From Sodiomyces alkalinus F11 (Eukaryota > Ascomycota > Sordariomycetes > Glomerellales > Plectosphaerellaceae), in the NCBI RefSeq assembly GCF_003711515.1, contig NW_021167086.1, positions 387,833 through 436,590 on the forward strand: a stretch of DNA of 48,758 nucleotides, written 5' to 3'. A model generated the notes under the pieces. It ran no database searches and was not told the origin of the DNA. It saw only the letters and a program-made list of their open reading frames with translations. The first letter of the stretch is position 1; every line of letters begins with the position of its first letter. Position numbers and translations under genes: made by a program. Of the stretch, positions 1 to 48,758 are shown in pieces.

Positions 1-47
1 TTCTTCTTCTTCTTCTTCTTCTTCTTCTTCTTCTTCTTCTTCTTCTT
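1..47. repeat. (TTC)n microsatellite at window edge
   Basis: Fifteen uninterrupted TTC units plus two bases open the window, followed by degenerate TTGGTCG units to about base 75. On the minus strand this would read GAA (Glu) or AAG (Lys), so it could belong to a gene that lies mostly outside the window, but no frame here can be assigned to one. Confidence 0.9.
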
Positions 48-968
48 GGTCGTCTTGGTCGTCTTCTGTTTCGTTTTGGTTCCTGGTTGTGGAGTCTGGG
101 GGGTTCATGATGGCTGGTGGGTTGGGGTGTTGATGTTGCCGAAGAGTGGGTAGCTTGGTCTGGTCACCGGACGTAATCCTGTTGTTTTGTTGCTGTTTTC
201 AACTTGAGTTTGACTGGTCTGCAGGTTTTCAAGAAGACGAGGTATGAGGTGAAGTTGGGAAATTTTATGGTGCTGACGAACGTTGTGAGATCGAGTTGTA
301 AGAAGGCAACTGAAGTCGAGGTACAGTGGAGGTACCATTAGTGGGGCCGTTACGGGGCCGATTCCCCCGAAATTCCGGACTAAGAGCTCCTGAAACGCTG
401 CCACCTACAGTAGGTACCTGGTATCGTGAGGTAAATAAACTCTTCGCACCAAATTATCAGAACAGTCAAGACGTACCTGGTAATTACCAGCGCGTCGTCT
501 CCATTGTAGCTGCGCGACTTTGTACGAACAGTCCTCCTTTTAGGGGCATCAAGGGCAAGGACGACCGACTTGGACACCCCGCACGAGCCACAAAGGTACT
601 AAATACCGTGGTTGCCCCCTTATCCTCCACACGTCCCAAGACCTCGATTGCCAACAAGTTACCTTCCAGGTCCTTCCTCCCCCCATTCTTATTCCGAGAG
701 GACGCCATTCCACGGAGTCACGGATAGTATTGCTCGGTATTCGTACAGTCACATATAATGTACAGCATCTGGCAGTCATACTTGACAAATGGATGACGAC
801 AAGGCTACCCAAGGTAAGGTACCTACAAGGTAAGGTACCTAAGGTATGCAAACGCTGTGCGAGTCCAGCTAAGGGTAGGCACAAATATCAACCCTCCTCC
901 CTCCCTTCTTATACCTTAACCAACACGACTCACGCACTCCAACACACGGACAGAACCAAGATGCTTAT
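48..968. other. No supported gene
   Basis: Several short open frames overlap here, but none has recognisable composition, motif or splice structure. The stretch 811-850 repeats the string GGTAAGGTACCT, of the TACCTAAGGTA type seen elsewhere in this window and common between genes in Sordariomycetes. The segment probably holds the 3' flank of the HeLo gene and unrelated intergenic sequence. Confidence 0.5.
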
Positions 969-1808
969 TCAAGCCCGACCACCCCCCGGTCCATGGTTTG
1001 CGGTATAGCCCTTCCCAGAGTAATACGAGCCGTTGGTGATCGTGGTGTTCCTGATCTGGACTCCATTTACGTTCCCATTATGGCGTCCCACCATCATCCC
1101 ATAATTCGTTCCCGCTGACACATTGGTATTTTGCAAGGTGGCCTTCTTCTCCTCGAGAGCCTGCGTCGCCGCCGCGAGCAGGTAAGGATCACAGACTTCA
1201 CAGTCTCTGATAACGTCCAATATTGTCATGAGTTCCCCAGACATTTCTTCACATTCCTCCCGGGTGAGCTCCTCGAGCTTGCTCTGCGGCTCGACCAGCT
1301 TCTCGAGTTGTTCGATGAGCTCCGAGATGTTCGTGATGAGGGCCTCGCATTGCTCTGTCTTGTACAATGCCCACTTCACACCCGAAACCTGGGTTGCCGT
1401 CTTACGGCACCTCTTCACCACCAGACCGCGGACTTTCCTTTGGAGGCGCCCGAATCGGTCGTTCGGGAAGGGGGCGTCGTCTGCGTTCCTTGGTTTCATC
1501 TTTTCTGATTCGTTCTTTGCCTTTATCAACGCATCCCTGATATGCTCGAGGAAGATTTCGGCTTGTTCGAGGTCTGATATTGCAGTGCTTGCCGGATCAC
1601 CTTCGGGGGACGAGGTGCCGGTGTTTTCCCCTTCGTTCTCAAGGGGAAGCCCTGCGGCTGTGGACCATCGAGAGAGCCGGAGCTGGGCCATGTCGAGTCT
1701 GAGCTGGTACAGCTTGAAATCATGTTGGAAACCTCGAGCGACTTGGATGGCACCAAATTCTTGAATGATGGTCGGCACCAGTGAGCTGATCGCAGAGACG
1801 GCTTCCAT
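969..1808 (-). CDS. HeLo-domain cell-death effector with C-terminal amyloid motif
   Basis: Single exon of 279 residues from an ATG at 1808 to TGA at 969. Residues 1-220 look like a HeLo (HET-s/LopB, prion-inhibition and propagation) domain: a hydrophobic N-terminal segment, then YQLRLDMAQLRLSRW near residues 34-48, and a KWALY helix with LITNISELIEQLEKL in the middle third. These are the conserved spots of that family. The length is close to HET-s (289). The last ~50 residues change abruptly to an Asn/Gly/Thr-rich tail with two pseudo-repeats 27 residues apart (NTNVSAGTNYG at 227-237, NTTITNGSYYSG at 254-265), ending with GKGY. This resembles a HET-s-related (HRAM) or sigma-class amyloid motif. 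HeLo domains of this family permeabilise membranes after the tail folds into amyloid. The divergent neighbour is a NACHT-WD40 receptor with a matching N-terminal motif. The fold assignment is firm from pattern; the activity is inferred from the family. Confidence 0.85.
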   Translation of the reverse strand: MEAVSAISSLVPTIIQEFGAIQVARGFQHDFKLYQLRLDMAQLRLSRWSTAAGLPLENEGENTGTSSPEGDPASTAISDLEQAEIFLEHIRDALIKAKNESEKMKPRNADDAPFPNDRFGRLQRKVRGLVVKRCRKTATQVSGVKWALYKTEQCEALITNISELIEQLEKLVEPQSKLEELTREECEEMSGELMTILDVIRDCEVCDPYLLAAATQALEEKKATLQNTNVSAGTNYGMMVGRHNGNVNGVQIRNTTITNGSYYSGKGYTANHGPGGGRA

Positions 1809-2450
1809 GGCGTTCCAGCTGCGCCTGAATATCGGTTCGAAGAAACTATGTCTTCTGTTCGAAGTCGTTGCTTCGTTTCTTCGCTGCTTCTTGCCAAGGA
1901 AGATTCGGGCCCCCCTCCCATTTTAATGGATTATACATCAGGCATTGCATGATGCATTGATAAGGGAGGCATCCTGAGAGCGGGGTAGTGCACATCGAGC
2001 TGGTCTTTGCATCAGGTTCCAAGGCGAGAACGCCCTACGGCCGGTGAAAGGGCCAACTGGAAACACACACCCCGCCAATAACAATGCCCTGCAGTTGGCA
2101 GCATTGGCCAGCATCTGCGGGCTGTGTCGTCTTGACCAATACCATTGTCTTTGGACCCTGCTGTGCCGGCCGTCTTGCGACCCACTACGAAGTACGTTCG
2201 TCTTGAAGATGAAGGGGGCGAGGCGAAAATAAGGCAACCAAAGACAGCCCAGGCAGCCCAACTTACACAAATGAGAAACGGGCGCTTCAAGGTTCAACCC
2301 AGACTGTGGGAGGACAGCATTTCCTCTCCGTCCTAAGCAACTGTTCGACCAGAACGTTACCGACGAGTTGGCCTAGGTATAGGCATGACACTCGGGACCA
2401 TACCCCTGGGATTTCACCCAAGGAACCAGTCCGGCCGTGGAAACAATATC
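1809..2450. promoter_or_regulatory. Shared intergenic region between divergent HeLo effector and NLR genes
   Basis: These 642 bases separate the two divergent start codons and must hold both promoters, unless the receptor begins at the in-frame ATG at 2385. Open frames inside (for example 1938-2297, minus) have no family features. No clear TATA box or operator stands out. Physical coupling of effector and receptor promoters is typical of fungal amyloid-NLR gene pairs. Confidence 0.5.
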
Positions 2451-5400
2451 ATGGCCGAATCATCGACAGCGGCTTCGGCCCAGAGAGACTATGGGTTCAG
2501 GACTGACATGTTGAATGGGGATGTATCGAATCTTAGTAGGCCGAAACCTTGACAGCCCAACACCCGCGTTGTTCTGGAAAGAGGGAGCGAAAATACTAAT
2601 TGATTCTCTCAGCCTTCAACAACACTGCTACCACGAACAATTATAACACAACCGCGAACAATAATAGCGCACCTAGTACGGACGAGAGCGCTTTCCTCCG
2701 GGCCCTCCAAGTCGACCCTGGGGAACTCAAGACAGATGCTGAGAAATCTGTCCCTGGTCGGACCATCGACGAATGCTGGAACTGGATCCTTACCCATTCC
2801 ACTTTTGAAAAGTGGTCGGAAAGCCGTGGTACTCAACTACTCTGGATACATGGCGGTCCTGGGAAGGGGAAAACCGTCATGGCTCTCGGGCTAGTCGACG
2901 AACTTTACAATCGATCACGAGATCCACATGTCTTCCACTTCTTCTGCCAGAACATGAACGACAAAGCGAATACGGCCATTTCGGTTCTGCGAGGGCTCAT
3001 CCGTGGCCTGGCATTGAAACAGCGGCATCTTGTTATGCAGTTGCTGCGAGACAAATACCAATCGCCAGAGGACGTTGAGAAAGCTCCGTTAAAGAATCTT
3101 TGGGTTGATTTATTGGACATGCTCAAAAACCTCCAACTTGAGTCGTCTAAGTCGGTATATTTTGTGGTAGACGCACTCGACGAGTGTCGGGACGGGGAGG
3201 ACCTTCGTGACTTTCTCGACTGGGTCGAACGCGAAAAATTCGGGTCTTGTCCCTACTCTGTCAAGTGGCTCTTTACCAGTCGCTTTTCGGACGAATTCGA
3301 CAGTCGTATAGGGCCGGGGAGAGAGAGGTTGGCCATAAACCTAGACATACTGAAAGATGTGCGCGACGGCGTGCATAAGTTCATCCAACAGGTCATGAAC
3401 GGCCGAACTCGGCGCAAATGGAATAAATCTACGCAGGAAATCGTGCGTGGCTTTCTCCGGAAACGCGCGGAGAGCACGTACATCTACGTCGCCATCGTTT
3501 GGAAGGAGATTCGGCACCTCCCGGAACCGAAAGTCCTCGAACGGCTGAAGAGGCTAAAGCAGGGCGGTTACAGCGATGAGCTCTCTCGGGCATATAACTT
3601 TATGATGAGCCGACTTATGAAGAAAGATAAGGGCGACGGAAATAAACGGCGTCAGGAGATACTTCGCGTCGTGCTTCTCGCGAAGCGGCCCCTCGGATTA
3701 GAGGAACTAGCGATTGTCGCCGATCTTCCGGAGGCCGCCGCCACGCCCGACGACGACGACGACGATGACGATGACAATGATCAGTGGTACGGCGATGATA
3801 ACGACCACTACGACGACCACTACTACGACGATGATGACGATGCCGACGAACAGGACGACGGCCACGACGATGAACAGAACGACATGCCTGTGATTACTGA
3901 ACTCATCCGCCAATGCGGTCATTTCCTGGACCTTCGAAGTGGCAAAGTTCACATCTTTCACAGGTCAGCCAAGGACTACCTCATGACGTTAGCAACGACG
4001 ACAACAGCGACAGGGACAGCGACAGGGACAGGGACAGCAGCAGCAGCAGCAACAGAAAACAACGATATTGGACAGGCGTTTTGGTCGACTCCAGTTCCTT
4101 TAATCCATGACGCGATTGTTCGGCGTTGTATTGCTGCCATCCGCTCAACCTCAGAGATTCGCAAGTTCCCTGACATCAATTCCGTTGTCTATAGGCGGCC
4201 ACCAGACGGCGAAATCAAAAGGTTTCACGACACAGCGTACCCGTACGTTTATTGGATCTCTCATGCCATCGAAGCTGGGGGTCAGTTCTCAGAAGATGCA
4301 AAAGCAACGGTCGAAGACTTCCTCCGAGAACATTTCCTCCCATGGGTAGAAAGGACGGCGTACTTGAGGGAATTATCGCATTGCATAAATCCGATCCGAA
4401 GGCTGTCGAAAGCGTCGAATTTGTCAACCGGATCAATTGTGTCCAACGAGACATCGGAGCCCCGGGTATTGCAAGGGCAGTCGGAAACGAGCACCAAGGC
4501 CGAGGCATCGCTGCAAGGTCTGTTGTATGATTCGTTCCGGTTTCTCCTTCAGTACAAGGACATCGTTGAGCACGACCCTCCCCAGGCATACTTTCTGGCC
4601 ATGTTTTTCTCGCCGACGAGATCTTTGGCTCGTCAAAACTTTCGGGAACGGGTCCTCTCGTCGTGCTGCGTCAGAGTAATAATGAATGAATCTGGATCTG
4701 CATTCGGGGAACACTGGGGCCCTTACTTGTACTCAATCAACAAAGCCAGCTACGATTGGGGCGAATGTCGCGAAAGCCATACGGGAGACGTCCCTCTGAG
4801 CGCGTCCTTTTTTGGGAAGAGACCGTACTTTTCGAAACACCTGGGCTTCTCGAAAGATGGAAGCACCATCTTTGCGACTTCTGACCGAGGCAGGAACATT
4901 TTGCGGTGGTATACTGAGGACGGGAGGGTTGCCAGATCCTTCGAGTTGCATGAGGAGGAGATTGCAGTTTCAAATCACGGCGATCTAGTGGCGTCCGTGT
5001 CTCCCGAAAACGAGAACAAGATTAACGTGAGGGAGGCGGAGACCAATAGCCTACGCTGTTGCATCGACATCCCGTCTACCGTTTTTACCGCGTCGTTTTC
5101 TCCTGATGGGAGGATCATCGCTATGGCGTTCATCGAGGAGAATATCACCCACGATTCAGCAGACTACCTCATCGGGCTGTGGGATTCCATCAGCGGAGAC
5201 CTCCGGGGAGAGATCAGGTTGCCGGAAATGAACAGCGTTCCTCGTCTAGCCTTCTCACCAGATGGCCGCAGGCTAGCCATAGGAGGCAACTACCCTACTA
5301 GCCTGACTCTTTATGACACGGAGACGCAGTCCATCCGTTTGGACCGACGATTCCAGCTCGAAGAGGGATCCCTCCTCTTCAGAGAGAAGGATAAGCTCCT

Positions 5401-7180
5401 TGAAGAGAGGGATCTGCACTTCGAGGGCTTAGGTTATATAGAGTCTGTCGTCTTTTCCCCGCGTGGAAGTGTACTTGCTTCCCTCCACTGGTTCAAGTTT
5501 ACTAGTCTCGTGCATGCTATGTCCGGCGTTTCCTTGTGGAAACATGCGTCGGATTGGGAGTCGGAAACGAGCGCGCAGGTGATACATTTGATAAGCAAGC
5601 ACGACTGTATAAAAGCAGTCGCTATTTCACCAGACGACAAGACAATAGCATTGTGTTTCCGGCATTCTATTGCGGTTTTGGGTCTAGATGTAGAACTCCC
5701 CTCTCCTTTTTGCTTTCCCCCCCAACCCCGGATCTGTCCTGAAAAGCCAATTTCCAAACAAATTCACTAACAAGCTTTTTTTTAGGAACTTTTCGATACG
5801 AACCTTGCAACGGGGAACGCGATACTCGTAGAAGGACAATTCAAGAGGCCGGGAGATTATAGCAGCTCTGTAGCCCAATCACTCACGTTCTCGCCTTCCG
5901 GAGAATTCATCGCTTGTGCGTCTAGTAACGGTCTGATCAGTATATGGGATGGGCATGTGTTGTCTTGGCCCCAGTCAGACCGCGAGCAACAACCTTTACC
6001 ACCGACAAGGGGTCTGATGTTTTCCCCGGACGGCCGATTATGTGGCTCTAGCGTCGCAGGTGGCCAAGGTGAGGGACTCGAACTATGGGACACGGAAAGC
6101 GGTTCTCCCAAACTGAGCCTCGCAGGCAGGTCGTCCTTTGTGGGATATAGGAGGTTGCCATGGGGCTTTTCATCGGACAGTACGTTTGCCATTGGTGTTC
6201 TAAATCAGAAATTTGTTCTGGTGAACACCGCAGACTTCTCCCATCTCACCTTGTCCGGCGTCCAAATGGACCAATGGGCCGACGACGAATTCGATTTTCT
6301 ATTGACTCACCGCATTAACATTCAATTCGCTTTCAACCATCAGAATACACTCCTAGCATTAGCCACTAGAGGGTCCAATGTGTATATTTTCGACACGAAA
6401 TCCGGCTCTCTGCGACACTCTCTGACGGCTAAAGACAAAATCCAATACATTTCCGCGGTAGCCTTTTCCCGCACAGGACGGCTCATTGCAGGAGGAGAAG
6501 AGGGAAGCTTGGTCATTTGGGACGAGCCATATACCAGCGCCTACGTCTCCTGCGATATGTCGCCGAGTTACACGAACTGGCGGATAACCAAAATCGCCTG
6601 TTCACCCGACGGGGAGGCAGTTGCTATTGCCTGGTCACCACTCCTTCATGGGGTCTCTCAGCCCCGTGGCGGCGGCGGCGTTGCCCTGGGCACGATCGAT
6701 GGTTCTGGCTCATGGGTTTCCTCGGGTCCTGATTTCGCGGCTAGGGAACCTCCGACGCGGTCTAGGGTACCCTCTGCCCTCACCATCTCAGATGAGGATC
6801 ACGTCGCCGTGGCTTGGAAGGATATGAGTTCCGCCGTTATGATCAAAATGGCCCGAGGTTACTTTGTCCTGGACGTGGAGGAAGACGGCGGCCGTCATAT
6901 TCACTTTGGGTCCAGGCTTGTCAACTCGTTGGCTTTTGGGTCCGGAAACAGATCCATAATTATAAACGGGATGGAAACTTGCCTGCCCGTTGCAAATGAA
7001 AGCAGGGACTGTATCTTGACGATGCAAAGTCGTCGGAACTACAACTGGGCTGTTTGGAAAGGTAATCCGGTCGTGTGTATTCCCCATACGTTTAAGGTTT
7101 GTTTAACGGCGTCCTGGCATAAGTGTCTCGCCATGAGAGACGAAATGGGACGTATTTTGTTTCTTCATCTCGATGGATAG
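2451..7180 (+). CDS. NACHT-WD40 NOD-like receptor (STAND ATPase), 1518 aa, three exons
   Basis: Exons 2451-2535, 2613-5689 and 5786-7180 join in frame (4557 bases). Intron 1 (77 bases, donor GTAGGC, branch ACTAAT, acceptor CTCTCAG) and intron 2 (96 bases, donor GTAGAA, branch CACTAAC, acceptor TTTTTTAG) were placed by eye. A start inside exon 2 would have to use TTG. An in-frame ATG at 2385 is an alternative. Residues ~12-39 are an Asn/Gly-patterned motif aligning without gaps to the effector tail. NACHT: P-loop GGPGKGKT at 109-116, Walker B FVVDALDE at 212-219, then a sensor-like WLFTSRF. The helical/winged part is interrupted by a ~45-residue acidic tract (about 408-454) and a Thr/Ala-rich tract (about 490-510). 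From ~residue 770 to the end come degenerate WD40 blades (FSPDGR, AFSPDGRRLAIGG, LWDSISG, FSPSGEFIACASS). It would sense a ligand with its beta-propeller, oligomerise through NACHT and seed the effector. Ligand unknown. Confidence 0.88.
3749..3888 (+). repeat. GAC/GAT-rich trinucleotide tract coding a poly-acidic insert in the NLR
   Basis: Imperfect GAC/GAT codons encode a stretch dominated by Asp with some Glu, His and Tyr. It sits between the end of the NACHT-associated helical region (RPLGLEELAIVADLPE) and the conserved CGHFLDLR...HRSAKDYL block, which are normally nearly contiguous in this receptor class. It is an in-frame expansion and does not break the gene. Confidence 0.8.
3994..4050 (+). 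repeat. ACA/GCA-rich tract coding a Thr/Ala-rich insert in the NLR
   Basis: Degenerate runs of GACAGGGACAGC-like units followed by GCAGCAGCAGCAGCAACA encode Thr, Ala and Gly directly after the conserved SAKDYL segment. This is the second low-complexity expansion inside the receptor and also keeps the frame. Confidence 0.7.
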
Positions 7181-7855
7181 TTGAGCAACATGGCAGGCCG
7201 GTGGACGAAGGCGAAGATTTCGGCGGGCTTTCAGTCAGGGGCTCAGGGGTCCGTCCCCAAGGGATAGCGTTGGTAAAGTAAGAGGACCAAGAACCTCAAA
7301 GACGACGGAATCCAAACATTTGGCAACACTAGGTGATTATTGTCCTATCGGATGAATCGACTGTTGCTTGACTACCTAAGGACCCATATCATCAGTATCG
7401 AGGCCTCAACTGACTACCCGTTCCGATGAATCCCGGCGCCAGGATGATGCCGTCCACCGAATACAACCAACACAACAAGGTTCGGCACTCAAATACTAGT
7501 TGGCAACAGAGTATATACAGTTTTCTGTGGATGTAGGCGCTCCAGAGCGTGGGTGGTATCTATCTCTTCTCCTCCCGGGAACCAAAACTCCATCCATGTG
7601 CTATCAACCCGTGATAACAACGCTATACCAAGTTAAAAAAAAAAAAAAAAAAGACCATAACTCCAACAACACAATCTTTGCGTCCGACTCTCGCTATGCA
7701 TGGTATAGAACGAACGAACCACTTTCCCACCAAGTGCAATGCCTCCTCTAAAAAGTCAGGGAAAAGAGGAGAAAGGGCATTCAGAGAACAAAACGACAGC
7801 CATTAACCAAGTAAAGAACGAACCCATTCCTCTCCCTTTTTTCCCCTCCCGACAA
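7181..7855. other. Convergent intergenic region; 18-base A run
   Basis: The 3' flanks of the NLR (plus) and the membrane protein gene (minus) meet here. A run of 18 A lies at 7635-7652. The open frame at 7500-7751 spans that run and has no coding features. Confidence 0.6.
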
Positions 7856-9451
7856 TCACCCTCGTTGAGGCGTCCGGCCAGGCGTCCCCGGCACGAAAGG
7901 GTTCCCCCTCCTCACATCACCCAGCTGCGCCTCCTCCATAAGATCCGTAAACGTAGTCCCGGACGTGAACCGCTTCATCTGAGGCGGCTCCAGCCCCATG
8001 ACCCCCGCCGAAGGGTTCCCCTGCTGACCACCCCGACTACTACTACTACTACTACTCGCCACGGTGCCCGGGTCCGCAAACACGTTGATGCTCTCGCTAC
8101 TCGGCTCGCGCTGCAACCTGGGCGTCACCGGCCTGGTGTCCGTAGGCGTGGCGGCTTCGAGCGCGGCCTCCCGCGGCGCGAGTCCGCCGTCCCCCCAGTA
8201 GCCGCCCTGGTTGATGGTCGGCTTCTGCTGGTTGCGCATGGTGCGTATGGGCGGGATGGTGATGCTGGGGCGGGGGTTGTGGCGGTTGGTTGTCGTCATG
8301 GTGGCGTTGGTGAGGGTTCGGGTGGGGATGCGCGGCGGACGGGCACCGCGCTGGGATCCGTGGGTGGAGGTCGACCCGAGGTTGGGACCTCCACTGCTGC
8401 TGCTGCTGCTGTTGTTGCTGTTGCTGCTATTGCCGAGGAGGTCTCGCGGGACGACGGCCGTCGCGCCGCTTAAGTTGAGGGAGTCGCGGCGGGAAAGGGA
8501 GCTGAGGCGCTGCGACGCGCGCGAGTGGCGTTCCGGGGTCTTGAGGATGAAGTCGGTACGCAAGGCGGACTCCTCCCTGGGGATGGGGTCGGAGATGATG
8601 TGGCCGAAGGAGGAGGTGGACGAAGACGCCCGGAAGAGCCGGCCACGGCCGAAAGGTTTCTTCTCGGTGAAGGCGCTGGTTGCGTTCTTCTTCTTGTTGC
8701 GGCGTCGAGCGAGGTACATGAAGACGGCTACCGCGGCTGCGACGAGAAGGAAGACGCCTGCGAGGACACCCACGACGACGGGGGCCGTGGGAAACGGATC
8801 ATCTTCCTCGTCGTCGGCGTCGCCACTATCATCATCGCCGCCTTGTTGTTCTTCTGCATCCGGTTGTGGGGATGTTGAGGGAGCTGACGTGGGCGTGGAC
8901 GCGGACGTGGATGTGGAGGTTGTAGTGCCGCTAGTCGTCGATTCAGAACTAGAGGTGGTGGTTGATATTATAGACGTGGACGTAACGCTCGACATCGATG
9001 TCCGAGTAGTGGACGGGCGTTCGGAAGCCGGCCGCTCAGAAGGCCGCTGGGACTGGTCTTCATCCATGTCACACAGCCCCTCGTCATTGCAGGTGTAGCC
9101 GAAGGGGCAGCAGTTCTCGCCGCACCTGGGAAGCTCGGCATCCAGGGCTGTGGTTTTCAGTTGTCGTTGGGGGTATTCGCTGGGATCTTGGAGGCTGACG
9201 TTGCAGGAGATGGCGGTAAACTGCTTGCACGAGTCGTTGGGGCAGCAGACCACGGTCGAACCGCCGGCGAGGAAGAGGCAGGTTCTGCCTTCGGCGCAGC
9301 AAAGACCTTCGTCGAGCCCACCGCCGCATTGCCGGAAGTTGTCGGCTCCGCATATTGCAGTGTCGTCACGTTGAAAGATGGAGGGGATAGATGCCGCCCT
9401 TGCTGAGGCGAGCCAGACGAGCAAGAGCACTCTAGCTCTTGATCTCGACAT
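7856..9451 (-). CDS. Cys-rich, Ser/Thr-rich single-pass plasma membrane protein
   Basis: The first true ATG is at 9451; the open frame upstream of it starts only with TTG. The 531-residue product opens with a signal peptide (MSRSRARVLLLVWLASARA). Residues ~25-135 hold 14 cysteines, including pairs LCC, VCC and a CCPFGYTC motif. Next comes a Ser/Thr-rich stalk (~140-200), an acidic patch, one transmembrane helix at about 220-246 (VVVGVLAGVFLLVAAAVAVFMY) and a basic stop-transfer RRRNKKK. The ~280-residue cytoplasmic tail is rich in Ser, Pro and Asn with several Arg-Ser/Thr sites. This layout matches fungal cell-surface proteins with Mid2/Wsc-like topology, but the Cys pattern is not the WSC domain. 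A sensor or adhesin role is inference; no enzymatic motif is visible. Confidence 0.8.
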   Translation of the reverse strand: MSRSRARVLLLVWLASARAASIPSIFQRDDTAICGADNFRQCGGGLDEGLCCAEGRTCLFLAGGSTVVCCPNDSCKQFTAISCNVSLQDPSEYPQRQLKTTALDAELPRCGENCCPFGYTCNDEGLCDMDEDQSQRPSERPASERPSTTRTSMSSVTSTSIISTTTSSSESTTSGTTTSTSTSASTPTSAPSTSPQPDAEEQQGGDDDSGDADDEEDDPFPTAPVVVGVLAGVFLLVAAAVAVFMYLARRRNKKKNATSAFTEKKPFGRGRLFRASSSTSSFGHIISDPIPREESALRTDFILKTPERHSRASQRLSSLSRRDSLNLSGATAVVPRDLLGNSSNSNNSSSSSSGGPNLGSTSTHGSQRGARPPRIPTRTLTNATMTTTNRHNPRPSITIPPIRTMRNQQKPTINQGGYWGDGGLAPREAALEAATPTDTRPVTPRLQREPSSESINVFADPGTVASSSSSSSRGGQQGNPSAGVMGLEPPQMKRFTSGTTFTDLMEEAQLGDVRRGNPFVPGTPGRTPQRG

Positions 9452-12400
9452 GGTCGAGATGGTTTGAGAGAACAAGAAAAAGGAAAAAAGAAGAAAAAGG
9501 CCGATAATGCCGTGCTAATGTTTCTGAGAAGTGTAATCCCGTTGCCGTCGAGGTTATTTCTTGTTCTTTTCTCGGATGAGTAGCGCAAATAAAGTGTTGT
9601 CGGCTGTAACGGCGGTTGAAAATCGAGTCAAGAGTGTCGCGTACCAAGTTGCTGTGAGTATTCAAGAGTCGGTATGTGATATGAGAAGGACGAGGCAGTC
9701 CAGAGAAGATCGCCGTAAGTACAATGACCACGAGCAGAACAAAGGCGTAGACGTGCAAAGAATGTTGTCGGCGCACAACACTGAACAATGCCCTTAGACG
9801 TCAGAACACAGAACTAAGAAGAAGAGGTTGAAGTCGTTTCGTCGGGCAGATGGAGATCTGAAGTTTCGTAGTTGGGCGGTCCCTTGAACAAAAAGGAATT
9901 CGAAGCAGCGAGGCGTTTTGTGTGATCCGTCACGATCAAAAAGAAACCGAAGAAACAAGAATGAAGAAGAGGGATAATGGATGATAGAATGACAATGATG
10001 GTATCACAGAGTCTTCACACCCACATCCGATGGAAAACTGGAATATAGGGGAGGAAATGAGAAATGGAAAATTCTGATATCATCGGGCACCAGTCACTCC
10101 ACGCGGGTCGACGCTGGCCGACGCGCTTCGATCAAAGACTCAGAGCGCCCAAGAGACCAAGAGCGAGCGCGAGAAGAGGGAGCCCAGTCAAGGACATGGG
10201 CATCTTACGGGCCACAGCTTTTCCTTGGTCCTAGGTCCATCGTGCGCAACGATCCCATTCTTCATGCGGAAGCGACTGGCGGCTGCCGGCTGACGGGGTA
10301 CAAGGCACAGGGCTGCATCCGCGAGGTCGCAGAGTAGGTCCGCTCAAGTCCAACCAAGCGTCTGGTCGGCGGCAAGGCAGAGACTTCACGGAGGAGAGCT
10401 TATTACCAGAAGCTGGATGATGGAGAGCACCGACTGGTCTGTAGGATGCCGCTTTGCTGGAGACGACCGGCTGGGGCTTCCAGGGTCCACGGCGGAACTG
10501 GAGTCAACACTTGCATTCCTTGATCTGGAGGGCTGACCCGCTGGAGAGGATAGGAAGAGATGTGTGCAAAGAGATGTTCAGCTCCCACCACACGTCATCG
10601 AGCAGGAAGACGAAATACAACCGACTGGTTCCCTGGGCATTAGAAGATGAAGACTGGAGGACGAGGCTGTGTTGGAAGATGCCGGAGAAAGAAGGCAGTT
10701 GAACGAAATGAGAGGATGTCATGGAAGCGCCAGGCTCATGTCCTGTCATCGGTTTGCCGCCCTCTGAGCCAATAGTTCGTGAGAAACATTGGGCCGGCGT
10801 TTCGAAACAAAGAAGAAAGGAGTCTACAAAGGATGGTTGTTGTTTCATTGTGTGTTGAACGTTGAACAAGTCGGCGCCACGACTGGTGACTGGAGAATGC
10901 CAACAGCTTGGTACGTGTTGCTCCATAGCCGCGCGCTGCGGAAACGCGCATCGCTGATTCGCCGGCGGCTTGGTATCAAATCGTGCTTAATACACCCTTC
11001 TGATTGGCTATTAGTTCTTCAGTTGCCCCACAGCTTTTGTCATCCTCAAGCCCCATATCGGTCATGAGTGCCACACCGGATTACGTGATAAACCGGATAC
11101 ATCCCAGCCACCTTTCCTTCAAAAGTACCCATGGAGTCACCTGACTTCTAGTCGAGTCACAAGACCACCAGCAAGCCAGGGCAAGACGCCAAGAGACAAA
11201 AGGGAAGATGGAAGATCAGCATCACCACCAGCCTCCATCCAATTATGCTCCTTTCTCTCTCTCTCTCTCTCTCTCTCGCAAATCGCGGTCAAGCCCGCCC
11301 CAAACCGGCGCATCGTGGCTAATTCATAATTCCAATCCACGAGCAAATCGCATCGCAAATCCGACCTCTGCTCGACCTGACCAGGGCCCCCCCAAATAAC
11401 CCCCCTAGTTCGACAGGGTCCTTCGCCCACTGTACGACCTCTGCAACCGCATTCGCTGGCCCAGCGATGCCCTAACCTTCTAGCGTGACTTTGTAGAGAG
11501 CCGATTCTGCCCACCGCCCTCTAGTATCGCCTTCGTTCACGGGTTCACGGGTTCACGTGGGTTCTCGCCCGTTTTCTTGCGCTCTTGTGCATGGAATTAC
11601 AATATGTCTCGACTTCGCCCCCTCTTGGCCTGTTTCAAGCTCGTTCTCGAGGACGCCGGCCACGGGACGGACGATGCACTACCTACTCTTGCATGGAGCT
11701 ATCTCTGAAGGGCTAGAATGTGTAGAGGCGTAATAACGAGGCGAGGCGGTGAATTTCAAGATGCACCCCCCCCTCCCCGTGACGGTACTTTGTATGGTGA
11801 TCTCTGCTTCTGACCGATCGTGAACCGGTAAACAGGGAAGGACGAAGCAGGAATGGCATGAGGACGATACCTGGGAACTGACCTAACGAAAAACCTGCAT
11901 CTTGTCTTTCCCTTGAGCCCCCTCTTCGAACCTACCATAGCCGACTGCCGCCCTCTTGTGAGCATTCCGCTATCCGAACGTCGAACTGTCCTGTCCGCGG
12001 CCATGGACTTTCGTGTTTCTTCCGGGAGACCGCAGTCTCCCCCCAACTGAACAGAATGCAGAACAAGCCTGCATTGTAGACAGTCCCCCCTGTGCTGCAC
12101 TATTCCGGCAGTGAAGTCTCGTATGCGTATGGTTACAGTGGGTGCATGAATGGCAGGGTGCCATCTACCCGTCTGTATTGTAGGGCTCTGTAGCCGTAAA
12201 CCCGCTGTAGCGGCCTGATCTTCCTCAGTCTCAGGGGGATCTACGGTCAGGACACCGGAGATCGACATGTGGGCAACATTCACATCCACCATTTTGCCTA
12301 ACCCCGAGGATGATCAGGTATCACCAGAGAAGAAGTGCACAGTTGGTTTGAAGAAATCTGCGTTTCTTATTCCTATCATCTAATCGACCGCAGGAGGAAC

Positions 12401-13141
12401 GCAAGCGAACCCTTTCCACTGCCGGTCCGTAGAATGTAAACAGGGGAGCTACAGTCCCTGCCAGAGCCGCTCGCTGATAGCAATCAATGCCCCGTGCTCC
12501 TAATGCTAAAATGGCTGCTCGTTCCGAATCCAAGAACTCGCAGTGAACGCCTCAAACCCCGTTCCCTGTTCCGCTATGCCCAAAATCCCGTGGCCCATTC
12601 CATCCTGTGGTATCTGACCGGCCGAAGAACCAAAAGAAATACATAAAAAAGAAAAAGAAAAAGAAAGACCCCCCAAGGATTCCATCCACTCGCTCCACCG
12701 TCATATCCTTCGTCCCATCCCGATCCTGAAGGTCAATAAGAAGAAGAAAAGAAAAATCGTGTACTCCAAGTGTGTCTCTTCGCTCATGTGCTCTCTCTTT
12801 TCATCAGAGGGAAAAGACCCGTTTCCCTGTCTTCCAGTGCCTTGCGGCATCCTCTAGTAAAACTTTACCCTCCAAAGAAACCAGAAAGGCCCGTCAATGG
12901 CTTCCAGTGTTGTATATAAGAAAAGAAAAAAAAAAAAGGTAAAGAGAGGTGGGAGGCCGAGGTAAACTCAGGCCGACGATACCGACCCCAGAGTCGCAAC
13001 GAAAAAGGGAATCAGTTGGTGATTGCCCGCATCGCCTGGCATGGAAGAGCAGTGCAAAATTCCATCCAGATGAATGAGTGGGGCCTCGGGACTTTTTTTT
13101 CTTCTTTTTTCTTTTCTCTTTTTCTTCTTTTTCTTCGTCGC
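9452..13141. other. 3.7 kb with no supported gene
   Basis: This lies upstream of the membrane protein and downstream of the Zn2Cys6 regulator, so it holds the first gene's promoter and the second one's 3' flank. Open frames at 10403-10951 and 11756-12533 are short, overlap on both strands and lack family features. A (TC)12 microsatellite lies at 11254-11277. Bases 12640-12665, 12738-12753 and 12917-12940 are A-rich low complexity. I see no tRNA. Confidence 0.55.
11254..11277. repeat. (TC)12 microsatellite
   Basis: Twelve perfect TC units inside the gene-free interval. Confidence 0.95.
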
Positions 13142-15415
13142 TCAGATCAACAAAAAGTCCCACCCATTCATCTGCATGACATCCCGCCAGTGGATGTACG
13201 AATACTGCACCACCGCCTCCGCCTGACTCCCCGCGTTGGATCCCGGGGTGCTCATCCCGTCGGCGCTGAGGCTGGGACTCCCCTTGATGGCCGCCGTCTG
13301 GTGCCACACCTCGCGCAGCAGCGGCGCCGCCCGGCCAAAAGAGCCCATATACGCGAGGTCGCCCAGCTCGGCGACGCGGTCCTCGAAGAGCTGCCGGATC
13401 CCGCTGCCCGGCAGGCTGACCGACCCGCCGATGAGGTACACCCAGACCAGGCTGCGGTCGAACCCGCCCGGCCCGGAGGGGATGTGCTGCAGCACCGTCG
13501 TCAGCTTGTCGACGAGCCCGATGCACGACGGCTGGCCCGGGTTGAAGCCCGGCACGAGGCTGCAGAGGTAGATGCGCGCCGCGAGCCGGAAGGCCATGGT
13601 GATGTTGCGCGACAGCTGCTTGGGCGACAGCGCCCCGGACGACGTGAAGGGCATCTTGGGCGTCGTGTCGCACCCGACCTCGGTGTGCCCGATCTGCTCG
13701 CCCAGCGCGTGCACGTGCTGGCACAGCGTGATCTCGTCCATGCCGTCGCGCTTGAGCGCGTCGAGGCAGGCGATCTCCGAGATGAGGTACATGACGCGGT
13801 CCTCGCACCCCATGAGCTCGCGCAGCCCCAGGCTGGGGTTCGTGGCCGACAGGTGCTTCTCCCGGTACGTGTGGGCGAACGTCGGCGCCTGGCCCTGCAT
13901 GGTGGCGCCGAGGATGTCGATCCACGCCGTCAAGGTCATGTTGAACGGGGTCTGCGCCGGCGCCTCTTCCGGGTCGGAGACCAGCCGCGGCAGGTCCAGC
14001 TTCTGCACCAGGCTGATGGCCGCCTGGAAGTGCTGGTGCCACGGAATGTCGGGGAGCGCGTCGTCGTAGCGGCCGACGACGCATTGGAAGAAGATGAGGC
14101 CGAGCGCCGCCTCGAGGATCTGCTGGTGGTTCTCGTCCTGGTTCAGCGCGTCGCACAGCGCCGAGATGGTCGCGTAACGGTGGCGCATGATGTCTGCGTC
14201 CATCTCCTCGCCCTGCAGGTTCATCGTCGCCTTGAAGTGCTGGGCCGCGATGCTCAGGCAGCAGTGCAAGTAGCCCTGGTTGCTCTGGAGCGCCGGGAGG
14301 ATGAGGTCGGATGCCACCGAGCCGTGTTGGTTGGACTCGAGAATCGGGAAGATGCTGGGCAGGACGAACTGGACAAAGTGGTCGAGTAGCCGCTGGTCGT
14401 TCTCATCGAGCTCAATGGCCACTTGTCGGTTCGGCATCGAGGGTCCGTGTGAGAAGTCGAAGAAGTTGACGTTCAGCGTCTCCTCGCTGAGCGATTCCTT
14501 GCGCTCCGAATACACCTGCTCGGTCCACTCACCCCCTTCAAACGGTAGTGTCGACGGCAGGAGGGTAGTACCTGGTGGCGGCGGTGCGTGGAAGGTGCTG
14601 AATGTGGAGATGTGCGACTCCCGGAGGGTCGGCACGTCGTTCATGAACACTTGCCTCTCCGTCTTGACGTCAATCTCGTACGGCGAAGGGAAGGCGCCGA
14701 ACATGAAGTCCGGGTGCATCTGGGCATTGAAGCCAAAGTCCCCGACCACGCCGGGTGGGCTGTTGAAGTTGAAAGCTGTGGAGAAGTGAGAGTCGATCGA
14801 AGCGGATCGGGTGCGGTCGAGGGGATCGGAGAAGGTGGCCGACGTCGGTTGCGAATGCGACAGGCCCGGCGGGGAGTGGATGGAGGTTTGGATGGTGGTG
14901 TGAGAGGTGTGAGAGGTGTGAGAGGTGTGAGAAGTGTGAGAAGTGTGCGGCGTCTTCTCCGAGAGCTTCTTGCGCTTGATGATCACCTTGATGTCGTCCT
15001 TGTGCTGGCGGCGCGCATCGTTGTTGCTCCACCACATGGGCCGCTTATACTCGCACTGCAGGCCGAGGTGCTTGCAAGCCGTGCACATGGGGGCGCCTTC
15101 GTCGCACTTCTTCCTCCGCAGTCTGCAGGTGTAGCATCCTGAACAGTCGAGGCGAGTTAGTCAGTTTCCGAAAACGGATCTTTTTTTTTCTTCTCTTGTC
15201 ACTCAACGTGAAAGTCGTGTAAGTGCTGACGAGCTAGAGGCGACACAAAACGTACCTGTTCTTGACCGGCGGTGCATCTGAGTCTTCGCTTTGGGATTCC
15301 CATTGCTGGGTTTTGCGGCCGTCTTGGCCTTGGTAGATTGTGACACTGCCATCTTGGCCGGAGGAGCTGGTCTCACGAACTCGTCTTGATGCTGTTTGGG
15401 GGGTAGTGTTGACAT
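13142..15415 (-). CDS. Zn2Cys6 fungal transcription factor, 718 aa, two exons
   Basis: Exon 1 is 15256-15415 and exon 2 13142-15138. The 117-base intron (donor GTACGT, acceptor TTCAG) has phase 1 and splits a Gly codon at the start of the zinc cluster. The joined cluster begins at about residue 54 with GCYTCRLRRKKCDEGAP and continues MCTACKHLGLQCEYKR, giving C-x2-C-x6-C-x5-C-x2-C-x6-C, the binuclear Zn(II)2Cys6 DNA-binding domain. It is followed by a basic KVIIKRKKLSEK linker. A Thr-Ser-His repeat comes next, then a long helical region with the composition of the Fungal_trans_2 domain, to the C-terminus. Product: a nuclear sequence-specific regulator. Target genes cannot be told from sequence; neither neighbour suggests a metabolic cluster. 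Codon use is GC-rich, which produces long false open frames on both strands. Confidence 0.9.
14898..14947. repeat. 9-base tandem repeat coding (Thr-Ser-His)n
   Basis: GTGTGAGAG and GTGTGAGAA units, about 5.5 copies, inside the regulator. On the minus strand they encode repeated Thr-Ser-His just after the zinc-cluster linker. Confidence 0.9.
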
Positions 15416-16737
15416 TTGTACCTCTTGTGCAGGAGAGTTGCTCGCGATAGAGGTACCTGCGTGAGAGCGTCGAGCGACTCACGGGGGGGCGTGCGGATGT
15501 GTTGCTTGATGTGCTGTGTGCGAGTATGTGGAGGCGGACGGGAGCCCGTCGACAGGGGGTGAACAAGAGAGTGGGGGGGTTGCACACCGGTTGCACCGTG
15601 AAGAGCCGGGGTTGACTGGCACTGTGTCTTGTCCAGGGGCTGGCTGGGCGGGCAAAAAGAGGCCAGGGGGAAGAGTGAAAGTGCGAAGACGAACAAGCGA
15701 GTTCTTTTTTGCAAGGGTCGTTCGATCTTTCGAGTCCGGGCCTTGTCTTTCTCGCGTTCGTTTGCCTTGTTTGTCGGTTGTCGTTTCTTGACTCGTCGAG
15801 TCTTGATCAATGGATTGTTTTCGGGATATTAGATTATTTCGTCGTTATTATCGTCGAGATCGAATCAAAAAGCAGAAAAACGTATATCGTGTGCGCTCAG
15901 CGACTTGGTGGTGAATGAATGTGATTATGAGCAAGACCGGCTTGCCTTTTTTGGGGAATGTTGGCTTCGTTATGGGGAGGCGTGAGAGAGAAACGAAGCG
16001 GTTGAGGAGGGCGGAGAGGAGGGTGGGAAAGGGGGATGAAAAGAAAAGAATGCAAAAAAAGAGACAACACTTGGACCACAGCCTTTCTTCTTGACCTTCT
16101 AACCTGTAGAAGAAGTAAAGGTCCAGGAGTTATATGATGGTGTTGAGGAGCCAAAGACTTATATTGTGGCCGCCTCGATGACGACCCGCTGGCCGCACAC
16201 ATCTTGAACAACGCAAACTGCAGTGATGTTTCTAATTTTGGCTACACTGGGATGGAGAGGATGGGGAGAGAAGAATGACCGCAGAATAGAAACTCCCAAA
16301 GAAGGAACGGCAGGGCGGACGTACGCTGTACGCACTTGTTCTCGACGTGCGCTTACTGGTGCCAATGAGGATGGGCCGTCGAAAATGGCCGCACCGCAAA
16401 CCCGAACTAGACTGCGTTGGGAAGCCCACCCTCACTCGAGGATACGTTGTACACCAGACTTCCGTCTCTTCGTTACCACGAATAGCTAGGCCTTGCTCGG
16501 CATGGAGGGTGGGTTGCAGGCAGAATAGGACGACAGGGGTCCTCCCTCGGTCATTGGTCTTTGGTCTTTGGTCCTTGGTTCGTGGTGCATACATGTATGC
16601 ATCTCGGGCTGTTCAGCGACTAAACTGGACTAGATCGTCAGCTTTGCGCACTCTGGACAAGGGTCCTGGTAGGTTTGTGGGTTTGTTCTCCCCAGTTTGT
16701 TCCCCAGTCTGCCCATTGACCATATCGTACCGAGTAG

Positions 16738-16755
16738 GTACAACGTACATTGTAC
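16738..16755. repeat. Dispersed GTAC-rich word (copy 1)
   Basis: GTACAACGTACATTGTAC. Its reverse complement recurs with two mismatches at 20075-20092. Confidence 0.7.
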
Positions 16756-17870
16756 GCCCGCAGCTACAGATACACTTACACTCGGTCGAGTATTTTCTTT
16801 CTTGGTAAAGTCGGGTCCGCCTCCGGGTCACTACGGCCATCTTGCTCTTCCATTCCCCGAGACTTGCTGGTTGCTCAGAGCCTTGATCTGCGAAAGCCAC
16901 TCGAATCATGGATCTCCGAACCGGGAGAATGATGGACCAGGCCAAGCCGGGGGTTGCGATGATCCAACCGCCTGTTCGCATACCAGTGCCGTCTTCTTAT
17001 GTTTCAGTAAACATAATCTCGTCCCCTTGAGCGCGCTTCTTTCGTTTGCCTTGGAAGAACAAGCGCGAGAGCTATCTTGGGTACGACGAGTGAGCTCGTT
17101 AGGCCAATGTGACCTGTAACCAACAGCATGACGAGGAAAGCACGTGGATGCAAAGAATGCTCTTCGGGAATACTCTCGTGGAGGCTCAACCAGGGTCCAT
17201 TGTGGGCATGTCACCACAATGAAACCAATATGGTTGATTTGGTATTTCGGGCGAGAGAATTACCAAGCGTATGTCCTTCGTATGCTCTTCGCCGGTCCTC
17301 AGCAACTCCATGTGCAACGCAAAACGGCCCCTATCCGGGCCATGAGTGCTACACATGTCAAGAGAGAGATTTGGGCACGTACCTATTCGATTTTACGTCC
17401 AATTCGGATATATGCAGCAGACGAATCACAGCGTCGGAAACTGCGGCCGACGACAGATGCCCAACGGACAAAGCAAAGTTGGTGACCGTGTACTAAGCAG
17501 CTTCCCGAGTTGGGCAAGGCAAAGTTGATGCTGGTCGACGATCCACCGTTATCCTTTTTCCTAGTTCCGCCTAGCTCGATGGCTCCAATCCTTTCTTGGC
17601 CTCGAGGATCGAAGCGAAAAATGCCCGCGAGAACGCTACGGCAGTGACTTTTTCCTTTCTTTTTCCTTTCGGTAATAAGAGACGAGAAGTACAGACCCGA
17701 TACTGTTAACCAAGTACCTCGGAATAAGACCTACCTCCAGAAGAGAAACAAGTACTGGGAAACCACGGACGATGTTCTGCGAGACAGTCTCTAGTGGAGA
17801 CGATAAACATCGCACCTCCGGGGGCGGGAGGAATGAGTGCAGGAAAAGACTGCAGACATACTGTACAACC

Positions 17871-17881
17871 GTACAACGTAC
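17871..17881. repeat. Dispersed GTACAACGTAC word (copy 2)
   Basis: Exact GTACAACGTAC, directly preceded by a second near-copy (GTACAACC at 17863). Confidence 0.7.
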
Positions 17882-18326
17882 ATAGATGCCGGTCCCCGTC
17901 CGGCCCGCCCAATGGTTGAAAGTCCAGTCGCCTCGGATGGAAAGAGAGGGGGGAGGGCCGGGTCGACGTCTGATTCGGCCGGTGGATGTGACGACGTGAT
18001 GGCTCGTGCAGAAACCAGCTGGACCGGCGGGACCAACCGATTCTAGCGGCTGGCTGTGATGGGACAGGGGTTCAAGCATTCGGGGCCAGGCCGTTCCCCG
18101 TCTCCATTGGCTCGTCGATGTGCGATCGTGCATGAATATTGACCGGGACCGCGGTGACAAGCACGCTAGGCAGGGGGGAGCTATGGCCAATCCGCGCGGG
18201 AAGACGGCATCTGGCAGGGATACGAAGGCGAATAGCGTCGACCCGGACCCATGTCCTACCGGCTTGGCGCGTTGAGACCACCACCGCTCAAAAGGCACCG
18301 AGTCGAAGTGGTGAAGGAAAAGGGAT

Positions 18327-18353
18327 GAGAGAGAGAGAGAGAGAGAGAGAGAG
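18327..18353. repeat. (GA)n microsatellite
   Basis: Thirteen and a half perfect GA units in the gene-poor interval. Confidence 0.95.
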
Positions 18354-19635
18354 GAGGGAGAGGTGTTGGAGAAGGACGAGCTTCCCCGCACATGCTACGA
18401 AGTACCAAAGTACTTTGCGGGTGCCGATTTTATCCCAAGGTACCTATTTCTGGTGACATAATTAACCGCCCACAAAATGTGCTTTACCATTTTGGCCTTT
18501 TCTGCCCACCCGTTGGCCATCACAGTTGGCCAACAGTCGCTGGTCACTGGCCTGGCCTTGTTGGCCTAATTTTGGAAGGGCCCTTTTGAGACCTTCTCCA
18601 ACTCGACTCGGCCGCAACCAAGACATTGTCCGTGATTGCACTTAACACGGTTAATGATATTCACGCATTCTCTGCATCTTGCACATCGCACTGAATGCAA
18701 TTTCACTAACTTTCTATTTCTATTTTTATTCAACTCGAACAGCAGACAATTACCTAGCTCGCATCATGACATGACCATGCAAAGCCCTTTTGGACAAGCT
18801 GTTTCCTCAGTGATTACGTACTCCGTACTCAACGGTTTCGCTCTTTTCTGCCCTCGCTTCTTGGGCACGCCAATTTCCAGATGCGGCTTCAGATCTTCTC
18901 GGGGCTACCTTATCTTCCCAGCCTCCTCCTCCTCAGTTTGCCGCCTTACATAACACCCCAGTTCCGCTTTCTTTTCCCGCTTTGCTTTCCTCTTCATTAA
19001 TACTCCGAATTCATTGCTTCTTCCCGGCCGTTTCCGTCGCCTGGCTCTTCGAAGGAATGTCTACCCCCACGGCTTGATCTCCTCCCACCACCTACCTACA
19101 TACCTACACTATCGGCTTCCGAAATACGCACGATAAACAGTGCCATGTCAAACTTTGTGAAAGCCTCTTCTCGAGCGTAATCTCCTGGGGGCGCATTATC
19201 ACATTTATTGGTCCATCTCGGACTATCACCATTTCCTCCGGACGGTCCAGACTCGTCGTCGACCACACTCCTCTGAGGACGACGCAGACAAACAATAACC
19301 AGCAAGGACCAAAAGGGCTCGACGAGGACAGCGACTCGTTGGCTATGCGTCGCCGTCTGTCTTGATGCAATTTTACTGACGAGCAATAGTGCGTGATCTG
19401 AATCGGACCCTGGATCAGTTTGATAACGGATCTTCGGGTGGCGCTCAGCCTAGCCAGAAGGTGTGTAGGTAGGTATGTACGGTTTTATCCCGGGAACTTC
19501 GCCGTCCCGATGTCCTGAGGTCCTTGGATGATTGTTGCGAAGGGAAAGGGGGGTTTTCTTGGGGGCAGGGGTATAAGGGGTCGTTTGAATGCTGAGCCAC
19601 AAAAGTCGCGCAACAGGAGGAGCCTGCCGTATGGC

Positions 19636-19705
19636 TGTACTGTACTGTACTGTACTGTACTGTACTGTACTGTACTGTACTGTACTGTACTGTACTGTAC
19701 TGTAC
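19636..19705. repeat. (TGTAC)14 pentanucleotide array
   Basis: Fourteen perfect TGTAC units, 70 bases, ending at a run of C. No frame of this unit has a stop, so the array creates spurious open frames on both strands. The unit contains the self-complementary GTAC core that also marks the dispersed words nearby. Confidence 0.97.
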
Positions 19706-20074
19706 CCCCGGTGGTGTCTGTGTCCTCGCTCGCTCTCTCGCTCGCTTCATGCACCCACAGACCTAACGGAAAAGGGGGGTCCCCCTACCATGAATTTCGT
19801 CGATCCGGCTAAGGGCAGGGCACGGAGTACGAAGACCTTCGTGTCCTACCCTCCCGGAGCTTTTGAACCCACCAGATGCACGAGGATAATGGGGAAGCCC
19901 CTGTCTTTAAGGTCTGTTCGCCATTCCAGCCCCCTCCGATCTCAAAGGCCAGGCCCTACCATTACAACGTTGGATGATCCCACGGCGCTCTTCATTACGG
20001 TACGGAATATCACGAACGTTGTATTCCGTAGAGGTCAGATCTATAAAGGCATAAACATCTCTCAGCCCAGAGGT

Positions 20075-20092
20075 GTACATTGTACGTTGTAT
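20075..20092. repeat. Dispersed GTAC-rich word (inverted copy)
   Basis: GTACATTGTACGTTGTAT, the reverse complement of 16738-16755 with two differences. Confidence 0.7.
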
Positions 20093-20804
20093 AGTCAAAG
20101 ACCCTAGTCGTGTCTTGATCTTGATAAGCCAAACATTATTCAATCCCTAACCCATTGTTGGAAAGGTGTGGACTGGATTCCTCACATTGGCAGGTCACGA
20201 TTCGCCGTCCGGACGGGTTTCCCACCTACCCCGCGGTAGATTACCAACTAGCTTCGATAACGCTATGCATAAATCCTCATGCCCCTCGTATCAATCCGCG
20301 AATGACTTGCAGAAGTATTTCCATCGTTGGAGACCCCCGCCTTTTTTCCAGCTATCCCCCGTCTGGCATAAAGCATATGCGACGACGAGGACAGTTACAT
20401 ATGTTACGGCCTCCAAAGGTGGTCGCATAAATGCTCAGTCTCACATGCTCTCATGGCGTTTTGACAGCAGTTTCGTGTGCTGACCACTCACGTACCTGAA
20501 GTTCGCATTTGTCTGGCATCATGTGAGGACGGTGTCAGATGTAGTCCGTCCTGGACCTATGAAGACCTTCCCGGGCTTGGGGGGCCATGAATGGACTGGA
20601 CGAGAAGACCTCCGGGGCACGTCTTGGGGGCCACATGATATCTATGCGAGCTCATGACCTTACGGCGAGAGGTCCCTGGTGAGCTTCCCCCCGTTCCTGT
20701 TCCTAATTACCCCTCTCTCTCGGCTCACCAGCCACGGCCTTTTTTGTGCCGTGCCACTTGCAAGCCGTATTGCTTCTTGAACGACAGGGGGTCTTCATGG
20801 AAAG

Positions 20805-20815
20805 GTACAACGTAC
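20805..20815. repeat. Dispersed GTACAACGTAC word
   Basis: Exact copy of GTACAACGTAC. Confidence 0.7.
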
Positions 20816-21337
20816 TTGCAAAAGTGCGTGCTCAAGCCACACAGTATCTCAATTTTTTCCACCCCTGTCCAGAGAGTCTTAGGGGGGGGGGGGGTTGTAT
20901 CTACACTCCTTCCCAGCTGTAAATGGCTCACCCAAGACGAGTCATAAATGACCAATACCCGGCTATTGTTCAACGACAAACCGCACAAAGGATTGTGGGA
21001 CGGGTCGATAAACACCCGTCGGCGGACAGCAGACCGACTCATCCCCCAAAAGGAGAGGCCCAGTTACCAAGGCCCAATTCCAGAAGCGGAAGTGCCGGGT
21101 CATATGAGCGGGAAAAGGCATGGAGAGGTTCCAGGCTTCCAGCTGCATGACTGTCCATTGGGTAAATGATCTGTTCACCGGGCTGAAGGCTAAAAGGGGG
21201 ATTTTTTTTTTCCTTTCTTTCTTTTCGTCTCCGAGAAAGTCTGTGTCGCCGCCATACCTCCTCTTCTTTGCCCGTCCCCGCTCTGCTCGCTTCCATGCGT
21301 CACTTTACTTCCCGTACTGAGGTCATGTCAGTCAAAT

Positions 21338-21390
21338 GCCAATGCCAACGCCAACGCCAACGCCAACGCCAACGCCAACGCCAACGCCAA
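21338..21390. repeat. (GCCAAC)n hexanucleotide array
   Basis: About nine GCCAAC units, the first a GCCAAT variant. Confidence 0.95.
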
Positions 21391-21930
21391 ACGTCTAGAA
21401 AGAGTCGGTGAAGCGAAAAGCGCCGCGAGGCATGTAAGAACCCAAGAAAAAAACCCCATGCCAGCCGGTGCTCGCCCCTCTCTCCACTTCCGGGCGTACT
21501 CTGTATGTGTATGTACGCACTTCCGTGCCATGTATGTGTACGGATACGGATATTTCAACAGGACACACCGACGGCTTTTGCGTATACCCGGCCATTTGCT
21601 GGCCATTTGCTGGGCATGGGCATGGGCATGGGGAAAGGATTGGAGTCATGGAGCCCGTGCAGAGAGGATGCACCTCGTCCCGCTGCCAAGTCTCGTCGCT
21701 GGGGGCTCACGGTTCACAAGACTGTCTTCTCGACGAGTTGTTCGTACACTTCCTCCCCGATGTAAAGAACGGGCAGAAGTCTTTCTACGTTGTAGTTCTC
21801 TTTGCATGGGATTATGGGGCCGTTTCCCGGCTACGAAGACGAGCCGTCCTTCACCGACAGCCTCGATTAAACTTCTCACTTCTGCAGACATATTCCACAT
21901 CCCGACGTCTCCACTGGGTGGTAGTCCCCC

Positions 21931-21987
21931 CACAGGTTGTCTCTAGTGCCACAGGTTGTCTCTAGTGCCACAGGTTGTCTCTAGTGC
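21931..21987. repeat. 19-base minisatellite, three perfect copies
   Basis: CACAGGTTGTCTCTAGTGC repeated three times without a mismatch, followed closely by G-rich sequence at 22009-22034. Confidence 0.95.
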
Positions 21988-22649
21988 CGATATCACCGTA
22001 TCGTTTGTCGGGGGGAGGCGGGGAGAGGGGGGGAGTAAATAAGCGAAGACGCGAAGGGCCGAAGGGTGCTAAAATATTCGCAAAAAAAGGGCTGTAGCGC
22101 ATCACTAGAGTCGAAGTCAGGAAATGGTTCCGTTGCTATTTCGGTTGTCGTTTGCTATACATATTATAGTACAGTTGGCATTGCAACATACATATCCGTA
22201 GATCGGTGTATTCATAATACAGAACAACCCATATCATATTTAACCTCCTTGTTGCTGCCCAGTCGGGGAACGAGGGAAGATCGATTGAGGATGCCACACG
22301 GCCAAGGGCCAACCCAATCACGAGAGGGTTTCGTTTCCGACACCACACCACAAAAACCCCCGACCTGGAAGGGGCAGAGTCTATCCGAACGATCTGTGGG
22401 GTGGCACCAAAGTGCTCGATGCTACCTACAATCCTCGTGTCGTCAGGGGGACGGACGGACGTTGGGCCTCTGGGTGCCGGATTATCCAGTCCGGGCAAGA
22501 CGGAGCGGACTACACGTGAGAGTTCCACGACATGGACCGGGCGTAGGAGACCACTCTGGGCGCCATGCACCTCGCAGTCCGAGGGCACCGATCTACTGCA
22601 GAAACCATGTTCGATCGTCACATTACGGCTGCTGAGAGACCAGGAAAAA

Positions 22650-22673
22650 GGGGGAAAGGGGGAAGGGGGGGGG
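22650..22673 (+). other. G-quadruplex-like G-run cluster
   Basis: Runs of five, five and nine G separated by AAA and AA. The long run can supply two tracts, so a four-tract G-quadruplex is possible on the plus strand. Function unknown. Confidence 0.5.
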
Positions 22674-23753
22674 CCGTACGTGGTCAAATGTAAAATTATA
22701 CGAGAGCCAGCGACATGATGCACGAATAGAGAATGGCGACTGGTTTCCTTGTTGGGGAAATGCGAAGATGCTGTTGCGGACTCTTGACCTGACGTTCTTC
22801 TTGACACGTCCACGATCTGCCCGGCAAATAAATCATGTGCGATTTGGAATGCCTTACATGATTCGGGGGCAGGTGTCACGTTCTCCTCGGCGGAGAAAGA
22901 CTTGTCGGGCAGCGTAGTTCACCGAAGTGGTGAGGCGAGGGCACGGAACCCTGCGGAGTGCGCTCGCGGGTCCCCTATCCGGGCCCCTGGCAAGCTGGAG
23001 CAGAGCAAGTGAGACATGTGGACCTGATACCTAGTGTATGTACAAGGTAATACACGTACTGACCAAGAGACGGCATCTTTGAAGCTGGCTTGTTTGTCTT
23101 CTGACATCAGGAATAAGATGAAGAACCGCAGGGAAGAGTGGATGTCGGGGAGGGATAGAGCGTCACGGGAAAAGCCTTGAATCGGACCGTCCCTTCTCAC
23201 CTGATAATAATCGCTCTGTTCAAACCGGGTCTTTTGGCAAGATGTGATCGAGATCCAGTCGTTGGGTCTGCAGGGCTACGGAGACGATTTCTCCGATGAG
23301 GACCTAACAAGCGAAGCGGCTTAGATTAGGGAAAGACGAAGTGATAATTACCTAGTCAGTCGAAGCCAAAAAGTGGCGCACGGTGTAAAAGTCGCTCCTT
23401 TTTTTTCTTTTTCTTTTTTTTTTCGTTCCTTCACGGCGGCCGGGCGAATTTGGGGGCTGTTAGGCTGGTGAAGTCGGCCGCCGCCTCCACTCGGCTTGCA
23501 CTCGACTAACAGCATGATCGTAAAGTGAAAAGGCGGCGATGGAAGATACCTTACCTAGTGGGCTCAGCGGTGAATCCTTTCGAAGCGAGCAGGGTGGTTC
23601 GGCAGGGCTTCCGGGGTCGTCCCACTTGGCAGAGTCGGGATATTCTTCCAGAGGGCAAGTAAAGAGTCACGAAAGAGGGTCACGATATAGGAAGAGGGGT
23701 ATTTGGAAGGACATGTGCCACCGACGCCCAGTGACCAGGGCCATCGTCGGGTC

Positions 23754-23813
23754 TCAATGGTCAATGGTCAATGGTCAATGGTCGGTCAATGGTCGGTCAA
23801 TGGTCGGTCAATG
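23754..23813. repeat. TCAATGG / TCGGTCAATGG compound array
   Basis: Four TCAATGG units are followed by three copies of the enlarged unit TCGGTCAATGG, the last missing its final G. Confidence 0.93.
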
Positions 23814-24261
23814 TTCAACGGCCCCAATTGATTCAGACCATTACCTCATACCACGCGGATAGCCACGACATTGGGCTTGAGGGGAAAAGACGGGAAAACG
23901 TTTCAGTTTCAGACCGATAATGTCGGCCGAGTCGAAGAATACCTAGAAGAGGGGGTCGGGAAAATGGAATGAGTTTGTTTCCTGCAAGAAGCTTGGGCCT
24001 GACTGTGTGCTGCAGAAAATAGAGAGTACCTAAGGTATGATTCGGAAGTCGGGGGACAAAGAACAGAGAAAAGCCAGATACGGACACAAGAGACAAGAGA
24101 CAAGAGGTGAGCACAGGGACGGGAACAGCACGCACGGACCACTTCCCATATGATGTGCAATTGCCATTGTGGGACCTACCCGCGGGGAAATCTTCGGGTT
24201 CCCTAGCCCCTGGTCCCTGCTTTGTGATGGGGATGGCCCCTGTCTGGACTTGTGAGTTATT

Positions 24262-24306
24262 AAAAATACAAATAAAGATACAAATAAAAATAAAAATAAA
24301 AATAAA
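24262..24306. repeat. A-rich AAATA array
   Basis: Degenerate then regular AAATA/AAAAT units. Confidence 0.85.
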
Positions 24307-24408
24307 CCGTTGATAGCTTCTGGTGGGGCTTCCGTTTCGGGACTTGGTAGCGATAACAGGGGGCAGGTGGGCACGGGCGCTTAGGGGCAGCAGAATGAAA
24401 AATTGTGA

Positions 24409-24730
24409 CCAATGGCATGTTAGCGTATGGCTGGAAGAAAAAAAGTTGCACAACAGCATTTTAGACCAATGAGATGACAGGACACGTGCCGACTCGGCCT
24501 TGGCCATGTACGGGCCGCATACCTTGTAGATTTTCAGCCAATGAGCGGTTTTTTGATGGTGGCACCTGTTCAGGGCAGAGCTTCCATCGACTCACACTCG
24601 CTCGTCTCAGACCTCTCACCTTCAACTCTTCGACCTCTCAACTCGGCCTTCAACACTCTACACCCCTCTTTCGCCGCCTTGCATCCTATCTACCACTCAC
24701 TCTTCGTCGCCACCCTCCATTTCGTTTGCC
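24409..24730 (+). promoter_or_regulatory. Promoter-like block: three CCAAT boxes, E-box, CT-rich leader
   Basis: CCAAT occurs in the same orientation at 24409-24413, 24466-24470 and 24538-24542, each followed by G and a purine. CACGTG lies at 24483-24488. From about 24590 to 24725 the plus strand is rich in CT with many ACTC/CTCTC words, like the 5' leaders of strongly expressed fungal genes, ending at GCCATGGC. CCAAT is bound by the fungal Hap complex. No normal-sized gene follows, so the transcript is unknown. Confidence 0.4.
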
Positions 24731-24874
24731 ATGGCTCGCCTGTCGTTGGGCCGTGAGGGCATTGGACATCAGGTCGCCCAGTCGACGAGAGACGAGAGAT
24801 GTCTATTTTTTGCCTTGCCTTCTCGAGCATGGATCTTTTCCATGACTTCCCCTGTTCCCGGTTGGCGCACATAG
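24731..24874 (+). CDS. Candidate 47-residue ORF downstream of the CCAAT block
   Basis: The ATG has a strong context (GCCATGGC) and directly follows the CT-rich leader. The frame runs 47 codons to TAG at 24872-24874. The product begins MARLSLGREGIGHQ and has no recognised motif. It may be a short peptide, the first exon of a gene whose splicing I cannot see, or an accidental frame in a non-coding RNA. It is listed only because its promoter context is unusually good. Confidence 0.2.
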   Translation: MARLSLGREGIGHQVAQSTRDERCLFFALPSRAWIFSMTSPVPGWRT

Positions 24875-25304
24875 ATGCTGCATAATGATGCTACCTCGGC
24901 ATTGTCTGCCGTGCACCTTATTTTTTTTTAAACTGTTGCGCTCTGCGTTCTGCCATAACCACGGGGTCGTGGAACAAAACCAGTGTGAACGGGATCGTAG
25001 GGAAGAGAAGGGAAGGGAAACGGAAGGGAAGAAGGGAAGTGAGAGAGAGCTCTACTACGACGAACCCTACCTCGGCGGTCATTTGCCGCGTCAGTGTGGG
25101 TAGGTAGGGTAGTCAATGGCGATCGCTTCGGCTAAAGCGCTCGCACACGCACGCACTCCGTTCGAAGGTCCATTCGAAGAGGGCGAACGAACTGAACGGT
25201 GCTGGCTCTCAGACCCTGTGGCCAAGCCAAGGAACGAGGGCCGATAGCGATAGAAGGGGGGGGCCCAGTGCTATTCTTATCCCCCCGCCTTTCTGGCCAC
25301 ATAC

Positions 25305-25315
25305 GTACAACGTAC
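25305..25315. repeat. Dispersed GTACAACGTAC word
   Basis: Exact copy of GTACAACGTAC. Confidence 0.7.
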
Positions 25316-25593
25316 GCCGTCCTTTTCCTACAGGTTTACAGGTTCCGTTCTTACAGCAGACTGGCCTGACCTGATCGCTTTTCCCTCATGGAGGAGCGGG
25401 GCCCGCGTCGGCTGTTGGGCGTATCATGATCCGTCATCGGCCGTGCAAGTGCTACGCCGCCGAATCACACACATGTTTCCCAACGAGCAACCATGCATAT
25501 ACTACCAAGGGCTACCAAGGGGGAGCAGAGAGCAGAGAGAGGAACAGACAGGGGACAGAGGGGTGACAGGTCGTGCTCCCCCGACGTGCAGGT

Positions 25594-25635
25594 GTACGTT
25601 GTATGAAAAAGTACACTGCATAAGGTACGTTGTAT
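25594..25635. repeat. Two copies of GTACGTTGTAT
   Basis: GTACGTTGTAT at 25594-25604 and again at 25625-25635, the inverted form of the dispersed word with a changed last base. Confidence 0.7.
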
Positions 25636-26078
25636 GATCCCATAATTATTTCCCGTTCACCTTCTTCCACGTACATAACCTTCTGTAGGCGCCCGCATCG
25701 ATCCCCAAGTCCCTCCCCTTCCCCCCTTTTGCGACTTGTGACATATTGCCCTCCCCCCAGCATAGCGATTTCAATGTGTTTCGTTTTCGTCTCTGCTCAA
25801 CGTCTCTGTCCAAGTGCTGTCTCTTGAAGAGAGAGCAAACCAAAAAGGGAAAAAGGAAAAGGAAAACCCCCCAAACCCGAAATATTCACTTCGTCCTCGC
25901 TGGTCGCAAATACTCTCAGCGAAACAAAACCCCCCAGGTAAAACCCTAGAAGAGTGCTGGCAACGGCTGTGGGGAACAAGAGGAAACAGTCCCGTGCAAA
26001 CTGGGTCAAATTATCTGCTGCAAAATTGCAGCCCGAATTCTCTTGACTCTCCCGGATTATCAAGGATAGGAACGCATC

Positions 26079-28852
26079 ATGGTAAGTGACACAAGGCCCT
26101 CTCGACGTCGACCACCCCGTGTGTAAGTGAACTGTCTCGGTTGGGACATGACGGCTGACTCGACATCGCAGGAGTACACATATCAGATGCCCATGAGCCA
26201 ACGGCGGCTACAGCATGAGATGCACCAGAAGACGAATTTGCGAAATGCTTTCTTTGGCTTGAAGAGTGAGCCGCAGGATCGGCCCATCTCAGTAGCCACC
26301 GAGTTTGTGGATACGGATTGGGATGAGGAGCTGATGAGCGAAGCCGAGGACAACTCACCTCGCCATAGCCTGCAGTCGGTAGGTCTCTCTTTTTTTTCTT
26401 CCTTTTTTTTCCTTTTTCTTTTCTTTTTCCTACCTTCACCAGACTCAGGCACAGACTAACGGGCATCCTGTAGTCGGGCGGCCAACCCAGTATTACCACC
26501 CTCTCATCATACGACGAGGTCCACACGCCCGGTTCAGGTCGGAGTCAAGTGTCGAACATCGTGGGTGGCGTACCGCATCACAAAACGGTTATCGAGGGCC
26601 CCCGCGGACCACATCTGTTTTACGCCTCGTCGATACGATCTCACGAGGACCAGGCCATTCTGACCCTGTCGCCCATTACCCCGAAAACACCCCGGCCGTT
26701 CGAGGACGCCATCAGCATCACCATGATGCACGAGCCCCTCCCGTCGACCCGGTCTCTGCCCCCGCGCCGCAGGAACAGCCCGTTCAAGTTTAGCCGCGAA
26801 CCCCTCGACACGTCCAACCTCGTCTCCTGGACGCCCGAGATGGTGGCGCAATCGATGCTCGATGCCGGCATGGAGTTTCAGGTGGCCGAGCGGTTCGTGG
26901 AGAACGACATCACCGGCGCGATTCTCATGACGCTCAAGTTCGAGGACCTGAAGGAGCTGGACATCCAGTCGTTCGGCATCCGGACCAAGGTCTGGAACCA
27001 GATCCAGACCCTCCGCGACAGCCGGCCGAGCTCGCCCCGGGCGCCGACCCCGATCCAGGACGAGCCGAGCAAGGAGGTGAAGAAGGAGAAGCACAAGGAG
27101 GAAGGGGGAAGCTGCGGCGGCGGCATGCAACGGCGCAAGAGCAGCAGGCGGAGGCCAAGGAACCCCTCGCACGACGACATCATCTCCCCGCTCGAGTCGG
27201 TCTCCATCGTGGGCATCGAGCAGGTCATCCCCAAACCGCACTACTGCAGCAAGGGCGAGAACTGCTCCAAGTACCGGAAGCAGCAGCGCTTGATCGAGGC
27301 CTTCAAGAAGGACCACCCCTATGCCGACCTCGAGAGCGGTGCCGTCCTGATCGCCGGCGACCCGGGCAACCCGCTCACGGCAAGGGCGCTGGATCCGTCG
27401 GAGCCCCTGCGGCCCATTTCAGACGCCGTCCCGTCGGTCGTGGCGTCTTCGGACGTCCTCGGGCCCGGCGGCATGCCTCCTCTGCAGTACCTGCAGGAGG
27501 CGGCTCTTCGCAACGTCCAGGCGAGGGACGCGCAGGAGAACGTGAGGCGGTTCCTCGACTTCCAGCAGTCCGCCTCCAACGAGGTGCCCCCTACTCCTCC
27601 TTTCGAGATCAAGCCCCCCATGCAAGCTCCCAAGGAAGGCCTGCGTGCGCTCCCCAAACTGTCCATCCCGGGCGGGCAGTCGGTTCGCGCCGAGCCCACG
27701 AGGGCATCCCAGGCGGCCCAGTCGGCACACCCCCAGCAGCAGCAGCAGCAGCAGCAGCAGTCGTTTGTGCCATACCGCATGGAAAAGGCGGACCCGCGTT
27801 CGCCTGACCTGCAAACCCCTACCAACCCTTACCGTTTCGGAACTCCCTTCTCCGAGGTGGACGTCCCCGTCACGGCCATCCCTCTCGATCGCATCGAGCG
27901 GAACGCGTCGCAGTCGGTCCCGCCCGACATGAACTACCACCACGTCACCTCGGTGGTGACCCAAGCTCCTCCCCCTCGCGCCCTGTCCCGGACGTCTGCG
28001 CGCCGGCCGTCATTCCCCGTCATGCCGGCCCTGGAAGAGAACGCGCCCACACCCGTGGCACGGACTTCGCCCAAGACCGTTTCTCCCCAACGGGCTGCCT
28101 CCCGGCCTCAGCCACCTCTCCAAGCGCCGCCACGTGCCAATTACGCCTGGAGCTCCTCCACGTCGGTAGACAAGACCAAAATCGTCCCGGCGCAGGAAGC
28201 CGCGCCGTCCTCGTCGTCCTCGTCGTCCACCGTCGCAACCCAGCCTTCCTCTCTCGCCAGCGCCACAACCCTCACGAGCAGCCCTGACGGGTATAACGCC
28301 GCCGACAACGCCGCCAACGGCATCGCGTTCCAAGGCCCCATGAAGAAGCGCAAGACGCGCATGCTGCGGCACGAGTGGCAAGACGGCTACTTCACGCTCA
28401 AGGGCACCCGGCTCGCGATGCACAAGGACGCGTTCCACATGGACCGGACGCTCGAGTACGTCGACATTGACGACTACGCCATTGCGTGCTCGTCGCTGGC
28501 GAGCCAGTCGAAGCTCAGCGCGGCGTTCAAGCGCGTGCACCTGACCTCGGGGAGCAAGGACACCAGCAGCATCGGGGCGTTCGCGTTCCAGCTGATCCCG
28601 CAGGAGAAGAACGGGCACGGGGTGGCGGCGAGGCTGCGGAAGCGCGAGTCGTCGGGGTTTTACGCGTTTGCGTCGTCGTCGTCGTCGGGGGCGAGCGCGG
28701 CGGAGGGGGCGAATGGGACGGGGAAGACGCATCATTTTGCGGTGAAGAATCGCGATGAGAGGATTGATTGGATGAGGGAGCTCATGCTTGCGAAGGCGCT
28801 GCGGCAGAAGGGGGAGGGGTTTGAGGTGAGTGTCAACGGGAACATGATTTGA
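26079..28852 (+). CDS. SAM and PH domain scaffold protein, 862 aa, start codon on its own exon
   Basis: Exons 26079-26081 (ATG only), 26172-26378 and 26474-28852. The start codon is followed at once by GTAAGT; the acceptor is TCGCAG. Intron 2 (95 bases) has a long T/C tract just after its donor and a GACTAAC branch point. The joined reading frame stays open throughout (863 codons). A SAM domain lies at about residues 186-252 (VSWTPEMVAQSMLDAGM ... SFGIRTKVWNQIQTLR). A Cys-containing block follows (KPHYCSKGENCSKYRKQQR). The middle is long, Pro/Ser-rich and disordered, with a short Gln run (27737-27759). A PH domain spans about 692-850 (MLRHEWQDGYFTLKGTRLAM ... HHFAVKNRDERIDWMRELM) with a Ser/Ala insertion. 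Such SAM-PH proteins resemble yeast Boi/Pob1 polarity scaffolds but lack the SH3 domain. A role at the cortex or membrane in polarised growth is inferred from family. Confidence 0.88.
27737..27759. repeat. CAG repeat coding a Gln run in the SAM/PH protein
   Basis: A run of about eight CAG codons in the disordered middle of the protein. Confidence 0.8.
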
Positions 28853-29715
28853 GGTCCTTTTTTTTTTTTGTTCCCCTTTTCTTGTTTTGGTCCTGGGAAC
28901 TGAAATGCGTGGATGATGGGAAGGACTTCATGAGGAAGATGAAAGAAGAGAACGAAGAAAAGAAAGAAAAGAAAAAGAAAACAAGAAAAAAAAGGAAAAA
29001 AGAAAGCTTATATGGAACAAGTCAAAATATTGGGCGTTGCTGGGGCTCTCGGGTTGGTTTTCATTAGGGAAGAGATTCTGGACTCTGGGAACCGGACACT
29101 CGCAGGAGCTGTACCACCCTATACTCGCACTCTTTTGTTTTTCTTGTTTTATTTGTTTTATTTGTTTTGTTTTCTCTTCGTCCCCTTCTTCTTCTCATGG
29201 GCTCGGCGTGGCATAGTGATACCTCTTTGTTTTGATGCTTCGCACTCCTTTGCAGTCATGATAGTTAGTTGGCTCGCAGCTACCTAGCGTAGCTGAGTCT
29301 TGAATGGACGGGCGGTACTCTGAAGATTCCGTTTTCCTCTGATCGTGATTGTTGTGTTTGTAGACGTGATGGTATTCCGTGGAAAAGAAATCATATGGGC
29401 ATCGGAGATATAGAACGGTGAATGAATAGTTGATGAAGAGAAATCCAACACGAACAACCCCATGCATGTATAGAAAAGAAATGATACCGAAGAAAGTAGC
29501 CAGTCTATACAACAAGCTCATATTCAGACCAGCGTCTATATCGTACAACGAGAGACCTAGTACACGGAGCATATATACCTACACTCCCCAGCATTCACTT
29601 CTTCTTTCTGTGCCACCTCACACCTTTTCTCCCGTCCTGGCCATCACCAGACATGCCCCTTCTACAATAAAACACGCCCAGTTCATGGACGAGCCTAACC
29701 CGCGAATCCGCCCCC
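28853..29715. other. Convergent 3' flanks, no gene
   Basis: Low-complexity A/G-rich (28940-29005) and T-rich (29130-29190) stretches lie between the SAM/PH and mitoribosomal genes. They probably hold their 3' untranslated regions. No coding features. Confidence 0.6.
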
Positions 29716-30747
29716 CTACACCTTAAACCCCGGCCGCGCACGGATAGAAGCCGCCTCCGCAACAGCCTCCCAATCCACCACCTCCCACCACGCCTCCGCG
29801 AAGGCCTTCTTCCCCCCAACCCCGTAGTCGCGCAGCCAGACATGCTCCCACGTCGAGAGGCAAAGCAGCGGCACAACCTCCAGCGCGCCAGGCGGGCGGG
29901 CCGCCACCTGCTGCGCGCGCTGGCTGCTACGGATGAACCCCGCGGCCGAGCCGTGGGCGCCCGCGGTGTTCATGTCCTGCGGCTGCTGGCGCCAGTGGGC
30001 GCCCGAGTACGGCGTGCCGGCGAGGTAGGTGGTGAGGATGCGGTAGGACGGCTCGGGCTCGGAGGCGCCACCGAGGAGGCCGGACGAGGAGGCCGAGGAG
30101 GATGCGGAGGAGGAGGAAAAGGAGGAAAAGGACGAAGAGCCGGAGCCCGGGGAGGCGGTGGGGCTCTTGACGAGCCAGACGAAGCCGGGGCCGAACATGG
30201 CCGAGGCGGTCAGGACGAGCTCCCGGCGCAGGGTCTCGGGCGAGGAGAAGCTGTGGGAGAGGTCGGCGGCCAGGGCGGACGGCATGGGTTTCGGGGCCGG
30301 CGTGAGGTTCTTGAAGAAGAAGTGCGTGTTGTGGGCCATGGAGGCGTGGTTGAAGATGGGTGCTTGGTCCGGGTCGCGGGCTGTCGCGTGGAGGATCTGT
30401 TTCGTGTCGCGGGTCTCGAGGTCGGTTCCTATTGATTTCGTCAGTATTGGTCAGTGTTTGACTCTGGTCGTGTATCCAATTGTCTTTATTGCCGAGAAGA
30501 GAACTGAAGGACAGGGTAGTTTGGAGTGGAGTGCAAACGAACCTGCCACGAGAGCATTGAGCTTATCCAGAGTATAGGTCATCTGCTGCGTCCACGCCAT
30601 GTGGAAGCCGTCGGGGGAAAAGAGACCCGGCACGCCTTCGGAGTAGTCGTGGTCCAGCTTGGGGACGCTGTGGAGGGAGCGTTGCTGCGAGGCGAGCTGC
30701 GGCGCCAACACGCGCAGGCGTGGTATTCTCACTCGTGACCGGATCAT
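29716..30747 (-). CDS. SOD-fold mitochondrial ribosomal small-subunit protein (mS42/Rsm26-like)
   Basis: Exons 30543-30747 and 29716-30428 with a 114-base intron (donor GTTCGT, acceptor AATAG, phase 1) give 305 residues. The ATG at 30747 begins an Arg-rich, acid-free N-terminus (MIRSRVRIPRLRVLAPQL), typical of a mitochondrial presequence. An upstream extension of the frame was not chosen. The body is an Fe/Mn superoxide dismutase fold: LDKLNAL, FNHASMAHNTHFFF, then late WEHVWLRDYG. The catalytic metal site looks lost: the Asp of the usual DxWEHAY motif is replaced (STWEHVW), and a Ser/Gly-rich insertion sits mid-protein. Fungal mitoribosomes carry two such degenerate SOD-fold proteins, mS42 and mS43; I prefer mS42 but cannot exclude mS43. 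It is divergent from the F-box gene. Confidence 0.8.
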
Positions 30748-31700
30748 GGTGCTCGGTTTCTGAAGGTATGGCGTCGACCCCGAAATGAATTCGTCGTGAG
30801 GGTGAGAGGGAAGAGGCGTTGGGGATCGCTGAATAAAACGGAACCCTCTCCTGACGATGGTACCGCGATGCAACTTTTTTTTTTGGTGGTTCGTCGCGCC
30901 GTGCTTCGGGAGGCTGCATTAGGTAAGCAGGCTGAGGCTGAGGCGGCTTGATTTTATGGGTCGCCGTACTCCCGGTCGTTCACCGAGCATTGTCCAACCA
31001 CATCGCCTCATGCGGCAGACAGACAGGTCACTGCCAAAGCATACAACTGCACTTCGATTTGTTGCCATGATATTCGATCATCTCAATTCGTGTTAGTAGC
31101 TGGGCCGTAGCCGTATGGTAACCGAGCTGGCTAAAGTAAAAACAACAAAACAGGGAGGACTGGGAGACCTAATTTATTCGTTTCCCCAAGGTATATCAGA
31201 GCAAAACTCTCCGTCCTCGTCTTCACCCCCTTAATGCCGCCACCCTCCACTTAGCTCAGAGTCAGCACGATATTTAGGGGGGGGGGGTTGAGTAGAGCGG
31301 CCTATTTCATCCAACGGGACAGTAACTGACGCGGCTCTCCTAGTCTCTGCCCCTATCAACTCTAACTACCTGTGCCGTCCGTGGCTTCAACTTTGAACAC
31401 ATAAGTCCATCTTGGCCAAGGGCGTCAAACTTACGGAGCAGCAATATGCCACCTATATGGATATATAATCAACTCGTCGAGGGTGAGATCACCCGGCCTC
31501 GACGAGAAACCTGGACAAAACAAAAACCTACACACTTGTCGAAGAACAGACTACATACAGCCTTGAACCTGCTCAACCTACCATCATCGTCCATCTCTGC
31601 AAAAGAATTCAAACCTTGCTCTCCTACTTTCGTTTGTTTTCATACAGTATATATATTATATATATATATATATGTATTCTTTTTCGTACATCCTCAGACA
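30748..31700. promoter_or_regulatory. Divergent intergenic region, mitoribosomal / F-box genes
   Basis: This holds promoters and leaders of two divergent genes. An 11-G run lies at 31277-31287. A TA-rich tract at 31647-31675 sits just upstream of the F-box start codon, in its probable leader. An open frame from an ATG at 31446 joins the F-box frame but runs through this TA tract and is unlikely to be coding. Confidence 0.5.
31647..31675. repeat. (TA)n tract in F-box gene leader
   Basis: Interrupted TATATA repeat 26-54 bases before the chosen ATG. Confidence 0.9.
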
Positions 31701-32978
31701 ATGTCCAAAACAAAGTTCCTCTCGCTTCTCAAAAAGGCGGCACGCCCGGGATCCTTCGCCCCCAACGTGGAACCTCAGGGAGAGACGACTGCGCCATGCC
31801 CCCTCCTCGAACTACCGCTAGACCTGGTAGCGCTGATCGCCGACCACCTCCCAGCGGAGAACCAGCTCGTCCTAGCCCAAACCTGCCGCGCCCTCCGCAG
31901 GACCGTCCTCGAGATCAACCTCTACATGCCGGAGCACCGCCGCGGTGGCGACTTCGTAGGCCACGTTCTCCGCGAGGAGAGCGCCCGACGCGCCTACCTC
32001 TCGCTCCTCAACCGCGACCAGATGAACCGCGTCCTCTGCGCCAAGTGCCGCACCCTCTACCCCGTCAACTACCGCGACACGCCCCACACGCCCATCAACC
32101 TCCCCTGCCCGCTGACGCGCAAGTACTCCACGCCCTGCACCGTCCTGCTCTCGAACAACTTTGGCGGCCCGGCAGCCCCCGTCTTCAAACACATCCACGT
32201 CCAGACGGCCCTCAAGTACGTCCGGAACTGGGACATCCTCAACTCGGTCCAGCGGGACTACGCCGAGAGGGTCCTGGGCGAGCTTCACTCCACCGACCTC
32301 GAGGGCGACCTGAACGTCCGGTGCTCGGTGTATCCCAAGATCGTCGAGGACACGGCCGAGACGCACCCAGAGCGCCGGATCAATTTCCTGGTCAAGACGG
32401 TGTATACGTATCGCATGGGCACCAGACCCGTGACGGCGGCCAGGCTGAGCGATGCGATCCAGACGCTGTATCACTTCAACTGGATCATGTCGAAAAGCCT
32501 CGCAGACGACGATTCCGATCCCAGCTCCCTCTCGACCAAGGACCCCTCCCCCCTTCTACACCAGCTGGTTCCCGAGGTGCCCCCCCAGGCCTTCTGGGAG
32601 GACGATGGCGACGGGGTCACGGGAGCTTGTAGTCACTGCCCGACCGAATACCTTTGGAAGACCAGCTTTGGAGACCATCTGTTTCAGACCGAGGCGACTC
32701 TGTGCATTTGGTCCTACCTGGGTAATGAAGAGTCTATGGAAGCTGGGTCTGCCGCCAAGCAGTGTCATATTTCCCACTCCATGTGTACTGCGGCACAGTC
32801 ACCTCGTTTTAGCGTGCCCGGGAGTGTAAAGAGGTTGTATGAGGGGCACAACGATGCGCTAAGCTTGGCAAAAAGTCGCGAGACACGCGAGTCACAGGCC
32901 CACAGGAGGGATGTCAGGAGTTGGTTGGCCTCTAAGAGGCGGCAGATTGCTAAGCTTGGAGGAGGACGACGCGATTGA
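31701..32978 (+). CDS. F-box domain protein, 425 aa
   Basis: Single exon from the ATG at 31701 (MSKTKFLSLLKKAAR) to TGA. Residues ~30-68 form an F-box: PLLELPLDLVALIADHLP followed by LVLAQTCRALRRTV, with the usual L-P-x-D/E-L...I start. The remainder is a substrate-recognition region without WD40 or LRR repeats. It has a CxxC pair (CAKCRTLYPVNY), as in many fungal F-box proteins whose N-terminal helices precede a Cys-containing loop. Such proteins link substrates to the SCF (Skp1-cullin-F-box) ubiquitin ligase; substrate unknown. Codons are C-rich in the third position, so two alternative frames are long but false. The 255-base in-frame upstream extension was rejected. Confidence 0.85.
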   Translation: MSKTKFLSLLKKAARPGSFAPNVEPQGETTAPCPLLELPLDLVALIADHLPAENQLVLAQTCRALRRTVLEINLYMPEHRRGGDFVGHVLREESARRAYLSLLNRDQMNRVLCAKCRTLYPVNYRDTPHTPINLPCPLTRKYSTPCTVLLSNNFGGPAAPVFKHIHVQTALKYVRNWDILNSVQRDYAERVLGELHSTDLEGDLNVRCSVYPKIVEDTAETHPERRINFLVKTVYTYRMGTRPVTAARLSDAIQTLYHFNWIMSKSLADDDSDPSSLSTKDPSPLLHQLVPEVPPQAFWEDDGDGVTGACSHCPTEYLWKTSFGDHLFQTEATLCIWSYLGNEESMEAGSAAKQCHISHSMCTAAQSPRFSVPGSVKRLYEGHNDALSLAKSRETRESQAHRRDVRSWLASKRRQIAKLGGGRRD

Positions 32979-33284
32979 ACAGGGTTCATGGAACTGGTCG
33001 GCCTCTCTTTTGGGCCCGTGTGGCGTCAGGGAGCGCATGAGCGATCTGAATGTACGATCTGAAATATCTCAAGGGAGCCTAGAATCATTTCGCTTAGCGG
33101 AGAAAATTCACTTTATTGTCTCACGAGAAGCCGCCAACTCCAAACTATGCAATCCAAAAAAGAAGAAGAAAAAAGCAAGGGGGAATCGAAAGCCCTTTCG
33201 CGATATAATCAAACCAAAAACAAAAGAGGAAAAAAAAAAATTCGCTTGAAATGTCCCGGTGCTGAACCGTATCCCCGACCAAAA

Positions 33285-34466
33285 CTAGGAGAGATCATGG
33301 TTGTCGACCATCTCGAGCACCTCTAGCTCGGACCTGACGAGCCGGTCAAACTCCTCCCTGTCAATCCCAGAGGCTTGCGACAACATCCACAAGCTGCGAA
33401 TGGTCCTGGAAACATGCTTCTTAACGCTGAATTCGCTGGCCATTTGCCGCTCTGCCGTTTCCTCGAGCTTCTCGACGGTGCGGCTCCCGTTGCTGCTGGC
33501 GCTCGAGGCCGGCCGGGGATGTAGCAGGACGGCGGCCCGCTCGGCGTCCAGGGGAGGTGATTCGGGTTTTGTAGCCCGCGGTTGCGCCAACAAGCTGTAA
33601 GGGGGGTGGGAGTCGCTCGCCGAGGCGACTGGCGCCAGGTCGGAGGAAAGTGAATGTCCGATGTTCAGATTCGGCTGCATGTGCGCAGCCTCCTCCTCCG
33701 GGTCGTGATTGTCCATGGCAGGCTGGACGTCGTCGTACATGGCGTAGTAGTCATCATCGGCGGCCGAGTCGGGGCGGTAGGATTCGGGCTGTGGGGGCCC
33801 GGGCTGGGTCGACTTGGGCGGGGCGGGAGAACGGTGGTTCACGGGCGACCTGGCCGGCGTGGCGTCGTAGCGATCCCAGTATCCGTCATCCTCGTCGTCC
33901 GGACCCGGGGTGGCGGCCAGGGAGCCGGTCGAAACCTTGAGCGACGACTTGGGCCTGTTCTCCTCGAAGGCCTTCTCGGCTTCGGCGATGGTGGAGTAAC
34001 CGCCGAAGGCGGCAAAGGGGTCGGGCTTCTCTACGACGCCGAGCTCAGCAACCCGCCAACCGTCACCGCCCCCATCCTTATCGCCGACGCAGTAGACGAG
34101 CTGGAAGGTGAGCTCGAGGTCCTCGAGGACTACGAGGGCCTGGGAGGTCTCCTGGTCGAGACGGCGGTACCTTGTCTTGGTATCGTACTCCCAGTCGACC
34201 TCGACCTCGCCGGAGACAGGATGGGGGTCGAGGCGACCGCTCTGGACGACCTCGACCAGGCGACTGGCCTTGGATGTGTCGTAGGAAAGAAGGCGGAGCC
34301 AAGGCTCCGTGCTAGTGGCGGAGAAGACCTGAACTCTTTGCCTGAGGATGGGGGAAAGAAAGGGGAGGACGGCTGTGGCGGGCTGCGTAGAGAGAGAGGC
34401 GGCAGGTAGGGCGGGAAGGATGGGGGCCAAAATGCCGCCAACGTTAGGCAGCGGTAATCTAGTCAT
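33285..34466 (-). CDS. Fungal protein of unknown function, 393 aa
   Basis: Single exon from an ATG at 34466 to a stop at 33285. The N-terminal ~150 residues read as a compact fold (EPWLRLLSYD, DWEYDTKTRYRRLDQET, ALVVLEDLELTFQLVY). A disordered acidic/Tyr-rich middle follows, with two similar patches (DDGYWDRYD and DDYYAMYDDV), then Pro/Ser-rich sequence. The C-terminal ~55 residues are helical and well formed (ASEFSVKKHVSRTIRSLW, GIDREEFDRLVRSELEVLEM). I recognise the pattern as a conserved-looking fungal protein but cannot name a family or activity. It is convergent with the F-box gene and divergent from the TPC carrier gene. Confidence 0.75.
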   Translation of the reverse strand: MTRLPLPNVGGILAPILPALPAASLSTQPATAVLPFLSPILRQRVQVFSATSTEPWLRLLSYDTSKASRLVEVVQSGRLDPHPVSGEVEVDWEYDTKTRYRRLDQETSQALVVLEDLELTFQLVYCVGDKDGGGDGWRVAELGVVEKPDPFAAFGGYSTIAEAEKAFEENRPKSSLKVSTGSLAATPGPDDEDDGYWDRYDATPARSPVNHRSPAPPKSTQPGPPQPESYRPDSAADDDYYAMYDDVQPAMDNHDPEEEAAHMQPNLNIGHSLSSDLAPVASASDSHPPYSLLAQPRATKPESPPLDAERAAVLLHPRPASSASSNGSRTVEKLEETAERQMASEFSVKKHVSRTIRSLWMLSQASGIDREEFDRLVRSELEVLEMVDNHDLS

Positions 34467-36352
34467 GGTGAGGAGGTGAAGGGGAGAGGGAGAGGGAGGG
34501 GTTGGGCGATGGGTGACTGGTGACTGGTGACTGGTGACGCTTGTGAAGTCGTCGCCGTCACGACTCAGAAGTGTAAGGCGAGATGGTGCTCCCGGCTCCC
34601 AAGTGAAGTCGAGAAGTGATGACGATGAGGATATTTCGGAAGCTTTTGGAGGAGATTTTGGAAGAGTGAGAGGGTTGAATGGAAGGCAACGGGCAGTTGT
34701 CCAAATTGAGCCAGGCCGGGGGACTCTCGATCACATGCGTATTGGAGGCGCGAATCGACGGAATAGGAATACTGAGTACCTAACAGAGGAGGAGACGTTA
34801 TTTGTGGCGCCGTTCAAGCTTTTCGAGATGGAGGGTGGGTGGGATGGGAGAAGAGCAAAGTTGATGAGAAGAAAGGTGGTAGGTGAGGGAGAAGGGGAAC
34901 AAAAGAAGAAAGGAGGGTAGAGTGTTCAAGTATGGAGGTCGGGCGTCTCCGTGAGGATGCGCAGGTCGGCTGAGGTCTCGAGTCGATGTCACCGGCAGGG
35001 CCGTTTCCCCACGAGCTTGCGCTTACGGAGTACCTACTTCGTACATTGGGTGGTTCCTTCCCTCCCGTCCCCCGTCCCCCGTCCCATGTCACAGTTGTTA
35101 AGTTGTTAGGGGTACCTAGGTAGGTCATACTCGTCAGTGCGCCACAGGGCAGGTAGCACCCGCTTCGTTAGGGTTAGAGTTTAGTGCTGTGCTGCCGCTG
35201 CCGTATGTCCGGGGAGAATGGGCCCTGAGGTCGAATAGGTACGACGTACGAGTATCTTATTCCCTCAACCTAGGTACCTTAGCTGGGTACCTCGTAGCCA
35301 ATTACAAAGCTTCCTTTTGTGTCATTTCGGTCGGAAGGAACCAGTGACTGACCCGCAAAACCCCCCCAAATGCTCAAAATGCTGCCTAAGCCTCATCAGA
35401 TGGTGCGGCTATGCCCATGGGGATTGGTGTTAGAGCCCACTCCTTGCTTTGAAGACGTCTTCGATCTCATGGCCGGAAGTCGGGAAATGCAACCGTCCTA
35501 TCTAAGGTATACCAGTAGTGGTAAGATGGAGTGCTTCGTACCTGTAATTACGAACACTTCCCTCTTCTCGGTAATTACTTCGTACTTTTCAACAAAGTAA
35601 TGAGTTCCAACCTCTCGGTCGAGGGGCTAGAAGACTCCAAGAAGATAGATAAGAGTCAAACACAGGACGAACGGGATTCCGAAACCATTTTCGGGGTCTT
35701 GGCATTTCCCAGGAACTACACGTAAGGCAATGTGCCCAATACGGGGCATCAAACTTATCCCGTGACCTCGAAGTAGGTACCGTACATCATAAGGTAGTGC
35801 TCCGTACTTCTCCCTCAAATTTCCGCATTTTCCGTGGACCTCGAAGGACGGAGCAGCAATATTCTATGCTTATATAATCATGCCGTCATTCCAACTCTCG
35901 TTCCTGGCGTCGGGTCGGGTGGGGGGGAAAGGACGAAAAAAAAGAAAAAAAGAATTGAGACCAAGACAAGTCCACGTAATGATCTAGGACCAAAGAATTC
36001 TTCCCTCTTACACAACCACTTCAAGAAACCACGACAAGAAATCGTGCCTGTCTGTACATTGTTAAATTGAAACTATCACCGAAAGAAAAAAAGAAAAAAA
36101 AAAACTCCGCCGGCATTGGCCTCATTCGGTCTGTCCGGAGCTACTTCGACTTGCGGCATCTTCCTCCGAATCCCACGGAACGGTCAGACAACTGAGCCTT
36201 CAATCATCGGAGTGCCGCCCCAGGCACACGCACGACCGTATCATTACTTTCTAAACCATAGCGGCGTTTTCATTCTTCGAAACCCGGAATCCCTTTAAAT
36301 CGACGCAACATCTCCCGAGCTTCACCGCTCTCCCTCGACGGAAACCGGATGC
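34467..36352. promoter_or_regulatory. 1.9 kb divergent intergenic region
   Basis: It separates the unknown-function gene and the carrier gene. A GGTGACT tandem (3.9 copies) lies at 34512-34538. Repeated GGTACCT/ACCTAGGTA words and a GTACGACGTAC word cluster at 35031-35300. Purine-rich low complexity occurs at 34840-34920 and 35935-35960. Short open frames (35370-35725, 35834-36070) lack features. Confidence 0.5.
34512..34538. repeat. GGTGACT tandem repeat
   Basis: Three full GGTGACT units and a partial fourth, upstream of the unknown-function gene. Confidence 0.9.
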
Positions 36353-37433
36353 ATGTCGTCCAGCGTCAGTGGAGAAGGCCTCCGAGATGAGGGCTCTAAA
36401 CTCCAGGTCGTCACAGCTGGCGCCACTGCCGGCTTGATCTCTCGGTAAGGCCCTCATATCCTTCATTCATTAATGTAAGGCTTCACCAATTGTTCGAACA
36501 CTCCCGCTGACCGCCTGCCCCGACAGCTTCATCGTCGCTCCGTTCGACGTCGTTAAGATCCGTCTGCAGCTCCAGTCCCACTCCCTCTCCGACCCGCTAA
36601 GCCACCCGAAAGCCCAGGGCGGCCCCATATACAAAGGCACGCTGCCGACCCTCCGCCACATCGTCCGGAATGAGGGCATCACGGGACTCTGGAAGGGCAA
36701 CGTCCCCGCCGAGATCATGTACCTCTGCTACGGTGCCGTCCAGTTCACCGCCTACCGATCCGTCACCCAGCTCCTCCGCACCGTCACCGCCACTGCCGAT
36801 GGAGAACGAAGCCGCATCCCTCCCGCCGTGGGATCCTTCATCGCCGGTGCCGCCGCCGGCGCGGCCGCCACGACAACCACCTACCCGCTCGACCTCCTGC
36901 GCACGCGCTTCGCCGCGCAGGGCAACGACCGCGTCTACACCACCCTGGCCGGCGCGGTGCGCGACATCCGGCGCGACGAGGGCTGGCGCGGCTTCTTCCG
37001 CGGCCTGGGCCCCGGCGTGGGCCAGATCGTGCCGTACATGGGCATCTTCTTCGCCTCGTACGAGACGCTGCGGCTGCCGCTCGCGGAGCTGCACCTCCCC
37101 TGGGGCGGCGGGGACGCCACGGCCGGTGTCGTGTCGGGCGTGGTGGCCAAGACGGCCGTCTTCCCGCTCGACCTTGTCCGGAAGCGGATCCAGGTGCAGG
37201 GCCCCACGCGGGCGCGCTACGTGCACAAGAACATCCCCGAGTACTATGGCGGCGCGGTCGGCGTGCTCCGCGCCATCGTTCGCGCCGAGGGGTTTCGGGG
37301 GTTGTATAGGGGGTTGACTGTCAGTCTGATCAAGGCGGCGCCGGGGAGCGCTGTCACGGTGTGGTCTTACGAGAGGGTGTTGCGGCTGCTGATGTCTATG
37401 GAGCGTGTTGCTACTGAGGACGCCCGTATTTGA
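36353..37433 (+). CDS. TPC1: Mitochondrial thiamine pyrophosphate carrier (TPC1-type)
   Basis: Exons 36353-36444 and 36527-37433, intron of 82 bases with donor GTAAGG and phase 2, give 332 residues. An overlapping ATG four bases upstream is in another frame. Three mitochondrial-carrier repeats carry the signature P-x-[DE]-x-x-[KR]: [19 protein letters not shown] and PLDLVRKRI, each followed downstream by a GL[WY]KG- or GFFRG-like element. The N-terminal [29 protein letters not shown] region and the C-terminal [17 protein letters not shown] are typical of the fungal TPC1 group. That group exchanges thiamine pyrophosphate/monophosphate across the inner mitochondrial membrane. The assignment within the carrier superfamily rests on overall resemblance; the superfamily itself is certain. 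Confidence 0.9.
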
Positions 37434-38055
37434 TGTGGGCGTCTTTTTTTTCTTCTTCTTTTCTTTTTCTTTTTCTGCTCTGTATTGCTACAAGATATCC
37501 TCTTCCATTTTTCTTCGTCTGTATTTGTTCTGTACTTTTTTACCTTTTTCTCTTTACTTTCCACTTTCTTCTCTTCACCTTCATAGAGTGATTGGCTTCT
37601 CGAGACCCTCATCGCATCCATTTTGGGGTTGATATTGGCTGACATGGCAGCTGGCAGCACAACAACCCCTGTCGAGCGAGCGTATATTATTAGCTACAAA
37701 TTAATCATTGGGCCCAGACCGGGCGGCAGAGCTTCCAGCTCGGTCTTATCGTGCTGAATCCGATGCCAAGAGGGCGAAATGACAATGATAATATTCCTTC
37801 TCGACTCGGTCTAAGACTTCATCTCTATCTCCACTTTGCAAAAAAAAAAAAACCTTCAATCCCAGACACGATCCAACTTGATTAAACAGAGCAAAGCGAA
37901 GCAAAACAATAAAAACGAACCATTGCAGTCGAGGTTATTTTATTGTGTGCACCGCAACGAGAAAAGGGCATCCATTGTCGCCCAAAAAGACCGGCTACCT
38001 AGAAGAGAATCAGTTCTTCCTCCCTCTGGCGACCAACGCGCCCAAAGCCGTTGAA
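37434..38055. other. Intergenic, pyrimidine-rich 3' flank then WSC promoter
   Basis: T/C-rich sequence at 37441-37580 follows the carrier stop. An A run lies at 37841-37852. No gene is supported. Confidence 0.6.
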
Positions 38056-38639
38056 ATGTTCCGCACCTCAGCATCCGCGCCCGCTTCCACCCTCTTATTC
38101 CTCCTCCTCCTCCTCCTGTCGCTGCTATCCCTTGCCTCCGCGCAAGAAATCTACCGCGACTCAGGCAGGTACGCCTACCAGGGCTGCATCACCGAGACAA
38201 CCGACATCGCCAACTCGAGCAGACCCCGCGCCCTGCCCGGCAGCGCCCTGGTAGACGAGCAGGGCATGACCGTGCCCATGTGTCTCGACTTTTGCGCTTC
38301 CGGCGGTGAAACGGGCACAAGACAGTATCGCTATGCGGGGCTGCAGTATTCGCGGTATGAACTGACGTCTCCCCCGCCCTTTCATTCTCCCCTCTATTTT
38401 ATTAACACTCATCCTCGCGCACTCCCAGTGAATGTTGGTGCGCCCAGCTCGTCTCGGATCTGAGCCGGACCGTGGACGATGGCCAGTGCGACCTCGCTTG
38501 CGCGGGCGACGCGGATACCATCTGCGGCGGTAATATGCGCATCACTCTGTACGCGGTCAGCGGCGCTGCTGCCGCTGCGTGGACTCCGCTGCTAGTTACG
38601 CTGGGGGTTGCCGTGGCGGTTTCTGTTCACCTGCTTTGA
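38056..38639 (+). CDS. Small WSC-domain cell-surface protein, 169 aa
   Basis: Exons 38056-38354 and 38429-38639; the 74-base intron (donor GTATGA, acceptor CTCCCAG, phase 2) splits an Arg codon inside the domain. A strong signal peptide (MFRTSASAPASTLLFLLLLL to ~residue 30) is followed by one WSC domain: YQGCITETTD, CLDFCASGG, YAGLQYSRECWCAQL, CDLACAGDADTICGG, ITLY. The cysteines and the CxxxCxxxxxxxCGG end fit the family. The C-terminus is a hydrophobic tail (WTPLLVTLGVAVAVSVHLL) with nothing after it, which suggests GPI anchoring rather than a signalling tail. So this is a wall or glycan-binding surface protein, not a full Wsc-type stress sensor. Carbohydrate binding is inferred from the domain. 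Confidence 0.88.
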
Positions 38640-39045
38640 ACGTTGCGGTTGTGGACGAAGATTCTTGGATGGGCGGACTGCTGGCTGCTGGTAGTATGGT
38701 CATCTTTACGTCTGTCTTCAGTTGAGGCGTCTGCAATGGGAGAGCGAGCGATGGCGTTTTCCGTCTGCATTTCTTTCTTCTTTTTTTGTCTCTTTTTCAT
38801 TCTCATTTCTTTTCCCAGATACCCGAGATGCCCAACCAAGTGCATGCTCTGACGAATGATCTTGGCCACACGGCACATTCTCTCCTATCTTTGGTGGAAC
38901 CAATATTTACTGCTGTACGACATCAATTGCACAATACAATACAAAAAGACAATCATAAAAAAAAAAAAGAAAACACCTAAATCTCGAGGGGTATCGTATC
39001 CTAACGTCGTGCTTCCTAAACCTCCCATGCAGCAAAAACACGCCT
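38640..39045. other. Convergent 3' flanks of WSC and Rev1 genes
   Basis: T-rich at 38770-38815 and A-rich at 38938-38970. No gene is supported. Confidence 0.6.
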
Positions 39046-39772
39046 TCAAAAGTGCACCGGTCCCAGCCCCCTCTCCTTCACAGCCTTCTGCACCTCCTCT
39101 TTGACCTCTCCAACCGCCTGCTTCCACACCTGCTTCCCAACTCCGTCAGACGGGTCCGCCCCAACGAGGAACTCGAGCCACTGCACCAACTTAACGGCCT
39201 TATCCATATCCCGCTCCTCCAGCACCACCCGCCCGAGATACTTCTCAAACACCTGCACGTCCGCCCTGTGCGGCCCATCGTCCTTCGACTGCCCATGCCA
39301 CGCCTCGAGCATGTCCTTCACCTCCCCCCCCGTCCCAGCGAACGAGATCCTCCGCGGCGGCGCCGGAAACCGGAGCGTCCTCGGCCCCCGCCTCCGCCCC
39401 TCGTCCGCCTCCGCCCCCACCTGCCGACGTCGTCCCGGCGCAGGCTGGAAATTCAGCCCCGATTTCCGCGCCAGGCGCCTGCGCCGATGATCTTCCAACA
39501 CCTCCCGCCGGACGTCCTCGGGCAGTTCGGCCAGGATTTCGGGATCCAGCTCTTCCGGCTCTTCTTCCTCCGTCGCCGGTCCCGCACCGTCTGCCCCGCC
39601 GCCGTGACGGTTCCGTCTTCGGATGGGAACCAAGCTGGTCTGCGTGCGGCGTGCGGCCGCGTCTTGCTGCCGCTCGCGCGTTTTGCTCCACATGCCCCTG
39701 ATGCCTCCCCCTCCCCGTTTCGTGGGCGTCGTCGGCTTCCTCGGTTGCATCTGCCTGTCTCGGCGGGGCGAC

Positions 39773-39848
<76 letters not shown>

Positions 39849-42838
39849 GCGGTGGCGGTGGCGGTGGCGGTGGCGCGCTCGGCCCGGCGGGTCTTCGCCC
39901 ATACGACGCGAGCACCTCGGCTTTCATGTCGTCGGGCAAGGCGTTGAACACTTCCGGGTCGACCTGCGAAGGGAGCTCGTCTAGGACGGCGGGGCTGTCG
40001 CTTCGTGATCTGGACACGGGGGACTCCTGCCTGGCGAACCATTGTGGCCGCGGCTGAGGCTGGGGCCGCGCTTGGAGTTTGGCCCTGATGTCGCTGGGTA
40101 GTTCTGCGAGAACGGCGGGATCGACTTGCGACGGAAGGGTGAATTGCGTGCCTGTAATATTCAGCGGCGTCGTGGCTCTTGCGTCGTTCTCTCCGGCCTT
40201 GGCAATCGCCAGGGCCGGATGGACAGCCGCCTGCCTCGGTCTGCGAGGCGTGAGCGGATCATCTGCGATGGGGTCCTGAGCCATGCCATGAGCTGGAGAT
40301 GTCCTCTTCTTCTTCCTCGTTGGGCTGCTTTCCGAGTCTTCGATTGGGTCGATTGGGTCAGATCTCGCTCGTTTGATCGACGACCGGCTGTCTGCGATAG
40401 GTTGTCGTTCTCCCGCTTCTTCGATCGGATCGCCACGAGACTTTCTCGCCGAGGGCGGTGCATTGAACGTGGGAAACGCTAGCCGTGTTTGGCTTCCGTC
40501 GACGGCAGATGAGGATCCCGCCTTGACAGGTTCCAGTTTGGTCAACTGCAGGCCCAGACCTCGCAGGTCCCCGGGACTGAACTTGAAGGACCGAAGTATC
40601 GACACGGCTTCCTTCCCGATCGTCTCTGCGCTGTTCGTCGCGACCCCGAAAACGGCGCTCTTGTTGAAGGTATCGCATTTCCCATGGCCCAGGTGTTTCG
40701 CCGGGTCCAAGGGCGCATCGAGTGACCGCCTCATGATCTTCATGGTAAGCTGCTTGCCTTTGACCTGCTCGTTGACCAGTCGGCGCTCCAGCTCCTTGCA
40801 GAGGTTCATGACGAACTCCTCCGCTTCCGCCTGGCTGATGAAGCGAATGCCCCAGTTCACCTCCGCAGACACTGATTTCCGGGGAGGCTGTTCTCCGACC
40901 TCGCTACGATCGATGCCGCGGGCGTATTCCCATAACTTCTCCCCCGTCTTGGGGCCCAGTGTCGACGAAAGCTTCTCCTTCGAGACCTGCCGGATATCCT
41001 TTACAAACTTGACCCCGATCTCTTCAAGCTTGCCGCTGATACTGTATGCCACGCCGGGTAGATCCTTCACCTCGAGATCGCCCAGCATGTCGAGAACCGC
41101 TTCCGGCTTAAGCTGAAATTGTCCCGCAGGTTTGGCTCGTCTGAGCGCCACCTTGGCCTGCAGGATATTGCCGCCGATACCAACAGAGACGTCGCACCCC
41201 GTTTTGACTTTGATGGTGTCCCGAAGATGGAGGGCGATTTCATCAGCGGCCGCCTGTTCTCTCCACACACTTCCCTCGTCCACGCCGGTGCCGGTAGAGC
41301 CCGCGGCATCGTAAATCACACCGGTCACGTCCAACAGCGCCTCGTCGACGCTAACACTCTGCACAATGGCGCCGACTTCCAGGATGGCTTGGTAGAAGTG
41401 CCGGCTCGCCTCTTCATACCCCGGGAAATCGTAGGGCAAGACTTTGAGCTCCGGGCAAAGCTCCTGGGCTCTCTTCATCCAAATGCCGTTCTTCACCCCG
41501 AATTTGCGCGCGGGGTAATTGCAGCTTGCAATCTCGGAGCCGCCCCCGGCGCTGTGGGCGACCGCTGCGGGTTTCTCTGCATACTCAGGGTGTTTCTTCA
41601 ACGATACCGCACAGAAGAAGCTGTCGAAATCCACGTGGAGGACATAGCGCCGAGCGCCCGGTTTCCTTTTCGCCACCTTGGCGGACGACTCTTTCTCTTT
41701 TGCCAGCCGCTGCATTCGAGATTTCAGCTCCGCTTTCCAGGTCGAGAGGTGGTGAAGGCGACTCTCTGAGTAGAACTGCTTGAGAAAGTCGGGGTTGGCC
41801 GTGGATGATTTTCGAATGCGGGGATCGGAGAGCAGCCAAGCATTGTGTTCTTCCGGCGTCATTTGTTCGGGCTTCTTCCCGCTCGCTTTCTTTTCTAATT
41901 CTGCTATCCTGTCGACATTTGGTGTGACGTTAGAATGAGGTGCTGCAGATGTAACCACCTCGGAAGACATTTGTCCACTGGGCGGCTTGGTATTGCCTTG
42001 CGCCATGTCTACGCCGGGATGCATGTCTTCGAAAATGGCATCGTCGAAATCATCATCGATATCTTCCATGTCAGCCAAGGATTTCTTCTTTGCGCTGGGC
42101 CATTTCTCAGTGGGCGGAGGTGGACTCGTCTCGAAACTGGGACCTGCAGGCTGGCGAGAGGGCGTGGCAACAGACGTGACGCCGGATGGCCCGTTCAGTT
42201 GACTCGTGTAAAAGCTGTTGTCGCTCTGTTCCCGATATCCCCGCTTGCCATTCGGAGTCGCCTGGCTAGATAGGCTGCCCTGATCAAACTTGAGAACCTT
42301 CTGTCGTGCGCCTTCTTCCACCACGCGGTAGTCGGTCCAGGGCAAGAGCTTGCCGGCTTCAATGGAATCCACCACCCAAGCCGGCTTCACGATTCTGTAC
42401 CGGCTATAGTCTAGCGACTTCTTTGGCGGCAGGGCAGACGCTATGATATGCGTCGCCATCGTCTTGGAGTCGAGATACTGAAGGAAGCCGGCTCCATGTT
42501 GCACGAGTTGGCGATGTAGTCTAAACAAGTGTTGGTGATAAAATCCAACACCACGGTGAGAGGGCGAAGATGTGACGGGTGCCGACTCACATATGTAATG
42601 GAGGTTGGGTATAGCCCATGACATGAGCTACGATGCCCTTGAAGATCTGCGGCTTGTCGGAAGACGCTGCGCGGAGGCCTGCGTCCAGATTCTGCAGCTT
42701 GAGCTTTTTCCTCCTGAAGTAGTCGCCGAACCCTCCAAACTCGCTTCCTTCGTACTCTTCGCCTTCTTCGTCGGTGAAGGCATGGTTCTCGATCCGCTTC
42801 CTCACTTGAGAGGAATTCTTTTCCAGACGACTGCCCAT
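39046..42838 (-). CDS. REV1: DNA repair protein Rev1 (Y-family deoxycytidyl transferase)
   Basis: Exons 42591-42838 and 39046-42520, intron of 70 bases (donor GTGAGT, acceptor TTTAG, phase 2) inside the BRCT domain; 1240 residues. BRCT at about 60-145 (IFKGIVAHVMGYTQP, HGAGFLQYLDSKTMATHIIAS, KPAWVVDSIEAGKLLPW). Y-family polymerase core from ~375: VDFDSFF carries the first metal-binding Asp near residue 380, then SCNYPARKFGVKNGIW and SVDEALLDVT near 471. The thumb and little-finger parts follow (SVGIGGNILQAKVALRRAKP, LPGVAYSISGKLEEIG). Three UBM-type ubiquitin-binding motifs, each D-P-x-[VI]-[LF]-x-x-L-P, lie near 881-898, 936-952 and 1074-1091, with a poly-Pro/poly-Gln tract between the second and third. 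The last ~100 residues are the Rev1 C-terminal domain that binds other translesion polymerases. Nuclear translesion synthesis across damaged or abasic sites. Confidence 0.96.
39772..39849. repeat. CAA microsatellite coding 26 Gln in Rev1
   Basis: On the plus strand CTG followed by 25 perfect TTG; on the coding strand 25 CAA and one CAG. It encodes 26 glutamines at about residues 974-999, directly after a poly-Pro stretch made of CCA/CCG codons. Confidence 0.95.
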
Positions 42839-43252
42839 CTCGGATGGCTAAGGGGTCGGGTTCTGCCATGTGAGAATGTCGTAGTTCATGGTCGGTCGAG
42901 AATAACGCTCGATTACATTCTCATACTAGAATCGTATGACACTGTGGGAAGTTGTGAGAGGTCGCAACGAGGCAGAGATCTCAGTGGCGATAAACTCCCT
43001 GGGATGAGTGTGAGCATGGATGAAGGTCGCCTGGTCTGGGACCGCGTTGGGTGGGGTTGCATAGATCGACGCGACTGTACGAAATCCACACGTCATCCCG
43101 TGACTTGCTGAGCTAAGCAACCGATCCATCGCATCCATCACGGTCGGTACCTAATTAAGGTACCTTACTTCACATCAGAAGGAATCAGACAGAAGCACAG
43201 CTCAGTTGAACTTCAACCTGCAAGCCTTCATCATGCGACAAACCCTTCCAAC
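42839..43252. promoter_or_regulatory. Divergent promoter region, Rev1 / RED-like genes
   Basis: A compact 414-base region between the two divergent start codons; it includes GGTACCTAATTAAGGTACCT at 43144-43163, an imperfect palindrome. No gene inside. Confidence 0.5.
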
Positions 43253-45145
43253 ATGAATAATGAACAGTTTCGACGCCTTCTGGGGGTTGATTCCCCCAAG
43301 CCCAGTCAAGGCACCACTTCCAAGACTAGCCCGTCGTTTGGTTCCGGCAGTGCAACACCGGGAGCACTGGGATCGCGACAGAGGGCCAGCATACCAATGA
43401 CACCGTACGTTTCTCATCTTATATCCTATTCTCTGCGCCTCGAAGCCCTGGGTTTTTTTTTAGTTTTTTTAGTTGTTGTTTTTTTTTTTTTTTTTTTTTT
43501 GCGTCGCAGTCTTTGTGCCAATGTGCAGACCAACTAACAACAGTTACTTCCCTAAAGACGCTCCATAGGCACCGGCCAATCCGACTTCCTCCGCCAACTC
43601 GCAGCGCGGGACCGAGCGACCCGACAGCAAAAACAATTCAAGACGTCCGCGCCCAAGGGCTCCCGCCTGGCCCAGGGCTACGTCGACCGCGCGAAAGAAC
43701 GAGAAAAAGAAGCGGAAGACGAGCGAGCAAGGAGGGTCCAAGCGCTGGAAGAACTCCTCAAGGCGGGGGACATCGACCGGGAGACGTTCGACAAGCAAGT
43801 GGACGAGATTGCCGGAGGGGACCTGTCGAGCACGCACTTGGTCAAGGGACTAGACCGCAAACTACTGGAGAGGATACGCAAGGGCGAAGATGTGTTCGGG
43901 AACGGCAGCAGCAGCAGCAGCACCGGCGACAACAAGGATGGCGAGCCCGAACCCGAGCCTGAAGAGGAGGAGCCTCCGCCCGACGTGGACGAGGAGCTCG
44001 ACCTGGTGGCCCAGCGAGACGTGCAGGCCGTCACCAAGGAGAAGACGGAGAAGAAGAAGAAGGGACAATTAGCACTGGCTGCCCTGGCACCGGGTAAGCA
44101 ACGAACACGCGACCAGATCATCGCCCAGATGAAGGCGGCACGGGAAGCGGCCAAGGCGGCGAAAGAGTCAGGCCTCGGCGACAAGTTCCGTAAGATCGGC
44201 GCCAAGCAGAAAGCGGGGACCAGGATCGAGAGGGACGGCAAGGGTCGCGAAGTGCTGATCATCGTGGACGAAGACGGGCACGAAAAGCGCATGGTCCGCA
44301 AGGTGCGAACACAAGCGCAGGGGGAGGAAGGGGACGACACCGAACGACGACGGGAGGTCATGATGCCTCGCAATAAGGCCAAGCCTCTCGGTATGGAAGT
44401 GCCGGAGTTCTATAGGAAGCAACAAGAGGCGGCGGCGGCGGCGGCGGCGGGAGAAGAGGACAAAGAAGACATCTTCTCGGACGCGGGGGATGACTACGAC
44501 CCGCTGGCCGGGGTAGACTCGGATTCGGACTCGGACTCGGATGATGAGGAGAAGGAGAAGGCGGAAAAAGCGAAGGAGGCAAGCACCAAGGACAAGACGG
44601 GCAAGGGTGAGCACGAGGGCGAAGGCGAGGCGGAAGACACATCGAAAGAAGGGATGCTGCCTCCACCCAAACCATCAACGACCAAAGACTACTTCAAAGG
44701 ATCCAGGACGGAGCTATTATCGGCACACAAGCGGGACGCCCCGTCCCTATCCGATCCAGCCATCCAAGCAGCATTCAAAAAGGCAGCGCAACTCAGCGCG
44801 GCGCGGGAAAAGAGGAAAGCGACCGAAGACGAAGGCGAAGACGAAATCGACGAAGAGGAGGCGCGGAAACGGGCAGAGCGGCGGCGGAAGATGCTCGAGT
44901 CGGCGAGGCGCGATGACGAGGACCTGGATCTCGGGTTTGGAACGAGCCGGCTGGAGGACGAGGAGGATTTTGACGAGTCCAAGGTGAAACTGTCGGAATG
45001 GGGACAGGACGATGATGACGACGAGGGAGGAGGGACAAAGGGCGGCAAGACCAAGCGGAAGAGGGGTCCGAAGAGGAGGAAGGGCGACGTTAACAATGCG
45101 GAGGATGTATTGCGAGTCATGGAGCAGCGGAAGCGTTCGTCGTAG
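43253..45145 (+). CDS. RED/IK-like spliceosomal protein, 579 aa
   Basis: Exons 43253-43404 and 43558-45145; the 153-base intron (donor GTACGT, branch CTAAC, acceptor TAAAG, phase 2) contains long T runs. The joined N-terminal half matches the RED_N family: SDFLRQLAARDRATRQQKQ, GYVDRAKEREKEAEDERA, then GGDLSSTHLVKGLDRKLLER near residues 140-160, the best-conserved segment of human RED/IK. The rest is highly charged: Ala/Gly-rich and acidic stretches (GGA/GCG repeats, DSDSDSDSDDEEKEKAE), further Lys/Glu blocks and a C-terminal basic KTKRKRGPKRRKG that fits a nuclear localisation signal. RED is a component of the spliceosomal B complex, acting before activation. Human-type RED repeats are not obvious here. 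Family assignment is strong for the N-terminal part. Confidence 0.87.
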
Positions 45146-45649
45146 ACTTGACAGGGCTCAGACAGGTCTAATGGACTCGACTGATGAACAACGAACCGAG
45201 TTGTCGCCTGGTTTTGTTTTGTCGTCTTGTTACTACGACTACTCGATTCTCTGCTGTCCCCTTTTTTCCCCCTTTTTTCCCTTTCCCCCTTTCCCCCTTT
45301 CCCCTCCTATAGCTACATAATACCGTCGAAAATCGTCAACTTTCCCGCATTCCAAGTTCCAAGACGACGGGACAGAAGGAATGATTTGGAAGGTATAGCA
45401 CTGCCAATTGACAGACCCTAAACAGTGACTATTGTTGTCGTCGTTGTCGCCCTCGTCGTTATCGCCCTCCTCGTCGTCGTCCTTAGGATAGAGAAAGTCG
45501 ATTTACTCAGAATTTCATATCAAAAGCAGAAAATATCCCGTTAAAAAAAACGCTGTGTAATAATACCTGGGAGGAGCACATGGGCTCCCCCCCCCCGCTA
45601 ACTATTTATACATGACGGCGACAAACACCGCCACGAGGGCCGCCGCCCC
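45146..45649. other. Convergent 3' flanks, no gene
   Basis: T/C-rich runs at 45260-45310, a GTC/GTT-rich patch at 45431-45480 and C runs near 45585. No gene is supported. Confidence 0.6.
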
Positions 45650-46060
45650 CTAAAACCCCACCCCTACCTCCAGTGACCACCCCCCGTTATCCGGCTCCTC
45701 CTCGCCGTCCGACCCCACCAGCATGTGGCTGACCCCCTCCCAGATTCCCAGAGCCTGGCCTACCCAGGACTCGTCAGGGCCAGCGCCGTCGTCGCTCTCT
45801 TCGCTGTATTAAAGTGCTCCAGAGTCAGTCAACTGTCAACGTGCCATATTGTTGCGTACCTTAGGTAGATCAGGGAAATGCACTTACGCGGACCGCTGGT
45901 CCTGGGCCAGTTCCCGGCTCTGGGGCCCGTCGTCGGACCGGGTCTGGGTGGGGTCCCCGCTGGTGGGGGAGTTGGACGAGGAGGAGCCAGGCTCCGGGGA
46001 GGTGGTTACCGCATGCCGCAGGGGACACTGTAATAACTCGAAAAAGTCCCCATAAATTTA
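45650..46060 (-). pseudogene. 3' exons of a gene cut off by the AT-rich block
   Basis: Two minus-strand exons join well: 45888 to about 46057, then 45650-45803, with an 84-base intron (donor GTAAGT, acceptor AATACAG, phase 2). The readable product contains FFELLQCPLRHAV, a Ser/Thr/Pro-rich acidic linker, and a C-terminal ESWVGQALGIWEGVSHML segment ending WSLEVGVGF. Read upstream, the frame meets TAA at 46058-46060, where a C-to-T change in CAA would create the stop, and base composition turns AT-rich at about 46035. I do not recognise the family. It is either a truncated gene whose 5' part was lost or mutated by RIP spreading from the neighbouring block, or, less likely, a live gene with 5' exons in that block. 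Confidence 0.5.
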
Positions 46061-48758
46061 GTAGGTACACTCTATAGGCACGAAAAAAACACCCGTACGC
46101 TGTAGTATATATTCGTATATATGAATACCCTAGGTACTTACTGGCTCTTATATCCAAAGCCCGTATAAATACAATTATCTTAAAAGCTATTATATAACAT
46201 CGCGTTAGCATTTACGGTACTTCCTGGCAGTATCTTTCTATTATAAATAATTTAACGCGATAATCTTACTATCAATATAATAACGGAGGACGTCTTTTTA
46301 CTCTGCCCTATTCTGAATATTAAATATACACTTCTATTTAATCGAAATCCCTATTAGACGGTCAGCCTAAGCTATAGTTTATCTCCTAACACCACTAGCC
46401 GAGTTAAAAAAGAAACTTCACCGGTCTTTTCGGATAGGTCTATTATTGATTTAACTGAATTAACACTACCTAGAAGGGAATAAAAGCCTAAGACGGAAAC
46501 CAGGGCCGTGCAGGCGCCTAGAGCCCGGTAAGGTTAAATACTAATACGGGCGCTGCGGCTTAGTAAGACGGAGCGAAAAGTTAGTATCGCGTAAACTAAT
46601 AAGGAAAAGTAACCCACGCCGATAAAGGAAATTAGTATTACGTTATATAGCGGCGAGTACTATATAGTCTTAAGCGGCGGTATCTCCTTTTAAAAATTTA
46701 TAAATATACTCGGATAAAAGGTTATAGGCCGAGTTACTATTTTACTCGACCTAGTATTACCCACGTATTAAGATCTTATACGTTATATTATTATATAGTT
46801 TAACACGAAGAAAGAATAGTTCGACCAAGACCTTACAGTTTTCCCCTATAATAATAAGAACCCGTAAAAAGTCGACTTTTATCGAAGCGAGATATATATA
46901 ACTATCACTTTACGTATACTACTACGCGAGTCTGGAATTAGACTTTTAAAAGAAGTTTATCTTAGCTTTCTTCGTATAACGGAAGTCGAAGCCGACTAAG
47001 TTAACTCTAATATTTCTCGTAAGCGCGCGGGCCGAAAAATAACTATATAAAAAGAGCCGGAGGAAGAAGATAATATTCTAATTACGGTGAAGAAAGAAAT
47101 CACTAAGCGGCCTCGCGCGGAAAAGAATAAAGGTAAAGGAAAGGCTACCGATAAAGAGTAAAAAGGATTATAGCTAGCTAATACTAGCTAGCCGGAGCTA
47201 AAAAAAGAAAAAGAGGAATAGATAGAACTAAAGTAAGAAAACGACGAATAAGTAGAACTAAAAGAGGAAAATAAGGAACCGGTGGAATAAAAGCCGCGCT
47301 AATCTCGTAAAGTTGTTATACCGGCCTTAATAATAGATCTACGCGACCGAACGGTATTATCTTCGGCTAGACGGAAGCGTATAATCTTAAAAGTAGAAGG
47401 CGAAATAGATTAATAGGGTAAATATATTTATAAATAGTTAGAAGGTAGAAAATTTAAATTATTTATTTGCTATAGTCTTTATTACTTATAATTTTATCTG
47501 CTATTAAATCCTTAGTTCTAATCCCCTTATTTCTGAAAAACTCTTTAACCGAAGTAATACTACCCCGTGGTGTAGAAAGTATTATAAGAACGGGTTTTTT
47601 CTTCTCCTAATCGTATAAGTATAACCCCTTTCGTATATACTCGTATAAAGGTAGCGAAGGATACTGCTTACCTTTTATAGTAAGAATTTCTAGTAGACTT
47701 ATCGCCGTGGCTTCTATACTACTATAAATTTCCATTATTATTTATAGAAGATATTAGTTAAGGCTTACTAGCTTATCTATAAGAACGTTTTCTAATATAC
47801 GAAGCCGTATAGGATCGACCCGAATATAAAGGTTAGGACTACTCTGGTAGTAAAGGGTCTAGGGCTTTCCGCTTATGATATATAGCGTAGATAGTTAGGT
47901 ATAAATTATATAGTAGTTATATACTTATATAAAACGGGTAAAATCCGTCCGAATTAGAGGTATATAGATATAGAGAAGGGTAATTCTATCGATAATAGAA
48001 TAAGAATTAAAAAGGCTGTGTTCGGAAAGATAAATAAAGAATTCCTAGAAGAATTAGTAAAAAGTGCTAAAAATAGAAAAAAATACTAGATACTTACACG
48101 CTAAAAAGCCGCGCGAGATTAGTAAAGTCTATTCTATTATAATTTAATCCGTTAACTATAGATACTTTTACTAAATACCTAGTAATCTTTGAACTTAATT
48201 AGAACCTTTTATCTAGTAGCGTTTATCTTTATACGAGAGCCGGCGGAAAGAAACTAGTGGCCGCCGGCTATAAGCGTTATTTCTTTGCCTCGGTCGGAAC
48301 GGATTAATTACGGGATAAAGCTAACTTACTAAATAACCTTTATATACTAAGCGAGTATATTTTTAGATATATACGCGGATACGCCCACGTAGAACTAAGT
48401 TATAAACCTTAAGTACGTGTTTATCCCTGCGTATATTTTAAAGCCGAAGGGTAATAACTTATCGTACGTATCTATAGACTAAATAAAATTAGGTCCTAGC
48501 GTTATCTAGCCTTTTCGACGGTAGCGTATCTCCTTATACCTTACCGCCACGTCTTTAGGAAATAGTTCTATGAATATACGGTATAGCTCGTATACGCTAA
48601 TAATAAAACCTTATTAGCGTATAAATATGTAGAGCTATACTTTGCCTAGGCCTCTTATAAATGATACCGTAAGGTCTTTCTTTTCGAAGAATAGCTCTAT
48701 ACGCTAGCGTTCGGGTCCGATTAATTCTGTATCTTAACGTCTCTAAAGGCGCTAATAT
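46061..48758. repeat. AT-rich, RIP-saturated block to window edge
   Basis: Composition changes sharply near 46035 and stays AT-rich to the edge. TA is everywhere, CA and TG are almost absent while CG is kept: the 120 bases 47341-47460 contain no CA and no TG but eight CG. That is the footprint of repeat-induced point mutation (CpA to TpA), so the block was once repeated DNA, most likely a transposable element or duplicated segment. No terminal repeats or target-site duplications are visible inside the window, and the block continues beyond it. Confidence 0.85.
47063..48758 (+). pseudogene. Relic reading frame inside the RIP block
   Basis: One plus-strand frame reads as protein-like if its stops are taken as mutated Gln or Trp codons. 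The first part is charged and nuclear-protein-like (KKEITKRPRAEKNKGKGKA, then SRKVVIPAL, SSARRKRIILKVEGE). It includes a 30-base imperfect tandem repeat (47216-47245, 47246-47275) that keeps the frame and encodes a 10-residue Glu/Lys unit. The last ~180 codons have alternating hydrophobic and basic segments (AFSTVAYLLIPYRHVFRK). The frame stays in register for about 1.7 kb. Stop density alone does not prove it, because AT-rich DNA has many stops in any frame. Family not recognised; it continues past the window. Confidence 0.35.

What the first reader, a model, noticed from the sequence alone, without database searches (positions are those of the whole stretch)
969..7180. Divergent HeLo effector and NACHT-WD40 receptor sharing an N/G amyloid-type motif
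Seen: the 279-residue HeLo protein ends in an Asn/Gly/Thr tail, and the divergent receptor, with its spliced first exon, begins with a segment that aligns to it without gaps. Effector 235-259 against receptor 13-37 shares Y236/Y14, G237/G15, N244/N22, G245/G23, V247/V25, N254/N32, T255/T33, T258/T36 and N259/N37. Known: in fungi, HET-s/NWD2-type pairs pass a death signal by amyloid templating between such motifs, and the genes are adjacent. Inference: this is an amyloid signalosome for incompatibility or immunity. The effector tail also ends in GKGY, like the anchoring loop of HET-s. The motif may be an HRAM variant, a sigma-type motif or a new class.
Basis: partly seen in the sequence, partly recalled or inferred. 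Interest (0 to 1): 0.87.

Follow-up and report, generated by a model that had tools for sequence, protein, structure and literature searches.

The report
Divergent fungal cell-death signalling gene pair
Two neighbouring genes in the soda-lake fungus Sodiomyces alkalinus look like an immune sensor and a cell-death protein that share a short protein tag of the amyloid-signalling type, a known kind of fungal pair whose tag has here drifted far from its usual form.

Summary
A 279-aa HeLo protein (969-1808, minus) and a NACHT-WD40 receptor (2451-7180, plus, three exons) diverge from a 642-bp gap in Sodiomyces alkalinus F11. The effector tail aligns without gaps to the receptor N-terminus over 33 residues (BLOSUM62 56; reached by 0 of 5,000 receptor shuffles; best unrelated of 2,542 local segments 43). 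The public gene model has the same first splice junction. The 10 effector relatives found keep the tail; 9 of 10 carry NxGxQxGxNxG, the PP motif core (Pfam PF17046). The tag is thus PP-derived and single-copy, not HRAM, sigma or a two-rung HET-s tail; GKGY is in none of the 10 relatives' tails. In this pair the central Gln is gone from both partners (effector GMMVG, receptor GFRTD), and neither terminus matches PF17046. A profile of the relatives' tails does not find the receptor. Best reading: a split HeLo/NLR amyloid-type death signalosome with a co-diverged PP-derived motif. Amyloid formation is untested; the main rival is decay of the tag. New variant of a known kind.

The parts
969..1808 (-). 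HeLo-domain effector, 279 aa, one open frame; HeLo at residues 4-192
   Evidence: ORF; PF14479 E=2.1e-25; sequence match to HET-s HeLo crystal structure 2wvo E=6e-13
1032..1130 (-). Effector residues 227-259: C-terminal PP-derived motif (NYGMMVGRHNGNV core, then NGVQIRNTTITN)
   Evidence: Ungapped match to receptor 5-37, score 56; best-conserved of four segments compared among 10 relatives
969..1031 (-). Effector residues 260-279 with GKGY, plus stop codon: terminal extension, hardly conserved in relatives
   Evidence: Mean majority fraction 0.19; GKGY in 0 of 10 relatives' tails
1809..2450 (.). 642-bp divergent intergenic region (576 bp if the public upstream start at 2385 is used)
   Evidence: Coordinates
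2451..2535 (+). Receptor exon 1 (28 codons + 1 nt) with most of the N-terminal motif (DYGFRTDMLNGDVSNL)
   Evidence: Translation; same junction in public model P0012
2536..2612 (+). Intron 1, 77 bp
   Evidence: GTAGGC..CAG, CTAAT branch-like site; junction as in P0012
2613..5689 (+). Receptor exon 2: end of motif, NPHP3_N/NACHT with P-loop GGPGKGKT, start of WD40 region
   Evidence: PF24883 E=3.3e-35, NACHT PF05729 E=2.3e-7 (open frame 2600-5770); P-loop at residues 109-116
5690..5785 (+). Intron 2, 96 bp
   Evidence: GTAGAA..TAG, CTAAC site; joined residues GLD-ELF as in P0012
5786..7180 (+). Receptor exon 3: WD40/beta-propeller region to stop
   Evidence: Open frame 464 aa; beta-propeller Pfam matches in 5957-7180; public model ends differently after residues SSD

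Best explanation
A two-gene fungal cell-death signalosome of the split (in trans) HeLo/NLR kind. The NACHT-WD40 receptor has no recognised effector domain and carries instead a short N-terminal motif. When a ligand meets the WD40 region (inferred), the NACHT oligomerises and brings these motifs together; they fold into a cross-beta template that converts the homologous C-terminal tail of the HeLo protein next door, which then attacks the membrane and kills the cell. Shown here: the domains, the adjacency, the splicing logic, the shared motif above chance, and the descent of the effector tail from the single-copy PP motif family. Inferred: ligand sensing, oligomerisation, amyloid templating, pore formation, and a role in immunity or non-self recognition. 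The motif of both partners has diverged from the PP consensus, with the central Gln lost in both.
For: HeLo E=2.1e-25 and NPHP3_N/NACHT/WD40-type matches; HET-s HeLo structure match 6e-13; divergent neighbours. Shared termini: score 56, 0 of 5,000 receptor shuffles, 1 of 5,000 with both shuffled; best unrelated segment 43 of 2,542. Receptor N-terminus beats shuffles against 10 of 10 relatives' tails, 0 to 20 of 3,000 each (the tails are homologous, so not ten independent tests). Tail is the best-conserved segment of the relatives (mean majority 0.81 vs 0.69 in HeLo); 9 of 10 have the PP core; PF17046 found in 8 of 10 whole relatives at E<=1, all below the cut-off, and in 6 of the 8 tails given alone at E<=0.0042, one above the cut-off. 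PF17046 is the PP motif (PMC12261475, passage). In the effector 4 of 4 motif glycines (237, 241, 245, 249) and 6 of 8 hydrophobic positions (228, 230, 238, 240, 242, 247, 250, 252) are kept, counted from the columns. A short first exon before an intron is also how Podospora PNT1 carries its PP motif (PMC7885112, passages). No Pfam match in receptor residues 1-51 at E<=10, so no other effector domain recognised there.
Against: The profile of the 10 relatives' tails gives the receptor 1.3 bits, E=160, below many shuffles, and the effector only 13.3 bits, E=0.03. Neither terminus of this pair matches any Pfam model at E<=10. The core Gly-phi-Gln-phi-Gly is GMMVG in the effector and GFRTD in the receptor. 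Of the 11 columns of 227-259 that are invariant in the 10 relatives the effector keeps 6 and, in the ungapped register, the receptor 3 (counted). The effector lost two hydrophobic positions (228, 242). No receptor of a relative was found that shows the motif on the NLR side (4 candidates, none at E<=10). AlphaFold2 of the effector is low confidence (mean pLDDT 39.9). Amyloid formation is untested. Published S. alkalinus isolates grown side by side formed no barrages, though the mycelia did not fuse (PMC5706713, passage).
Confidence: 0.67

Rival explanations
1. The pair descends from a PP-type signalosome but the tag is decaying: the amyloid step has been lost, and the resemblance of the two termini is a remnant.
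For: The effector equals the relatives' majority at 54% of HeLo, 44% of linker (193-226) and 36% of tail positions, although the tail is what the relatives conserve best; core Gln lost in both partners, second core Gly lost in the receptor, 5 of 11 invariant columns lost in the effector; no PF17046 match.
Against: Both genes are otherwise open, with intact P-loop and a HeLo match over most of the profile; 4 of 4 glycines and 6 of 8 hydrophobic positions kept in the effector; the closest relative P0002, with a largely family-like tail, also has Met for Gln; the receptor scores higher with the effector of this pair (56) than with any relative's tail (39-51).
Confidence: 0.21
2. Both are functional, but signal by a non-amyloid homotypic contact between the termini.
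For: The receptor tag lacks the amyloid core Gly-phi-Gln-phi-Gly.
Against: The three Podospora systems of this architecture described in PMC7885112 (NWD2/HET-S, FNT1/HELLF, PNT1/HELLP; passages) work by amyloid templating.
Confidence: 0.05
3. Unrelated neighbours: the shared Asn/Gly/Thr string is compositional coincidence, and the HeLo protein and NLR do not work together.
For: Profile of relatives' tails misses the receptor; the exon-1 part alone scores within background (36); short N/T-rich stretches are easy to align.
Against: Composition-preserving shuffles reach the score in 0 to 1 of 5,000; position (effector C-terminus, receptor N-terminus, adjacent divergent genes) is what the known kind predicts.
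Confidence: 0.07

Closest known systems
PP-motif signalosomes: HELLP/PNT1 (Podospora anserina), HELLP/SBP/PNT1 (Chaetomium globosum), HeLo/STAND pairs of Arthroderma (passages of PMC3321046, PMC7885112, PMC5485727)
   Same: Split effector and NLR in adjacent genes; single-copy motif at effector C-terminus and NLR N-terminus; 9 of 10 relatives of this effector carry NxGxQxGxNxG; short first exon with the motif, as in PNT1
   Different: Central Gln lost in both partners; receptor also lacks the second core Gly; relatives' tails have a further conserved stretch (KGLTFGTGNTITHQW-like) after the core; effector is HeLo (PF14479), not HeLo-like as HELLP; receptor is NACHT-WD40, not NB-ARC-TPR as PNT1; no third gene (SBP-type lipase) recognised, within the limits told in the report
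HET-S/NWD2 (HRAM1) of Podospora anserina
   Same: HeLo effector, divergent NACHT-WD40 NLR, N/G-rich matching termini
   Different: Effector motif is single, not two 21-residue repeats; no HRAM pattern, no PF11558 match
sigma-motif systems (sesA/sesB/het-eN, Nectria haematococca)
   Same: Shared termini between effector and NLR; an intron in the 5' region of the NLR gene
   Different: No GxGxQF or GGTQN sub-motif in the two termini
HeLo followed by NACHT, twice in the same genome (L003/L013 and L004/L012), read here as single-protein HeLo-NACHT NLRs
   Same: Same two domains
   Different: Effector apparently in cis; joining of the two open frames by an intron was not modelled

Membership tests
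HeLo domain proteins (PF14479) | Profile match over the curated cut-off | tested here: met
   90.2 bits vs cut-off 23.2; HET-s HeLo structures 2wvo/2wvn/2wvq matched
Fungal NACHT-WD40 NLR (NWD family) | NACHT/NPHP3_N with P-loop followed by WD40 repeats | tested here: met
   PF24883 122.1 bits and PF05729 31.2 bits, over cut-offs; WD40-type matches mostly below their cut-offs, PD40 PF07676 over (24.2 vs 20.9); P-loop residues 109-116
Split HeLo/NLR amyloid signalosome | Adjacent genes | tested here: met
   Divergent, 642 bp apart
Split HeLo/NLR amyloid signalosome | Homologous motif at effector C-terminus and NLR N-terminus | tested here: met
   Score 56, 0-1 of 5,000 shuffles; 10 of 10 relatives' tails also above shuffles; but the profile of relatives' tails does not find the receptor
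Split HeLo/NLR amyloid signalosome | Motifs form and propagate amyloid and activate the effector | not testable with these tools
   Needs wet test
PP motif (PF17046) | Core NxGxQxGxN with central Gln, on both partners | tested here: not met
   Effector NYGMMVGRH, receptor DYGFRTDML; no PF17046 match. Met by 9 of 10 effector relatives, so this pair is called PP-derived and not filed as PP
PP motif (PF17046) | Single copy in the effector | tested here: met
   One copy by alignment in effector and relatives; one strict core each in 9 of 10 relatives' tails
HRAM (HET-s related amyloid motif) | Two 21-residue pseudo-repeats in the effector with Gly19 and hydrophobic 5, 8, 10, 16, 18 | tested here: not met
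   0 matches in effector 201-279 and receptor N-terminus (strict and loose residue sets) and in the 10 relatives' tails (loose set), pattern of my own coding from PMC4518210; no PF11558 match
sigma motif | Three-fold GxGxQF / GGTQNINT sub-motifs | tested here: not met
   None in effector 201-279 or receptor N-terminus

The most novel reading that the evidence does not exclude
A PP/RHIM-class death signalosome whose two partners have together left the Gly-phi-Gln-phi-Gly core: effector and receptor tags co-diverged into a Gln-free motif that still propagates, giving a private signalling channel insulated from ordinary PP motifs. The Met-for-Gln change is shared with the nearest relative P0002, so this may be a small lineage of Gln-free PP motifs with the extended LTF..NT.T rung as its real core.
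Probability: 0.27. Interest if true: 0.65.

Novelty: new variant of a known kind. Interest (0 to 1): 0.5.

Why it matters
The central Gln is what PP motifs share with animal RHIMs and is said to centre the PP pseudo-palindrome (PMC7885112, passages). A natural pair that lost it in both partners while keeping the pairing would show which parts of such a motif carry templating and how two proteins change a shared amyloid code together. It also places an amyloid-type pair in a soda-lake alkaliphile, strain F11 being one of 4 of 18 isolates that carry mycoviruses (PMC5706713, passages).

Tried and rejected
HRAM, sigma, HET-s anchoring loop: rejected. NLR partners of relatives: one search gave 4 candidates, none at E<=10; the receptor's own search gave 3 hits, one the same gene and two NACHT proteins in whose sequences I saw, by eye, no such N-terminus. 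Relatives in bacterial/archaeal and viral contigs: none confirmed by tblastn. Solved structures: 0 matches for the relatives' tail profile; the effector tail alone gave ThreeFoil (E=0.021, three weak stretches) and LYAR (E=1.2), judged chance. Weak Calponin-repeat matches, all below the cut-off, in 4 of the 8 relatives' tails, judged chance. Structure: AlphaFold2 of the effector at mean pLDDT 39.9 from 11 sequences; its strands at 238-243, 246-252 and 255-258 are no evidence at that confidence, so no fold search was run, and the second structure job was not used. Codon identity: 7 of 9 identical residues use the same codon, simulated P 0.015 from codon usage of effector and receptor exons 1-2; post-hoc, not used as evidence.
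Full report
What is there. The window is from Sodiomyces alkalinus F11: the public protein P0012 is identical to the receptor over the 150 residues searched, including the first splice junction (lineage). The effector gene (969-1808, minus) encodes 279 aa with a HeLo domain (PF14479, E=2.1e-25; HET-s HeLo structure 2wvo, E=6e-13). The receptor gene (plus) has exons 2451-2535, 2613-5689 and 5786-7180 and encodes 1,518 aa with NPHP3_N/NACHT and WD40-type matches (one search scanned the open frames 2600-5770 and 5957-7180). The first Met of the exon-2 part comes after the P-loop and unspliced exon 1 runs into a stop, so a complete NACHT needs an upstream exon. The public model starts 22 aa further upstream and ends differently. 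I do not know whether that model rests on transcripts.

The shared motif. Effector 227-259 and receptor 5-37 align without gaps at BLOSUM62 56. None of 5,000 receptor shuffles reached 56 (best 52), and 1 of 5,000 did when both were shuffled. Among 2,542 six-frame segments of 30 aa or more (191,646 aa, loci then held and the window) the best score apart from the effector's own frame was 43. The match spans intron 1, so it exists only in the spliced product; the exon-1 part alone scores 36, a score that about ten unrelated segments equal or exceed.

Where the motif comes from. The protein search gave 11 hits: the query itself and 10 relatives, all with HeLo over the cut-off. Their tails align with the effector tail, and the tail is the best conserved of the four segments compared: mean majority fraction 0.81 at effector positions 227-259, against 0.69 in HeLo, 0.64 in the linker 193-226 and 0.19 at 260-279. 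Nine of 10 have NxGxQxGxNxG, the PP core as printed in PMC3321046 and PMC9815663 (passages). PF17046, which PMC12261475 calls PP 'misnamed SesB' (passage), is found in 8 of 10 whole relatives at E<=1, all below the cut-off, and in 6 of the 8 tails I gave alone, one of them above the cut-off (the tails of P0002 and P0006 did not match, those of P0008 and P0009 were not given). The effector and receptor termini of this window have no Pfam match.

How this pair differs. The core reads NYGMMVGRH in the effector and DYGFRTDML in the receptor. The closest relative P0002 (54% identity) also has Met for Gln: NHGIMVGVN. The effector equals the relatives' majority at 54% of HeLo positions, 44% of the linker and 36% of the tail, so, leaving aside the poorly conserved end 260-279, it departs most where the relatives are most constant. 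Counted from the columns: the effector keeps 4 of 4 glycines (237, 241, 245, 249), 6 of 8 hydrophobic positions (lost: 228, 242) and 6 of the 11 columns invariant in the relatives; the receptor, in the ungapped register, keeps 2 of 4 glycines, 5 of 8 hydrophobic positions (Ala at 230 counted as lost) and 3 of 11 invariant columns. Gapped, the receptor N-terminus beats its shuffles against all 10 relatives' tails (0 to 20 of 3,000). That is support from outside this genome, though the tails are homologous to each other. The opposite result must be told too: a profile of the same 10 tails scores the receptor at 1.3 bits, E=160, worse than many shuffles, and the effector at only 13.3 bits, E=0.03.

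Context. Three HeLo matches were found in the genome, a lower bound. The other two lie directly upstream of NPHP3_N matches on the same strand. In each the HeLo frame ends 18 to 80 bases before the NACHT frame begins, with a stop or a frame change between. I read them as single HeLo-NACHT genes joined by an intron, but did not model the join. No PP-like core was seen in these loci. So the present effector is the only one of the three without a NACHT right behind it on its strand. Searches with the effector tail, the receptor N-terminus and a relative's tail found no further copy in the genome, but the first look needs shared words and the tool warns that an empty answer shows nothing. No third partner was recognised: the 10 kb upstream lists 8 open frames of 120 aa or more, all ending by base 2,914 of L032, over 7 kb from the window (not scanned against families, and genes of short exons would be missed). 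Of the 29 long frames of the window I scanned eight downstream ones, which include a Zn-cluster transcription factor, a SAM-PH protein, an F-box protein, a mitochondrial carrier, REV1 and a RED-like protein, two having no match.

Mechanism and confidence. Domains, adjacency, splicing logic, shared motif and PP ancestry are shown. Ligand sensing, oligomerisation, templating and membrane attack are inferred from the studied pairs (PMC7885112, PMC5485727, PMC3321046, passages; PMC4518210, parts 1 and 2 of 5). I put 0.67 on a working split signalosome, 0.21 on decay, 0.05 on a non-amyloid contact and 0.07 on coincidence. In checking the draft I lowered the first from 0.70 and raised decay from 0.18, and lowered the novel case from 0.30 to 0.27, because a full count of the tail columns showed two lost hydrophobic positions and five lost invariant ones. 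S. alkalinus isolates formed no barrages in one paper, where the mycelia also did not fuse, and virus transfer by contact from F13 and F18 to F7 was not detected (PMC5706713, passages); this neither shows nor excludes incompatibility.

Literature limits. My paper searches listed no paper whose title or abstract start deals with NLR or HeLo genes of Sodiomyces (capped lists, for instance 12 of 223 and 15 of 10,194), and PMC9815663 does not name the genus in its main text. I found no statement on PP motifs lacking the central Gln in the passages read; supplementary files and figures were not available.

Noticed in passing
L003 1402-3477 with L013; L004 1276-3461 with L012 (G000 C7 and C11): HeLo frame directly followed by a NACHT frame on the same strand, twice: probably HeLo-NACHT genes in cis, the one-protein counterpart of this split pair. 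The join was not modelled.
   Followed up: partly
window, about 3748-3890: Asp-rich low-complexity stretch (runs of GAC/GAT) inside the receptor between NACHT and WD40 regions.
   Followed up: no
window 6180-7180: Public model P0012 leaves the open WD40 frame near 6180 and ends early, although the frame is open to 7180.
   Followed up: partly
L018 1501-1776; L021 1501-1923: NPHP3_N matches with in-frame stops (2 TAG + 1 TAA; 1 TAG): possibly broken NLR copies, or introns read through.
   Followed up: no
window 39046-42627 (-): REV1-type translesion polymerase with a long poly-Gln run.
   Followed up: no
window 7856-9475 (-): Protein with a Ser/Thr-rich stretch and one membrane-like stretch by eye; no Pfam match at E<=0.001.
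   Followed up: no
A2 (relatives' tails): Relatives keep a further conserved stretch, KGL[TS]FGTGNTITHQW-like, after the PP core; by eye the receptor's LTF..NT.T fits it better than the effector of this window does.
   Followed up: partly
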